From contig JAHEIW010000004.1 in assembly GCA_024639185.1 (NCBI GenBank), positions 1-64,000 of the forward strand: a stretch of DNA of 64,000 nucleotides, read 5' to 3'. Position numbers and translations under genes: made by a program. This DNA comes from Deltaproteobacteria bacterium (GTDB lineage Bacteria; Desulfobacterota; Desulfobacteria; Desulfobacterales; JAHEIW01). Positions 1-64,000 of this stretch are shown here, piece after piece; the first letter of the stretch is position 1, and each line of letters begins with the position of its first letter. The notes below the pieces were generated by a model that saw only the letters and a list, made by a program, of their open reading frames with translations, did no database searches and was not told where the DNA came from.

Positions 1-150
1 ATTTGTTATTCCTGCTGATCGAGGAAAGGGCCTCCTGCTCAGAAGCGGACACTCCCGGGCCCCGGCAAGTAAACTCTTTAAGGAATTATATCGTTATCCC
101 GCCAGTGACGATACGTCTTTCTCATTTTAAGATACGAAGGAGGAAAATTC

Positions 151-1344
151 ATGACCAAAAAAATGTTTTCTAAATTCGCAATCATCTGCCTTGTTTTGGC
201 CTTTACAGTGGCCACCGCCGGTCTGGTATCGGCAGAAGAAAAGCCCAATGTCTTCGGGCTGCTTCTGGTCGGGCCGTATAACGATCACGGCTGGAGTCAG
301 GCCCACTATGAAGGCGGCAAGTATGTTGAAAAAATGGTGCCGGGCGCCAAGATGATTTACATTGACAAAGTTAATCCGGCCGACCGCCAGGGGGTGACCA
401 TTCCGCAACTGGTTGACGATATGGTCGAAAAAGGCGCCAAGCTGATCATTGCCAACTCTGACGATATGAAAGACGGCACCCGCGAGGCCGCCGCCATGCA
501 TCCGGATGTTTACTTCATTCATATCTCCGGAGACGATGTACTGACCGGCAAAGCGCCCAAGAATCTGAGCAATTTAATGGGCCGCATGGAGTACGGCAAA
601 ATGATGGCCGGTTTTGCCGCCGCCCTGACCACCAAATCCGGAAAAATAGGCTATCTGGGGCCACTCATCAACGAAGAAACACGCCGGCTGGCTGCCTGCG
701 CCTATCTGGGTGCGAAATATGCCTGGGCGAATGTGCTTAAAAAAGATCCCAAACAGCTGAAATTTCAGGTGACCTGGATTGGCTTCTGGTTCAATATTCC
801 CGGCGTAACAGCCGATCCGACCCAGGTGGCTCAGAATTTCTTTAACACCGGCCATGATGTGGTCATCTCCGGCATTGATACCACCGAAGCCGTGGTGGTG
901 GCCAAACAGAAAAAGCAGGAAGGCAAAGCGGTCTGGGCGATCCCGTATGACTACATCGGTGCCTGTGAAGGCGCAGATGACGTCTGTCTGGGCGTGCCCT
1001 ACTTTAACTGGGGCCCGAGTTATGTTGACTTTGTGAAAGCCGCCTTCGATGGAAAATGGAAATCCAAATGGGTCTGGCTGGGACCGGACTGGAAAAACAT
1101 CAATAACCCCGATACCAGCACCATTGGATTTACCAAAGGACCTGCACTTTCAGCCGATGCCCAAAAACAGCTGGCCGGCTTTATCAAAGCTCTGGGCGCC
1201 AAAAAAATCAACCTGTTCAAGGGCCCCCTGAATTATCAGGATGGCAGCCCGTTTGTCAAAGCCGGTCAAACCGCCAGCGACAAGCAGATCTGGTATATGG
1301 AGCAGTTGTTGGAGGGGATGGAGGGAGCCAGTAGCGCCAAATAA
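151..1344 (+). CDS. BMP family (basic membrane protein / PnrA-like) ABC transporter substrate-binding protein
   Basis: 397-aa ORF with signal peptide, SD aaggagg upstream, BMP-family motifs (GPYNDHGWSQAHYEG, GKIGYLGP); followed by ATPase and two permeases. Confidence 0.9.
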   Translation: MTKKMFSKFAIICLVLAFTVATAGLVSAEEKPNVFGLLLVGPYNDHGWSQAHYEGGKYVEKMVPGAKMIYIDKVNPADRQGVTIPQLVDDMVEKGAKLIIANSDDMKDGTREAAAMHPDVYFIHISGDDVLTGKAPKNLSNLMGRMEYGKMMAGFAAALTTKSGKIGYLGPLINEETRRLAACAYLGAKYAWANVLKKDPKQLKFQVTWIGFWFNIPGVTADPTQVAQNFFNTGHDVVISGIDTTEAVVVAKQKKQEGKAVWAIPYDYIGACEGADDVCLGVPYFNWGPSYVDFVKAAFDGKWKSKWVWLGPDWKNINNPDTSTIGFTKGPALSADAQKQLAGFIKALGAKKINLFKGPLNYQDGSPFVKAGQTASDKQIWYMEQLLEGMEGASSAK

Positions 1345-1423
1345 TTTTTAATTTCTAAATGGGTCTTTTTCGCTTTGTTTTGATGAGCGGTGTTCTCCGC
1401 GAATTTCAGCCTTCGACGTACTC

Positions 1424-1675
1424 CCTGAATCTTGCATGAAAATTAATGCGAAGTTGAGAGTGAGCTTAAAGACAGCACGTCAAGTATACTATTGAAGTAC
1501 AAATATAGAGCCGCTCAGTATAATGGATAAAAATCATTTTATCGCATTAATTTTCACCCTGCGGGCGAGCCGGAGGCTTCCATCTGCAGCGTTATTCAGA
1601 GCGAAGCATAGTTTACTATAGCTTCGCCCTGAAATGCCTTGCATATGAAAGCCTCCAACTCGTGCAAAATCCAGG
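1424..1675 (+). repeat. structured intergenic repeat family R1, copy 1 (full length)
   Basis: Matches 55677-55938; outer inverted ends CCTGAATCTTGCA / TGCAAAATCCAGG; internal 15-bp perfect inverted repeat TGAAAATTAATGCGA / TCGCATTAATTTTCA; second hairpin GGAGGCTTCCAT...ATGAAAGCCTCC. Confidence 0.85.
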
Positions 1676-1877
1676 TACTAATTGTACGCCTCCTTGCAAA
1701 CTCCTTGCCGCGCCATAGCTTCTTGACCTCCAAAGCTTAAGCGAAGGAGGTTGGCGACGGCGGGTCATGCGGCCTTGTGCATTGAAAAAATTCCCCATTC
1801 ATAAAGCGAAAATTTTACTATTTTAAAAAGTATTGTGCCTTAAAGATTTATATCAAATATTCATCAACTAAAAATAT

Positions 1878-1922
1878 AAGGTGCAGAAGGAGACATCGAG
1901 CCTTCTGCACCTTTTTATTTTT
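1878..1922 (+). terminator. Rho-independent terminator-like hairpin
   Basis: AAGGTGCAGAAGG - loop - CCTTCTGCACCTT followed by TTTATTTTT. Confidence 0.8.
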
Positions 1923-2023
1923 CAGTACTTCAGTACGCCAAAAAAAATCCAAAAAAGGCAAATTCCCTTTGTGCTCACCAATGAAATGCGTTAATAGCTC
2001 CTGTGTGGAAGAAGGAAGAAACC

Positions 2024-3484
2024 ATGCAAATTGAGCTGCAGGAAATCCATAAATACTATGGACCCGTTAAAGCCAACGAGGGGGTCGATCTAAAGGTGCT
2101 GCCCGGTGAAATCCACGGCATCCTGGGCGAAAACGGTGCCGGCAAAAGCACCTTGATGAAAATCCTGGCGGGGTTCAGTCTGCCGACACGCGGAACGGTT
2201 CTGGCCGACGGTGCTGTGGTTGATTACCGCGATCCGGCCCGGGCCGCCGATCTGGGCATCGGCATGCTCTATCAGGACCCGCTTGATTTTCCGCTCTTGA
2301 CCGTTCTGGATAATTTTATGCTCGGCCAAACCGAAGGCCTCAACCCGCAAAGAAAAAGCTTTCGCCTGCGGTTTGCCGATCTCTCAGAAGCCCTCCATTT
2401 TAACTTAAAGCCGGATGCGGCCTTAAACTCGATGACCATCGGCGAGCGCCAGCAGCTTGAAATCATCCGACTCATGTCTCTGGGCATCCAGGTGCTCATT
2501 TTAGATGAGCCGACCACCGGCATTTCCAGCACCCAGAAAGAGATTCTGTTTAATGCCCTCAAGAAACTGGCCGCTGAGGGCAAAAGCATCATCCTGGTGT
2601 CGCATAAGCTCGAAGATGTCGAGGCGCTGTGTGACCGCGTCACCGTGTTGCGCCAGGGCAAGGTCACCGGCGGGATGGATCGGCCGTTTGATTCCCGGGG
2701 GCTTCTGGAAATGATGTTTGGAACACCGCCGGTTTTCCCACCGCGCTGCGCGGAAACGCCGGGCAAGGAAGTTCTGGTCATGAAGCAGGTGTATGGCAGC
2801 GGCGGGCGCGCCGGGCTGCAGGACTGTGATGCCGTCATTCGTGAGGGGGAAGTCGTCGGTCTGGCCGGGCTCGAAGGCAGCGGGCAGGGAGTATTTTTGC
2901 GCATTGCCGGCGGGTTGAAACCGGCCCGCCGCGGTTCCGTCAGCCTGCTGGGCAGCGACATGCACGCTAAAAATCACCATGCCTTCAAACAACGGGGTGT
3001 TTCCTTTTTGCCGGCCTCGCGTCTGGAAGAAGGGCTGATCGCAGGCATGCGCATCACCGAGCATTTTGCGCTCCAGTCCAATCAGCAGCATTTTTTAGTT
3101 CGCTGGCCGGAGGCCCTGCAGCAGGCCACCCGGCAAATCGAAAAATTTCAAATCAAAGGCCGGCCGGATTCAACGGTCGATGAGCTTTCGGGGGGCAACC
3201 AGCAGCGACTGTTGTTGTCCTTTCTGCCCGCAGATCCGCAGTTGTTGCTGCTTGAAAATCCCACCCGCGGGCTGGACATCGAATCGGTCAACTGGGTCTG
3301 GCAGCATTTACACACCTACTGCACCCAAAGAACCAGTATTGTTTTTTCATCGCCCGAGCTGGATGAGATTTTGATGGTGGCCGATCGTGTGCTGGTTTTT
3401 TTCAACGGGCGGGTGATCAAAGAAGTTGATGCAGCTAAGACGGACACCCAGGAATTAGGCAGAGCTGTAGCGGGAAAAATTTAA
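2024..3484 (+). CDS. ABC transporter ATP-binding protein, two ATPase domains (nucleoside/sugar type)
   Basis: Walker A GENGAGKST, two ATPase halves, second signature LSGGNQQR; ATG at 2024 with SD gaaggaag preferred over the GTG at 2003. Confidence 0.9.
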   Translation: MQIELQEIHKYYGPVKANEGVDLKVLPGEIHGILGENGAGKSTLMKILAGFSLPTRGTVLADGAVVDYRDPARAADLGIGMLYQDPLDFPLLTVLDNFMLGQTEGLNPQRKSFRLRFADLSEALHFNLKPDAALNSMTIGERQQLEIIRLMSLGIQVLILDEPTTGISSTQKEILFNALKKLAAEGKSIILVSHKLEDVEALCDRVTVLRQGKVTGGMDRPFDSRGLLEMMFGTPPVFPPRCAETPGKEVLVMKQVYGSGGRAGLQDCDAVIREGEVVGLAGLEGSGQGVFLRIAGGLKPARRGSVSLLGSDMHAKNHHAFKQRGVSFLPASRLEEGLIAGMRITEHFALQSNQQHFLVRWPEALQQATRQIEKFQIKGRPDSTVDELSGGNQQRLLLSFLPADPQLLLLENPTRGLDIESVNWVWQHLHTYCTQRTSIVFSSPELDEILMVADRVLVFFNGRVIKEVDAAKTDTQELGRAVAGKI

Positions 3485-3687
3485 AAAATAAAATTTCTTA
3501 AATTCAATCGCACTATTAGCTTTTAACCAAAAAAAACAGGATTTAAATCCGAAGTACGCCTGATCTTATAAAATTGGCCGAGATACGAAACAAATTCAAA
3601 ATCCTAAATATCAATTTCTCAAACTTGTTTTGAGTTTTGGTCATTTGAAATTTGTATTTGCCCTTCGGCTGGTCTTAGGGTGGTGAG

Positions 3688-3727
3688 TCCTTCGACTTTG
3701 CTCAGGACCGTGAGCCTGTCGAACGGC
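3688..3727. repeat. imperfect palindromic intergenic repeat
   Basis: TTCGACtttGCTCAggaccgTGAGCctGTCGAA. Confidence 0.5.
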
Positions 3728-3801
3728 GTGTCGAACCATTTCGAATTTCGATATTCGGATTTCGTATTTGGCGTAAACTAAATTAACGTCCTTTTAAAGG
3801 C

Positions 3802-4887
3802 ATGAACACTTCCAGAACAAACCTGATTTTACCACTGATACAGCAGTCCCGCCATGCGCTGGTGACGGTGGCAGCCGTGTTTTTTTTCACTTCCCTGGTG
3901 CTAATCATTGCCGGAGCGCCACCGCTGGCCGCTTATTATCATATTTTCAAAGGGTCGCTGGGGTCCTGGATCAAATTTTCGCATGTCATCAAAAGCTGGA
4001 TCCCGCTGACCCTGTGCGCCTGCGGTCTGCTGTTCACCTTTCGCATCGGGTTGTGGAACATCGGCATCGAGGGACAGGTGATGATGGGGGCCGTTTTTAC
4101 AACGGCTGTGCTGCGTCTGGGGTTGGAAAGCCAGATGCCGGCATTGGTTATTTTGGGTTCTATCCTTGCCGGCCTGGTCGGCGGTGCCCTGTGGGCCCTG
4201 TTCGCCGGGTTTCTGAAAACCAAAGGCGGCGTCAATGAAATCTTTGCCGGCCTCGGTCTCAATTTTGTGGCCCAGGGGGTGATTCTGTGGCTCATATTCG
4301 GCCCCTGGAAGCGGCCGGGGGTCGCTTCGATGAGCGGCACCGAGGTTTTTCCGCCGGCCTTGTGGCTGCCCCAGCTGGCTTCGATTCGGCTGTCTTTGCC
4401 GGCGCTGGTCATTGTCTGTCTGGCCCTGATTGTAACGGCTTTGATCCTGCGGTACACCAAAATCGGTCTGTATTTAAAGGCCATCGGTAATAATCCGTCG
4501 GCAGCCTATTTGTTCGGGCTCAAACCGGCCCGCAATATGGTGCTGGCCATGATTTTTACCGGCGGATTCGCCGGTGTGGCCGGAAGCCTTCAGGTCAGTG
4601 GGGTTTATCACCGCCTGCTGCCGGCCATATCCAGCAATTACGGGTATCTGGCTCTGCTGGTGGCCATGCTCTCCAATTATAATATCTGGCTGGTGCCCCT
4701 GGTGGCATTGTTTTTTGCCTGCCTGAATGTCGGCAGCATCCAGCTGCCCATGGCGCTGCAGCTGGATTCATCTTTAAGCGGGGTGATCCAGGGCGCCCTG
4801 GTGCTGGCTACGCTGGGTGTGCATGCATGGCGACGGCAAAGGGCAGAAGTCAGAGGACAGAAGGCAGAGGACCCGTCTTCGCTCTAG
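3802..4887 (+). CDS. ABC transporter permease (nucleoside/BMP type)
   Basis: Multi-TM; WNIGIEGQ motif; operon context. Confidence 0.88.
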   Translation: MNTSRTNLILPLIQQSRHALVTVAAVFFFTSLVLIIAGAPPLAAYYHIFKGSLGSWIKFSHVIKSWIPLTLCACGLLFTFRIGLWNIGIEGQVMMGAVFTTAVLRLGLESQMPALVILGSILAGLVGGALWALFAGFLKTKGGVNEIFAGLGLNFVAQGVILWLIFGPWKRPGVASMSGTEVFPPALWLPQLASIRLSLPALVIVCLALIVTALILRYTKIGLYLKAIGNNPSAAYLFGLKPARNMVLAMIFTGGFAGVAGSLQVSGVYHRLLPAISSNYGYLALLVAMLSNYNIWLVPLVALFFACLNVGSIQLPMALQLDSSLSGVIQGALVLATLGVHAWRRQRAEVRGQKAEDPSSL

Positions 4888-5052
4888 CGAGCTTCGCCGC
4901 GGCAAACAGATGGCAGAGGAGTTTAAATTGCGGATTTCGGAATGCGGATTTCGGATTTATTGCATAATGCCAAAAACCTTGCGCCTAATGCCTTGCGCCG
5001 TGTGCCGGTGTGTGTACGGGACAAAATTGTTTTATGAAAAAAGCCAAGTAAC

Positions 5053-6033
5053 ATGATTGAACTCGATATTACGATATTATTTGCCGGCGTGATTGCCGGC
5101 GCCGCGCCGATCGTTCTGGCGGCTCTGGGCGAGACCATTACCGAAAAAGCCGGGCTGATCAACCTTTCGCTGGACGGCTCTATCTTGTTGAGCGCCATGG
5201 CGGCCTTTGCAGTTGCCTTTGAAACCCACAGCCTGCTGGCCGGGTTTGCCGCCGGTGCCCTGGTGGGCGCACTGATGGCACTGACCGTGGCGGTTTTCAG
5301 CATTTACCTGGGCCAGAACCAGGTGGCCGTCGGGTTTGTGTTAACCCTGATGGGCCGCGATCTGGCCTATTTTATCGGAAACCCGTATTCCCGCATCCAG
5401 GGGCCGCAGGTCAAGCCGCTGGCTGTTCCGCTGCTGGATAAGATGCTGTTTATCGGCGATGTGTTTTTTCACCATAATCTGCCGGTGTATTTCAGCCTGC
5501 TGCTGATTTTGCTGTGCTGGTGGTATGTCTATCACACGCCTTACGGCCTCAAGCTGCGCTCGGTGGGTGAGCACCCCCGGGCCGCTTTCGCCCGCGGAAT
5601 TAACCCCAAAAGATTGCAGTTATTGTATGCCATCTGCGGCGGCCTGATGGTGGGGTTGGCCGGAGCCACCTTTTCACTGGCCACCAAGCCCGGCTGGGGC
5701 CGCCCCCAGGGCGCCGAAGGCACCGGCTGGATTGCGCTGGCGCTGGTTATTTTCGGCGGCTGGAATCCGGTGCGCGCGGCCATCGGGGCCTATCTGTTTT
5801 CCTTTTTGCAGGTTCTGGGCATCTATCTGCAGGGATGGTTCCCGTCGGTGCCTGCCCAGGTCTTTCAGGTGGCGCCCTTTCCGCTGATGATTTTTACCCT
5901 CCTGATCATGTCTGTTGCCCAGAAAGAATCTGTGCAAATTTGGGCTGAAGGCAAAGCGCACGTCAAAGCCCTGCTGAACATGTTTTCGGGCATGGCGCCT
6001 TCGGCCCTGGGCAAGCCTTACCGTCCAGAATGA
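5053..6033 (+). CDS. ABC transporter permease (nucleoside/BMP type)
   Basis: Multi-TM; AGLINLSLDGSILLSA motif; operon context. Confidence 0.88.
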   Translation: MIELDITILFAGVIAGAAPIVLAALGETITEKAGLINLSLDGSILLSAMAAFAVAFETHSLLAGFAAGALVGALMALTVAVFSIYLGQNQVAVGFVLTLMGRDLAYFIGNPYSRIQGPQVKPLAVPLLDKMLFIGDVFFHHNLPVYFSLLLILLCWWYVYHTPYGLKLRSVGEHPRAAFARGINPKRLQLLYAICGGLMVGLAGATFSLATKPGWGRPQGAEGTGWIALALVIFGGWNPVRAAIGAYLFSFLQVLGIYLQGWFPSVPAQVFQVAPFPLMIFTLLIMSVAQKESVQIWAEGKAHVKALLNMFSGMAPSALGKPYRPE

Positions 6034-6189
6034 TCTTAGGCTTTCACACCCGCTCCCTCTGGTCGCTCGAGACGCAGAGGGCGCAGAGAACTTTCTTTTT
6101 TTGGTTTCTGGTGAGAGGCCAGAAAACAAAAATCCCAGGCTCCCAAAAGGCCATTTGGGATTATCATTAATTTCGTGTAAAAGCCGCTT

Positions 6190-6292
6190 TATAGTGGCTG
6201 TCAAAAAAACGTTCCGATTGCGGGAGGTTTTTTATGTTACAACACTTGTGCCGCCATGCTTTGTACGGAACATTAATTTGACAAGCGGTATA
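6190..6292 (+). repeat. MITE-like repeat family R2, copy A
   Basis: Ends TATAGTGGCTGTCAAA...ACGTTCC / GGAACATTAATTTGACAAGCGGTATA; matches 8129-8201 and reverse complement of 10022-10123. Confidence 0.75.
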
Positions 6293-6390
6293 ATACGTTA
6301 ACTAAGCTAAATTTTCAGCAATCTGATAGCATTTGAAATGTGTGATGATTTCAAACTTGACTTACAAAATATCCATGTTAAATTGTAACT

Positions 6391-7551
6391 ATGTTTCAAC
6401 GATGGATAGAAATGCCTTTTCGTAGAAGTTGTCTGATTATTGGCTCGCGCCGTTCCGGGAAAACGACACTTCTGAAGCATCGTTATCCGGATTGGCCATA
6501 CGCCACCTTGGACGATTTGGATTATCTTGATTGGGCCAAACGCGATCCAAAGGGCCTAATCAGCCATTTGGGCGATAAGGCAATCATCGATGAAATTCAA
6601 CGTCTGCCAATGCTCACGATAGCCGTTAAATATGCCGTCGATAACGAAAAAGCCAGGTTTTTAATGACCGGTTCGAGCACCCTCGGTCTGCTGGATGCAG
6701 CGGCCGATTCCCTTGCCGGGCGCATAGACATCATATCGCTGCCGACTGCTTGCTGGGGAGAAGAATTGGGAGGTCCCACGCATTCTTTTTTTAGCGATCA
6801 AGCCCCCCCACTTCAAATCAAAGAGGCCCTCCGCAGTCTTTCGGGAGCTATGACCTATGGCCAATTTCCCGAAGTGCTTATTCAGAAAAAAGATAGCGAC
6901 AAACACGAAGTGTTGGTGAATTACCGCAATACCTATTTTACACGGGACCTGATGCAGCTGTCCAACATCGAGAACCTGGATGGTCTATTAGCGGTATTGC
7001 AGCATCTGGCGCGATCTATGGGATCGCATCTGGAAGTTTCCAATTTCGCCAGAGAGGCAGGCATCAGCCACCCAACAACAAAAAAATATCTTAATGCCTT
7101 GCAGCAAGCTCAGCTGACCTTTAAGCTCTACGGTTACCAGTTCGGTCCCGCGAAACGCTATATCAAGGCTGCAAAAACGTATTTCGCCGACATCGGCATT
7201 ATCCACAGCCTGAATGCCCGCATCGGCACCGGCCAACTTTTTGAAAATTTCGTTCTGGCGGAATTTGAAAAGCGCAGAAAACTTGGCATGATTAAAACAG
7301 ATCAGTTCTTCTATTATAAAAGCGCCGGAGGAAACGAAATCGATCTGGTCTTCGAAGTGGATAATACTGTTCATGCCATTGAAATCAAATCGACTAAAAG
7401 ACCGGCACCCCGGGATTTGCACAATCTGAAAAAGTTCAGCGACAGCCTGAACCGCCCTGTGCGGCGCTATCTTATTTACATGGGAGAAAAATACCGAACA
7501 ACAGAGGATATCCGGCTGATTCCCGCCGCTGCTTTATTCAGAGGGCAATAA
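6391..7551 (+). CDS. AAA ATPase with C-terminal DUF4143-type domain
   Basis: Walker A GSRRSGKTTLL, IDEIQRLP, LMTGSS; C-terminal GNEIDLVFE...AIEIKST. Confidence 0.85.
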   Translation: MFQRWIEMPFRRSCLIIGSRRSGKTTLLKHRYPDWPYATLDDLDYLDWAKRDPKGLISHLGDKAIIDEIQRLPMLTIAVKYAVDNEKARFLMTGSSTLGLLDAAADSLAGRIDIISLPTACWGEELGGPTHSFFSDQAPPLQIKEALRSLSGAMTYGQFPEVLIQKKDSDKHEVLVNYRNTYFTRDLMQLSNIENLDGLLAVLQHLARSMGSHLEVSNFAREAGISHPTTKKYLNALQQAQLTFKLYGYQFGPAKRYIKAAKTYFADIGIIHSLNARIGTGQLFENFVLAEFEKRRKLGMIKTDQFFYYKSAGGNEIDLVFEVDNTVHAIEIKSTKRPAPRDLHNLKKFSDSLNRPVRRYLIYMGEKYRTTEDIRLIPAAALFRGQ

Positions 7552-7667
7552 GCCCTAATTAACCTTGGCCGTTAAACACATTCAACCCCGGTAAGAAGTT
7601 CCCTTCTAACCCTCTCTTTTTTACAAACCCTGCCGCCTGAGTGAGATACCTCACCCTATAAAATAAA

Positions 7668-8020
7668 GGGACGTTGTTGATTTGTTGCGCAACTTTGTAC
7701 AAGCATAATAGTGGTTGCTGCAAACGCTTTGTAAGATTATTCTCGCACGCAAACCTGCGTCGCTGAATACAATCAGCTTATTACTATATTTGTGAAGTAT
7801 CGCACATGCGACGTTCTGCCTTGGCAGTTTCTGTATTCGTTGAAGCTACGCTGGAAATGGACGACAGCAGGCGTTGGGCGCCAAGGCTCAAAGAATGTGG
7901 TGTAACGTGGTTTAAGGTGCTCTGTCCGGATTGAAGGTGTAATTTTTTGGCAATACTCCATCGCTCCATCATTCCATTCAGTTTATTCAATCAAGTTGCG
8001 CAACAAATCAACAACGTCCC
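7668..8020. mobile_element. MITE-like segment bounded by 28-bp perfect inverted repeats
   Basis: GGGACGTTGTTGATTTGTTGCGCAACTT at 7668-7695 and its exact reverse complement at 7993-8020. Confidence 0.7.
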
Positions 8021-8128
8021 CTTAGTTGGCCCAATCCAGCCTTCGCAGCCGGTGCTGCTTCGGCGGAGTCGGCAACTCCGGCACTCTACCGGTGTTTTGG
8101 CATAGGGCATGGCGTAGGGCGGATCACT

Positions 8129-8201
8129 CGTTTTTTACTACAATACTTATGCCGCCATCCTTTTTTGCGTTATTCCGAACATTATTATGGCAAGCGGTAT
8201 A
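8129..8201 (+). repeat. R2 repeat family, copy C (partial)
   Basis: cgttttttactacaatacttatgccgccatcc...attccgaacattattatggcaagcggtata. Confidence 0.7.
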
Positions 8202-8306
8202 AATAGTTTGACAGAAAACATTTTGCATACTATTTTAGTTAACAAAATGTTACTAATTATAAATTTATTATTTGTTAACAATATGTTACTAACAACAGGT
8301 ATACAC

Positions 8307-9428
8307 ATGAAAAATCCATTTAGTTATACAGGCATTGTAAAAGGTGACGCATTTTGCAACCGGCAGACCGAACAGACGGATTTGCTGAAATTTATCAAAG
8401 GATCCCAAAACGTGCTGCTCTATTCTCACCGCCGATATGGTAAAAGCTCGCTCATTTATCAGCTCTTTAAGCGAGTGCAGCGGCAACGACTCCCAATTGA
8501 TACACTTTATGTCGAGTTATACGGAACGTTGTCTGAAAAGGAATTCGTTTCCGCCATCCTGGCCGGTCTGAATCAAATCGAATCCCGCCTGGAAAAGCTT
8601 GTAAACCGGGTCAAAGGCGCCCTCACCTCGGTTAAGCTGGGGATGTCCATAGATCCGGTGACCGGTTCTCCGGGTGTTGCGGTCTCATTTGATACTGGTT
8701 ACAATGAAACGATCCTTGGCGATGTTCTGGGTTTGCTGGACAGATTTTCAGAAAAGCGCAAACTCATGGTTGTGTTCGATGAATTTCAGGAAATAGCCGG
8801 CTACAGGCAGGAGGGATTTGAAAAAAGACTCAGGGCGATCATTCAGCAGCATGGAAACATCAGCTATTTTTTCTGCGGCAGCCAGCGCCACATTCTCACC
8901 GAGATCTTTACCGTTCAGAACCGGGCATTTTACAAGTTGGCGCAAAGTTACCCGATAGATAAAATTGAAACCCGATACTATGTTCCCTGGGCCCGGAAGC
9001 TCTTCATGAAAAGGGGCAAAAAAATTAAAGCGGAAATCATCGAGGAAATCGTAAACCGGTGCGAAAATCACCCCATGTATGTGCAGCAATTTTTATTTTA
9101 TTTATGGGAAAATAAAGATACAGCGCTTTCAATGGAGACGGTCGATCGGATAGAGCTAAAGATTCTCCAAAGCAGCCACAATGAATTTTTAAATCTCTGG
9201 GAGTCCCTGACCATAAATCAGAAAAAAACACTAAAGCTTATTATATACACCGATGGCAAGGATATGTTTTATGCCAATGCCTTGCAGACCGTTGATCTAT
9301 ATGCTGGCTCGCAGGTGACGCGGTCCCTGGATAAGCTTCTGCGAGACGACATCGTTCTTAAAAACGCTGACTACAAAATCCAGGATGTGATGTTTAAGAA
9401 GTGGATCCAGACATTTTTGTGGAAATAA
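8307..9428 (+). CDS. ATP-binding protein (archaeal-type AAA ATPase family)
   Basis: Walker A SHRRYGKSSLI, Walker B MVVFDEFQEI; ATG at 8307 is a better start than 8187 (MKNPFSYTGIVKGDAFCNRQTE). Confidence 0.8.
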   Translation: MKNPFSYTGIVKGDAFCNRQTEQTDLLKFIKGSQNVLLYSHRRYGKSSLIYQLFKRVQRQRLPIDTLYVELYGTLSEKEFVSAILAGLNQIESRLEKLVNRVKGALTSVKLGMSIDPVTGSPGVAVSFDTGYNETILGDVLGLLDRFSEKRKLMVVFDEFQEIAGYRQEGFEKRLRAIIQQHGNISYFFCGSQRHILTEIFTVQNRAFYKLAQSYPIDKIETRYYVPWARKLFMKRGKKIKAEIIEEIVNRCENHPMYVQQFLFYLWENKDTALSMETVDRIELKILQSSHNEFLNLWESLTINQKKTLKLIIYTDGKDMFYANALQTVDLYAGSQVTRSLDKLLRDDIVLKNADYKIQDVMFKKWIQTFLWK

Positions 9429-9566
9429 TCATTCAACTCAAGAAATTATCTCTGCATGCACCGTGTGAGACTACCCCCTGTGCGCACGTGTACAGCCCAG
9501 CGATTAAGGCCTACAGCAAAGCGCATAGGGTATGGGATCTGCCGGCAACCTATATGTAATTTTATC

Positions 9567-9589
9567 AAGTTGCGCAACTAATCAACAAC
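9567..9589. repeat. third copy of the inner terminal-repeat sequence seen at 7993-8015
   Basis: aagttgcgcaactaatcaacaac, 22/23 identical to the 7993 copy, same orientation. Confidence 0.65.
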
Positions 9590-9730
9590 ATTATATATTG
9601 AAATTATTTTAGAAAGTACTCCCCCGGATAGCATATACAGAAGAAATTATCGCCTTGAAAAGAGACAACCTCCTGTTAGTATAAAGAAGTCTTTCACCAC
9701 AAAAAACACTTCACACCAAAGGAGGTTGTC

Positions 9731-9898
9731 ATGGATGCAAATTACGCTACCAGATTAAGCTGGTTTCGTCAATTCAAAGAACACATCAATGCCTCTAAGA
9801 GCACGCTGATTGTCGGGGTGGATATTGGCAAGGATAAACACCACGCATTTTTAGGCACCCCGGCGGGCCGCACGATTCATCGTCGGTTGATTTTTTAA
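9731..9898 (+). pseudogene. IS110-family transposase, N-terminal fragment
   Basis: MDANYATRLSWFRQFKEHINASKSTLIVGVDIGKDKHHAFLGTPAGRTIHRRLIF*, DEDD-type N-terminus (VGVDIGKDKH) truncated after 55 aa; strong SD. Confidence 0.75.
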
Positions 9899-10021
9899 AA
9901 TTCAGTTTTGCGCATTATTATTAATGATAATTCGGGTTTTTTTTTAATAATTTCCAATCCTGTCAGCGGTTGCTTTTTTGTTTATAAATGATAAGGCTAT
10001 TGCTGTTTTTGGATTTTGTTT

Positions 10022-10123
10022 TACACCGCTTGTCATAATAATATTCCGAAAATAGGATGGCGGCATAGGTGTAGTAGCAAAAAAACGTCACGCAACTGGA
10101 ACGTTTTTTTGACAACCCCTATA
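10022..10123 (-). repeat. R2 repeat family, copy B (inverted)
   Basis: Reverse complement reads ttgtcaaaaaaacgttcc...atgccgccatcc...ttccgaatattattatgacaagcggtgta, similar to copy A. Confidence 0.75.
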
Positions 10124-10256
10124 AAAAGCCGGGTATTTTGGGTGAAACAAAAGAATAAGCTTTACAACTTTTATTTACACGACCTATGATTGTGCTTTAA
10201 TCTGTATAATTGAATAACAGGCATTGCATTGCTACAGCGGACAAGGAGTCAGAAAA

Positions 10257-11138
10257 ATGAACTGGAAAAATTGTAAATGGATTTTGCTGTTGGTTTTCAT
10301 AATCGTCCCGGGTGCTTTCACCGGTGCCATGGCCTCCGATAATCTGGAGTGGGACGTATATCAGACCCTGAATCTGGAGACATCGCCCATCGATGTGGCT
10401 GTTACCTATGATGGTCGTAAGATCTTTATTCTGACGGATCAGGGCGAAATATTGGTCTACTCTTCAGCCAAGAAACCGGATGCGAAGATTAATGTCGGCA
10501 AGCACGTGGATCGGATTAAATTGGGTCCCCGCGGCGATACGCTGATTTTAAGCAGCGGCAAGAACAAAACCGTTCAGATGATTACCATTGATTTTATTCA
10601 GACTATCAATACCGCCGGCTCTCCTTTCAAGGGGCAAGAAAATGCGCCCGTTGTGATTGCCGTTTTCGATGATTTTCAATGAAAGTACTGTGCCGGGCTG
10701 GTGCCCGTACTCGAGCAGGTGCTCGAGAAATATCCGCAAGATGTCAAAGTGGTTTTTAAAAACTTTCCGCTGCAAAATCACAAATTCGCCATGAAGGCCG
10801 CCGTAGCGGCTCTGGCGGCTGAAAGCCAGGGCAAATTCTGGGAGTTTCACGACCTGTTGTTCGAAAATTATAACAAAGTCAATGACCAGAAAATTCAGGA
10901 TATTGCTGTGGCCGTCGGTCTGAACCAAGAAGAATATGAAAAAATGAAAAAAGACCCGGCTACGCAAGGCCGGGTCAGACGGGATCTGTCAGATGGCCGC
11001 CGGGCCGGGGTCAGAGGCACGCCCACCGTTTTTATCAACGGCAAGCGACTGAGAGATCGCAGCCTCCAGGGATTTCAGGTTGCCATCGACAAGCAGCTTG
11101 AAAAACTCGGTAAAACCGCCACCAAGCCCACCTCCTGA
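10257..11138 (+). CDS. candidate selenoprotein: N-terminal propeller-like segment plus DsbA-like thioredoxin-fold domain with UxxC active site (TGA 10680-10682 read as Sec)
   Basis: ORFs 10224-10682 and 10701-11138 lie in one frame separated by a single TGA; VVIAVFDDFQ-[TGA]-KYCAGLVPVLEQVLEKYPQDVKVVFKNFPLQNHKFAMKAA is a DsbA-type active site with TGA at the first Cys; SD aaggag before ATG 10257. Confidence 0.8.
10684..10727 (+). promoter_or_regulatory. candidate bacterial SECIS region
   Basis: Hairpin 1: AGTAC(10684-10688)/GTACT(10707-10711) with inner GGGC-TGGT-GCCC (10695-10706), loop 16 nt after TGA. Hairpin 2: CTCGAGC-AGGT-GCTCGAG, loop about 34 nt after TGA. Confidence 0.6.
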
Positions 11139-11159
11139 CATTGCATACGCAAACTCCGT

Positions 11160-11202
11160 AAAAAACCTCGCTGAAAATTTTTTTGGCGGGGTTTATTTTT
11201 AG
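11160..11202 (+). terminator. Rho-independent terminator-like hairpin
   Basis: AAACCTCGC...GCGGGGTTT followed by ATTTTT. Confidence 0.65.
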
Positions 11203-11225
11203 GGGCAGGCAGACGCAGGTAAAGC

Positions 11226-11576
11226 TCACCGGTCGAGGTATGATTTCTCTTTCTGCACTTCAGTTTCAGCTTCCGGCAGTTCAGAGACGGGCTCGCAGGG
11301 TTTGCCCTTAATGGCCGTTGAGAGCTGTTCGACCACCGAGAGCCGGTCCCGGATAATCAGGCTATTGGTGGGACGGTAAGCCGTGATGCTGCCGGCAGGT
11401 GATAGAAATGGTTCCAGAACTGCCGCCAGTTCCTCGGCGTCGGCATGTTCCAGTTGAATCATGCAGAAGACGATGCGTTCGCCACTAAGGCTATCCCGCC
11501 GGGCAAAACCCGGCTGTGTAGAAAACAGGGTCAGGCATAGCCACAGTGCCATTAAAAAGGCTATATATCTCATCAT
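11226..11576 (-). CDS. small secreted protein resembling a secretin N-terminal (NolW-like) domain
   Basis: Signal peptide; IQLEHADAEELAAVLEPFLSPAGSITAYRPTNSLIIRD resembles secretin N-domain repeats. Confidence 0.6.
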   Translation of the reverse strand: MMRYIAFLMALWLCLTLFSTQPGFARRDSLSGERIVFCMIQLEHADAEELAAVLEPFLSPAGSITAYRPTNSLIIRDRLSVVEQLSTAIKGKPCEPVSELPEAETEVQKEKSYLDR

Positions 11577-11904
11577 TAAAACCCAATTCTAATATATCTG
11601 CTAGTATTTTTTGGCCTGTTTTACGATTGGCGTCAAGCTTTCAATTTTAGATGTCATTCCCCCGGCAAACTCATTCAGATTGGTGAAAAACCAGACTTTC
11701 CGGGTGACATCCCCCATTTTTTCCATCAAAGCAGTGCGCACCAATTGTTAGCTAATAAAATTATTGAATAGATTTCATAAGGTTACATTTTTTTTACGAA
11801 TGGGTTTTCACCTGGCATTTATTTTGAATTTATCTGTAGCGGTTAATTCTCTTATTAACAATTTTAATCGTTAACAGATATAGACAACTACATTTCTATA
11901 CCTC

Positions 11905-12903
11905 ATGCCACGATTAGCTCGCATAGATGTGGCCGGTGTGCTGCATCATATCATCATCCGCGGGATTAACGACCGCGCGATCTTCAAAAATGACAGCGAC
12001 CGTGACAATCTGCTCGACAGGCTTGCCGTGCTGCTGCCGGAAACCCACACGGCCTGTTATGCCTGGGCGTTTTTACCCGACCATGCCCATTTTCTGATGC
12101 GCAGCGGGCCGGAGGGGATTTCGCGCCTGATGCAGCGATTGCTGACCGGCTATGCCCGAACGTTCAACCGCAGGCACCGGCGAAAAGGGGCACTGTTCCA
12201 GAAGCGCTACAAATCCATTGTCTGCCAGGAGGATGTGTATTTCAGGGAGCTGATCCGATACATCCATCTAAACCCCATCCGGAGAAAACTGTTAAAAGAT
12301 ATTGAAGGATTGAATCAATTTACTTACAGCGGGCACGCCACGCTGATGGGCAAACATGCCCGGCCCTGGCAGGATGTCCGCTTTGTGCTGTCCGGGTTTG
12401 GCAAAGGTATTTCAGAATCCCGCAAGAATTATCTGGACTACGTTAAGGCCGGGTTTGGCCATCGCAGAAAAACGGAATTGAGCGGCGGCGGTTTGGTTCG
12501 CAGCGCCGGTGGATGGGCGGAAGTAAAGAAGCTGCGCGACAACGGAAACAACCATATCAAAGGTGATGAACGCATCCTGGGCGACAGCCATTTTGTCGAA
12601 GCGATTTTAGCAAAGACAAATGGAAACTCAAACAACAACCATCACCGCAAACCAAACGGCGCAAATTTTCGTAAAGTCGAGCAGCGGATTGTACAACGAT
12701 TCGGCATCCAAAGAGATCTGATTTACGCAAAAGGACGCCATCGCGTTCAGGTAGAAGCCAGAAGCCTGTTGTGCTATCTGGCAGTGCGCGATCTGGGTTT
12801 AAGCCGCACCGATCTGGCCAAACGGCTTGGAATGACCCAGCCGGCAGTCGGTTATGCTGTTGACCGGGGAAAACAAATCGCCAAAAAGATAGAAAAAACA
12901 TAG
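11905..12903 (+). CDS. REP-associated tyrosine (Y1) transposase, RAYT/TnpA-REP type
   Basis: MPRLARIDVAGVLHHIIIRGI, DHAHFLMRSG, YIHLNPIR; C-terminal DnaA-like HTH (ARSLLCYLAVRDLGLSRTDLAKRLGMTQPAV). Confidence 0.88.
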   Translation: MPRLARIDVAGVLHHIIIRGINDRAIFKNDSDRDNLLDRLAVLLPETHTACYAWAFLPDHAHFLMRSGPEGISRLMQRLLTGYARTFNRRHRRKGALFQKRYKSIVCQEDVYFRELIRYIHLNPIRRKLLKDIEGLNQFTYSGHATLMGKHARPWQDVRFVLSGFGKGISESRKNYLDYVKAGFGHRRKTELSGGGLVRSAGGWAEVKKLRDNGNNHIKGDERILGDSHFVEAILAKTNGNSNNNHHRKPNGANFRKVEQRIVQRFGIQRDLIYAKGRHRVQVEARSLLCYLAVRDLGLSRTDLAKRLGMTQPAVGYAVDRGKQIAKKIEKT

Positions 12904-12937
12904 TTGCTGGATTGTCCTGTGTCATCCAGCCGGTTAC

Positions 12938-14440
12938 CTATTCTTCTGCAAACGTCGGCGGGCGCTTATCAAACCAGGGCTGCGCTTCTTCGAGCTGTGC
13001 GGCCAGTTGTAATAGTGTGGCGTCTTCTGCGTAGCGACCGATAAACTGCACCCCGCAGGGCAAACCGTCTGCCGTCCAGTGCAGCGGTACCGACATGGCC
13101 GGCTGGCCGGTGAAATTGGCCAGCTGGGTGAAGGGGGTTTTTTCGAGGTTTTCCACCGCCAGCTTGTCCGTTACTCCCGAGGCAATCAGCAAGCGGCCCA
13201 GACCCAGGGTATTGATTGTTTTCAACAAAGCCACCTCAATGGGCTTAGGCGCCAGCTCGCCGATTTTAACCGGCGGGTAGGCCGTAGTGGGCGTCAGGTA
13301 TAGATCATAGTCCTCATGAAAACGGCCCATAATTCTGGCCGCCAGTTCCCATTCACGTTTTGCCCGCACGAATTGTCCAGCGCTAAAGCTACGGCCCAGC
13401 AAGGCCACTGTCCAGGTAAGGGTTTCCACATCAGATGGACGGGCTTTTCTGCCCAGAAGCAATGTCAGATCGTCTATTACAGCGGCGATCTCACCGGAGT
13501 ACAGAATAACCAGGCCTTTGGCCAGGGCCTGGCCGTCGACTTCAGGGCGCGCTTCTTCTACGTGGTGGCCCAATTCTTCCAGAAGCCCTGCGGCTTGTTC
13601 CACGGCGCGGGAGCATTCCGGGTGCACCTTGGTACCAATGGGCGATTGGGTGTTAAAGGCGATTTTAACTCGTTTTGGACGCTGTTCAATTGTTTTCAGA
13701 TAAGCCTGTTGTGGCGGCGGGATGACATAGGGCGCGCCGGCATCCGGTCCTTGAGTGGCATCCAGGGCGGCAGCGCTATCCCGCACAGAGCGGCTGATGA
13801 CATGCTCGACTACAGCACCCTGCCAGGTTCGGCCGTGGAGCGGCCCATTGGGTGTACGGCCCCGGGTTACTTTTAAACCAAACAGGCCGCAACAAGAGGC
13901 TGGGATACGTATCGATCCAGCACCGTCACTGGCAGAGGCCAGCGGCACCATTCCACCGGCAACAGCGGCTGCGGATCCACCGCTAGAACCGCCTGGTGTA
14001 TGGTCCGTGTTCCAGGGATTGCGCGTTGGACCGTGCAATTCAGGCTCTGTGATCCCCAGCAAGCCGAATTCCGGTAAGTTGGTTTTGCCCAGAATCACCA
14101 GGCCGGCCTGCTTGTAGCGTTTGACCAGCTCACTGTCGCGGGCCGGAATGTAATTGCGGCAGGCTTTAGATCCCATGGTTTGCGGCACGCCGGCCAGATC
14201 GCTTAACAAATCCTTTAACAGAAAAGGCACGCCGCAAAAAGGCCCGTCAGGAAGCGTTTTCTGAACCGCTTTACGGGCCTGATCGAAAAGGGGCGTAATG
14301 ACGGCATTCAAGGCCGGGTTGACACGTTCAATCCGGACGATGGCTTCCTCGCAGATCTCCGCCGCTGAGAGTTCCTTTTTTTTCACCAGCTGCGCCAGAC
14401 CGAGCCCGTCATATTCAGCGTACTCTTCAAAGCCTCCCAT
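12938..14440 (-). CDS. amidase (amidase-signature family)
   Basis: [59 protein letters not shown]. Confidence 0.92.
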
Positions 14441-14598
14441 AGATGCCCCCTTAAAATTGGATTTAAGTGTGTCATAGCCAATGGATAGATGGGGATCAAG
14501 AAAAATCGGGTAGCCCGGTGTGCAAATGTTACGCTGCTTGCAAAGATGCTCAGGCTTCTTAAAATTATTTTCTTTGCGGCATGCGGTTTGTGTGAGCC

Positions 14599-15363
14599 TT
14601 ATCGATAACGTTTAGTTGAGATAGGAACTGCCCGGGGTGAGTCTTGGTGGCAGTTATCGATTTCCTGGCCGGTAGGTGTTGTTTCCAGGGGCTTTGGCTG
14701 TCCGTTTACATTTGTTGCTTTTTCCAACACAATTTCATTGGCGCTTACCCGCACATAAAAAGCCGGGTGCTCTGTCCAGGCACCGGTGTTTAAGTATTGG
14801 ATACCATTAATAATTTGTTCTTCAGCATAATGGGTGTGGCCGCAAGTTACGGCGTTGAATCCATTTTCTCTGGCGTAATGAACGGCATTTATCATCACGC
14901 TTTTACGCAGATAGGCATAGAATCGCTGCCATTTTTTGGCGTACTGGGCGACATGTACCGGCCGAGCGCCCAGTTTAATTCTAAGATCATGCAACAATTT
15001 AAAGGTTTTGATAAAAACCCGGCTCTGGGGCATGACGTCGTCAAAAAAATCACCGTGGGTAACAAACAGTCTTTTTTGCAGGGCGTAATGCTGTTTAATC
15101 TGTATTTTACTTAAATTATCAGGAACATATCCGTTGTCGTGATTCCCGCGAATCCAGACTACCTTTTGGCGCAATGACATTTGCCCGAAATAGTCCAGTA
15201 ACTCCCGGTTGGCGGCGACCATTTTCCCATAAGGGTCATCTATGATATCGCCATTCAAAATAAATTCATGGTTTTGGGGAATGTTATCAAGAAACTGCAT
15301 TAAGTCTTCGCGCAAACAGTAGCGCGAGCCGATGTGCAGATCACTAACAATGATAGCTTTCAT
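14599..15363 (-). CDS. metallophosphoesterase (LpxH-like / calcineurin-like)
   Basis: VSDLHIGS, GDIIDD, IRGNHD, THGDFFD, CGHTHYAE. Confidence 0.85.
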   Translation of the reverse strand: MKAIIVSDLHIGSRYCLREDLMQFLDNIPQNHEFILNGDIIDDPYGKMVAANRELLDYFGQMSLRQKVVWIRGNHDNGYVPDNLSKIQIKQHYALQKRLFVTHGDFFDDVMPQSRVFIKTFKLLHDLRIKLGARPVHVAQYAKKWQRFYAYLRKSVMINAVHYARENGFNAVTCGHTHYAEEQIINGIQYLNTGAWTEHPAFYVRVSANEIVLEKATNVNGQPKPLETTPTGQEIDNCHQDSPRAVPISTKRYR

Positions 15364-15707
15364 ATTATCCAATAGTTACAGGTTAAAATCTAATGTGTGT
15401 TTGATAGGTTTTGGAGAACTACTTGAATTATTGCCCCAAAATGGCTGCTGCAGATAACAATCTCAATCCTTTTCAATTGCATTATATCAAACATCGGTTA
15501 ATTTTCGGTAAACTTTAAGATCTAATCAGGCAGGGAAGCTTGGGAGGTCCTGTAAAATTTAAATGGCTTTTAAAAAAGCAGCGGGCAGAGTGCTGATCAA
15601 ATATAAATATCGTTATAGCACGCCAGTGCCCCAAAAATACAGCCACCAAGCCACCGCAAAATTTATGACGCCAAAATGAGGTCAGCAATGGCGGCATCAA
15701 TTGCTTT

Positions 15708-18278
15708 CTATCGATTGAGAATCTGCTCGACCTTTCCTGACAACTCTTCCATGGTAAATGGTTTCTGCATAAAACCATCGCAGCCGCGTTCCAGCAATTC
15801 AATGGCCTGCCCATCCACGCTGTATCCGCTCGCCAGCAGGACTTTCACGTCCGGATTTATCCCTTTGATTTTATCATAAACATCTCTGCCACCCATGTCC
15901 GGCATAATAATATCCAGAACAACCATTTTAACCTTATTTTTGTTAGCTTCAAAGATTGCGACGGCCTCGCTGCCGCTTTGGGCCTTAAGTGCGGTATAGC
16001 CTAATTTTTCAAGCATGTTGGCAGCCACATTCAGTACAAGCTCTTCATCGTCTACGACCAAAAGCGTACCGCTTCCCCGGATAAGCTCTGCTGCTGTATC
16101 AGTCAGACCATCAATTGCTTTGAGGGTGGCGGGTAAGAAAATAGTGAAAGTTGTGCCCTGGCCTCTTTCAGAGGTTACCTCGATGTAACCGTCGTGGCTT
16201 TTGATAATACCGTAAACAGATGCCAGTCCCAGCCCGGTGCCCCGTCCCATTTCCTTGGTGGTAAAAAAGGGGTCAAAAATGTGCTCCAGTGTATGTTGAT
16301 CTATCCCGATACCACTGTCGCTGATGGCTAATTGCACATAGTCGCCCGGCTGAGGCTTGTACTGGTTGCTTTTGATATCCAGATGGGTCACATTTTGTGT
16401 TTTTAGACGGAGATGGCCGCCGCCGGGCATGGCGTCGGCCGCATTTACATACAGATTTAACAGCACCTGTTCAATTTGCCCCTGATCGGCCTCAGTGGCA
16501 AAAAGGTCGTCGGCAAAATCGCGCTGAATCGTAATTTCTTTGCGGGTTCTGCCGAAGGTTTCGGCGCTTTCATTTAAAACCTGGTTTAAATCAATGGCTT
16601 TGACATTGAATTTTCCCTTGCGAGCGTATCCCAGCATTTGCCGGGTCAGCTGGGCACCGCTTCTGACCTGTTTTTCAATATTTTTGAGCATACTGAAATA
16701 CGGATGGGATTTCTTGATTTCACAGAGCATCAGGGACGTGTTTCCCTGAATATTCATCAAAAGATTGTTAAAATCATGGGCGATACCGCCGGCAAGGGTG
16801 CCCAGAGCCTCAAAGCGCTGGGCCTGTTGAAACTGAACTTCCAGTTTGCGGCGCTCTTCCTCGGCTTTTTTGCGGTCGGTAATATCGATAATAAAGCCCC
16901 TTAAGCCTGCCGGCTTGCCCTCCCTAAAAATAGGTGCCGAATGGACCATTACCGGAAACGTGGAGCCATCTTTCCGCAGAGCCGTATACTCATTGATGCC
17001 GGTTTCTTCCCCGGTGATTATTTTTGCAGCATTTTCAGCGGCTCGCTTGCGATCTTTAGGAATCAGCATGTCCAGGTTATTGAGGCCATTTTCTAAATCC
17101 GAACGCGTATATCCGAAATAGTTATAGGCGTTGCGATTCACATAGGTCAGATTGCCGGCCAAATTTATTTCAAAAATGGTTTCCGGCATCAGCTCCGCCA
17201 GCTCCCGGAAGCGTTCCTCGCTTTCACGCAACGCCATTTCCGCCCGCTTGCGGTCGGTAATGTCTTCGGCGATTCCGGCAATGCGAACAACATTGTCACT
17301 GTCATCTTTGATGGCAAATCCTCGGTCTGAAATCCAGCGGACCGAGCCGTCCGGTCGTACGATACGGTATTCTCTAATTTCACCGCCACCGGTATGGGCA
17401 ATGGCCTGAAAGCTTTCGCCGGCATATTCAGCATCATCCGGGTAGATGCTGGCGGCCCATTCTTCATAGCGATGGTAAAGATCCTCGACCGAACGCCCCC
17501 AGATGGTTTCATAGGCGGGGCTGACATAGATCACTTTTTTATTTATCCAATCAAACAACCAGAAAACTTCCCGGATGTTGTCCGCCATTTCGCGGAAACG
17601 AATTTCAATTTGGTGGAACTCTTTTTCCGCCTGTTGGCGTCCATTTATTTCCTGATTGAGCTGTTCATATGCCTGGCGATATCGCTTCTCGGATTCCTGC
17701 AATGATTGCTGTTGATCGATGAGTTGCAGCTGATATTTTTTCTTCAAGCGTTCGAAAAAGTAGGAAGCCACGATGACCATCAGGAAGGCAATAAAAAATC
17801 GTATTTTTAATCCCTGGGCGGGTAGGTCTCCAGGGGCTGAATAAAACGATAATAATAAAAGAATCCCATACAAAGACGAAGTCCAGACAAGGCCCTTGTT
17901 TGGGCCAAACGCAAAGAAGATGATGACGGTATAAAGAAATATCCACGGCATGCGGCTGATATGGCCTTCAACACCGATTGTGTAGATGAGAAACAGACCG
18001 AATAGCAGGAAAAAGCCGCTGAGAAAAAATTGGTAATATTGCTTTTTTTGGGCTTTAAAATCCGTCTTTTTGCTGATCACGAAAAGACCCAGAAGTATCA
18101 AAAGCATAACGGCCAGCACCACAGCGACCAGAGAACGCTCGATGATGAAATCATAGATCAAATAACAACTCAGAACCGGGATGCCGATCAGCATGCAGAC
18201 CTTGACCATGTATTTCTGGTAAGTCGCTTCTATGGCTTCTGGGAGTTCGGTTTCATCCCGTCTAAATAATGCCATCAT
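15708..18278 (-). CDS. PAS-domain hybrid sensor histidine kinase with C-terminal receiver domain
   Basis: N-terminal TM segments, two PAS, H-box LAGGIAHDFNNLL, ATPase GRGTGLGLASVYG, receiver VVLDIIMPDMGG. Confidence 0.93.
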   Translation of the reverse strand: MMALFRRDETELPEAIEATYQKYMVKVCMLIGIPVLSCYLIYDFIIERSLVAVVLAVMLLILLGLFVISKKTDFKAQKKQYYQFFLSGFFLLFGLFLIYTIGVEGHISRMPWIFLYTVIIFFAFGPNKGLVWTSSLYGILLLLSFYSAPGDLPAQGLKIRFFIAFLMVIVASYFFERLKKKYQLQLIDQQQSLQESEKRYRQAYEQLNQEINGRQQAEKEFHQIEIRFREMADNIREVFWLFDWINKKVIYVSPAYETIWGRSVEDLYHRYEEWAASIYPDDAEYAGESFQAIAHTGGGEIREYRIVRPDGSVRWISDRGFAIKDDSDNVVRIAGIAEDITDRKRAEMALRESEERFRELAELMPETIFEINLAGNLTYVNRNAYNYFGYTRSDLENGLNNLDMLIPKDRKRAAENAAKIITGEETGINEYTALRKDGSTFPVMVHSAPIFREGKPAGLRGFIIDITDRKKAEEERRKLEVQFQQAQRFEALGTLAGGIAHDFNNLLMNIQGNTSLMLCEIKKSHPYFSMLKNIEKQVRSGAQLTRQMLGYARKGKFNVKAIDLNQVLNESAETFGRTRKEITIQRDFADDLFATEADQGQIEQVLLNLYVNAADAMPGGGHLRLKTQNVTHLDIKSNQYKPQPGDYVQLAISDSGIGIDQHTLEHIFDPFFTTKEMGRGTGLGLASVYGIIKSHDGYIEVTSERGQGTTFTIFLPATLKAIDGLTDTAAELIRGSGTLLVVDDEELVLNVAANMLEKLGYTALKAQSGSEAVAIFEANKNKVKMVVLDIIMPDMGGRDVYDKIKGINPDVKVLLASGYSVDGQAIELLERGCDGFMQKPFTMEELSGKVEQILNR

Positions 18279-18651
18279 TGTGCCAGTCCTTGAGATCGGA
18301 AATAATCAACTGGGTGTTATTTTTTGGAAATCGCGGGGTCGTGAAATAATTAATTATACACCTAAAATGGCCAGATGCCAAAATTTAATTTAAACACGAC
18401 GACCCTATATTCATGTGTGCGTGGGATGCGACATAATCGGGCGGATATTATGGGGCTGGCAGCAGGATTGACAGGCAGCTAAATTGTTTTGCGATGCATG
18501 TAAACGCTGGGGGATGGTTATGTGGGCTTGGCCTGAATGAAGTCCCCCCCTGATTGAAACTTCATTCCCGGCGATGTTGAGTCCGCCGACGGTACTCAAC
18601 GAAGACGGTTGCGGGCCAAACCCACATTGCCGATGCGTGTTGTCCGTTTCA

Positions 18652-18999
18652 TTATTTAAGTGCCAGCTGATTGGAGGACACAACTTCATTAAAACGGGCA
18701 TTTAAAAAATGATGCACTTTATACGGTTTGGCTTCAACATTTTGGGCTACCATTTCATTGATGAGCTCGGTTTTTGACGTACGGCAAAAAGTCGCTCGCA
18801 AGCAGGAAAGCATGGCGGCCCGCCGGATGTTAAGGCTGCTGGAATCCAGCATTGCGGATTTGGCTTCACAGGCGGAAATGTATTGATCCACAATCGCTTC
18901 CAGACTGGCGCGGTTGGTTTCATTACCGACAGCCGGCCCTGTCATAATGAGCCCGGCCGTCACAATTGCCACTAAGATCATGGTTGCTTTGATTTTCAT
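18652..18999 (-). CDS. small exported protein, paralogue of 29273-29617
   Basis: Signal peptide; C-terminus KPYKVHHFLNARF resembles KQYKIDHFLDQQF of the second protein. Confidence 0.6.
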   Translation of the reverse strand: MKIKATMILVAIVTAGLIMTGPAVGNETNRASLEAIVDQYISACEAKSAMLDSSSLNIRRAAMLSCLRATFCRTSKTELINEMVAQNVEAKPYKVHHFLNARFNEVVSSNQLALK

Positions 19000-19130
19000 A
19001 AGGCCCTCCTCGTTCAGGGTTGGTGGTTTGCGGCTTTGCTTGCCGGCTCTGTTTAATGCCTACCTCGTGAGATCTGATGTACCGTGAAAATTGGTTTCCT
19101 TTTTTAGTGCTGTAACAGGATGAAAGGTGT

Positions 19131-19238
19131 TCAGTGATTATTGTGAGACAACGAGAGCATCAGGTTTTTGTAGGCACGCTTGGTTAAATTAGAGATACCG
19201 GTAACGATAAACATTGTGAGCGATAGAAAGAGTCCCAT
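19131..19238 (-). CDS. small hydrophobic protein (35 aa), absent from ORF track
   Basis: MGLFLSLTMFIVTGISNLTKRAYKNLMLSLSHNNH* with SD ggaggtg upstream of ATG. Confidence 0.5.
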   Translation of the reverse strand: MGLFLSLTMFIVTGISNLTKRAYKNLMLSLSHNNH

Positions 19239-19562
19239 TTTACACCTCCATTTTAACCCTTTGTGAAACACCTCCCTGCAGCAAATTGCTCAAACCGTCG
19301 ATATCCCCTGCACGTTTGTTCTGCAGATTTGATGCCATCGCTCACCGCGAACAGCACCATTTATTAATATCTATTTAAATTATTGTATTGTTTATATATT
19401 TTAAAATTTGTCCGATTTGTAACCGCAGGTGCAGATGTAATTTTAAACTTTATCTGTAAAGTAAGTTGATATTTTATGCATTTAGGTGTAAAGTTTCTTG
19501 ACACCTTCTGGCTGTCGTGATCTGGCGTTTCAACTCTTCATTTTTCTTGAGGAACGATAACA

Positions 19563-21122
19563 ATGGCTGAAAGTAAACCTGACATTCTGCTGAATACCTC
19601 GGATCTTGATCTGTTGAATGAGGTTTCAACCGCTGTTCATTCCATCCATGATCTGGATGAGATGCTGCGAAATGTACTGGCAAAGATTAAGGATGTTTTT
19701 GGTATTGATGGGGCTTCAATTGCGCTGCATGATCCTCAGCGCAAAGAATTGTATTTTATCCAAACCATCGAAGAGCTCGCAGACGGCGACCCGCAGAAGA
19801 TGGCTGAAATGCGCTTTCCGGATGACTATGGTGTGGCCGGCTGGGTATTAAAAGAGCAACAGTCGGTCTTAATTCCAGATGTTACTAAAGACAGCCGCTT
19901 TACCAAAAAGCTCGATCTTCAGCAAAACCTTGATACACGCTCTATGATTTGCGTGCCCCTAAAGACGCGTAAACGGGTGATGGGCGTCTTGTACGCCATC
20001 AACAAACTTGCTGCTGAGTTTAGTCAGAAGGATTTGCGCCTGTTGGAAGTGTTATCGGTCATCATTGCGGTTTCTATTGAAAACGCGCGGCTCTATGGCG
20101 AGGTTCGGCAATACGCCAGCTCTCTTGAAAAGGAAAATTATCGCTTGAAAACCGAATGCCAGGCCCGGTTTAATGTCCAGGGAATCATTGGATGCAGTGC
20201 TGCAATGCAACGCGTTTTTGCCCTCTTGGATAAGGTCATCGACACCGATACGGCCGTTCTGATCCAGGGTGAGACCGGAACCGGCAAAGAACTTCTGGCA
20301 AAGGTCATCCATTATAACGGGCCGCTGAAGAACAAGCCCTTTGTTGCCGAAAACTGCGGCGCGCTGAGTGACAATCTTCTTGAAAGTGAAATTTTCGGTC
20401 ATGTTAAAGGTGCCTTTACCGGTGCGATTGCCGACAAGAAAGGATTGTTTGAAATGGCAAGCGGGGGCACGGTCTTTCTGGATGAAATATCCGACATGCC
20501 CTTTTCGATGCAAACCAAACTGCTGCGGGTATTACAGGAAAACCAGATTCGGCCGGTGGGCGGCAGCCGATACCGGCAAGTGAATTTCCGCCTGATTTCG
20601 TCCTCCAACCGCGATCTGCTCGAGCAGGTCGAAGGAGGAAATTTCAGAGAAGATCTTTTTTATCGGATTCAGGTTTTTCCGATTGTGATACCCCCTCTGA
20701 GAGAACGCAGGGAAGATATTCCGCTGCTGGCCACCCATTTTTTAGAACAACATGCTGCCCGGCTCGATCGGGCGCTGGCACGCTTAACGCCCGCTGCTCT
20801 GGAAGCATTGATGCAATTTGATTGGCCCGGAAATGTGCGTCAGCTTGAAAATGAAATTGAGCGCGCATTAACCCTGGCCGGAGATAACACCGAGATCACA
20901 CCCGAATATCTATCAGAACGGATCAGGCCGTCGGCCGCTCCCGGTGGCCATCTGGAGGCGGCGCCGGCAACTTTAAAGGAGGCCACTGCCAAGGTGGAGC
21001 GCCAGATGGTACTGGAAGCGCTGCGCCAATCAGGCGGCAATCGATCCCAGGCCGCACGAGAGCTGGGTTTAACCCGTCAGGGACTGCTCAATAAGATCGC
21101 GCGCTATGAGATCGAGCTGTAG
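19563..21122 (+). CDS. GAF-domain sigma54-dependent transcriptional activator with Fis-type HTH
   Basis: GETGTGKELLAKVIH, GHVKGAFTGA, FREDLFYRIQVFPI, C-terminal Fis-type HTH. Confidence 0.93.
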   Translation: MAESKPDILLNTSDLDLLNEVSTAVHSIHDLDEMLRNVLAKIKDVFGIDGASIALHDPQRKELYFIQTIEELADGDPQKMAEMRFPDDYGVAGWVLKEQQSVLIPDVTKDSRFTKKLDLQQNLDTRSMICVPLKTRKRVMGVLYAINKLAAEFSQKDLRLLEVLSVIIAVSIENARLYGEVRQYASSLEKENYRLKTECQARFNVQGIIGCSAAMQRVFALLDKVIDTDTAVLIQGETGTGKELLAKVIHYNGPLKNKPFVAENCGALSDNLLESEIFGHVKGAFTGAIADKKGLFEMASGGTVFLDEISDMPFSMQTKLLRVLQENQIRPVGGSRYRQVNFRLISSSNRDLLEQVEGGNFREDLFYRIQVFPIVIPPLRERREDIPLLATHFLEQHAARLDRALARLTPAALEALMQFDWPGNVRQLENEIERALTLAGDNTEITPEYLSERIRPSAAPGGHLEAAPATLKEATAKVERQMVLEALRQSGGNRSQAARELGLTRQGLLNKIARYEIEL

Positions 21123-21330
21123 GCAAAACAAAAATTGATTCCCATAATGGCAAACCACCTTCATCAGTGACTTGCAAAATGGCATAGAACATTTTGCATG
21201 GCGCAAAGCATTGAAATTTTGTATTTATCCGTCTTCGAGCAAAACCCTTCATTCTATAGGCGTTGCCCTTTGTTTCTTCATGGAGGAGCATGTATTTCAA
21301 GATTCCGCTGAGGACCAGACCTGTGTCAAA

Positions 21331-23481
21331 CTAATTTGCGGAAAGTGCTTGCCGCACCGTACTCGCCAGATCCTGCATCACCAGCGGTTTCATCAGAAAT
21401 GCTTCTATGCCCTTTTCAGAGGCATGCTTGTGGGTAAATTTTTCACTGTATCCGGTGCACAAAACGATGGGAATATCAGGACGAATTCCAATCAGTTTAT
21501 CGGAAAGCCGATCACCGGTCATGTTGGGCATCACGATATCGGTGATCACCAGGTCGAATCGACTGGGATCCGCTTTGAAGAGGTTCAGGGCTTCGATGCT
21601 GCTGGTGCGGGTATCGACTTTATAGCCCAACCGTTCGAGCATCTGCTTTCCGATTTCCACCAGGGGTTGCTCATCATCCACAAACAGAATGCGTTCATAT
21701 CCCATCGGTAACGGTTTTGGAATCTCTTCTTCATCTGCCAATTCGCGTTTGATGGTAGGCAGATACACATGAAACGTTGAGCCCTTACCGACCTCACTGT
21801 CAACGGTGATAGCGCCGTTTAAAGATTTGATGATACCCTGCACCACCGCCAATCCCAGGCCCGTTCCTTCGCCCTTTTCTTTGGTGGTAAAATAGGGATT
21901 AAATATTTGGGGAAGCGCTTCAGGCGCAATACCGTCCCCGGTATCTCTGACACTGAGTTTCAAAAATGGACCCGGATATAGATCCGGGATTTTGGCGGCG
22001 GCATTCCTTTCCAGATCGACGTTGGCCAGTCTGATCTCCAGCTCGCCGTCTTTTTCATCGATAGCATGGGCGGCATTGGTGCACAGGTTCATCAGCACCT
22101 GGTGAATTTGAGTCGGGTCTGCTTCGATAATACCGGTATTTTTTTCTATTTTTTGCTGGATCGATATGGTGGCCGGCAAAGAGGCCCGCAGCATCTTCAG
22201 GGCCTCTTTTACGATATGGGCCACCTGAATGGGCTTGCGCTCCTGTTTGTTCTGGCGGCTGAAAGCCAGAATCTGCTTGACCATATCCCGGGCGTGCTTG
22301 CTGGCGCTAAAAATTTCTTTCAAATTTTGGCGGACTTCTGAATCCACCTGGGCGTTCATCAGGATCAATTCGGTGTAACCGATGATAACTGAAAGAATAT
22401 TGTTAAAATCGTGGGCGATCCCGCCGGCCAGCGTGCCGATGGCTTCCATTTTTTGAGCCTGCTGTAGTTGATATTCTAGATTTTTCTTTTCTTCCTGGGC
22501 CTGCTTTTGCTCGCTGATGTCATGCGCCACAACTAAAACCTTTGTAGGTCTTCCCTTTTCATCCTCCAAAAATTTTGAATTCAGCATGGCCCAGAGTTCA
22601 TGGCCGTGTTTCGTTTTTATTTTATATTCGATTGATAGGGGAACTTTTTCACCTTTTTGGATTCTGTCGAATCGCTCAAGTGATTTTTTCTGGCTCTCTT
22701 CAGTTAGAATATCAAACGCGTTCATGGTCAGCAGCTCATGCCGGGTATAGCCGGTATACTCACACATGACATCATTGACGCTGATAAATTTTCCATTGGT
22801 TAAATCAATTTCGTAAATGCCGCTGGGTGCATGGTTTAACAACTGACGGTATCTGGCCTCACTTTCCCGCAGTGCCCTCTCAGATTGTTTGCGCTGAGTC
22901 ATATCGCGAACAATACCCCGAAATCCGATGGGTTTCCCAATCGTGTTTTTCATCAATGTCACAGAGGCATCCAGGTGGCCTCTGGTACCATCGACTTTGA
23001 ATATTTCCCAGTCAAATCCTTTTGCAGGTTCACCGGTTTCGTATACCTGATTAAACGTTTGATACACTTTTTGGGCATTTTCGGAACTCATATATTCCCG
23101 ATAGTTCATGCCTGCCATAGCCGCAGGGGAATACCCTAAGAGGCGACTCAAAGAACCATTGAAAAAGGTGAAACTGCCCCTAAGGTCGACTTCGTAGTAT
23201 CCGTCCTCGATATTATCCAGAATGGAACGATATTTTTCTTTGCTTTCTGTGAGTGCGGTTTCAGAGTCGGCCATTTTAATCAAGACCCGCACAACCGAAT
23301 AGGATACAAAAGGAGCGATGATTCCCGGAAATAGGATGCATTTGATGAGCACTGCCCGATGAAGTTGACCGGAAACCAGTGAAAAAACCAATTCAAGTCC
23401 CACGGAACCCAGGATTGAGATCAGCGTGATGACCAGAGCAGTTTTTACCGCTCCCAATCTTAGTATCCATTTCAAAATCAT
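21331..23481 (-). CDS. PAS-domain hybrid sensor histidine kinase with receiver domain
   Basis: Two PAS, LAGGIAHDFNNIL, GTGLGLAVVQG, VITDIVMPNMTG. Confidence 0.93.
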   Translation of the reverse strand: MILKWILRLGAVKTALVITLISILGSVGLELVFSLVSGQLHRAVLIKCILFPGIIAPFVSYSVVRVLIKMADSETALTESKEKYRSILDNIEDGYYEVDLRGSFTFFNGSLSRLLGYSPAAMAGMNYREYMSSENAQKVYQTFNQVYETGEPAKGFDWEIFKVDGTRGHLDASVTLMKNTIGKPIGFRGIVRDMTQRKQSERALRESEARYRQLLNHAPSGIYEIDLTNGKFISVNDVMCEYTGYTRHELLTMNAFDILTEESQKKSLERFDRIQKGEKVPLSIEYKIKTKHGHELWAMLNSKFLEDEKGRPTKVLVVAHDISEQKQAQEEKKNLEYQLQQAQKMEAIGTLAGGIAHDFNNILSVIIGYTELILMNAQVDSEVRQNLKEIFSASKHARDMVKQILAFSRQNKQERKPIQVAHIVKEALKMLRASLPATISIQQKIEKNTGIIEADPTQIHQVLMNLCTNAAHAIDEKDGELEIRLANVDLERNAAAKIPDLYPGPFLKLSVRDTGDGIAPEALPQIFNPYFTTKEKGEGTGLGLAVVQGIIKSLNGAITVDSEVGKGSTFHVYLPTIKRELADEEEIPKPLPMGYERILFVDDEQPLVEIGKQMLERLGYKVDTRTSSIEALNLFKADPSRFDLVITDIVMPNMTGDRLSDKLIGIRPDIPIVLCTGYSEKFTHKHASEKGIEAFLMKPLVMQDLASTVRQALSAN

Positions 23482-23853
23482 TACGGTTTTCCTGTTAAAC
23501 TGTTTAATTACAAATGGTTGGTTTGATCCAGGGCCTTATGAGCACCTGTGTGCTATCAAATTTTCAAAAACGATGTTCAATACCGCTGGATGAAATATCG
23601 GGGTAGTTGATAACAACGGTCTGATAAAATTATCATAAACTCTATTGTTAGTATCGGTCAGCCGGCGTAATTCTTTACAAGTTGGTTGATAATATGCTGC
23701 CGGTGGGAAAAAGCCGTGAAAATGGTGTGATGGGGTTGCGCAGAAGTACTGTTGGTAACGTAAATTCAGTTACTTGTGAACAAAATTAAAGATGAGTTTT
23801 TGCGGCTTATGTTTTGCTAAAACAACTCGGGGTCGGATAAGTAGATCGAGCGA

Positions 23854-26800
23854 TCATCCCCCGACAAACTTGGCTTCCACCCAGCCGGTGCTGTAATAGT
23901 CTTCCGGCAGATAGGTCAGCTTATCACCGTTGAGTTGTTTCATGAATACCTGATTAAATTGCATGAAAAATGTTGGTTGGCTCCCATCTTTTGGAATGGC
24001 GACCAGATCCGGCGGTTGCAGAAACGGGGTGGTTTTAAAAGTGCCCTTCTTCCATGTATAAGACCGTTGTTTGGGCAAACGCGAATAGCCATTTTGTTTT
24101 CCGCCGGACTCGACTCCGGATAGCACGGTAAAATAATACCCCTTGTATGGTTTTAGCCTGTACCCAAAGCGTTTCTGTCCGGCCGGATCGGAATGGGCTA
24201 CCTGCTTATCGATAAGGGCCATGGGTTTTTTCTGTTTACGGCCAAACAGATAAAACATTCCGGCTAGATCATCGCCGTACTTTGAGCGATCCTTGCGCCG
24301 CGCGCTGGCAATTTGCTTGAGCGTTTTGACAATGTCCCGGTGGTTTACGATGTCCTGTTTAAATTTTGTGTAGCGGGCTTCATCCACCGTACGTTGGCGA
24401 ACATCGAAGTCAATCGATTTATTAATTTTTTCAGTGGCCACATCGACGACAAACCGGGCGGGCACTCCCCAGAAATACAATTTTTTACGGCTTCCGTTTA
24501 TACCGGTATACCCGTCCTTGCGTAAGCGCAATCCCTGGGCATCAAATGCCATCGATTGGATCACATCTGCGTTGCCGGCATCCAGGGTGATTTCATTCTG
24601 ATTGAAAATAACTTTGATCGGTTGTCCTGATGGCAGTTTTTGATGGCAGTTTTTGCCGTCGGCCTGCTTTTTAAAGGTCACTTGCTCAATGGCCGATACC
24701 AGCTCCATTTTCACTTTGCCAAAAGCGGCATGGGCGTTTTTGAGCTCACCATTTGAAAGCCCGTAACTGAAACCGGCAGGGCTATGGAAGGCGTTACCGG
24801 ATAAATAGACGGGCTTACGCTCGCCAAAAAAATGAACCTCCCAGCGAATATCGCCGCTAAAGGGTCCTCGCGGCAGGCTAACTCGCAGGCTGTCGGTCCA
24901 CATCATACCGCCGGCTTCTTGCCATTCGACATTCAGGGTGTTGAGTTCTTTTTCAGTGTAGCTGGCAAAGCTTTGCATCGGTCGATGATCGTAGCGCAGC
25001 CTGGCCGGCGTCTCCGGCTTATGGGACAGAACCAGCTCCTTGCCATGGTTTAGATCGGCCACGACGTCAAAAGCGTGCTCAAAGATTTCTTCAACCACCA
25101 CAACCTGGAGCCGGTAGATTTCGCCTTGAAACCGGCTGGACGCTGATGAAGCGCCGCTCATCGATTCCTTGGAAGCCAGTGATCGACCGGTACTGTCGAT
25201 TGCAAAAAGCCGAGCCGACGCGCCGCCCCGAAAGGTGACTTTAGCGATGTCCTTTTCCAGCCGGTGCAGCTTCACTGAAACCGCGTCGGTTTTCCGGACC
25301 GCACCGGCCTTGTCATCGGTCGCGACAAATTCGAATATTTTCAATCGGGCCGGCAATGCAATGTTAAACTTAATTTTGGCAGATCCCAGTGTTTTGGCCG
25401 GCGTGTCCTTTTTGACATTGATTTCGATAAAGCCGGGTGAAGCACTGCCCGGGTGTATGATGTGCTGGAAGGTCTTTTCTGCCACCCGGCGGATATCGGC
25501 ACCATCTGTTGATAGGACTTCGCTGACTTCGTATTTTAACTTGGCTAAAGACGCATTCGGAATTGCCAGGGTGTCGAAATCCAGCGTCATACGGGGCTCT
25601 TCACCAAAACTCCAGTAATTGCCTGGAAATAAATTCTGCTCGACTGCTGCGGGGATGGTTTTTTTCAGGATTTCGATGTTGACCACCGGTAAGATGCGCG
25701 GCGTATCGATATACTGGGCGGCAACCTGGCCCTCTGAGGGGGATAATTCCATACCCGCAGCCAATATCTGACCAATGGTCGCCTCCGACAAGGCGGCAAA
25801 GAGGGCCTCGTCATGTGTTTGGTCCCAGCTGAGGCCAATCATCAGGCGGTTGTTTTTATGAGCCAGGGTGTGTTTATAGCGCGGATCATTAAAAATCTCG
25901 ATTAGCTTCAAAACGGTGCCATCAACATCCAGATCATCCGGGTTTCCGGCCTTTAACTGCCGGTATATTTGCTTTCCATCGACCCCTTTACGAAATTGTT
26001 GGGCATAGCTGAACATGCGTCCGTTGGTCTCATCCAGGCGAAACGCGATTGCCAGGGAATCGACGCCTTTCAGGGAATCGGATACTTGGTTAACAATGCC
26101 GCCTCCCATAGCAATCATCATGGCGGCCTGGTGGCTTTGTTTGACCGCCGGGTTGTTTTGAATTTTTTTCTGCCATTTCGCATCCAAATTTTCAGGGATT
26201 TGAATCGACAAAGTCGCCAGATCCCCGGGTTGAGCAATGGCAGCCATCATCTGCGCCACCTGTGTTTTGTGCAACGTTTGCGGCCCCTCGGCAAATCTTT
26301 TGATTAAATCTGCGGGTGCCAAAATTGCCTGATTATCGATAAACTGAACCCGGTACAGATCGACCGGGAAGCTATTTTGTTTGTCAGCCGGAATAGCGTC
26401 TTTTTTGATGCGATAAAATCCATCCGGATGGGACTCCAGTATTTGCACATAATTAATCGGAGATGTCAGCAGTGTTTTAAGATTGTTGCCATCTTCTCCC
26501 CTTGCGAAAATAACCGGCAAAACGGTGTGTTGCGAATGCCCATAGAAATAAAGCTCAACATCTGTCAGGCCAAGCGATTTGATAATCGTGGTCGTCATTT
26601 TGTAGCGGATGTTTTTTTTGTCCGCCGCCGTGTTTTGATCGACTGCCGCCAGCAATAAGGGCACATTGAGTTTAGCCGCTAAAAACGGTTCGGCAGCGAC
26701 CCAGCTGCCGGTAGCAACGTTGGTTTCTAAACCAGGCTTTTGTTTTTGCATGGCTGGTTTTTTTGCAAAGATGCTGCCCAATCCGGTGTTACCGTCACTC

Positions 26801-27486
26801 AACTTGGACCATTGGGTAATCGCAAAATACCCGCCCAGCACCAATAGAAGAATAGCGGCCGCCGCTAACAGCGGTCTTCGCTTTTGCCAGATGGGATTCA
26901 CGCGCTGGCCGGCATCGGCAACTACCGGGGCATCTGCATGATCAAACGGGGCTTGCGGGTTTTTGTTTGGCTGCGGTTGAGCCACCGGCGTTTCATTTAT
27001 AAGGGCCGGGATGTCTGTTTGAGTCGCTTGCAGTGACATGGGGCGGCCGCAGGCTTTGCATTTGGTGGTTTTGACACCCGCTGGAATCTTGGCGGCATTG
27101 ATGCCGTATTTTTTGCCGCAATACAGGCAGACAATCGCTAAGGTTCCGGCGTTTTGCAGCTCTGAACTCGGCGTAGCTGCAGTGGCTTCGGCTTTTAAAG
27201 AAATGTTGTGACCGCAGGATTTACAACGCGTGCTGGTGACACCCGGGGGGATGGCACTGGATTTGATCTTAAACTGCTTGTTGCAATATTGACAGTTGAT
27301 GTGCACAACGTCAGATGGCCCACTTGGCACTGTTTTGGAAGCGCTTTGCGGTTGTGCCTGAGTTTTTTCGGGGCGAAGTGGAACCGAACCCCCGCAGACT
27401 TTACAGCGGGTGGCGTTGACATTAGGAGGTATCTTGCTTGAATCAACAGAATAGACTTTTTTGCAATTCGAACAGCTGATTTGCAT
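23854..27486 (-). CDS. large membrane-anchored protein with three tandem MJ0042-type zinc ribbons
   Basis: Three CxxC-x(19-20)-CxxC units in the first ~155 aa, one TM segment, then ~1000 aa extracytoplasmic region. Confidence 0.75.
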   Translation of the reverse strand: MQISCSNCKKVYSVDSSKIPPNVNATRCKVCGGSVPLRPEKTQAQPQSASKTVPSGPSDVVHINCQYCNKQFKIKSSAIPPGVTSTRCKSCGHNISLKAEATAATPSSELQNAGTLAIVCLYCGKKYGINAAKIPAGVKTTKCKACGRPMSLQATQTDIPALINETPVAQPQPNKNPQAPFDHADAPVVADAGQRVNPIWQKRRPLLAAAAILLLVLGGYFAITQWSKLSDGNTGLGSIFAKKPAMQKQKPGLETNVATGSWVAAEPFLAAKLNVPLLLAAVDQNTAADKKNIRYKMTTTIIKSLGLTDVELYFYGHSQHTVLPVIFARGEDGNNLKTLLTSPINYVQILESHPDGFYRIKKDAIPADKQNSFPVDLYRVQFIDNQAILAPADLIKRFAEGPQTLHKTQVAQMMAAIAQPGDLATLSIQIPENLDAKWQKKIQNNPAVKQSHQAAMMIAMGGGIVNQVSDSLKGVDSLAIAFRLDETNGRMFSYAQQFRKGVDGKQIYRQLKAGNPDDLDVDGTVLKLIEIFNDPRYKHTLAHKNNRLMIGLSWDQTHDEALFAALSEATIGQILAAGMELSPSEGQVAAQYIDTPRILPVVNIEILKKTIPAAVEQNLFPGNYWSFGEEPRMTLDFDTLAIPNASLAKLKYEVSEVLSTDGADIRRVAEKTFQHIIHPGSASPGFIEINVKKDTPAKTLGSAKIKFNIALPARLKIFEFVATDDKAGAVRKTDAVSVKLHRLEKDIAKVTFRGGASARLFAIDSTGRSLASKESMSGASSASSRFQGEIYRLQVVVVEEIFEHAFDVVADLNHGKELVLSHKPETPARLRYDHRPMQSFASYTEKELNTLNVEWQEAGGMMWTDSLRVSLPRGPFSGDIRWEVHFFGERKPVYLSGNAFHSPAGFSYGLSNGELKNAHAAFGKVKMELVSAIEQVTFKKQADGKNCHQKLPSGQPIKVIFNQNEITLDAGNADVIQSMAFDAQGLRLRKDGYTGINGSRKKLYFWGVPARFVVDVATEKINKSIDFDVRQRTVDEARYTKFKQDIVNHRDIVKTLKQIASARRKDRSKYGDDLAGMFYLFGRKQKKPMALIDKQVAHSDPAGQKRFGYRLKPYKGYYFTVLSGVESGGKQNGYSRLPKQRSYTWKKGTFKTTPFLQPPDLVAIPKDGSQPTFFMQFNQVFMKQLNGDKLTYLPEDYYSTGWVEAKFVGG

Positions 27487-27569
27487 GATTAAGTTCCTGA
27501 TTTATGGGCTTGGATGCTTCGGGTATTCAGAAAATTTGTGTTGCTGAATTTAGCAGGGCGTAAAGATAA

Positions 27570-27663
27570 CCCGTTAGCCGGTAGATCCGATTGCCCGCTG
27601 GTTGGGAAGAAGGTTTTTGTTAGTTAGGGTTAGCGGTTAACCGGCTAACGGGCCAACGGGCAA
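27570..27663. repeat. interleaved inverted repeats (X-Y-X'-Y')
   Basis: CCCGTTAGCCGGT (27570-27582)/ACCGGCTAACGGG (27640-27652), 13 bp perfect; TTGCCCGCTGG (27591-27601)/CCAACGGGCAA (27653-27663), 10/11. Confidence 0.6.
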
Positions 27664-27761
27664 TAGAAACATTTAAAAGGCAACTGATATAATTATCGCA
27701 TATAAATTGAGTCTTCGCAAATTTTTCGACCTCATAAATAACAATTCGTATGGAATCGGAC

Positions 27762-28082
27762 CTAGGATGTTTTTGAGGTGAGTATTTTAAGATACGCCTC
27801 CCACTCCATGGGCAGGAGTTGTTTTTTGGCGTTATTGCAGCTTTTGCAACAGGGGACCACATTGCCGCGGGTGCTTTTGCCGCCGCGCGCAATCGGTACG
27901 ATATGATCCATGGTCAGCGCCTTGGGCGGTGTTTCGCGTTTGCAGTAATAGCATTGGCCTTTGGCCACCTGGCGCTTCCACCATTGGGATTGTCGCAACT
28001 CCCTGGCTTTGTGGCGTTCGCGTGACAGATCCGATGCTTCAAGATCGTAGGCAAAGGGTTTCAGAGGTTTTTTCTTTTTCAT
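27762..28082 (-). CDS. HNH endonuclease
   Basis: CYYCKRETPPKALTMDHIVPIARGGKSTRGNVVPCCKSCNNAK. Confidence 0.9.
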   Translation of the reverse strand: MKKKKPLKPFAYDLEASDLSRERHKARELRQSQWWKRQVAKGQCYYCKRETPPKALTMDHIVPIARGGKSTRGNVVPCCKSCNNAKKQLLPMEWEAYLKILTSKTS

Positions 28083-28253
28083 GTTTTTCCTACTCGCTTC
28101 GCAAAAAGTCTAAACGGCATTCTAATAACGGGAGTGTTTAGTATTTTGTGTTTAGCGTCTCAAGAACCGAATATACCTTTCATATATTTAAAGTTAATTA
28201 CCAAACACCAAACACGAAACACCAAATACCTGATGAAATGACCTTTTCTAATT

Positions 28254-29102
28254 TCACACATCCTGTTCGCCTAATGTATTCCCTATCCAATTTTTAATTT
28301 CCTGCTTTAATATTTCATAATAGGCGTCGGAGCCGCCCAGGCCCCGGCGCCCGAAAAAATAGTTTATTTCAAGCATCAGGGGTTTGATGTGTTCCTCAAT
28401 TGGGGCAAAGATAACATCGAAGCCGGCCAGATTGATGCCGGTTTTGTTGCACAGATTTTTTACAAATACCTTTGCGACATTTTGCCGTTCAGGTGCCAAA
28501 GCGTCATCAATGCGTGCGCCCCGCGATACATTAGACTTAAAAGAGTCCGCATTTTTCTGAATCCGCCAGTATGAAATCAAGGTCTGTCCGATGATGACCA
28601 CCCGCAGGCTTCTGCCCAGCGTGGGCACGTATTCCTGCAATAAAAAGCCCTTTTGACCCGAGCGTTCAAATTCAGCTGCTTTTTGTAATATTTTTTTAAG
28701 ATCGTCTCGGGAATTTATAAAAAAAACGGTCTCACCTTCACCCCCCCAATCAAATTTAAAAACACACGGTAGTTCAAAAGCAATATCTTTTGGGTCGTCA
28801 CCGTATTGCTGCCTGAAATCCTGCAGCGCAGCATATGATTGGGCATGCGGATGTGCGGTGCCGGTTTTTTGAAACAGCTGTATCTGACCGATTTTACCCG
28901 AATAATTAAAGCGAGTACTATAATTTGGGAAAACATGCCGGCAGTTGTGAGTGGCCATTTCGTACAGCGATTGGCGGCACCCCTGGGGCAGTACCACCGC
29001 TTTGGCTGCTTTTATGGCGGCCAGATCGTCCGCACCGGGGTCGCGCCCGGCGCAGATGATGTTCTGGTCGGCTTCAAATAACGGATGAAAAGATACGATC
29101 AT
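28254..29102 (-). CDS. ATP-grasp domain protein (RimK/glutathione-synthetase-like)
   Basis: FKFDWGGEGETVFF, LLQEYVPTLGRSLRVVIIG, AGFDVIFAP...LMLEINYFFGRRG. Confidence 0.75.
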   Translation of the reverse strand: MIVSFHPLFEADQNIICAGRDPGADDLAAIKAAKAVVLPQGCRQSLYEMATHNCRHVFPNYSTRFNYSGKIGQIQLFQKTGTAHPHAQSYAALQDFRQQYGDDPKDIAFELPCVFKFDWGGEGETVFFINSRDDLKKILQKAAEFERSGQKGFLLQEYVPTLGRSLRVVIIGQTLISYWRIQKNADSFKSNVSRGARIDDALAPERQNVAKVFVKNLCNKTGINLAGFDVIFAPIEEHIKPLMLEINYFFGRRGLGGSDAYYEILKQEIKNWIGNTLGEQDV

Positions 29103-29272
29103 AAAAAATTAGCTCGGAGCTTCTAAGCTGAAAGCAAAAACAAATAATTCTGAACATCAAACATTCGCCTTTCAGGACAAAATAACAAGATTTACAATGA
29201 AGTCAACAACATCAGTTGATAGGTGCGAGGGGGTGATGTAGACTGCAGTTTTTTCGCCCGGGGTGCGGTTTG

Positions 29273-29617
29273 TCATTTCGCCAGATGTCTGTAGAACTGT
29301 TGATCCAGAAAATGGTCTATTTTATATTGTTTGGGTTCCAGCTGCATGTGAATCATGGCATCGATCAGCACATCTCTTTGAACATCTAAAAATTGTGCCT
29401 TTTGATCTTGAACAATGGCATAATTCCGGAGGGTTACCGATCTGGAGGTTTGCAGCATCTCTACGAGCGATTCACACTTTTCGATCTTTTTAACGATGCA
29501 ACTTTCATAAATTTTGGCCGGGTCTCCCTTATCACCTGCAATTCCGGTTGCGAGTTGACCCCAGACCGTTGCACCCACGGCAACCATTAAGCATATGGTC
29601 AATAACTTTGGATACAT
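29273..29617 (-). CDS. small exported protein, paralogue of 18652-18999
   Basis: Signal peptide; similar length and C-terminal motif. Confidence 0.6.
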   Translation of the reverse strand: MYPKLLTICLMVAVGATVWGQLATGIAGDKGDPAKIYESCIVKKIEKCESLVEMLQTSRSVTLRNYAIVQDQKAQFLDVQRDVLIDAMIHMQLEPKQYKIDHFLDQQFYRHLAK

Positions 29618-29943
29618 GTTGCCCCCCTTTCATTTAATGGGTTCACCGAAAAGGCTCCATTTTTGCGGGCTGCAACAATCATGATCAATCCGATGGGAAA
29701 GTCAAATTCAGAAATGACAAAACAATTTGAGGATGTACTTCGTGTTTTTTAAATAAAAGTTCGAGAAGCCTCGGTTTGTATAAAAGCAAGATAGATGCCA
29801 AAGGATTTCATTGGTGCCAAAGATTCGGGGTCCTATATAAGAAATTAATTTTTATACAAATTTTTATATAAGAAAATAACAATGCCATTGTGTCGGCATT
29901 TTGCGGATTTTGAACCTGTCAACCAAGTTTACAGCTAATTAGG

Positions 29944-29962
29944 GGGACGCCCATTAAATTAT
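29944..29962 (+). repeat. left inverted repeat flanking RAYT gene
   Basis: GGGACGCCCATTAAATTAT, exact reverse complement of 31016-31034. Confidence 0.85.
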
Positions 29963-30001
29963 CACTTTCTATACACAAAAGTTTGTGCTATATGAATATG
30001 C

Positions 30002-31009
30002 ATGCCCCGTAAAGCTCGCATAGATGCTCCTGGTGCATTGCATCATATCATCGTTCGCGGAATCGAAAAGCGCAATATTTTTAAAGATAATACCGATCGG
30101 AAACGCTTTGTAAAACGCCTGGGTGATATATTAAGCGAAAGCCAAACCCCCTGTTACGCCTGGGCCCTGATCCCCAATCATTTCCATCTGCTTTTAAAAA
30201 CCGGTCTCACCCCGATTGCCACCCTCATGAGAAGACTGCTGACCGGCCATGCCGTGAATTTTAACCGCCGGCACAATCGATCCGGGCACCTTTTTCAAAA
30301 CCGTTATAAGTCGATATTGTGCCAGGAAGATAGTTATTTGCTGGAGTTGGTGCGCTATATACATTTAAATCCCTTACGAGCAAATCAAGTATCTGGCGTA
30401 AAAGAATTGGAGCGGTATCCTTTCAGCGGCCATTCTGTGCTAATGGGTCGCTCTCAAAATGACTGGCAGGCAGTGGGTGAAACATTAAAGCTATTTGGTA
30501 AAAAGGTGGCGAAGGCCCGCAGGCGATATCGCAAGTTTGTAAAAAAAGGCGTACATCAGGGCCGGCGACCCGAGTTGGTAGGTGGTGGTCTGATCCGAAG
30601 TGTTGGCGGGTGGCACGCGTTTAAGGCGCTTGATCGGACAGATGGGCACCAAAAAAGTGATGAGCGGATATTGGGTGATAGTGACTTTGTCGAAGAAGTG
30701 CTAAAAAAGGCCGCGGAAAAGCGTGAACGCCACTACCAGCTGGAAGCTGAAGGCTTCACTGTTGATCAAGTAGCCAAAAGGGTGGCTTCAATACTGGACA
30801 TCAAAAGGCAACACGTATGGAAAAAGGGAAAGCACCCGCAAATTGTAAAAGCGCGCAGCCTGTTATGTTACTGGGCGGTAAGTGAGCTCGGCATGACCAC
30901 CACTGAGCTTGCCAGGCGAATCGGAATCACCCAATCGGCAATCAGCCAGAGCGTAAAAAGGGGTGAGATCATTGCCATGCATAATGGATTTAAATTAAAA
31001 GAATCATAG
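30002..31009 (+). CDS. REP-associated tyrosine (Y1) transposase, RAYT type
   Basis: MPRKARIDAPGALHHIIVRGIEKRNIFKD, PNHFHLLLKTG, YIHLNPLRA; C-terminal DnaA-like HTH. Confidence 0.9.
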   Translation: MPRKARIDAPGALHHIIVRGIEKRNIFKDNTDRKRFVKRLGDILSESQTPCYAWALIPNHFHLLLKTGLTPIATLMRRLLTGHAVNFNRRHNRSGHLFQNRYKSILCQEDSYLLELVRYIHLNPLRANQVSGVKELERYPFSGHSVLMGRSQNDWQAVGETLKLFGKKVAKARRRYRKFVKKGVHQGRRPELVGGGLIRSVGGWHAFKALDRTDGHQKSDERILGDSDFVEEVLKKAAEKRERHYQLEAEGFTVDQVAKRVASILDIKRQHVWKKGKHPQIVKARSLLCYWAVSELGMTTTELARRIGITQSAISQSVKRGEIIAMHNGFKLKES

Positions 31010-31037
31010 AAATTTATAATTTAATGGGCGTCCCTTT
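31008..31037 (+). repeat. right inverted repeat flanking RAYT gene
   Basis: agaaatttATAATTTAATGGGCGTCCCttt. Confidence 0.85.
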
Positions 31038-31071
31038 AAAATCGAATAAAAATTTTGTGATGCATCGGATA

Positions 31072-31455
31072 TTAGGTTCTTTGAGGGGTTGGGCTATCAT
31101 GATTTAAGCTGAATCTGCGCTCTGCCCATCTTTTTCTTGCTGTTTTGCGTCTGCGGTCTATGCCTTTCCTGCGGTCCTTGCCCGATCTGTTTTCCGGAAA
31201 ATATGTTCTAAATGTATACTTGCGCCGATCTGCTCCCGAGCGAGTTCCGCCATTGTCTTTCAGCGTGCTTCTTTTTTTGCCCAGAGTTATGGATTCTCTG
31301 TCAAAAGTGGCCAAAATGCCCTTCAACCTGTTTCGGAATGTTTTGATATACTTTTTTTCATGTTTTGCGAAAACGTAACCACAATATTGGCAGCTATATA
31401 ATTCTTTCTGAGGCAAATTGCATCGCGGGCATTTTTTTAATTTTGTAGGTTTCAT
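31072..31455 (-). CDS. hypothetical protein with N-terminal zinc-ribbon
   Basis: MKPTKLKKCPRCNLPQKELYSCQYCGYVFAKHEKKY then basic, Arg-rich region. Confidence 0.55.
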   Translation of the reverse strand: MKPTKLKKCPRCNLPQKELYSCQYCGYVFAKHEKKYIKTFRNRLKGILATFDRESITLGKKRSTLKDNGGTRSGADRRKYTFRTYFPENRSGKDRRKGIDRRRKTARKRWAERRFSLNHDSPTPQRT

Positions 31456-31686
31456 TTTAAAGAAGCTGTAAGAATTTTTCTTATCAAGGCCATTACCGTG
31501 CTAATGGAACACAGGGCTTTATGATTTTTTCGCTCTATCGCTGGTGTGCTGGTATGTTGGGCAGGCGTTATTCAGAAGAAGATAGACTGCCCAGGGCAGC
31601 TTAAACAAGACTTTTTTGCTTGCGCACTCAGATTAGAAGCACCTGCGAAAGCATTCTGCGCCACTGGGGTATCTGTCACTCCTCTA

Positions 31687-31830
31687 TCAGCGCGATAATA
31701 GAACGACAGCAGTTATTACAAAAGACAACATGATCAGAATAAAAACTTTTTTTAGAGCCTCAAGTATCCCTTTATCATCCTGAGCTGCTTCTTTTGGCAA
31801 TGCGTAGCGGTAATATCTGAAGCTTTTCAT
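31687..31830 (-). CDS. small membrane protein (47 aa), absent from ORF track
   Basis: MKSFRYYRYALPKEAAQDDKGILEALKKVFILIMLSFVITAVVLLSR* with SD ggagggg and one predicted TM helix. Confidence 0.55.
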   Translation of the reverse strand: MKSFRYYRYALPKEAAQDDKGILEALKKVFILIMLSFVITAVVLLSR

Positions 31831-32223
31831 GTCCCCTCCATGCTCAAAAGGGTTAATGTTATATACTCCAAATTCACCTCAAAAACTGTGAGAACATCCT
31901 CGTGCGTTCATTTTACAACAAAATTGAACGATAATATAAGAATTAAATAGAAGAAAATAAAATAATTGTCAAACAAAAAACTAAAAAAATATATAATAAA
32001 AATATATAGTTATAAAGTCATGAGGTTTTGTTTCTTTCCACAGATAAAGAAATTCAATTGAAAATACTTAATCCTGAGTTCAGGTGATATTATAGCGCAG
32101 CCAAACGCAGCCTTATGTCTGTCCGAAAGTTTCCTTTCAATTGCATTTTTACCATCCCTCATTCGCCAAAGGTAATACGGTTAAGCCACTTCCAAAGAAA
32201 AGGGTTTGTACCCAGATAAAACT

Positions 32224-32253
32224 AGAAACTTATAATATAATGGGCGTCCCTCT
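32224..32253 (+). repeat. third copy of the RAYT right-end repeat
   Basis: agaaacttATAATATAATGGGCGTCCCtct. Confidence 0.8.
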
Positions 32254-32345
32254 AATTGAAGGCATTTTTTTTGCGGTAAGCCGATAGATATGCGATCATA
32301 ACTGTAGGATGTTTTAATGGGGTGCAGAAAAAACGGTGAAGAAAT

Positions 32346-33095
32346 ATGAAAAAACCCAGTTTCAAAAGAATTGTTTTGATCATCTGGCTGATGCTTATTT
32401 TACCGGTTTTTGCCACCTGGATTCTGATTGCCCAACCCGGCATTACAAAAAACAGCCCTTCCAAACTGACCCTGGATAGCGCCCGATTGAAAGCGCATGT
32501 GGTCAAATTATCAGAAGGTTATGTCCCGAGGAGTTATAAAAACACCGCTAATCTTGACCGCTGTGCCGAATATATCCGGGCGCATTTCCAGAAGGCCGGC
32601 GCCGATACCGCCACGCAGGAATTTACAGTTCGGGGAAAAAGGTATCAAAATGTTAAAGTAAAATGCATGATTGCACTGGAAATGATCGGGTATTTTAGCA
32701 GCGAACCCGGCAGCCAGTTGTACCCCATTCCGGTGCTGAAGATATTCTATCCGGGCAAAGGGAACTCCATTGCCGTTATCGGGCGCCTGGATCAAAGAAA
32801 AATCGTCAGAAAAATCAAGCGACTCATGCAAGGCGCCACCGACCTGCCGGTCTATTCGGTTAATGCACCTTTACTTGTTACCGGCATCGATTATTCCGAC
32901 CACAGAAGCTATTGGCAGCACGGTAATGATGCGGTGATGATCACAGACACGGCTTTTTACCGAAACCTGGAATACCACACCCCCAATGATACGGCCGAAA
33001 GACTGAACTACGAATTGATGGCCAAAACAGTCATTCAGGTCTTTGAAGCCGTCAAGGGGTTGGCCGAAGAAGAATTACCAGATGCCCGGAATTAA
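32346..33095 (+). CDS. M28-family peptidase remnant lacking the central catalytic block
   Basis: N-terminal part (EYIRAHFQKAGADTATQEFTVRGKRYQNVKV) joined directly to IALEMIGYFSSEPGSQ and C-terminal DHRSYWQHGNDAVMITDTAFYRNLEYHTPNDT. Confidence 0.65.
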   Translation: MKKPSFKRIVLIIWLMLILPVFATWILIAQPGITKNSPSKLTLDSARLKAHVVKLSEGYVPRSYKNTANLDRCAEYIRAHFQKAGADTATQEFTVRGKRYQNVKVKCMIALEMIGYFSSEPGSQLYPIPVLKIFYPGKGNSIAVIGRLDQRKIVRKIKRLMQGATDLPVYSVNAPLLVTGIDYSDHRSYWQHGNDAVMITDTAFYRNLEYHTPNDTAERLNYELMAKTVIQVFEAVKGLAEEELPDARN

Positions 33096-33764
33096 GCGGT
33101 ATTCAACCTGTTGCATGTATTCCCGGTAACCGTCTAAATCCCTTTCCAGTACTTTTTCCTCATTGAATATTCTGGGCACCAAAACAAAGATCATCAGCAC
33201 CGCAGGAATTAAGGCCCAATAGGAGCCCAGTGCCAGGGGGGTAACGAGAAACATCAATGCGACGCCCAGATACATTGGGTGTCGAACGACTGCGTACGGA
33301 CCGCTGCTGATGACTTTCTGATCCTTTTCCACCTCGATGACGCGCGAGGCATAGCTGTTTTCTTTTAAGACCAGAAAAACAAAACCATAACCCAGCAACA
33401 CCATCACATCGGCCATGATAACCAAGATGACAGGCACACGCGACCATCCAAATCGCTGGTCAAAGCCCGGCAGCAAAAAGGTGAAAATAAAGCACACCGA
33501 CATGATACCGATAATCCATTTTTGCTCCGTTTCCTTTTCTTTCGACCGCATTCGCCGTTCCAGAAGTTCGGGATCGTTTTTGAGAAAGTAAATTAGAAAA
33601 GCAAGCATGGAAACAAGGATGAGGGCCAGATATACCCATGCTTGCCAGAAAGCGAAACTTCTGGCCGGCAGGAAGAAAATCGCTAACATAACAATCATAA
33701 ATAGGAGCATCCGTATGAAAACCATTATAATCAATTTGCCCCGCGGCAGGTGATTGTCGCTCAT
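33075..33764 (-). CDS. isoprenylcysteine carboxyl methyltransferase / phospholipid methyltransferase-like membrane protein
   Basis: YAVVRHPMYLGVALMFLVTPLALGSYWALIP...EEKVLERDLDGYREYMQQVEYRLIPGIW. Confidence 0.85.
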   Translation of the reverse strand: MSDNHLPRGKLIIMVFIRMLLFMIVMLAIFFLPARSFAFWQAWVYLALILVSMLAFLIYFLKNDPELLERRMRSKEKETEQKWIIGIMSVCFIFTFLLPGFDQRFGWSRVPVILVIMADVMVLLGYGFVFLVLKENSYASRVIEVEKDQKVISSGPYAVVRHPMYLGVALMFLVTPLALGSYWALIPAVLMIFVLVPRIFNEEKVLERDLDGYREYMQQVEYRLIPGIW

Positions 33765-34029
33765 TGCGTCCCCTTTACATTGAGAATATTCAATTGTCAT
33801 GCAGCAGCGTGACAGCGAAGAATATCACAGCCTCTCCAAATTTTAAAACAAAAAGCAGCAGGTCTTAAAATGCTGCCAGCAGATTGGCTGACGAGCTTCT
33901 TTTTTTTCTTAATTTTTTTAAGAATGTCTTTCATAAAACCGATAATATCTTTGGGCACTTTTCTAAAGAGATCTCGATAAGGAAAAATCGGATTTTGCCT
34001 TAAGAGCCCAACCCAGAAAAGTAAATGTT

Positions 34030-34431
34030 ATGGAAGATAAAGAAAAACCAAAATCAAAAGCCGGTACCATTATCGGAATCGGGTTCATGGCATTCGTCCT
34101 GTTCTTTCTGGCGTCTATGTGGATACCGGGCCTAACTGGATACCGGTCCAAACAATTCTGTCAAAATGCCAGATCGGATGCCAACAACATTATGGCAGCC
34201 ATAGCCGACTATTTTTCTGTTGCAGAACACACTGATATTGCACGAAGCGATATCGAGAAGCTGGTGGCCATCGACAATCCCTGGACGTTTATTCGCAAAG
34301 GCGATGAAATTTATATTAGTGTAACTGACGCCAAGAAGAACTGCCCGGTTGAGTATCAACATAGCCTTCCGGAATGGGACAGATGGGTGTATACAAAGGT
34401 TATGCCATATACCGACCCGGCCGATAGGTGA
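34030..34431 (+). CDS. hypothetical membrane-anchored protein
   Basis: Single N-terminal TM helix followed by polar domain; intact 133-aa ORF. Confidence 0.45.
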   Translation: MEDKEKPKSKAGTIIGIGFMAFVLFFLASMWIPGLTGYRSKQFCQNARSDANNIMAAIADYFSVAEHTDIARSDIEKLVAIDNPWTFIRKGDEIYISVTDAKKNCPVEYQHSLPEWDRWVYTKVMPYTDPADR

Positions 34432-34520
34432 TGTGGCACAACGGACAGGCGATACACAAGGATAAAATTAAATTTAAAACCGATTTTCTTGCGAGATGAA
34501 TTTCCCAATAAAAGCAGGAT

Positions 34521-35003
34521 TTACCGGCCCTGATTCCCTCTTGTTACCGCTCCTATGGGCGCTAGATTAACGATGCGGCCGTTTTCAGCCACATCCACTG
34601 CCGCGGCCCGAATGGCTGAATACCAGACGCCGACTTCGCGGCCTGTGCTGTCGATAATCGTGAATCCCCAGGGTTGTACGCTATTGCCCATGCCCTGAAG
34701 TGACACGCGATCAATCAAGGTTCGGAAATCCTTTGATTGCGTATCAATTTCAACCCACAGCGGTGAATCCAGCACAAAATCTTTATGTATACCAGCGACC
34801 ACAAGAGGTCGGCTATGGGAGCCTCTGTAATAATAGGTGTGGTTCGGCAGGACCCGGTGGTTTTGAAAAGCCCGGGCAACGTCAGGATTTGAGGTCAGTC
34901 TGCCATAATTTGAAGCGACACATCCTAAAAGGGCTGCCAGAAGTAACACCCATAAACTGAGCGTCTGCCACAATTTGCCTCGACTCGTTTTTAATACGGT
35001 CAT
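34521..35003 (-). CDS. hypothetical lipoprotein
   Basis: MTVLKTSRGKLWQTLSLWVLLLAALLGCVASNYGRL lipobox; downstream start preferred to 35147. Confidence 0.6.
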   Translation of the reverse strand: MTVLKTSRGKLWQTLSLWVLLLAALLGCVASNYGRLTSNPDVARAFQNHRVLPNHTYYYRGSHSRPLVVAGIHKDFVLDSPLWVEIDTQSKDFRTLIDRVSLQGMGNSVQPWGFTIIDSTGREVGVWYSAIRAAAVDVAENGRIVNLAPIGAVTRGNQGR

Positions 35004-35199
35004 AACCAATACTTTTCTTGATACAGGGTTGATATTTGTAATTGAAGGATATGAAAACATCATCATGGTAAATGATTTCGTCAAGTCAATCTTAAGAGCT
35101 ACTAATAAAAAAGGGTCCTGCCTGACATCCATCGGAATTTCAAGCAAGACCCTTTTACGTTTTTACAGATAAGAACAGCCAAGTCATTCAGGCTTTTTA

Positions 35200-35484
35200 T
35201 TAATTCATCAATCCTTTTTCAGCTGCTAAATGTGCAATTTCCTCAACAGACATGCAATTGAGTTTTTCAACCGGTACACCCAGTTCGGCGGCGGCAGCCT
35301 GCTTTAATTCATCGGCTTCCGGTGTGTTTAAAAAATCGACCGCATCGCTCTTTGAAGCATTCGATTTGTTTTCAGTATCTGGTGATTTAGCCTTCGCTGC
35401 GGCGCCGCTGTGTTTTTTCGAATACCAAAGCAATACGTTTAACGCCACCACCACAATGCCCAGTATGAGTAAAAAAAGTTTCAT
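35200..35484 (-). CDS. hypothetical small membrane-anchored protein
   Basis: MKLFLLILGIVVVALNVLLWYSKK N-terminus. Confidence 0.5.
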   Translation of the reverse strand: MKLFLLILGIVVVALNVLLWYSKKHSGAAAKAKSPDTENKSNASKSDAVDFLNTPEADELKQAAAAELGVPVEKLNCMSVEEIAHLAAEKGLMN

Positions 35485-35653
35485 TTTATGATTCCTCAAG
35501 TAACTTATTGGCATTTACCGAGAATACTTTAGAATTGCAAAAAGCGACCAAACAACAGTGCCAGGCGAGAGAATGCGCATACGTTGTTTTTTTTCACACT
35601 GGAGCTCAGCGAAGGAATCCGGTAAGGGACTTTATTTAATCGCTTATTTATGT

Positions 35654-35740
35654 TATAATATTGGTTAGTTTGTGAGAGTCTTGATTAGATGTACATCCTT
35701 AAAAAAGGGGGGCAGTTTACAGTCGGTGCCCCCTTTTTTT
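35654..35740 (+). ncRNA. possible short transcript: -10-like TATAAT followed by strong terminator
   Basis: TATAAT at 35654-35659; GGGGGGCA-loop-TGCCCCC-TTTTTTT at 35707-35740; no convincing ORF between. Confidence 0.3.
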
Positions 35741-35782
35741 CAGGCCGTCGCAAACCGATATGCTTTCAGAAGGGTTGACACC

Positions 35783-35956
35783 TTGAACAATTTGGCTTTC
35801 ATCGGCTTCAGCTTAATCGGATTTGTGATCATTTTTCTTTTGTTCCGGGTTCTGCCCCGGCTAAGAGCAAAAAAAAGTGATCGTTCAAGTGCGCAACATA
35901 CCTCCCGTTCGACCCACCAACAGACGACCGGCCCGAAAAAAGTCTACAAGATATAG
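35783..35956 (+). CDS. small membrane protein (TTG start)
   Basis: (M)NNLAFIGFSLIGFVIIFLLFRVLPRLRAKKSDRSS, SD agaagg upstream. Confidence 0.45.
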   Translation: MNNLAFIGFSLIGFVIIFLLFRVLPRLRAKKSDRSSAQHTSRSTHQQTTGPKKVYKI

Positions 35957-36071
35957 TGCGGATTACTTCAGGCTAAAATGTCGTCGAGGTCATCGGCGCG
36001 CTGTTTGTATTGCAACGGTCAGCCGATCTTCTCGTAAAATATGCCGGCTGAAAAAAAGCCCGCCGATTCAG

Positions 36072-36446
36072 CTAAACTAGCGCTCCAAGCATTATCAGCA
36101 CAGCCGATATAAGGAAAATCACCGGGCAGAGTTTGTATGGAAGAAAACCGATTTTAAATCCTGTGCGAAATGAAATCAGGGCCAGCGCAATGAGAACCAC
36201 AGCTGAACTAACATGCACTGCCAATGAAACTGCGCTGGTAGGTTCAATGGCAGCCACTATTGCATTGATGGAACCCATGAAGATAAGTGCGACACCCTCA
36301 ACAAGCCATTCCATGGTAATGATTCGCTTATTATCAACGGATATATCCCCAAATCCCGCGACTACCGATTTCGTTGGAAACAGATGGGCGATTCCCCAAA
36401 AGGCAATAAATGCCGAACCTGCGTAAAGCATCACCTGGTCAAGCAT
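36072..36446 (-). CDS. hypothetical four-TM membrane protein
   Basis: Hydrophobic ORF MLDQVMLYAGSAFIAFWGIAHLFPTKSVVAGFGDIS. Confidence 0.6.
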   Translation of the reverse strand: MLDQVMLYAGSAFIAFWGIAHLFPTKSVVAGFGDISVDNKRIITMEWLVEGVALIFMGSINAIVAAIEPTSAVSLAVHVSSAVVLIALALISFRTGFKIGFLPYKLCPVIFLISAVLIMLGALV

Positions 36447-36552
36447 AGATGACCTCCCCATGTTGCATTAATTTGAAAAAATGAGAACAGCTGAAATCAA
36501 ATACTAGCGGATAGAATCATCTGTTGCCACCGCCTTTTGCGTGAAGTCAATT

Positions 36553-37635
36553 TTAACGGTATTCTGTCGCTATTTCATCATCGACGCCGAAAAGGTACGA
36601 AATGAGTGCAGCCCGCATCCACATCCCATTGCGCTCCTGTTTCCAGTAAACAGCGCGCGGGTCTTTATCAACCTCGACGTCTATTTCATAGCGGCGCGGC
36701 AGCGGGTGCATGATGATGCAGTGGGATTGGATGACTGAGAGATGCTCTTTGGTGAAATGAAATTGCGGGTAAACATCGGTTTCTTCCGCCGGGGCTTCAG
36801 CATATTCTTTTTGAATGCGGGTCATGTAGATGGCATCCACATGCTGCATGACACTGGCAAAATCATCCGTTTCGTGAAATTCGATGTTATGTTTATTGAG
36901 AAAGCTTTTTATATCGTCTTTCATGCGAAAGACCTCCGGGGCAACAAAATACAGCGTGACATCTTTATAATTTCGCATCAGATAGCTAAGCGAGCGCACC
37001 GTGCGGCCGCGTTTTAAATCTCCGACCATGGCAATTTTTTTGCCGTCCATCCCGCCGATATTGCGAAACGAGCGCTCCAGGGTATAGATATCCAGCAGGG
37101 CCTGGGTGGGGTGTTGATCGGGTCCTGAACCCCCGTTGATAATGGCTACCGGCAGTTTGTTTTGATTCAGCAGCCAGGCGGTTTTTTCGGCAAATCCGGC
37201 CTCAGGATGCCGGATAATAATCAAGTTTACGTAACTGGCAAAGGTGCGGATGGTGTCCTCCTGGGATTCGCCTTTAACCTCCGAGCTGGTGGAAGTGCCG
37301 CGAATTTCAGAAATTTTCATCCCCAGGATGTGGCAGGCATTCAGAAAGGATATAAAGGTGCGGGTGGAGGGCTGCACAAAATAAAGCATGGCGCGCTTGT
37401 GTGAAAGCAGGCCGCTTAACTTGCGAGCGCCCATTTTGGTCAAGGCCATGCGACGGATCTGGGTAGCCAGCTGGCACATATTATTCAGGAAATCCCTGTC
37501 AAACTGCTGTGAAAATAATATATCCAGCATGCGCCCTTTACGAATAAAGAAATCGAGCTTTTCACTTTTTTTGATTTTATAAAAGTCTTCCCAGCCTTTG
37601 TAATTTTGGATCGTGACTTCTTTTGGCTCGTCCAT
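36553..37635 (-). CDS. pyrB: aspartate carbamoyltransferase
   Basis: QPSTRTFISF, INGGSGPDQHPTQALLDIYTL, MVGDLKRGRTVRSL, HPLPRRYEID. Confidence 0.9.
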   Translation of the reverse strand: MDEPKEVTIQNYKGWEDFYKIKKSEKLDFFIRKGRMLDILFSQQFDRDFLNNMCQLATQIRRMALTKMGARKLSGLLSHKRAMLYFVQPSTRTFISFLNACHILGMKISEIRGTSTSSEVKGESQEDTIRTFASYVNLIIIRHPEAGFAEKTAWLLNQNKLPVAIINGGSGPDQHPTQALLDIYTLERSFRNIGGMDGKKIAMVGDLKRGRTVRSLSYLMRNYKDVTLYFVAPEVFRMKDDIKSFLNKHNIEFHETDDFASVMQHVDAIYMTRIQKEYAEAPAEETDVYPQFHFTKEHLSVIQSHCIIMHPLPRRYEIDVEVDKDPRAVYWKQERNGMWMRAALISYLFGVDDEIATEYR

Positions 37636-37907
37636 CGAGCTTGCCCTTTCAGCCCATTAAGTTAACTTTAACTAAAAGAATAAAAGGTTAAATTAAATCC
37701 GTTTATCATAATGTTGCGCTTAACAATAACAGACCTGGCCCGGACTTTACAACCCCTGGATTTATTATTTAAACGGCAAAATGAATTTATTTTATTGCTC
37801 CTGGAAGCAATTTTATCTATCACTGAAAACTTGCAACGGATCAAAAGCAACGAACACGGATTATGCAGGTACTGTAACCCCTTTAACCCTATCTGCCGGA
37901 TCACAGC

Positions 37908-39263
37908 GTGAAGATCGCAGACAACCAGCAAAATGATCATCCTTTTGTAAAGTCACCCCATAAGACCCTGCTATCCATGTCTTTGCCGGTGCTGTTGTCG
38001 CTGGTGGCAGAGCCTATAACGGGTCTGGTGGATACCGCTTTTGTCGCACGCCTGGGCGCTGAATCCCTGGCGGCCCTGGGCGCGGGTACAGTCGCGCTTT
38101 CAAGCATTTTCTGGGCCTTTAATTTCTTAGGTATCGGGACGCAGACCGAAGTGGCCCAGGCTTATGGCCGCAAGGAAATCAAAAGGACCGCTGAAATCGG
38201 CGGTCTGGCAATTGCCCTGAGCGCTGCCATTGGCGCCCTGATGATACTCGGCGGCCTGCCGCTGGTATCTTATATATCCTCTCTCATGGGCGCCGAGTCC
38301 GCAGTCCATGATCTTGCTTCTCAATACATTCAGGTGCGCTTGTTTGGCGCGCCGGCAGTCCTGGTCACCCTGGCGGTCTTTGGTATCCTCAGGGGCTTGC
38401 AGGACATGCGCACACCGCTCTGGGTGGCGGTTAGCATCAATCTGTTAAATATTATTTTAGATCCGTTGCTCATCTTTGGTTACGGACCCTTTCCGCGACT
38501 GGGCATTTTCGGTGCCGGTCTGGCCAGCGTCTTCAGCCAGTGGCTGGGCGCCGTGTGGGCCACAACGGTGGTTTTGCGCCGACTGGGAATGCCTAAACGC
38601 TTTCAGATGAGAGATATTTTAAAACTGTTTCAAATCGGACGCGACCTGTTTATCCGCACGGGTTTGCTGACGGCATTTTTTATATTTAGCACCCGGGCTG
38701 CTACCCGCAGCGGTGCGGATGCCGGTGCCGCCCACCAGGCCATACGGCAGGTCTGGGTGTTTACCGCGCTTTTCCTGGATGCCTATGCCATCACCGGGCA
38801 AAGCCTGATTGGTTTTTTTATGGGCCCCGGTCGACTGGAGCAGGCGCGCCGTATCGCCCGGCTGGTTTGCGGTTGGAGCGCTGCCACCGGTGCTGTATTA
38901 AGTGCGGCCATGTGGCTGGGTCAGGATTTAGTGGTCCGGCTGTTGCTCCCACCGTCGGCGATACCTATTTTCTTTTCGGCCTGGTGGTTGGCAGTGATTA
39001 CACAACCGATCAATGCCCTGGCCTTTGCCACCGACGGCATTCACTGGGGCACCGGTGATTTTGGCTTCCTGCGCAATATTATGATTTCAGCCACTGCCTT
39101 TGGCGGCATTGCGATTTATTTGCTCGATGAAACCGCACCCGGAGCCCTGACCTGGATTTGGTACATCACGGCTGCCTGGATCACCATACGGGCGGTATTT
39201 GGGGTGGTGCGGATATGGCCGGGAATCGGTCACACGCCGCTCAAAGAGCGGAATGAAGTTTAA
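37908..39263 (+). CDS. MATE family efflux transporter
   Basis: 12-TM-type ORF; LSLVAEPITGLVDTAFVARLGAESLAALG. Confidence 0.92.
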   Translation: MKIADNQQNDHPFVKSPHKTLLSMSLPVLLSLVAEPITGLVDTAFVARLGAESLAALGAGTVALSSIFWAFNFLGIGTQTEVAQAYGRKEIKRTAEIGGLAIALSAAIGALMILGGLPLVSYISSLMGAESAVHDLASQYIQVRLFGAPAVLVTLAVFGILRGLQDMRTPLWVAVSINLLNIILDPLLIFGYGPFPRLGIFGAGLASVFSQWLGAVWATTVVLRRLGMPKRFQMRDILKLFQIGRDLFIRTGLLTAFFIFSTRAATRSGADAGAAHQAIRQVWVFTALFLDAYAITGQSLIGFFMGPGRLEQARRIARLVCGWSAATGAVLSAAMWLGQDLVVRLLLPPSAIPIFFSAWWLAVITQPINALAFATDGIHWGTGDFGFLRNIMISATAFGGIAIYLLDETAPGALTWIWYITAAWITIRAVFGVVRIWPGIGHTPLKERNEV

Positions 39264-39376
39264 ATCTTCTCGCAAAGTCGCCAGGGGTTTTTAATGTATG
39301 ATTCTTTGCGACTTAGCGGCTTTGCGTGAGTCATATCATAAAAATCAACTGGTTCCGAAATTCCAAGGAGGAATTT

Positions 39377-39841
39377 GTGCAAAAATATACGGCCTGTTAC
39401 TGGTCTGAAATTGGTCCTTTTGAAATCGTTGGGACACATAAAGGCCTGTTTACGATCACCTTTAATAAAAACCCATTAGTGACGGATCACAACTTGCCGG
39501 CCAGCATGACCGAATGTCTGCGGCAACTGGAAGAATACTTCAAAGGCCAGCGTCAAAAATTCGATGTGCCGCTCGTGCTGGAAGGAACCGATTTTCAAAA
39601 AGCCGTCTGGCGACAGCTGCAAAAGATTCCCTTTGGCCAGACCGCCTCCTATGGCGATGTGGCCCGCGCCATTGACCGTCCCAGGGCCTATCGAGCCGTG
39701 GGAAATGCCAACAACAAAAACCCGGTGCCCCTGATTATTCCCTGTCATCGCGTGATCGGCAGCGACGGCAAACTGGCCGGATTCGGCGGCGGTATCTGGC
39801 GCAAGCAGTGGTTGCTGGATCATGAAAAAAGTCTGCTTTAA
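39377..39841 (+). CDS. ogt: methylated-DNA-[protein]-cysteine S-methyltransferase
   Basis: IPFGQTASYGDVARAI, NPVPLIIPCHRVIGSDGKLAGFGGG; GTG at 39377 preceded by SD aaggagg. Confidence 0.9.
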   Translation: MQKYTACYWSEIGPFEIVGTHKGLFTITFNKNPLVTDHNLPASMTECLRQLEEYFKGQRQKFDVPLVLEGTDFQKAVWRQLQKIPFGQTASYGDVARAIDRPRAYRAVGNANNKNPVPLIIPCHRVIGSDGKLAGFGGGIWRKQWLLDHEKSLL

Positions 39842-40055
39842 GAGCGTGTATTCGAAAATATTCTATTGCCTGGATCAGGGCAGAGTGTTAAACCCAAAAG
39901 CAGGAGGGCTCCTGGATTCTGTTTGCGTCACCCGATAAATACTGAATTATTCCAAGCCGAATGATGCTTTGGCTGTACCCGTCCTGCGTCTGATATTTTT
40001 GAAAATTATCGGCGGCTCCCGGTCGCAAACCATAAACGCAATTTGCGGGTTACCC

Positions 40056-40730
40056 ATGATTCGACTCACAAATTTGCATAAATCCTACACCATGGGCCGT
40101 AATCAGCTGCATGTATTAAAGGGCATTGATTTGCACGTTGCCGAAGGCGAGCTGGTATCGGTGATGGGATCCTCCGGATCCGGAAAATCCACCTTGCTAA
40201 ATGTCATCGGACTGCTCGACACTTACGATTCAGGTCAATACCAGCTGAACAATCAACCCATTCAAAACATGACCGAATCCCGGGCCGCGCAATTGCGCAA
40301 CCGATTTTTCGGTTTTGTTTTTCAATCCTTTAATTTAATTCCGTTTAAAAATGCGCAGGAAAACGTGGCGCTGCCGCTTTACTACCAGAAAATGGGCCGC
40401 AAAAAGCGCCTGCGGATGGCCATGGAGTATCTGGATAAAATGGGCATACGCGAGTGGGCCGATCATTTGCCGGGAGAATTATCCGGCGGCCAGCAGCAGC
40501 GATGTGCCATCGCCCGTGCCATGGTCACCAATCCTAAAGTCATTTTAGCCGACGAGCCCACCGGTGCGCTGGACACCGATACATCTTACGAAATGATGGC
40601 ATTGATGAAAAACATCAATCAAGAAGGCGTTACCATTATTATTGTTACCCACGAGCATGATATTTCAGACCGCACCGATCGGGTGATCCGGTTAAAAGAC
40701 GGTGTGATTGAAAATCATCAAAAACCCTGA
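40056..40730 (+). CDS. ABC transporter ATP-binding protein (MacB/LolD-like)
   Basis: [39 protein letters not shown]. Confidence 0.93.
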
Positions 40731-40741
40731 GTGCTAAAACG

Positions 40742-41977
40742 ATGCTGCATTTTATTGACCGACTCCAGGAGATTTACAGCACCATTCAGAAAAACAAGCT
40801 GCGAACGGTGTTAACCGGATTCAGCGTCGCCTGGGGCATTTTCATGCTCGTTTTGCTGCTGGGGTCCGGCACCGGTATCGAAAACGGAGTTAAAAACGAG
40901 TTTCGCAATGTGGCCACCAACAGTATCTGGGTTCATCCCGGGCAAACCAGCAAACCGTATAAAGGTCTTCAGCCAGGGCGGCAGATTGAATTTACCAATG
41001 CGGACTATGATGAGATCAAAGCCAACCTGGATGGGATTGAGCACCTTACGGCACGCTATTATCTGTGGAATACAAACCAGATCACCTACAAACAAGAATA
41101 CGGCGCCTTCAATATCATCGCTTTTCATCCGGATCACAAATTTCTGGAAAATACGATTTTAAGACAAGGCCGGCTGATTAATGAATTGGATATCAGGCGG
41201 ACCCGCAAAGTCGCCACCATCGGAACCCTGGTCAAAGAGCAACTGTTTAAGGATGAGCCCGCCGTTGGCAAATTTATCACCATCAATGGTGTGCCCTTTA
41301 AGGTCGTCGGGATTCATTTCGATGACGGCCGTGAAATGCATTTGCGGCTGATTTATCTGCCGGTGTCTACGGCCCAGAAGGTATTTGGCGGCGGCAATAA
41401 AATCCATGCGTACATGTTTACGGTCGGCACTGCCAGCGTCGAACAGGGCCAGACCATGGAAAAAGCGGTGCGCACCAAAATGGCCCAGCGGCACAACTTC
41501 TCTGCGGATGATCCCAAAGCACTCCGAGTATTTAATACCGTCGAACGTTTTCAGAAATTTGTGAATCTGTTTGGCGGCATTCGTATTTTTATCTGGATAA
41601 TCGGCATCGGGACGATTGTTGCCGGAATCGTCGGCATCAGCAACATCATGCTCATATCCGTTAAAGAACGAACAAGGGAGATTGGCATTCGCAAAGCGCT
41701 GGGTGCGACGCCGGGCTCCATTCTGGGAATGATTTTAACCGAATCGGTGCTGATCACGGCGGTGGCCGGATATATCGGCCTGGTGGCCGGGGTGGCGGTT
41801 GTCGAGCTGGCTGCCGCCTATCTTCCCAAGCTGGATTTGTTTCAGCATCCGGAAGTTGACTTCCGGGTTGCCATAGGAGCGCTGGTGTTGCTGGTGATGT
41901 CGGGAACGATCGCCGGATTCGTTCCGGCTCGCAGGGCTGCGTCTATACTACCAGTCGAAGCCCTAAGAGATGAGTAA
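40742..41977 (+). CDS. ABC transporter permease (MacB-like)
   Basis: N-terminal TM, MacB-PCD-like region, GISNIMLISVKERTREIGIRKALGAT. Confidence 0.92.
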   Translation: MLHFIDRLQEIYSTIQKNKLRTVLTGFSVAWGIFMLVLLLGSGTGIENGVKNEFRNVATNSIWVHPGQTSKPYKGLQPGRQIEFTNADYDEIKANLDGIEHLTARYYLWNTNQITYKQEYGAFNIIAFHPDHKFLENTILRQGRLINELDIRRTRKVATIGTLVKEQLFKDEPAVGKFITINGVPFKVVGIHFDDGREMHLRLIYLPVSTAQKVFGGGNKIHAYMFTVGTASVEQGQTMEKAVRTKMAQRHNFSADDPKALRVFNTVERFQKFVNLFGGIRIFIWIIGIGTIVAGIVGISNIMLISVKERTREIGIRKALGATPGSILGMILTESVLITAVAGYIGLVAGVAVVELAAAYLPKLDLFQHPEVDFRVAIGALVLLVMSGTIAGFVPARRAASILPVEALRDE

Positions 41978-42121
41978 AAACTGGTTTAAAACAGTCATGT
42001 CTTGCCCGATAGCATTGTTAAAATCCGCTTCAAAATACTCGCGTACTAGCGTGTACGCTCCACTTTTAAAGCGAATTTCGCCTCGCTCTCGAACAAGATC
42101 TAACAATTTTAATCCAGTTTT
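41977..42121. repeat. 145-bp long imperfect palindrome
   Basis: AAAACTGGTTTAAAA (41977-41991)/TTTTAATCCAGTTTT (42107-42121); centre GCGTAC-TAGCGT-GTACGC; partially paired arms between. Confidence 0.7.
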
Positions 42122-42174
42122 ACCCATTTAACAATTAAGGTTTGGCCGATTCTAAAACGATAAAAAGTTGCGCT

Positions 42175-42247
42175 CGTTGGGCCAGTTGAGCCGGTATAAA
42201 GAGTAATACTAAATGATATTTAGCTACACGGGCCAACGGGCTCAACC
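42175..42247. repeat. interleaved inverted repeats, same topology as 27570-27663
   Basis: CGTTGGGCC...GGGCCAACG (8/9) crossing GTTGAGCC...GGCTCAAC (8/8). Confidence 0.5.
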
Positions 42248-42289
42248 GGCAAACGGGCACAAAACATTTTACGTACAGCGGAAAATGAG

Positions 42290-43558
42290 ATGATATTTGA
42301 TCGCGATAGCTGGCATGAAATATTCAGCACCCTGAAGAAAAACAAACTGCGATCGTTTATGACGGCATTCGGGGTCTTCTGGGGCATTTTCATGCTGATC
42401 GTCATGCTGGGCGCCGGAAATGGGCTCCACAACGGCGCCATGAATGAGTTTAACCGCTTGGCCAGCAACAGCGTTTTTGTCTGGACCCGGACAACGACTA
42501 TTCCTTACAAAGGCTTTCCCCGCGGGCGCAAATTCTATTTTAACAATGACGACATCAAAGCCCTGCGGCAGCAAATCCCTATGATCGAACACATCGCGCC
42601 GCGCAATCAACTGGGCGGGCACCGCGGAGTCGCCAATGTAACCCGGGAGCTGAAAGACGGTGCTTTTGCCATTAACGGTGATTACCCGGAAATCATTCAC
42701 ATCAAACTGATGGATATTGCAGCCGGACGATTTCTCAATCACCTGGACTTAAATGAAAAACGCAAAGTTGCGGTCATCGGTTCGCGGGTCGTTGAAGTTT
42801 TGTTTGAGCCCGCCGAGGACCCCATCGGGCAGAATATCGAGGTCAAAGGCGTTTATTTTAAGGTCATCGGTGTTTTTAAATCCAAAGGGGAAGGCGATGA
42901 GGCTGATGAAGACATGCAGACCGTTTTCATACCGTTTACAACCTTCCAGCAGGTATTTAATTACGGCAACCGTGTCAGCTGGTTTTCGCTGACCTCGACA
43001 AAGGGTGTGGCGGCATCTGAGGTCGAGCGCCGGGCCGTGGCCCTGCTGGCCGAACGGCACCAGGTATCGCCTGACGATGCCCCGGCATTTGGCCGCTACA
43101 ATACCGAAAGAGAATTCAATCAAATGCTAGACCTGTTTAGTGGGATTAATTTTTTAACTTGGTTTGTGGGCATTTTCACCTTAATCGCCGGTGTGATCGG
43201 CGTCAGCAATATTATGCTGATTGTGGTTAAAGAACGCACCAAAGAAATCGGTATTAGGCGGGCCATCGGTGCCACCCCCATTGGGATCGTGGGGCAAATC
43301 GTGCTCGAATCCATTTTACTGACCACCGTTGCCGGGTATTTTGGCCTGGTAGCGGCGGTGGGTGCGGTTGAATTTGTTGCCAAAGCTTTACAGAAAAGCG
43401 GATCGCGGGCTGAATTTTTTAAAAATCCGGAAGTCGACTTGACCATTGCCGTGATCGCACTGGGTATTCTCATCTTATCCGGGGCGCTGGCAGGCTTGAT
43501 TCCCGGTAAGCGTGCGATTGGGATTAGACCGGTTGAAGCGATTAGAGTAGAACAATAA
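42290..43558 (+). CDS. ABC transporter permease (MacB-like)
   Basis: GVSNIMLIVVKERTKEIGIRRAIGATP; paralogue of 40742-41977. Confidence 0.92.
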   Translation: MIFDRDSWHEIFSTLKKNKLRSFMTAFGVFWGIFMLIVMLGAGNGLHNGAMNEFNRLASNSVFVWTRTTTIPYKGFPRGRKFYFNNDDIKALRQQIPMIEHIAPRNQLGGHRGVANVTRELKDGAFAINGDYPEIIHIKLMDIAAGRFLNHLDLNEKRKVAVIGSRVVEVLFEPAEDPIGQNIEVKGVYFKVIGVFKSKGEGDEADEDMQTVFIPFTTFQQVFNYGNRVSWFSLTSTKGVAASEVERRAVALLAERHQVSPDDAPAFGRYNTEREFNQMLDLFSGINFLTWFVGIFTLIAGVIGVSNIMLIVVKERTKEIGIRRAIGATPIGIVGQIVLESILLTTVAGYFGLVAAVGAVEFVAKALQKSGSRAEFFKNPEVDLTIAVIALGILILSGALAGLIPGKRAIGIRPVEAIRVEQ

Positions 43559-43576
43559 ACGGCGGAAAACAGGACC

Positions 43577-44671
43577 ATGAAAACACTGCTTAAGATTATA
43601 GTCGGATTGGTTATTCTGGCGGTTTTTGCCGGAACACTGGCATTTTTGTACAACAAGTCCCGCAAAAAGACCGTTTTTTTTAAAACGGCAACGCCGCTGA
43701 TGACCACTATCATCAAAAAGGCGGTGGCCACCGGCTCGATTGTGCCCCGCAAGGAAATCGAGATCAAACCCCAGGTCTCCGGAGTGGTTAAAAAAATCCA
43801 CGTTGAGGCCGGCGACCGGGTCAAAGAGGGTGATTTGCTCGCCAAAGTTGAGATTATTCCCAACCTGGTGAATTTAAATAAAGCCGAATCGCGCCTCAAG
43901 ATCGCCCGAATCCAACTGGCGGATACCCAAAGATCATGCGACCGCCGCCGCAAACTGTTTAAAAAAGGAATTATTGCCGAGTCTGAATTGCAGCAATATG
44001 AAGTGGCCTACGACAGCGCCCGAGAAGAACTGGTCGCCGCCGAAACCAATCTGGAGTTGGTCAAGGAAGGCATTGCCAAAACCATGGGAACGACCACCAA
44101 TACCCTCATTCGATCCACCATTGATGGCATGGTGCTGGATGTACCGGTGGAAGTCGGCAAATTTGTCATCGAAACCAACAATTTTAATGCGGGCACCACC
44201 ATTGCCTCGGTGGCTGACATGGGTGAGATGATTTTCGAGGGTCAGGTCGATGAATCCGAAGTGGGCAAAATCAAGCCGGGCATGGATTTGATCCTGACAG
44301 TCGGCGCCATTGAACAAGAAGCCTTTGATGCAACACTGGAATATATCTCACCCAAGGGGGTGGAGGAAAAAGGTGCTATTCAATTTGAAGTCAGGGCCAA
44401 TGTAAAGCTCAAAAAATCACATTTTTTAAGAGCGGGCTACAGCGCCAATGCCGATATTGTGCTGGATCGCAGGGATAATGTACTGGCCATCAATGAAAGC
44501 CTGTTGCAGTTTGACGGCGACAGGCCCTTTGTGGAAGTGGCCAGCGGGCGGCAGCAGTTTGAAAAACGCCGCATTCAAACCGGGCTGTCTGACGGCATCA
44601 ACATCGAGATTATCTCCGGATTAGAAAAAGCCGATAAAATCAAGATCTGGGATAAACCCATAAAAAAATAA
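43577..44671 (+). CDS. efflux periplasmic adaptor (HlyD/MacA family)
   Basis: IVPRKEIEIKPQVSGVVKKIHVEAGDRVKEGDLLAKVE lipoyl-like, hairpin and barrel regions. Confidence 0.9.
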   Translation: MKTLLKIIVGLVILAVFAGTLAFLYNKSRKKTVFFKTATPLMTTIIKKAVATGSIVPRKEIEIKPQVSGVVKKIHVEAGDRVKEGDLLAKVEIIPNLVNLNKAESRLKIARIQLADTQRSCDRRRKLFKKGIIAESELQQYEVAYDSAREELVAAETNLELVKEGIAKTMGTTTNTLIRSTIDGMVLDVPVEVGKFVIETNNFNAGTTIASVADMGEMIFEGQVDESEVGKIKPGMDLILTVGAIEQEAFDATLEYISPKGVEEKGAIQFEVRANVKLKKSHFLRAGYSANADIVLDRRDNVLAINESLLQFDGDRPFVEVASGRQQFEKRRIQTGLSDGINIEIISGLEKADKIKIWDKPIKK

Positions 44672-44877
44672 ACCCACTCCGCAGACATTTATCGTCTTTT
44701 CTGCGAGCGTATTATTGGCATTTATTGCCGATTGAAATGACAATATTTGTAATTTTCCCGCCTTTTGATTTTTCTGAAGATCTTTATCCTTTCGTAATCA
44801 CACAATAAAATTAAAGTTTAGCTTGATGGTATAATTTTTGCTCCTAATTCATGTCAGCTTTGTTTTCGAGGTGAATT

Positions 44878-45111
44878 ATGAATAAAAATAGATTGCTGGG
44901 TATCGGTCTGACATTTCTGATAATTGCGTTTATTTTTATTCAACCCGCCTATGTCGGTCCGGGCAGTAAAATTGCCAAGGCCGTCCTGTCCTCATTCTGG
45001 GGCCTGCTTTTTTCAATCGTATTTACCTTCACGTGCTTGCCTCTGTCCATATACCAGTATATTATCGGCACACGGCAAGAGCAGCAGCTGCTGAAAAACC
45101 TGCGCAATTAA
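44878..45111 (+). CDS. hypothetical small membrane protein
   Basis: 77-aa ORF with two hydrophobic segments; SD gaggtg. Confidence 0.6.
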   Translation: MNKNRLLGIGLTFLIIAFIFIQPAYVGPGSKIAKAVLSSFWGLLFSIVFTFTCLPLSIYQYIIGTRQEQQLLKNLRN

Positions 45112-45128
45112 ATAAAACAAAAAAATTG

Positions 45129-45172
45129 TTGACAAAAGATTTATTTGTTTTATAATTCGAAATATGTCGAAT
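45129..45172 (+). promoter_or_regulatory. arsR promoter with overlapping operator
   Basis: TTGACA-N16-TATAAT (45129-45156); operator ATTCGA-N6-TCGAAT (45155-45172) spanning the ATG. Confidence 0.65.
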
Positions 45173-45478
45173 AATGAAAAAAAGTTCAAGCGCTACGCCG
45201 CCATTTTCAAGGCGCTGTCCAATCCCAACCGCCTGAAAATTTTCTTTAGTCTGGCCACCTGCTGTAAACCGGGCACCATCGGTATATTTGAACCTGACAA
45301 CACCGCCTGCGTGGGTGATATCGGTAAGGACCTGGATATCGTTCCATCTACGGTTTCGCATCATATCAAAGAGTTACGACTGGCTGGATTAATTAAAACC
45401 CAGCGCAAGGGGCAGAACATAGAGTGCTGGGTAGATCCAGAAATACTGGAGGAGCTGAAATATTTTTTTTCGTTTTAG
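45164..45478 (+). CDS. ArsR/SmtB-family transcriptional regulator
   Basis: FKALSNPNRLKIFFSLATCC, DLDIVPSTVSHHIKELRLAGLI. Confidence 0.9.
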   Translation: MSNNEKKFKRYAAIFKALSNPNRLKIFFSLATCCKPGTIGIFEPDNTACVGDIGKDLDIVPSTVSHHIKELRLAGLIKTQRKGQNIECWVDPEILEELKYFFSF

Positions 45479-45506
45479 CCGCGAGTGCTATTTTTTTGGG
45501 ACAAAT

Positions 45507-45524
45507 ATTCGATAGTTGTCGAAA
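45507..45524 (+). promoter_or_regulatory. second predicted ArsR-type operator, upstream of arsM-like gene
   Basis: ATTCGA-TAGTTG-TCGAAA, same half-sites and N6 spacer as 45155-45172. Confidence 0.6.
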
Positions 45525-45549
45525 TACAAAAACATGGAGGGTAATGTAA

Positions 45550-46353
45550 ATGGAAACAAAAAATTCAGACCAAATTCGCCAGGCAGTCAGAAGCCGATAC
45601 GGTGAAATTGCCAAACAAAAAGGGTCCGGTTGCGGCTGCAGCACTCAATCATCCTGCTGCGGATCGGCCCCGGTATCCATTGAAACCATGTCGCAGGCTT
45701 TCGGGTATACCAAAGAGCAGCTGGACAGTGTTCCCGAAGGCGCCAACATGGGACTGGGCTGCGGCAATCCCCAGGCAATAGCTTCATTGAAGGAAGGCGA
45801 GACGGTATTGGACCTGGGCAGCGGCGGTGGCTTCGATTGTTTTTTGGCGGCCAAATCGGTGGGGAAATCCGGCCGTATTATTGGTGTGGACATGACGGCC
45901 GACATGGTCAGCAAGGCGCGCCAAAATGCCGAAAAACTGGGCGCTGATAATGTTGAGTTCCGGCTGGGTGAGATTGAGCACCTGCCGGTATCCGATGCCA
46001 GTGTAGATGTGATTATCTCCAACTGCGTCATCAATCTTTCTCCTGATAAAATGAATGTCTTCCGGGAAGCCTTGCGGGTGCTCAAACCCGGTGGGCGCCT
46101 GGCGGTTCTGGATGTGGTGGCCCTGCAAACCCTGCCGCTTGAAATCAAAAACGATATAGCGCTGATATCCGGTTGCGTCGGGGGCACCGCAGAAATCGAA
46201 GTTATCAAAACGTTGCTCACCGAAGCCGGCTTTGAAGATATCAAGATACAACCCAAGGCTGAGAGCCGTGACAGTATCCGGGAGTGGTTTCCGGGAAAGA
46301 ATCTGGAAGAATATGTGGCCTCGGCCACGATTGAGGCAAAAAGACCGCTATAA
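45550..46353 (+). CDS. arsM: arsenite methyltransferase (ArsM-like SAM-dependent methyltransferase)
   Basis: VPEGANMGLGCGNPQAIASLKEGETVLDLGSGGGFDCFLAA; SNCVINLSPDK. Confidence 0.88.
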   Translation: METKNSDQIRQAVRSRYGEIAKQKGSGCGCSTQSSCCGSAPVSIETMSQAFGYTKEQLDSVPEGANMGLGCGNPQAIASLKEGETVLDLGSGGGFDCFLAAKSVGKSGRIIGVDMTADMVSKARQNAEKLGADNVEFRLGEIEHLPVSDASVDVIISNCVINLSPDKMNVFREALRVLKPGGRLAVLDVVALQTLPLEIKNDIALISGCVGGTAEIEVIKTLLTEAGFEDIKIQPKAESRDSIREWFPGKNLEEYVASATIEAKRPL

Positions 46354-46500
46354 GTCTCACGCAAACCCGCCCGCCTCGCCTGCCCTCGGCCATGAGCTCA
46401 GGGTCGAATGACTCGGGCCGAATGGAGCGGCTCGCGATGGCGGGCGTGGGACGCAAAGTCGCAAAGAAAAGCTAAATAAAAAGGTTTAGGAGAATAGAAA

Positions 46501-47043
46501 TTGAATACAATAAAAGTGTCTCCGGAAATTATGTTGCCGGAAGGAGATGAGTGGATAGCGCGTGTCAGGGAAAAAGCCTTTGAAAATATGAAACGCTATG
46601 ACGGCTGTGCGCAGGTGATTGTAGATGCCTTCATGCAGGAATGGGGCATACACGATCCCCTGGTAACGCGATCCGCCACCGCCTTTTTAGGCGGCATGCT
46701 GTCCTCCTATACCTGTGGTGTGCACGTGGCGGGTTTGATGGTCCTGGGGATGATAATCGGTCGCGAAAACATCGAAGAAGGCCTGGACGGGGTTTTTCCC
46801 ATCGCCATTCCAGGGCAGGAACTCGTCGGGCGGCTGAATGCTAAAATCGGCAGCCATTCCTGTAAAGAGTTGACCGGTGTAGATTTTACAGATCTTGACG
46901 CTGCGCTGGCGTTTCATGCATCAAAGGAGCATGAACGCTGCTTTACCCGCGTGGCCGACGGCGCAGAACAAATCGCGCTGTTTATCAAAGAGCTCGACCA
47001 AAAAGGTGAGTTGTTCAGTTCGAATAATTTTTCATTGGAGTAA
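46501..47043 (+). CDS. C_GCAxxG_C_C-like family redox protein
   Basis: DGCAQVIVDAF, GGMLSSYTCGVHVAGLMVLGM; conserved Cys spacing; TTG start. Confidence 0.6.
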   Translation: MNTIKVSPEIMLPEGDEWIARVREKAFENMKRYDGCAQVIVDAFMQEWGIHDPLVTRSATAFLGGMLSSYTCGVHVAGLMVLGMIIGRENIEEGLDGVFPIAIPGQELVGRLNAKIGSHSCKELTGVDFTDLDAALAFHASKEHERCFTRVADGAEQIALFIKELDQKGELFSSNNFSLE

Positions 47044-47161
47044 TGGAGTAATTGGATAAGCGATTGCGGATTGCAGATTGTAATATCAGACGTAATGCAT
47101 TTTTAAAACCCGAAATCTTGTTAGCTCAAGCACTATAACCATTTTAAGGAGGTACCAGCAA

Positions 47162-47497
47162 ATGAAATCCTTTACCAAAGGTTTGGAAACAGAAACCCAA
47201 TTACTCGTTGCTATAGGCGCGGCGGTGGCTTCGGGCTGCATTCCCTGTCTGGAAAGCATTACCGGAATGGCTCGTGCTGAAAATATCGATGAAAAAAAGA
47301 TGCGGGCGGCTGCCATTATCGGCCAGTTCGTCAAAGACCAGCCGGCGGGTCATATGAAGGCCAAATCAGATGAGCTTTTGGGAACTCATCTCCAGTCGGC
47401 GTCAAATCAAGTCGAGTGCCCGGCGGAATCAAAGAAGACACCAGCGGCACCTAATGAAGACAGCAATGATGCCGGAAGGGCATGCAATTGCTCATAA
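47162..47497 (+). CDS. AhpD/carboxymuconolactone decarboxylase-like protein with CxxC
   Basis: ETQLLVAIGAAVASGCIPCLESI; SD aaggagg. Confidence 0.65.
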   Translation: MKSFTKGLETETQLLVAIGAAVASGCIPCLESITGMARAENIDEKKMRAAAIIGQFVKDQPAGHMKAKSDELLGTHLQSASNQVECPAESKKTPAAPNEDSNDAGRACNCS

Positions 47498-47563
47498 CCA
47501 TGCCCCATAGGCTATACGGATAAAGCTGAGTGGACCTCTGCTTTTAAAAATTCTGCGTTTGAA

Positions 47564-47806
47564 TTAACCCACAATGCGCAAAGCCAGATAGGGCACCAGG
47601 TTGAGCATGACAACCGCTGTTTTAAAAATGGCCATGCCGCTGTAATGAATGGCATCAAACTTTTCAACAGAGATCTTAAACCATTTACTGTGAAGACCAT
47701 ACATCCAATCGTGGGCACCGATAAAAAAGAAAAGCCACAAAAGCAATAACCCCCAGTTTATAACGGTACACCAAGCCAGCATGCCACGCACTACTTCTAG
47801 TGTCAT
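47564..47806 (-). CDS. small integral membrane protein (DUF6868-like)
   Basis: MTLEVVRGMLAWCTVINWGLLLLWLFFFIGAHDWMYGLHSKWFKIS. Confidence 0.6.
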   Translation of the reverse strand: MTLEVVRGMLAWCTVINWGLLLLWLFFFIGAHDWMYGLHSKWFKISVEKFDAIHYSGMAIFKTAVVMLNLVPYLALRIVG

Positions 47807-48088
47807 TTTTCTTCTCCTTTGGTTCAGAAATTTCAGCCTTAAAGACATTTATGTTGTTTTAAACCCAAAACGCAAATGATTATTTCTGATCAAGCAACAA
47901 GATGGCCATCATACCTGCTAAATGCCCCAGATAGGGGTTATTTCCCGCATTAATCGCAGCCTTAATTTTTTTGCCTATAATCAATAAACCATTTAATATC
48001 AATATATTATAGAATTCATTCATCCAATTTCCCACGCTGGCAGGAAACTTGCGTCGGTTATAACCGAAACTTAAACAGGAAAAAACAA

Positions 48089-48703
48089 ATGTCGCGTTAT
48101 ATTGAAAGAAGAGCTGGAGCGCGCGTTGCGTTTAAGTCTCCGCTTAAATTAAAAAATTTAAAAAGCGGCACATTTAGCAATGCCCGTATGGTGAACTATT
48201 GCGATAATGGTTTGTATTTTGAGTCCAACAGTATCCTGGCAGAGGACACCGAGATCATCCTGGGGATCGAAAATTCACCCTATTCAAATGGTTCGGATGT
48301 CATTGACGTGTATCGGGCGAGAATCCTGTGGCGGAAACGTGTTCAATCCAATTTTTACAATTACGGCTATGGCGCCCAATTATTAGCGGATTCGAGTGAA
48401 AATATGGACGTCAACGGTGGCCGGAATATGAGAAAACACCCCAGATGGACCTGTAACCAAGCGGTCTGTTTTCTTTCGCACAATCAACAGCATCAGGGTG
48501 TCGTGAAAAATGTTTGCCCCAACGGCCTTTTTATTGAAACCCCTGAGGCCCTGTCTGTGGGTCAAACCATAGAATTGAAGCTACCAGACCACAAAACGGA
48601 TTCGATGAAGTTGCTGATCGGTGAAATCGTGCGGACAGGCCCGGGTGGTGTTGGCATCCGAGTAAGCAAAATTTGTGATGCAAATGGGCAAAAGTCCACT
48701 TGA
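48089..48703 (+). CDS. tandem PilZ-domain protein
   Basis: Two PilZ-like units: ERRAGARVAFKSPLKL..., RKHPRWTCNQAVCFL...GVVKNVCPNGLFIET. Confidence 0.7.
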   Translation: MSRYIERRAGARVAFKSPLKLKNLKSGTFSNARMVNYCDNGLYFESNSILAEDTEIILGIENSPYSNGSDVIDVYRARILWRKRVQSNFYNYGYGAQLLADSSENMDVNGGRNMRKHPRWTCNQAVCFLSHNQQHQGVVKNVCPNGLFIETPEALSVGQTIELKLPDHKTDSMKLLIGEIVRTGPGGVGIRVSKICDANGQKST

Positions 48704-48746
48704 GCGCCTCAGCAAGTTAATCTGCTGCTATTGCCCGGCTGGAATT

Positions 48747-50363
48747 TTAGGGTTTCTTAATTTTTATGATAACCAGGGTAATATCGTCCTCTGTTTTTTG
48801 ACCTTCGGTGAATTGATTGATTTCATTGAAAACGGCATTGAGGATATCATCGGCTCCTGCTGTAGCGGTTTGGCGAATGATCTCTTTAAAGCGCTGTTTA
48901 CCGAACATTGCGCCCTTTTTATTAAACGCTTCCCAGATGCCGTCGGTACCGATGGCGATGATCTGTCCGTTTGTGAGGCCCTCGTGGCGGTTTTCAATGT
49001 ATTTAAAAGCGTCATTGACCCCCAGCGCCACACCCGTGCCTTTTAATTCCTCGAATGTGTCCTGCCGCGGATCGTATAAAAGGGCCGGATCATGACCGGC
49101 GCGCACCCAAACGATGCGGTCTTTTTGCGGATCTACAGTTAAATAAAAAAGGGTCATAAAGCGACCGGACTCCAGCACATCATGGGTCAGGTGACTGTTC
49201 ATAGCGCTGACGATTTCTGATATAGTGCCGGGCTGAGAGGCACGCATGCGCAAAAACGCCCGGGCTGAAGTCATCAGCAGGGCGGAGTCCACACCATGGC
49301 CGGTGATGTCACCCACCACGACACTGAAGGGGCCGTCAGGGTTTTCGCGCCGCCACAGAAAATCAAAATAATCCCCGCCGATTTCATCACAGGATACATT
49401 GCGGCCGGCCACATCCAGGCCATGCACATCCGGTTTGCTCTGGGGCAACAGGCTTTTTTGAACCTCGCCGGCCAGTGCCAGAGCTTTTTTATGCTCGGTC
49501 ATATCCGTGACAAACGCCATGTTGCCGATGACTTCTCCCTGATCGCCTCGCAGGGTGCTTCCATGAACTAACATTGGCACATGGCGGCCGTCTTTGGCCA
49601 CCACAGTCCCCTCGAATTGCCGATATTCCTTGGCCAGAATTTCCTCCCGGTTGGCCTGCATAAATTGCCTGAACTCTTCGGAGGCTAAATCCATAGGGGT
49701 TTTACCCAGGATTTCTTCCCGCGAGAAACCGAGCATGCGACAATAGGCCTCGTTGACGTCGATAATGGTCAAATCCTCGTCCATGAGGATAAAGCCCTCC
49801 CCGGCGGTTTCCACAATGCGGCGAAACTTTTCTTCACTTTTGCGCACTTCGTCTTCGGCCAGCTTGCGGCTGGTGATATCCACCAGCAGGCCCTGGTTAA
49901 ATATTTTGTTGCCTTCTTCATCACGTACCACCGAGGTCTGGTCTTCTACCCAGCGGATCTGGCCGTCTTTGGTCATTGTCCGGTAAAACTGAGTATATTC
50001 TTCCGCATCTTCTTCTGCGTACTGCTGAATTTCTTCAGCGACGCGATCCATGTCGTCGGGATGGACGATTTCTCGGAAAAGAATTTTTTCCTCGACAAAG
50101 TCACTGGGGGTATATCCCATCTGCCGGATGTTATCGGAAACATATACCAGACGGGGTTTTTCGCCGGCCATCCGGCGAAACAGGACGACCGGGCTGTTAT
50201 CGATGATCACCTTTGCCAGCCGAAGTTCTTCTTCGGCGCTGTTATGCAATTTGCATTCTTTTTCATACGAATTCGTTTGCTCCTCTATATTCTTTTTAAG
50301 AGCCTTTAATTCCCTGATGAGTTCGTCTTTGGTTTTGTCTTGGTCGGATGTCATGTTTCTCAA
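48747..50363 (-). CDS. PAS-PAS-SpoIIE (PP2C-type) phosphatase
   Basis: Two PAS; LPQSKPDVHGLDVAGRNVSCDEIGGDYFDFL, GDITGHGVDSALLM. Confidence 0.9.
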   Translation of the reverse strand: MRNMTSDQDKTKDELIRELKALKKNIEEQTNSYEKECKLHNSAEEELRLAKVIIDNSPVVLFRRMAGEKPRLVYVSDNIRQMGYTPSDFVEEKILFREIVHPDDMDRVAEEIQQYAEEDAEEYTQFYRTMTKDGQIRWVEDQTSVVRDEEGNKIFNQGLLVDITSRKLAEDEVRKSEEKFRRIVETAGEGFILMDEDLTIIDVNEAYCRMLGFSREEILGKTPMDLASEEFRQFMQANREEILAKEYRQFEGTVVAKDGRHVPMLVHGSTLRGDQGEVIGNMAFVTDMTEHKKALALAGEVQKSLLPQSKPDVHGLDVAGRNVSCDEIGGDYFDFLWRRENPDGPFSVVVGDITGHGVDSALLMTSARAFLRMRASQPGTISEIVSAMNSHLTHDVLESGRFMTLFYLTVDPQKDRIVWVRAGHDPALLYDPRQDTFEELKGTGVALGVNDAFKYIENRHEGLTNGQIIAIGTDGIWEAFNKKGAMFGKQRFKEIIRQTATAGADDILNAVFNEINQFTEGQKTEDDITLVIIKIKKP

Positions 50364-50520
50364 CCCTTCGATTTATAAGATATAAGTGCTTTAAAACTAT
50401 GACCTGCACCTAAGAGCGTCAAGCGTCAAAAAGAAAGTGAAGATGATTACATGTGGATTAAAACACTAAGGATAAAAGACCGAAAAAATATTAGTTCAGT
50501 ACTGCTTTAATATCCTCTTT

Positions 50521-50832
50521 TCAATAATACTTCCGCCATACCGTCAAAGCCGCCATGCCACATCTTAGCCTTGCGATGCCGGTACTCAGAGCGGCACTAA
50601 TGGTCAGCTTAAAAATACTGTCCTCTGAAAAGCCGTCAGCGCGCAAAGCATCAACATCCGTATCGGTGACTTTGTATGCATGCAGGGCAATTTTGTCCAC
50701 ATAGGTCTCAAGCACCTCAAGCAATCGCAGGTCATTTGCCGAAAACCGTCCGAAATGACCAGCAACCTTTTGCTTCACCGCCTGGCGAAGCTGGCTATCG
50801 CTGTGACCAGGGCTGTTGTAAACGTTATCCAA
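50521..50832 (-). CDS. AhpD/CMD-related alpha-helical protein
   Basis: VDKIALHAYKVTDTDVDALRADGFSEDSIFKLTISAALSTGIARLRCGMAAL. Confidence 0.5.
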   Translation of the reverse strand: MDNVYNSPGHSDSQLRQAVKQKVAGHFGRFSANDLRLLEVLETYVDKIALHAYKVTDTDVDALRADGFSEDSIFKLTISAALSTGIARLRCGMAALTVWRKYY

Positions 50833-50970
50833 TAGATACTCCTTAAAATTGAGTGGTTTTGGGTTCTCTCACTCACATATAATTTTAAAACGCTTCAGCA
50901 ATGGTTCCTGATTTTCATTTTAGTATGGATATGCGGGGGCACTTTTACAATCCCTGCAAAGTAAATTTTA

Positions 50971-50985
50971 AAGACGACCGGTCTA
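50971..50985 (-). promoter_or_regulatory. predicted TetR operator upstream of 50521-50832
   Basis: AAGACGACCGGTCTA; minus-strand context TCGACA-N17-TAAAAT. Confidence 0.6.
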
Positions 50986-51042
50986 ATTGTCGACATCATC
51001 GGCGAAACTCAATATTATGGATTTTAGGTTCAAATTACAGGT

Positions 51043-51624
51043 TCATTTTTTTAAAATATGATCAAAGATAAAGTTGCGATGATTTTTCAGGGGTGTCAGG
51101 CTTTTGGATAGTTTCATCTGGATAATGGCACCGTGCCAGCCGGCGACAATAAAGCTGGCAGTGTCTTTTATATTTAAACTTTTGGGTATTTTACCGTCTT
51201 GCTGAGCTGCTGCCAGAACCTGAGTATGCGCATCGATCATCATATCGATTGATTCTTTGAGTTTTGTGCGAAATTCAGGGCTTAAATCGCCCATTTCCTG
51301 GGCCAAATTGCCTATCGGGCAGCCACCGGAATAGTTTTGGGATTCAAAATGTTCCATGAAAACCGTTAAAAATTGATAAATCCGGTTCAACGGCGATATG
51401 GCGGTGTCAGCGAGTGTTTTGCTGGCAATTTGTGTGAAGTGGTCTGAAAAATAAGCTACAATTGCCAGCCCAAAATCGCTTTTATTCTTGAAATAATTAT
51501 AAAAAGATCCCTTGGGCACACCGGCGGAGGTCAGTATTTCCTGAATACCAGTGTGGTTGAATCCTTTACGATGGATAATGCCAGCGCCGGTCTCTATGAT
51601 CCGGTCTCTGGTATTTAAAGACAT
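51043..51624 (-). CDS. TetR/AcrR-family transcriptional regulator
   Basis: TRDRIIETGAGIIHRKGFNHTGIQEILTSAGVPKGSFYNYFKNKSDFGLAI. Confidence 0.93.
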   Translation of the reverse strand: MSLNTRDRIIETGAGIIHRKGFNHTGIQEILTSAGVPKGSFYNYFKNKSDFGLAIVAYFSDHFTQIASKTLADTAISPLNRIYQFLTVFMEHFESQNYSGGCPIGNLAQEMGDLSPEFRTKLKESIDMMIDAHTQVLAAAQQDGKIPKSLNIKDTASFIVAGWHGAIIQMKLSKSLTPLKNHRNFIFDHILKK

Positions 51625-51675
51625 TTAGTCATCTCCCTTAACAAATAGCTCAAAATATATTTGTTGCTTATAAAA

Positions 51676-51690
51676 TAGACCGGTCGTCTT
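51676..51690 (-). promoter_or_regulatory. predicted TetR operator in tetR promoter
   Basis: TAGACCGGTCGTCTT, exact reverse complement of 50971-50985; minus-strand TTGACA-N17-TATTTT. Confidence 0.65.
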
Positions 51691-51925
51691 GTGATGTCAA
51701 GCATTTTATCCGATTGTAAATATGATTGGTCAGCTGAATCGGGTTCAGACGGAACGGAAATTTGGGGAAAATATACCTAAATCTAAACTGCGATTTGGGA
51801 TCAATGATGCCGTGAGTGTGGGATAAATCGACATATTAGAAACGGCGATTTTCCTAAAAAGACTGACATCATACGTTTTACATACCACTGGCAGACTTAT
51901 TTGCCCACGAATGGTAAACGATCGG

Positions 51926-52330
51926 CTACTTACCTGTCCAGCGCAGCCAGATGGCTGCTGCCCAGCCCCAGATGGCGTTAAAAATTACAACAAAAATTGG
52001 TGTGAGCATGCCCAGCTCAAGACCCATCGCGCCTTTTTTGGCTTTCAGCGGAAAAACCACAAATAGCTGAACCAGGGTTGGGCCCAGACTGTAAATAAAC
52101 CCCCGGGACCAGATGCTTGCCTGCATCATCGGCAGCAAAAAAAGGACCCCCCAGATTCCGCCCCATACCAGTCGCGGATACAGCCAAGCAGCCGTTAGCT
52201 TGGGCGCTATTTTAACACCCGCTGCCGCAGTGATGCCCAACTCTCCGAAAGCCCAAACCGCCAGACTGTTGAGCAGACCCCCCAGTACACCCGCGGCAAA
52301 CACCAGACTTATTTTTCGAGCCATATTCAT
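51926..52330 (-). CDS. hypothetical multi-TM membrane protein
   Basis: MNMARKISLVFAAGVLGGLLNSLAVWAFGELGI; hydrophobic. Confidence 0.65.
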   Translation of the reverse strand: MNMARKISLVFAAGVLGGLLNSLAVWAFGELGITAAAGVKIAPKLTAAWLYPRLVWGGIWGVLFLLPMMQASIWSRGFIYSLGPTLVQLFVVFPLKAKKGAMGLELGMLTPIFVVIFNAIWGWAAAIWLRWTGK

Positions 52331-52494
52331 TTCGATATCCCCCTCTCCCAAACTCTGTTTCATTCAAATTAATCATCTTTGCAGAAAAGTCCAAAATGGG
52401 TGGCTTTAAATGGGTTTCGATGAATACAAAATTGAAATAAAGAAGGAAGGCAAATGAGGCGTCATGTTTGGTTTGCCGATATGAAGCCTACCTG

Positions 52495-53544
52495 TCAGTC
52501 ACTGGCGTTCAGGATTTGCTCCAGTTCGTCAACATCCAGATAACCTGGATCGATGGCTTCATCCTGCCCGACGCGATAAAGATCATATAAGCTTTCAGAC
52601 AGCTCCCGGTTAAAATAATCCAATTCACCAAATGCGGAAGGGCCTAAAGTGATGGCAGATTGCCGGGCCAGGCTATCCGAATAATCCATCAGCTTTTTAC
52701 TGAAAAGGGCATAAAAATTGTAATTATATTTGCTGAGAAGTGAGGTTTCGGTGTTATCTTCTGGTAGTTCATAGAGTTGCTGAATGGGCCTGGTAAACTC
52801 ATAACCAATTCGATCCAGCACTTCCACTGCCTCCTGTTCATAAATTCCGGCACTCAGAGCGCTCATGGCCTGTTGCAGTGCATCGACCAGGGCTGATTCG
52901 CGGGTAAAAGGGGCAAGCTTAAATTTTAGGTCATACAGCTCATACGGCTGTCGGGCGTGTACTTGTTTTTTTTGAAATTTGATTTCATCGTGGAACACGC
53001 GCACATCCCGGATGAGCCGTTTATGCAGCTTTAAAGCGCTTTCCAATTCCAGAAAATATTTCAGATTCTCTTCATCTTCTAAGTTCAGATTCTGACTGCC
53101 AAAGACTTCTGGTTCGACCGTACTCTCCAAAATATTTTCGTATTTATTTTGCTGATATTGATCCCAGCGATTCTTTTCGCCGCGCATTTGACGATACAGC
53201 TGGCGGATTTCGATGCGCTCCTTTGCCAGGTCTGCGGGAAGATCAAAAGATGGCATGGATTGCATCCGGTCACAGTTGCCGGATGCATCTTTAAGCGCTA
53301 TAAAATTATCCTCATAGACATCTAAAGCCGTCTTCATGCGCCTATTCTGATTTTTGAGATGCACAATTTTACGCTTTAAGCGTTGATTCTCGGTTTTGAG
53401 TTCTGTATTTTGCGCAATTAATTCCGGTTTGATGAGATGCCAGGCCTTATCTCTTATTCCCCAGACGTTGAAAAGAAACATAAATATTGCGATCAGGGCT
53501 GCAATTAAAGTAGATAAACCCCATAATTTCGATTTTTTTGACAT
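52495..53544 (-). CDS. hypothetical membrane-anchored coiled-coil protein
   Basis: One N-terminal TM then coiled coil (ELKTENQRLKRKIVHLKNQNRRMK). Confidence 0.6.
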   Translation of the reverse strand: MSKKSKLWGLSTLIAALIAIFMFLFNVWGIRDKAWHLIKPELIAQNTELKTENQRLKRKIVHLKNQNRRMKTALDVYEDNFIALKDASGNCDRMQSMPSFDLPADLAKERIEIRQLYRQMRGEKNRWDQYQQNKYENILESTVEPEVFGSQNLNLEDEENLKYFLELESALKLHKRLIRDVRVFHDEIKFQKKQVHARQPYELYDLKFKLAPFTRESALVDALQQAMSALSAGIYEQEAVEVLDRIGYEFTRPIQQLYELPEDNTETSLLSKYNYNFYALFSKKLMDYSDSLARQSAITLGPSAFGELDYFNRELSESLYDLYRVGQDEAIDPGYLDVDELEQILNASD

Positions 53545-53701
53545 GTTGACACCTCTTTTATTTATTCAACATATCAGAGGACGTCGTCGGGAGCGTGTGA
53601 GGAAAATGAACTGCGATTATGAATTGAGATCCGGTTGAGATTGAAGCTGATTTTATATAGCATAAAACGCTGTTAAATGTAAAATCAATCCTTACTTGCA
53701 T

Positions 53702-54616
53702 ATGATTATTCCAAAACGATTCCAATCTGAAAAACAATTCGTCAATCCGGTTGCCGGCGCCTATCTGGGCTTGATCATCACGATGATTGTTTGGGGATTT
53801 GTCCCGGTTTTTCTGAAAAAATTGCTGGTCGTGCTGACGCCCATCGAGCTTTCCTTTACCCGATTTTTGCTTTCGGGTTTGGTTTTGTTGCTGTGGGTGC
53901 TGCTGCGGCAACGCCCTGCGCTGAGGCGGATTCTGCAGCAGGATTTCAAACTGCTTTTGTTGTGCACCATCTTCGGCCCGCTGGCGGCCATGGTTTGCTT
54001 CAACTTCGGTATTTTGCATGTCACCATCGGCACCGCTGCCATGTTTGCGGCCATCGAACCGCTGTTTACCTATCTTCTGGCAGTGCTCGTCGGGCAGGAG
54101 ACCTGGCGGGCCAACCGTCTGCTAAGTATCGTGCTGGCCCTGCTCGGCATTGTCCTGGTGATCCTGGCGCGCGAAACATTCGGCGTGGCCTACTGGGTGA
54201 GCCTGCTGCTGGTGATGCTGACGCCCATTATATGGGCGGTCAACAACATTATTACCAAAGACATCGTCAAGCGCCATTCTCCGATCGCGATGACAGCCGT
54301 TTCTTTTGTGCTCAGCTCCCTGTTTTTGGCGCCCACACTTTCTGCAAATTACATCCAAACCCTACTTTACATGGGCCTTCACATGTGGCTGGCCCTGATT
54401 TACTGCATTCTGAGCACCATTTTTGGTTTCAGCATCTGGTATTGGAGCCTGTGCCACCTGCCGCCATCAACGGTGGCCGTGTCCATGTACCTGATACCGG
54501 TTATTTCCGTTGGCGCCGGCAGGGTCTTCTTAAATGAACCCCTATCCCTATTGAAGATTTCAGGCATCGCAACCGTGATGCTGGGTCTTTACCTGGTAAA
54601 TGTGCGTTATAAATAG
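53702..54616 (+). CDS. EamA/DMT-superfamily transporter
   Basis: 10-TM pattern; LLSIVLALLGIVLVI, final IATVMLGLYLVN. Confidence 0.9.
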   Translation: MIIPKRFQSEKQFVNPVAGAYLGLIITMIVWGFVPVFLKKLLVVLTPIELSFTRFLLSGLVLLLWVLLRQRPALRRILQQDFKLLLLCTIFGPLAAMVCFNFGILHVTIGTAAMFAAIEPLFTYLLAVLVGQETWRANRLLSIVLALLGIVLVILARETFGVAYWVSLLLVMLTPIIWAVNNIITKDIVKRHSPIAMTAVSFVLSSLFLAPTLSANYIQTLLYMGLHMWLALIYCILSTIFGFSIWYWSLCHLPPSTVAVSMYLIPVISVGAGRVFLNEPLSLLKISGIATVMLGLYLVNVRYK

Positions 54617-54823
54617 CCGCGGGCCCAAATTGTGCGCAGATCCTCTTTTTCGTTTGACAGAACCCTTCATTTTTTCTATTTTCTTAAAGTTACGAATCCG
54701 ATGTTGTTCTTTAATTGATAACGGTTCAAGGACGGTTAAACTGCCGCACGAGAAACACGGTCACGCAAAGCGGGTTTCAATGCAAGCTGCAGTAAGTTTA
54801 GCCCACATCAAAAAGGAGGAAAT

Positions 54824-55615
54824 ATGAAAAAACTTCTTGTTGTATTTGCCCTGATTGCACTGGTATTTGCAGCCGGCACCATCCAGGCCAAAGACTGGAA
54901 GATGGTGCGCATCGGCGTGGAAGGGGCTTACCCGCCGTTCAGCTACACGACGGCCGACGGCAAATTGGAAGGATTTGACATTGACATCGCTATGGCGCTG
55001 TGTAAAGCCATGGGCGCCGAATGCAAACTGGTGGCCCAGGACTGGGACGGGATCATTCCCGCGTTGATGGCGCGCAAATACGATGCTATCATCGCCTCCA
55101 TGTCCATCACCGAGGAGCGCAAGAAAAAAGTCGCTTTCACCAACAAATATTATCAGACCCCTGCCAAGTTTATTGCCAAAAAAGGCAGCATTAAAGGATT
55201 TACGCGCGAACAAGTGGCGGAGGCAACCACCGGCAAGACAATCGGCGTCCAGCGCGCCACCATCCATGATAATTTCATCAGCGAACAAGGTGCACCGGAT
55301 GCGAAGATCAAACGGTATGCCACCCAGGACGAGGCCTATATGGACCTGGCGGCCGGGCGCATCGACATGTTGCTGGCCGACAGCGTCGCGATTGACGAGG
55401 GCTTTCTCAAAAAGCCCGAGGGCAAGGCTTTTGGATTTGTCGGGCCCGATCTGACGGAAGTGAAATATTTTGGTGTGGGCGCTGGGATTGCCTGTCGCAA
55501 GAAAGACAAGGATCTGGTGGAACTGTTTAATAAAGCCATCGATCAGATCCGGGCCGATGGCACCTATAAGAAGATTCAGGATAAATACTTTGATTTTAAT
55601 GTCTACGGCGAGTAA
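54824..55615 (+). CDS. polar amino-acid ABC transporter substrate-binding protein (HisJ/ArgT-like)
   Basis: VEGAYPPFSYTTADGKLEGFDIDIAMALCKAMG; SD aaggagg. Confidence 0.92.
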   Translation: MKKLLVVFALIALVFAAGTIQAKDWKMVRIGVEGAYPPFSYTTADGKLEGFDIDIAMALCKAMGAECKLVAQDWDGIIPALMARKYDAIIASMSITEERKKKVAFTNKYYQTPAKFIAKKGSIKGFTREQVAEATTGKTIGVQRATIHDNFISEQGAPDAKIKRYATQDEAYMDLAAGRIDMLLADSVAIDEGFLKKPEGKAFGFVGPDLTEVKYFGVGAGIACRKKDKDLVELFNKAIDQIRADGTYKKIQDKYFDFNVYGE

Positions 55616-55641
55616 GCTGAGCTACTCATCTGGCATTTTTT

Positions 55642-55675
55642 ATAATGGGGGAGTTTTACTCCCCCATTATTTTTT
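55642..55675 (+). terminator. Rho-independent terminator
   Basis: AATGGGGGAG-TTTTA-CTCCCCCATT-ATTTTTT. Confidence 0.9.
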
Positions 55676-55676
55676 A

Positions 55677-55938
55677 CCTGAATCTTGTATGAAAATTAAA
55701 GAGAAGTCGATATTGTCATAAATGACAGCGATTTAGGCAAATTATAGAAGTACAACAAAATACCGATCAGTTAAAATGGATGATAATCATTTTATCTCAT
55801 TTTATCTCATTAATTTTCACCCGATGGGCGAGCCGGAGGCTTTCATCTGCTGCGTTATTAAGGACGAAGCATAGTTCACTATAGCCTCGCCCTTAAATGC
55901 CTTGCACATGAAAGCCTCCAACCCGTGCAAAATTCAGG
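55677..55938 (+). repeat. structured intergenic repeat family R1, copy 2 (full length)
   Basis: Matches 1424-1675 across its length; compensatory C:G to A:T change in inner stem. Confidence 0.85.
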
Positions 55939-55973
55939 CAATAAAACGAACACAGCGCCGGAGCACAATAGCC

Positions 55974-57116
55974 ATGATAACCAAAACCATCAAACAGTAC
56001 ACCCTGCCGAATGCCAGTCTGGGAAATGCGCGCTCACTAAAGATCATCCATTACGGCGATCAAAGCGCCGACCGCAAGGCCTATGTGCAGGCCGGCCTGC
56101 ATGCCGATGAAGCGCCCGGCTTTGTCGTCATGCATCATCTGATCGATTTGTTGGATCAGGCCGATGCTGAAAACAAGATCGAGGGTCACGTTGTGCTCGT
56201 TCCGGTGGCCAATCCCATCGGGGTCAGCCAATGGCGCGATGAAGCCCTGCAGGGCCGCTTTGATTTTTTCAATAACACCAATTTTAACCGCCAGTATCCT
56301 GACATGACAGACCAGATTGCCGAGCAGGTCAAAGACCGGCTGGGAAGCTCAGCGAAGGAGAATGTGGCCCTGATCCGCAAGGCCACCGGCGAGATCCTGG
56401 GGTCCATTTCCCCGCCGGATGAGGCGGCTGCGCTGAAACACCAGCTGCTGTTGCTGTCATTTGATGCCGATGTCGTGCTGGACCTGCATTGCGACTACCA
56501 GGCCCTCATGCACGTTTATTTAGGCACGCCGCTGTGGCCCGATGCCAAGGATCTATGCGCTCAGCTGGGCGCCGAAGTGACATTGCTGGCCGCAGATTCC
56601 GGCGTGACGCCTTATGACGAGGCCTGCAGCCGCATCTGGTGGCAGCTGGCCAAAAAATTCCCCGATCACCCGATTCCATCGGCCTGCCTGGCAGCCACGG
56701 TCGAGCTGCGCGGCATGGCCGATGTCTCCCATGCGCAGGCGCAGCAGGATGCCCAAAATATCCTCTGGTTTTTGCAAAGAAGAGGGTTTGTCAAAGGAGC
56801 GGCGCCCGAGGTGCCGCCACTGAAAAATGAAGCAACGCCGTTGAGAGCCGTTGAGCATCTGAAGGCCACGGCCCCGGGTGTGGTGGTTTTTTTAAAAGCC
56901 CCGGGGGACCGGGTTGACAAGGGTGAAGTGATTGCCGAGATCGTCAATCCACTGGCAGACGGGCCGCAAGACCGCATCACGCCGGTGAAAAGCGCTGTCA
57001 GCGGCATCGTTTTTTCCATCAATACCGACCGCTATGCCCGGCCCGGGCGCATCCTAGCCAAGATCGCCGGTAAGGATCCGATCAAAGAGAAAGGTGAGGA
57101 TTTGCTTTCTCCTTAG
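55974..57116 (+). CDS. succinylglutamate desuccinylase/aspartoacylase-family deacylase (AstE-like)
   Basis: VQAGLHADEAPGFVVMHHL, VLDLHCDYQA; ATG at 55974 preferred because 55902 start lies inside repeat R1. Confidence 0.88.
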   Translation: MITKTIKQYTLPNASLGNARSLKIIHYGDQSADRKAYVQAGLHADEAPGFVVMHHLIDLLDQADAENKIEGHVVLVPVANPIGVSQWRDEALQGRFDFFNNTNFNRQYPDMTDQIAEQVKDRLGSSAKENVALIRKATGEILGSISPPDEAAALKHQLLLLSFDADVVLDLHCDYQALMHVYLGTPLWPDAKDLCAQLGAEVTLLAADSGVTPYDEACSRIWWQLAKKFPDHPIPSACLAATVELRGMADVSHAQAQQDAQNILWFLQRRGFVKGAAPEVPPLKNEATPLRAVEHLKATAPGVVVFLKAPGDRVDKGEVIAEIVNPLADGPQDRITPVKSAVSGIVFSINTDRYARPGRILAKIAGKDPIKEKGEDLLSP

Positions 57117-57418
57117 ATGCATCTTTTGAAAAGCATCGGCTGATTGATATTTGAAGAGACAAGGCGTTTTCACAATTCGGAAAGCTACATAAATCATCAG
57201 TCCCGCTCAGGGCGGAATGCAAACTCATGCACAAGGGGGCGTATCGATAGAACAGAGCCCGTTTATCATATAATGAGTTACCTCTAAATTCAGTTTCACT
57301 CCGCTAAAAAGCGCTGTGACGATCTGCTGTTCTTTCGCAACGCTCCCTAATGCATTCGAACAGTGCATCCCGCTATAAGCGGAACTGATAATTCATTCCG
57401 CTCAGCTCTGATACATCT

Positions 57419-57441
57419 GGTGGGAGCGGCATCTTGCCGCG
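57419..57441 (+). repeat. REP-like palindrome
   Basis: GGTGGGA-GCGGCA-TCT-TGCCGC-G. Confidence 0.5.
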
Positions 57442-57572
57442 AAAAATGAGCATTACAATGCGCGGAATAACGCAGCCATTGGAGCCTTTTGAGCCCCTTA
57501 ATCGTCTTTCAATTAGATGCGAAATCCCGCTTCATCCTCATCGAGCGGGGAGATGAGGTTTTGAAACCACTG

Positions 57573-58265
57573 CTAGCTTTCGCGCGGGCGAAGATAAGCA
57601 TGCCAGTGGTGTTCGGCCTTTTTGAATCCCCAGACGATCATAAAGGTGATGGCCAGGTAAAAAATACCGGCGGCGATAAAGGATTCAAAGGGCACAAAAT
57701 TGCGGGCGTTGACAATTTTGGCCGCACCGAACAGGTCGACAATGGTGATCAGCCCCGCCAAGGAGCTGCCGTGCAGCATGAAGATGACCTCGTTGCCGTA
57801 GGCGGGCAGAGCCCTTCTGAAGGTGCTGGGCAATATAATGCGGCGGTAAATTTGGGCATTGGACATACCACACGACTTGGCCGCTTCGACTTCTCCATAA
57901 GGGGTCTGCTCGATGGTGCCCCGCAGGATCTCGCCCGTATAGGCGGCGGTGTTGAGCGCAAAGGCTACCAGGGCGCAGGTCCAGGCCTGCTGGAAGATGA
58001 CCCATAAAAAACTCTCGCGCACCGCTTCAAACTGCCCCATGCCGTGGTAAATCATAAACATCTGCACCAGCAGCGGCGTGCCCCGGAAAAAATAAATATA
58101 GGCTTTGGGCAGTGCGCTGATCCATTTACTTTTTGATGACGCCAGCAAGGCAATCGGTATCGCCAGGAGCAGCCCCACCACCAGCGAGGCAAAAACCAGA
58201 ACAATGGTAGTTCGCAGCCCCTGCAGATACAGCGGCAAATTATCTATGATGACCTGAACATCCAT
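57573..58265 (-). CDS. amino-acid ABC transporter permease (HisM-like)
   Basis: YIYFFRGTPLLVQMF, FALNTAAYTGEILRGTIEQTPYGEVEAAKSCGM. Confidence 0.9.
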   Translation of the reverse strand: MDVQVIIDNLPLYLQGLRTTIVLVFASLVVGLLLAIPIALLASSKSKWISALPKAYIYFFRGTPLLVQMFMIYHGMGQFEAVRESFLWVIFQQAWTCALVAFALNTAAYTGEILRGTIEQTPYGEVEAAKSCGMSNAQIYRRIILPSTFRRALPAYGNEVIFMLHGSSLAGLITIVDLFGAAKIVNARNFVPFESFIAAGIFYLAITFMIVWGFKKAEHHWHAYLRPRES

Positions 58266-58288
58266 AAAACGTTGACCCGCACTTTTCA

Positions 58289-58400
58289 CGAGTCTGAGGC
58301 TTTCATATGCAAGGCATTTAAGGGCGAGGCTATAGTGAACTATGCCTCGACCTTAGTAACGCAGCAGATGAAAGCCTCCGGCTCGCCCGAAGGGTGAATA
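58289..58400 (-). repeat. R1 repeat family, copy 3 (3' hairpin only, inverted)
   Basis: Reverse complement: ttcacccttcgggcgagccggaggctttcatctgctgcgtta...gcatagttcactatagcctcgcccttaaatgccttgcatatgaaagcctc. Confidence 0.8.
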
Positions 58401-58522
58401 TTTTTGGGCCCTTGGTTTTTAAATTATAGGTGCCACTACTATCGGTGCTTGACTACCACGATTTTGTACAACCCGCACATATTATAATTTTCTTGAAAAA
58501 AAATATTCATGAAATGTGCGGG

Positions 58523-59209
58523 TTAAGCTTTGCGCACCCCAACACTGTACTTTTTATCCAGCCATCGCATACCGACATCGGAAAAGCCCGTAATAACCAG
58601 AAACAAAAAAGCCACCACGCAATAAAAGGTAAACGGTTTACGGGTGGAGCCGCCGGCCAGACCGGCGTTGTAAACCATATCCTGCAGGCCGATCACCGAA
58701 ACCAGTGCGGTGGTCTTGACCATCACCAGCCAGTTATTGCCGATTCCCGGCAGGGCATGCCGCACCATGGCCGGCATGGTAATCCGGAAAAAAACCTGTA
58801 TTGGCGTCATGCCGAAGGCATAGCCGGCCTCGATTTCTCCGCGGGCGACGGCCAATATCCCGCCCCGAAAGGACTCCGCGAAATAGGCACCGAAAATAAA
58901 ACCGATGGTGAGGACACCCGCAATAAAAGGATCTACATCGATATAATCCCAGCCCAGTTTTTCACCGATATTGTTGACCAGAATCTGGCCGCCAAAAAAG
59001 ATGAGGGTCATCAAGACCAGATCGGGTATGCCCCTGATGACGGTGGTATAGGCGCCCGCGATGGTCTTGGCAATGCGGGATTTGGAAAGCTTGGCCACCG
59101 CGCCGATCAATCCGAGCAAAATCGCAATCAGAAGGGACGCCAAGGCCACTTCGACGGTCAGCAGCATTCCTTTCAGAATCAGCGGAAAATAGGCAACGAC
59201 CTGAGACAT
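58523..59209 (-). CDS. amino-acid ABC transporter permease (HisQ-like)
   Basis: TVIRGIPDLVLMTLIFFGGQ, FIFGAYFAESFRGGILAVARGEIEAGYAFGM. Confidence 0.9.
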   Translation of the reverse strand: MSQVVAYFPLILKGMLLTVEVALASLLIAILLGLIGAVAKLSKSRIAKTIAGAYTTVIRGIPDLVLMTLIFFGGQILVNNIGEKLGWDYIDVDPFIAGVLTIGFIFGAYFAESFRGGILAVARGEIEAGYAFGMTPIQVFFRITMPAMVRHALPGIGNNWLVMVKTTALVSVIGLQDMVYNAGLAGGSTRKPFTFYCVVAFLFLVITGFSDVGMRWLDKKYSVGVRKA

Positions 59210-59270
59210 ACAGCTTTCCTGTAGTTAGAATGAATAAGCGAATTCAGTCAGAGTTCTATTGTCAAAACCG

Positions 59271-60119
59271 CTATTGCGGTGCTGAAGTATCGAAGGTAAA
59301 CCACTCGATGGCCAGTTTTTTTATGGTTCCGTCACGCAGCGCTGCGTCAATGGCCTTTGAAAACTTATCGGCCAGCGCCTGATCCGTTTTGCGGACGGCC
59401 ACGCCGATACCGCTGCCAAAAGGCCCGCCGGTCATCCGGGGGCCGGCGATCGTATACTCCTTGCCCTGTTCGGATTTAAGCACCGGCATCCAGTAGGCCA
59501 TCCCCCCGACCAGCGCATCCAGACGGCCCTGGTATAGCTCGAGGTCAACGGTGTGCTGAAAGTCATAGATGCGAATTTCTGAATGCTCGCCCAGATAGGC
59601 ATCGGCAAATTTTTGGAAGATCGTTGCGACCTGCACCCCGATGACTTTACCTCTAAAGGCGTTGAGAAGGGCATCCAGGGCATCCTGCTCGGCAGGGCTG
59701 AGATCGTCCAGGGTCAAATGCTCGACCTCTGATTTAAAGTTGGCCAGGGGGTTGTCTTTGCGCACCACAAAAATATTGGGCGTATCGGCATAGCTGCGTG
59801 AGAATGCGACCTTTTCTTTACGCGGTTCGGTGATCGACATGGCCGCTATGATGGCGTCATACTTGCCCTTATTGAGACCCTCGATGATGCCGCGCCATTT
59901 CTGGGTAACGACTTCGCATTCGGCATTCATGCGCCCGCACAGATCTTTGATCAGCTCGATTTCAAACCCGACCAGTTTACCGGATTTATCAAAATAATTC
60001 CAGGGCGGGTAGGCCCCCTCTGTTGCAATTTTAATTTGCTTCCAATCAGCGGCGACAGCCGGGGCCGTCAGTAGTACGGAGATCAGCACGGCCATCGACA
60101 AAACGCTTAGTTTGCGCAT
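59271..60119 (-). CDS. amino-acid ABC transporter substrate-binding protein
   Basis: ATEGAYPPWNYFDKSGKLVGFEIELIKDLCGRM; signal peptide start MRKLSVLSMAV at 60119. Confidence 0.9.
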   Translation of the reverse strand: MRKLSVLSMAVLISVLLTAPAVAADWKQIKIATEGAYPPWNYFDKSGKLVGFEIELIKDLCGRMNAECEVVTQKWRGIIEGLNKGKYDAIIAAMSITEPRKEKVAFSRSYADTPNIFVVRKDNPLANFKSEVEHLTLDDLSPAEQDALDALLNAFRGKVIGVQVATIFQKFADAYLGEHSEIRIYDFQHTVDLELYQGRLDALVGGMAYWMPVLKSEQGKEYTIAGPRMTGGPFGSGIGVAVRKTDQALADKFSKAIDAALRDGTIKKLAIEWFTFDTSAPQ

Positions 60120-60215
60120 CTGTTTTATTAACTTGGCGTTGCGATATGGGGTTATTTTTACAGGGTCCATTTTTCCACAGAAATGGTTTCTAAAATTGGT
60201 AAAATTGGCGCAGCA

Positions 60216-60992
60216 TTAAAAAGCGCCGACCAAAAATTCTCGGAAGCGATCCGACTTCGGATGTTCGAATACCTGCTTCGGGGGTCCATTTTCCACTACC
60301 AGCCCCTCGTCTAAAAAGATGACCCGACTGGACACGTCACGCGCAAATCCCATTTCATGGGTAACCACCAGCATGGTGCGACCTTCTTCGGCTAAATCTC
60401 GCATGACTTTCAACACTTCACCCACCAGCTCCGGATCCAGGGCGGAGGTCGGCTCATCAAAGAGCAGCATATCCGGCTCCATGGCCAGGGCCCGTGCAAT
60501 GGCCGCGCGTTGCATCTGGCCGCCCGACATATGCGCCGGGTAGTAGTTGCGATGTTCATACAGACCGACGCGCTGCAATAATTTTTCAGCCCGTTCTTTT
60601 GCATCGGCTTTGGAAATTTTTAATACATTGACGGGTGCTTCCATCACATTTTGGATAACCGTCATGTGGGCCCAGAGATTAAACTGCTGGAAAACCATCG
60701 CCAGTTTGGAGCGGATGCGTTCAACCTGTTTGCGGTCGGCAGCCTTGCGCTCACCCGAGCGCATCTCCTGCATCTTAATGAGTTCGCCCTTGACGAAAAC
60801 TTTTCCCGCGGTGGGGGTTTCCAGAAGATTAATGCAGCGCAGCAACGTGCTTTTGCCGGAACCGCTGCTGCCCAGTATGGATATGACGTCTTGCTCGTAG
60901 GCTTCTATGGATATGCCTCTCAGCACTTTGATGGTGCCGAAGCTTTTATGGATGTCTTCGACTTTTAGCGCGGGTGCGGCCATTCTGTTCAT
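60216..60992 (-). CDS. amino-acid ABC transporter ATP-binding protein (HisP/GlnQ-like)
   Basis: [52 protein letters not shown]. Confidence 0.93.
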
Positions 60993-61438
60993 ATCCTTTC
61001 CGCCGGCTTCATGTTCGCCTGTTGCAGCCGACCGGCTTCTTTCGGACGTGGTCCTTTGAATTTAACATCCGCCTTCTATTGGTGGGTCGGGAAGAAAGAT
61101 CCGGGGTAAGCTTGCCCATAATGCCCCTCGAAGCAATTTCCCGATAGGATCGTGCAGTTTTCTTATAAAAATGTTTATAAAAATAAAAATTTAAATGCAA
61201 GTCATATTATGACTTTTATTTAATTTAATACACGGATGGGTGAAATTTGAAACATAATACGTCGGTCACGGGCATAACCGATTATGGTAAGCCAAAAAAA
61301 ACATCCCACCTGATCCTGGTGGAATGCCTTCATTGTTATGCCAATCAGAAGTCTTATTTGACGATTATAAACTGAGCCGCCTCACCGACAAGGAAATCCT
61401 CTATGTTCCCTGGCACAGCACTAGTGGATCAGAGGTGA

Positions 61439-61669
61439 TCATTCTAAAATTTCTAAAATGACGCGTTTTTTGGCTTTACCGGAAGCAGCATTCAGTACCG
61501 TTCGAATCGCCTGGGCAGTCCTGCCATGCTTGCCGATAATCTTGCCCATGTCTTCTTTTGCGACTTTAAGCTCCAATATCAACGCCTGCCCACCTTCGAC
61601 TTCAGTGACCACTACCTGTTCCGGGTTGTCAACAAGTGCGCGCGCAATTTCGCTTATCAATTCTTTCAT
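61439..61669 (-). CDS. khpA: KH-domain RNA-binding protein KhpA
   Basis: 76 aa; [23 protein letters not shown] (GxxG KH motif). Confidence 0.9.
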
Positions 61670-62019
61670 GGCTCCGGGTCCTTTGTTAGCGGTTTCATAT
61701 GAGCTATCCTGAGCATTGCTGACATTATTTCAGGTTCCATCGTTTATTGAAGACTAACCCACCATACCGAAAGTCCGGAGAGAAGTCAAAACCCTAATAA
61801 AAAAATGAATGATTATTTTTTTTTGAGCGCAGCGCATTAAATTGGCCCTTTTGCAAAACGATGCCGCTGCATTTAGTGGGTGTTTTCGTAATCGGAAGTA
61901 ACATTTGATACGGGTGTTCAGATAAAATCGTTTTCAGACGACAGGGAGTTGTCATACATTTTGTCTGAACAAAATCAAAAGGGCGGCTCGTTAGAGTCGC
62001 CCGTTAAGGAGGAGAACAG

Positions 62020-62064
62020 ATGAAGGTCTGTAGGCTGCAGAGGCGTCACCTGCTCCAGTATTAA
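62020..62064 (+). CDS. possible 14-aa sORF with strong SD
   Basis: aaggagg (62006-62012) then ATG: MKVCRLQRRHLLQY*. Confidence 0.3.
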   Translation: MKVCRLQRRHLLQY

Positions 62065-62119
62065 TAAAATAAGATCGGCAGAAGGGTTGTCAAATTCATT
62101 GGCTTTTGTTGGTTCAGGG

Positions 62120-64000
62120 TCAGCCGGAAATCAACTTATCCGGTTGCCGACTTCGGTCGTCAACCGTAAGGTCCCGTCTGCCGGATATTTGACGCAAATC
62201 TTCCACCACCGTATAAAAACAGGGCACCAGAAGCAGCGTAATAACCGTAGCGAAGACAATTCCAAATCCAAGGGAGACGGCCATGGGAATCAAAAAGCGG
62301 GCCTGGCGGGATGTTTCGAAAATCATGGGCGTCAAGCCGCCGAAAGTGGTTAAGGTGGTTAGCATAATGGGCCTAAAACGCTGGATGGCGGATGCGTGCA
62401 CGGCTTCCGGCCCATTCATCCCAGCTTGCCGGTTGCGATTGGCATAATTGATGAGCACCAGCGAGTCGTTGATCACCACACCGGATAGGGCCACAACACC
62501 AAACATGCTCATTATGCTCAGGCTGTAACCCATGATCAAATGCCCGATTACAGCACCCACAATGCCAAAAGGAATGCACAGCATGATGATAATCGGCTGG
62601 ATAAAGCTGTTGAACGGCAACGCCAGCATGGCATAAATGACCACCAGGGCCATCATCAGACCGATCATGAGACTGCCCATGCTTTCACGCCGGTCGGCCT
62701 GCCTTCCTTCAAAACTGTATGTCAGACCGGAATATTTTTTTTGCAGGGCCGGCAGGGTGTCGGCTAGCAAGGATTGCAACACCTGATCGGCTTGACTCCG
62801 AGGTCTGACATCTGCTGCTGCGGTCACCACCCGTCGGCCATTGCGGCGATCGATGGTGGTATAAGCCCGGCCGCGCGCCAGGGTTACCGCCTCTTTCAAG
62901 GGCACCTCTGTGCCGGATGGCGTTCGTAAGATCATTTGTTCGAGGTTGTATTCAAATACGCGCTCTTCTTTGGGCAACCGCACCATGACCTTTACTTCGT
63001 TACGACCCCGTTGCTGACGCAGCGCCTCGGCGCCATAAAAGGCGTGGCGAACCTGCCGGGCCACCTCCCGCGAGCGTAAGCCTAAACTGCGGCCCTCCGG
63101 CTTGATCTGAAAATCAATCTGCTGCTTGCCCGGTGAGAAGCCATCGTCAATGTCTGTGACGTTGGGGAAAAACCCCAAGGCAGCGGCCAGCTCCGCGCTG
63201 GCCTTCTCCAATACGCCGATGCGGCGATGACTCAATTCGACGGAAATGGCCGCGCCGCGGCCCGGTCCGCCGGCATCGGATTCGAATTTGAGAAATTCCA
63301 GGCCGGGAAGGTTGCCGACGCGTTGTCGCCACAACTCGGTCAGCTCGGCGGTTGAGATTGGCCGGTCATCCGGCGGGGTCAGGTATACCCGCACGGTGGA
63401 TTGATTGCCGTTGATAACTGAAAAAATCCCGCGGACCAGCTGGTCACCGCCGTTGTCCTGGGCCACCTGCTGGGCAGCTTCCACCAGGATCTGCTGAACG
63501 CGTTCGGTTTTTTGAACCGCGGTGCCGAAGGGCAGTTTGGCCGTTGCCAGCGCATAGTCGGATTCAACCTTGGGAAACAGTTCAAAGCCCATGCGGCCGC
63601 TCTTGACATAGGCGACGGTGATTACCAGCACCGCCACCCCGATGGACAGTGTCAGATAGCGGTTGCGCAAGGCCAGATCAAGAAAAGGCCCGTAGCGAGT
63701 GCGCACCAGACGACCGAAAAATTCGCTAAAGCGTGCCTGCTGTATCATCAGCCACCCGAAAAGCCCACCTGGATTGGGGCGCCGGCGATGGCCTATATGG
63801 GCCGGCAGGATGAAAAGACTCTCGATGAGCGAGACGGCAAAGACACTGACCACCACGAATGGAATGTGAATAAAGATTTTACCCATAATGCCGGACACAA
63901 AAAACATGGGTGTAAAGGCGACCATGTTGGTCAGCACGCTAAAGGTGATGGGCATTGCTATTTCACGGGTCCCGCGCACCGCTGCTTCAAACCAGGCCAG
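62120..64000 (-). CDS. efflux RND transporter permease, N-terminus beyond window edge
   Basis: Open frame to 64000 (LAWFEAAVRGTREIAMPITF...); MFGVVALSGVVINDSLVLINYANRNR; AcrB/Czc-type. Confidence 0.92.
   Translation of the reverse strand: MAWFEAAVRGTREIAMPITFSVLTNMVAFTPMFFVSGIMGKIFIHIPFVVVSVFAVSLIESLFILPAHIGHRRRPNPGGLFGWLMIQQARFSEFFGRLVRTRYGPFLDLALRNRYLTLSIGVAVLVITVAYVKSGRMGFELFPKVESDYALATAKLPFGTAVQKTERVQQILVEAAQQVAQDNGGDQLVRGIFSVINGNQSTVRVYLTPPDDRPISTAELTELWRQRVGNLPGLEFLKFESDAGGPGRGAAISVELSHRRIGVLEKASAELAAALGFFPNVTDIDDGFSPGKQQIDFQIKPEGRSLGLRSREVARQVRHAFYGAEALRQQRGRNEVKVMVRLPKEERVFEYNLEQMILRTPSGTEVPLKEAVTLARGRAYTTIDRRNGRRVVTAAADVRPRSQADQVLQSLLADTLPALQKKYSGLTYSFEGRQADRRESMGSLMIGLMMALVVIYAMLALPFNSFIQPIIIMLCIPFGIVGAVIGHLIMGYSLSIMSMFGVVALSGVVINDSLVLINYANRNRQAGMNGPEAVHASAIQRFRPIMLTTLTTFGGLTPMIFETSRQARFLIPMAVSLGFGIVFATVITLLLVPCFYTVVEDLRQISGRRDLTVDDRSRQPDKLISG

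Follow-up and report, generated by a model that had tools for sequence, protein, structure and literature searches.

A DsbA-like protein with predicted selenocysteine and an N-terminal two-blade propeller fragment in a deltaproteobacterium of the Desulfobacterales

Does the TGA at 10680-10682 of this contig terminate a gene, or is it read as selenocysteine (Sec) within a longer one? In the window (the whole stretch of 64,000 nucleotides that was analysed), ordinary ORF calling yields two ORFs, 10224-10682 and 10701-11138. The frame at 10257-11138, on the other hand, consists of 293 codons and then a TGA stop, and its sole internal TGA is codon 142, placed between AVFDDFQ and KYCAGLVPVLEQV. The original prediction had described one frame interrupted only by this TGA and split in two by an ORF caller; the split was obtained, and the single frame is borne out by translation, homologues and dN/dS. 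The best candidate for the start codon is ATG 10257, where the matches of relatives at 62-83% identity begin. TTG 10224 is just the farthest 5' start that the frame allows. The features of the gene and its 3' side are as follows.

10257-11138, + strand: whole proposed selenoprotein gene, 293 codons including the UGA for Sec, with TGA stop (translation, homologues, dN/dS)
10680-10682, + strand: recoded UGA, predicted selenocysteine 142, first residue of U-K-Y-C (only TGA or a Cys codon in aligned homologues)
10689-10691, + strand: resolving cysteine 145, TGT (Cys in every aligned homologue)
11163-11194, + strand: possible intrinsic terminator 3' of the gene (weak; one of two terminator-like sites found, 2.0 being expected by chance)

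Of 291 genomes from the same class, 143 contain a homologue (E <= 1e-10), as do 46 of 297 genomes sampled from the phylum (E <= 1e-40), and full-length forms with and without the internal TGA are also present in other parts of the phylum. The TGA had been proposed to replace the first Cys of a CxxC motif, leaving UxxC, so that homologues should carry Cys or TGA at this position. After reading the loci codon by codon, TGA, TGC and TGT were the only codons aligned to residue 142, in agreement with this proposal. Among the 75 full-length same-class homologues used as rows of the protein tree, 43 carry TGA and 32 carry TGC or TGT. By inspection of the sequence, the mature protein has no redox pair other than Sec142-Cys145. 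The codon usage at 142 also bears on the possibility that TGA encodes some amino acid other than Sec (Trp, for instance, under NCBI code 4) or is read through non-specifically. The alternative residue is always Cys and never Trp, the window gene and several relatives end in a TGA stop, and the SECIS hairpin described below tracks with the TGA; this explanation is extremely improbable and was rejected.

The part of the gene beyond the TGA is under strong purifying selection, as judged from dN/dS values of 0.02-0.08. For the part after the TGA, the window gene gave 0.034 and 0.021 in comparison with two genomes of the same genus as the host (G145 and G078, respectively), and 0.082 with G030, a comparison in which synonymous sites are close to saturation. 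The constraint 3' of the TGA is at least as strong as that of most of the part 5' of it. Reading of the rows showed other stops in a few homologues, at the C-terminal end or in the far N-terminus of distant copies, and none inside the gene among relatives at >=62% identity. If the gene were a decaying pseudogene, the TGA would be a nonsense mutation of TGC or TGT and the downstream half would be untranslated, and the split in ordinary ORF calling could be taken in its favour. The comparative data refute this: the low dN/dS downstream and the same TGA in 44 homologues, together with a covarying SECIS and a full set of Sec machinery (below), leave it hardly credible, and it was rejected. Frameshifts or stops in close relatives had been named as the sign of such decay, and the gene survived this test, the only disrupted copy being that of G078. 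This copy (L024/L052; on C9 and C19) breaks close to the end of one contig; residues 190-206 occur twice, and the C-terminal part is present again at the end of another contig. Since the break lies near one contig end and the second half at another, it is probably an assembly fault.

For the window gene itself, a one-base sequencing or assembly error might be considered, the assembly being in 443 contigs. However, the TGA is found at the same codon in both G145 and G078 and in tens of other genomes, and the SECIS hairpin does not depend on that base. This explanation, even less probable than decay, was rejected because dozens of independent genomes share the TGA.

Two hairpins fold in the RNA downstream from the UGA.

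10710-10727, + strand: candidate SECIS hairpin CUCGAGC-AGGU-GCUCGAG (RNAalifold consensus, covariation, bSECIS limits)
10690-10710, + strand: additional hairpin with a GGGC-UGGU-GCCC core, between UGA and SECIS (folds in the window gene, variable in relatives)

The candidate SECIS has a stem of 7 bp, a loop of 4 nt (AGGU, 10717-10720) starting 34 nt after the UGA, and an MFE of -10.7 kcal/mol. These values are inside all the bSECIS limits listed in PMC13188914, i.e., a loop of 3-9 nt with a G in its first two positions, a stem of 4-16 bp, a distance of 16-37 nt from the UGA and an MFE <= -7.5 kcal/mol. RNAalifold of the 48 nt from the UGA, using 42 distinct Sec homologues, gave this one hairpin. 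The hairpin with the UGGU loop (16 nt after the UGA) was tried as SECIS and rejected because it is missing from this consensus structure, which led us to prefer the AGGU hairpin; because of its variability in relatives, it is not counted as essential. The search of Rfam gave no above-threshold match in the SECIS region.

Both-sided changes were observed in five of the seven stem pairs (27 doubly changed cells). The covariation score was 0.344 against 0.149 +/- 0.017 after shuffling, a level reached by 0 of 500 shuffles, and the pairing was destroyed when the partner was slid by 1-3 columns. Because the shuffle leaves relatedness in place, the Cys homologues served as a further control. From synonymous shuffling with the protein fixed, 3.6 of 6 stem pairs were expected in the 44 Sec genes and 5.9 were observed (folding z -2.4); in the 33 full-length Cys homologues, 2.9 were expected and 3.4 observed (z -0.5). 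A separate folding comparison gave z -1.5 for Sec and 0.0 for Cys. The loop is AGGU or AGUU in all 44 Sec genes. The SECIS, as judged from these comparisons, is preserved in Sec genes beyond codon choice and is degraded in Cys homologues.

A host that decodes Sec was expected to carry selA, selB, selC (tRNA-Sec) and selD, and all four were found in the host, a sulfate-reducer-type bacterium whose assembly comprises 5.09 Mb in 443 contigs and is 92% complete: tRNA-Sec with UCA anticodon (75.2 bits), SelA (612 bits), SelB (380 bits) and SelD (368 bits). The host selD (L017, G000:C252:81674-82594) contains one in-frame TGA, a common feature of SelD, and its product is probably itself a selenoprotein. 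SelB (E <= 1e-60) was detected in 39 of the 40 other searched genomes having a Sec copy; the exception, G206 (88% complete), has tRNA-Sec. Several relatives carry a second SelB gene (or second tRNA-Sec) with an adjoining tRNA-Sec-like gene, at G229:C246 (L123), G230:C100 (L124), G088:C31 (L125), G183:C35 (L126), G111:C148 (L127) and G155:C22 (L128). The anticodon of the adjoining tRNA was read as GCA (Cys) in G229 and as UCA in the others. This arrangement points to a second cassette for Sec insertion, possibly recoded, in several relatives.

The original prediction of a DsbA-like selenoprotein with UxxC is supported by the machinery, the TGA/Cys alignment, dN/dS and the SECIS. We estimate a probability of about 0.97 that the gene encodes a functional selenoprotein, a periplasmic DsbA-like enzyme with SECIS-directed Sec142. 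SelB and tRNA-Sec would insert selenocysteine at UGA 10680-10682, as directed by the hairpin 10710-10727. After export, the DsbA-like domain is predicted to use the Sec142-Cys145 pair for thiol-disulfide exchange in the periplasm.

The predicted protein is composed of three parts.

10257-10337, + strand: putative signal peptide, about residues 1-27, core LLLVFIIV, likely cleavage after AMA (sequence inspection)
10338-10604, + strand: two-blade YVTN/WD40-type beta-propeller fragment, about residues 28-116 (profile matches, conservation)
10605-11093, + strand: Thioredoxin_4/DsbA domain, residues 117-279, with UxxC and the cis-Pro motif RGTPTVF (Pfam, DsbA-family structures)

The hydrophobic N-terminus is kept in homologues, and the protein is likely exported to the periplasm, the putative signal peptide being judged by inspection. 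The propeller-like segment noted ahead of the catalytic domain proved in profile searches to represent about two YVTN-type blades. A profile of 20 homologous N-terminal domains matched the S-layer YVTN propeller 1l0q (E 4.6e-27) and also many WD40 propellers, and the fragment is conserved in nearly all full-length homologues. An extra Sec form lacking the propeller domain (L095, G227:C1:6650178-6650696) lies about 8 kb from the full-length Sec copy of G227. With two repeats in about 89 residues, each chain is short of a complete closed propeller (4 or more blades). The catalytic domain matched Pfam PF13462 (85.7 bits, cut-off 23.2, E 5.5e-24) and PF01323 (75 bits, cut-off 25.6, E 8.7e-21). It contains UKYC and GTPT, corresponding to the UxxC and cis-Pro elements of the DsbA/Thioredoxin_4 family, and the best PDB matches are DsbA-family structures, including chains named copper/metal resistance (Scs-type). 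The AlphaFold model, made from two sequences only, has a mean pLDDT of 44.6, too low for structural conclusions.

DsbA-like selenoproteins as a class have been known since 2005-2006. Those with UxxC were described in the Sargasso Sea set in 2005 (PMC1088965), those of Anaeromyxobacter dehalogenans, Desulfovibrio desulfuricans and Desulfotomaculum reducens followed in 2006 (PMC1794560), and the class is listed in a 2026 review (PMC13188914). These proteins (form 1, UxxC, PF01323) share the DsbA-type domain with UxxC, but the available text of these sources mentions no propeller fusion; some of the earlier sequences could belong to the present subfamily. A propeller-fused DsbA selenoprotein was not found in the open-access literature. 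The best NCBIfam match is NF041057 (Rcas_1661 family thioredoxin-like (seleno)lipoprotein), also with UxxC and called DsbG-like in the review PMC13188914. The alignment spans the catalytic domain of the window protein (residues 111-279), leaving the first 69 positions of the model unaligned, and the window protein is without a lipobox cysteine at the expected cleavage site. The window protein scored 85.1 bits and ten homologues 56-89 bits, all below the cut-off of 190. As to the N-terminal domain, 1l0q and other WD40-like propellers share the same blade repeat but are complete, while the window protein has only about two blades per chain. What is new here is the two-blade propeller fusion, the position below the cut-off of the NCBIfam selenoprotein models tested, and the Sec/Cys switching.

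By parsimony, the protein tree (75 rows, 43 Sec and 32 Cys) requires a minimum of 18 changes between Sec and Cys, of which at least 8 are forced by well-supported branches. Such frequent switching, as read from the tree, is counted among the new aspects of the subfamily. Since most genomes with Cys forms only are also able to decode Sec, loss of the trait does not account for most of the Cys forms. The hairpin is still nearly complete in a few Cys homologues that branch, with modest support, within groups of Sec ones, with 6 of 6 stem pairs in L025 (G005) and 5 of 6 in L042 (G183). These two are possibly the result of a recent change from Sec to Cys with a relic SECIS.

Based on the gene content of the host, we can also predict the redox role. 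The only other homologue found in the host genome (G000:C33) combines VKOR with a DsbA domain of the CxxC type. This distant paralogous domain (27% identity) differs from the selenoprotein in having CxxC, the VKOR fusion and no propeller. The fusion would be a self-sufficient oxidant, which fits the oxidant role. DsbB was not found in the host genome, and two DsbD/CcdA-type transmembrane proteins were. From this combination, a reductase/isomerase-type role of the selenoprotein is somewhat favoured. A CcdA/DsbD-type membrane protein would then recharge the selenoprotein, which would not be the main disulfide oxidant, and Sec would make the attacking residue a better nucleophile. The converse assignment, as the main periplasmic disulfide oxidase (DsbA proper), agrees with the DsbA type of the catalytic domain and with the presence of a VKOR protein that could reoxidise it. 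We consider it less likely, because the VKOR protein already has its own fused CxxC DsbA domain, and because the redox potential is usually lower when Sec is the nucleophile, favouring reduction.

No partner conserved across families emerged from the neighbourhoods around homologues. In two loci of the same genus (L114 and L051), the selenoprotein gene immediately follows a permease gene homologous to 5053-6033, and in L114 it is itself immediately followed by an amidase-like gene homologous to 12938-14440. The intervening parts of the window, 6391-9428 and 11226-12903, contain two AAA-type ATPase genes, a short Secretin_N fragment and a Y1-transposase-like gene; these genes look like lineage-specific insertions.

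For the reductase/isomerase-type enzyme, the N-terminal fragment raises the question of quaternary structure. Two blades cannot close a propeller alone, so that several chains may combine or a partner may be bound. In the first case, the fragments of several subunits would join into a full propeller, forming a multimer. This oligomeric propeller is proposed tentatively, the precedent being the N-terminal domains through which DsbC, DsbG and ScsC oligomerise. In these proteins a thioredoxin-fold redox domain likewise stands behind an N-terminal domain, but that domain is not made of propeller blades and the active site is CxxC. The composite picture, of a distinct unnamed subfamily of the phylum with a multi-chain propeller, acting as an oligomeric periplasmic Sec-dependent isomerase/reductase and frequently switching between Sec and Cys, is offered as a speculative working model, with odds short of even.

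The subfamily is a well-supported, apparently unmodelled and widespread group of selenoproteins with an unusual half-propeller front end, and automatic annotation probably splits such genes in two in many genomes of the phylum. Its members provide a natural series for Sec/Cys exchange, from TGA with intact SECIS to Cys with decayed SECIS, together with a few Cys forms that keep a near-intact relic. The two-blade propeller fusion leads to a testable prediction on quaternary structure.
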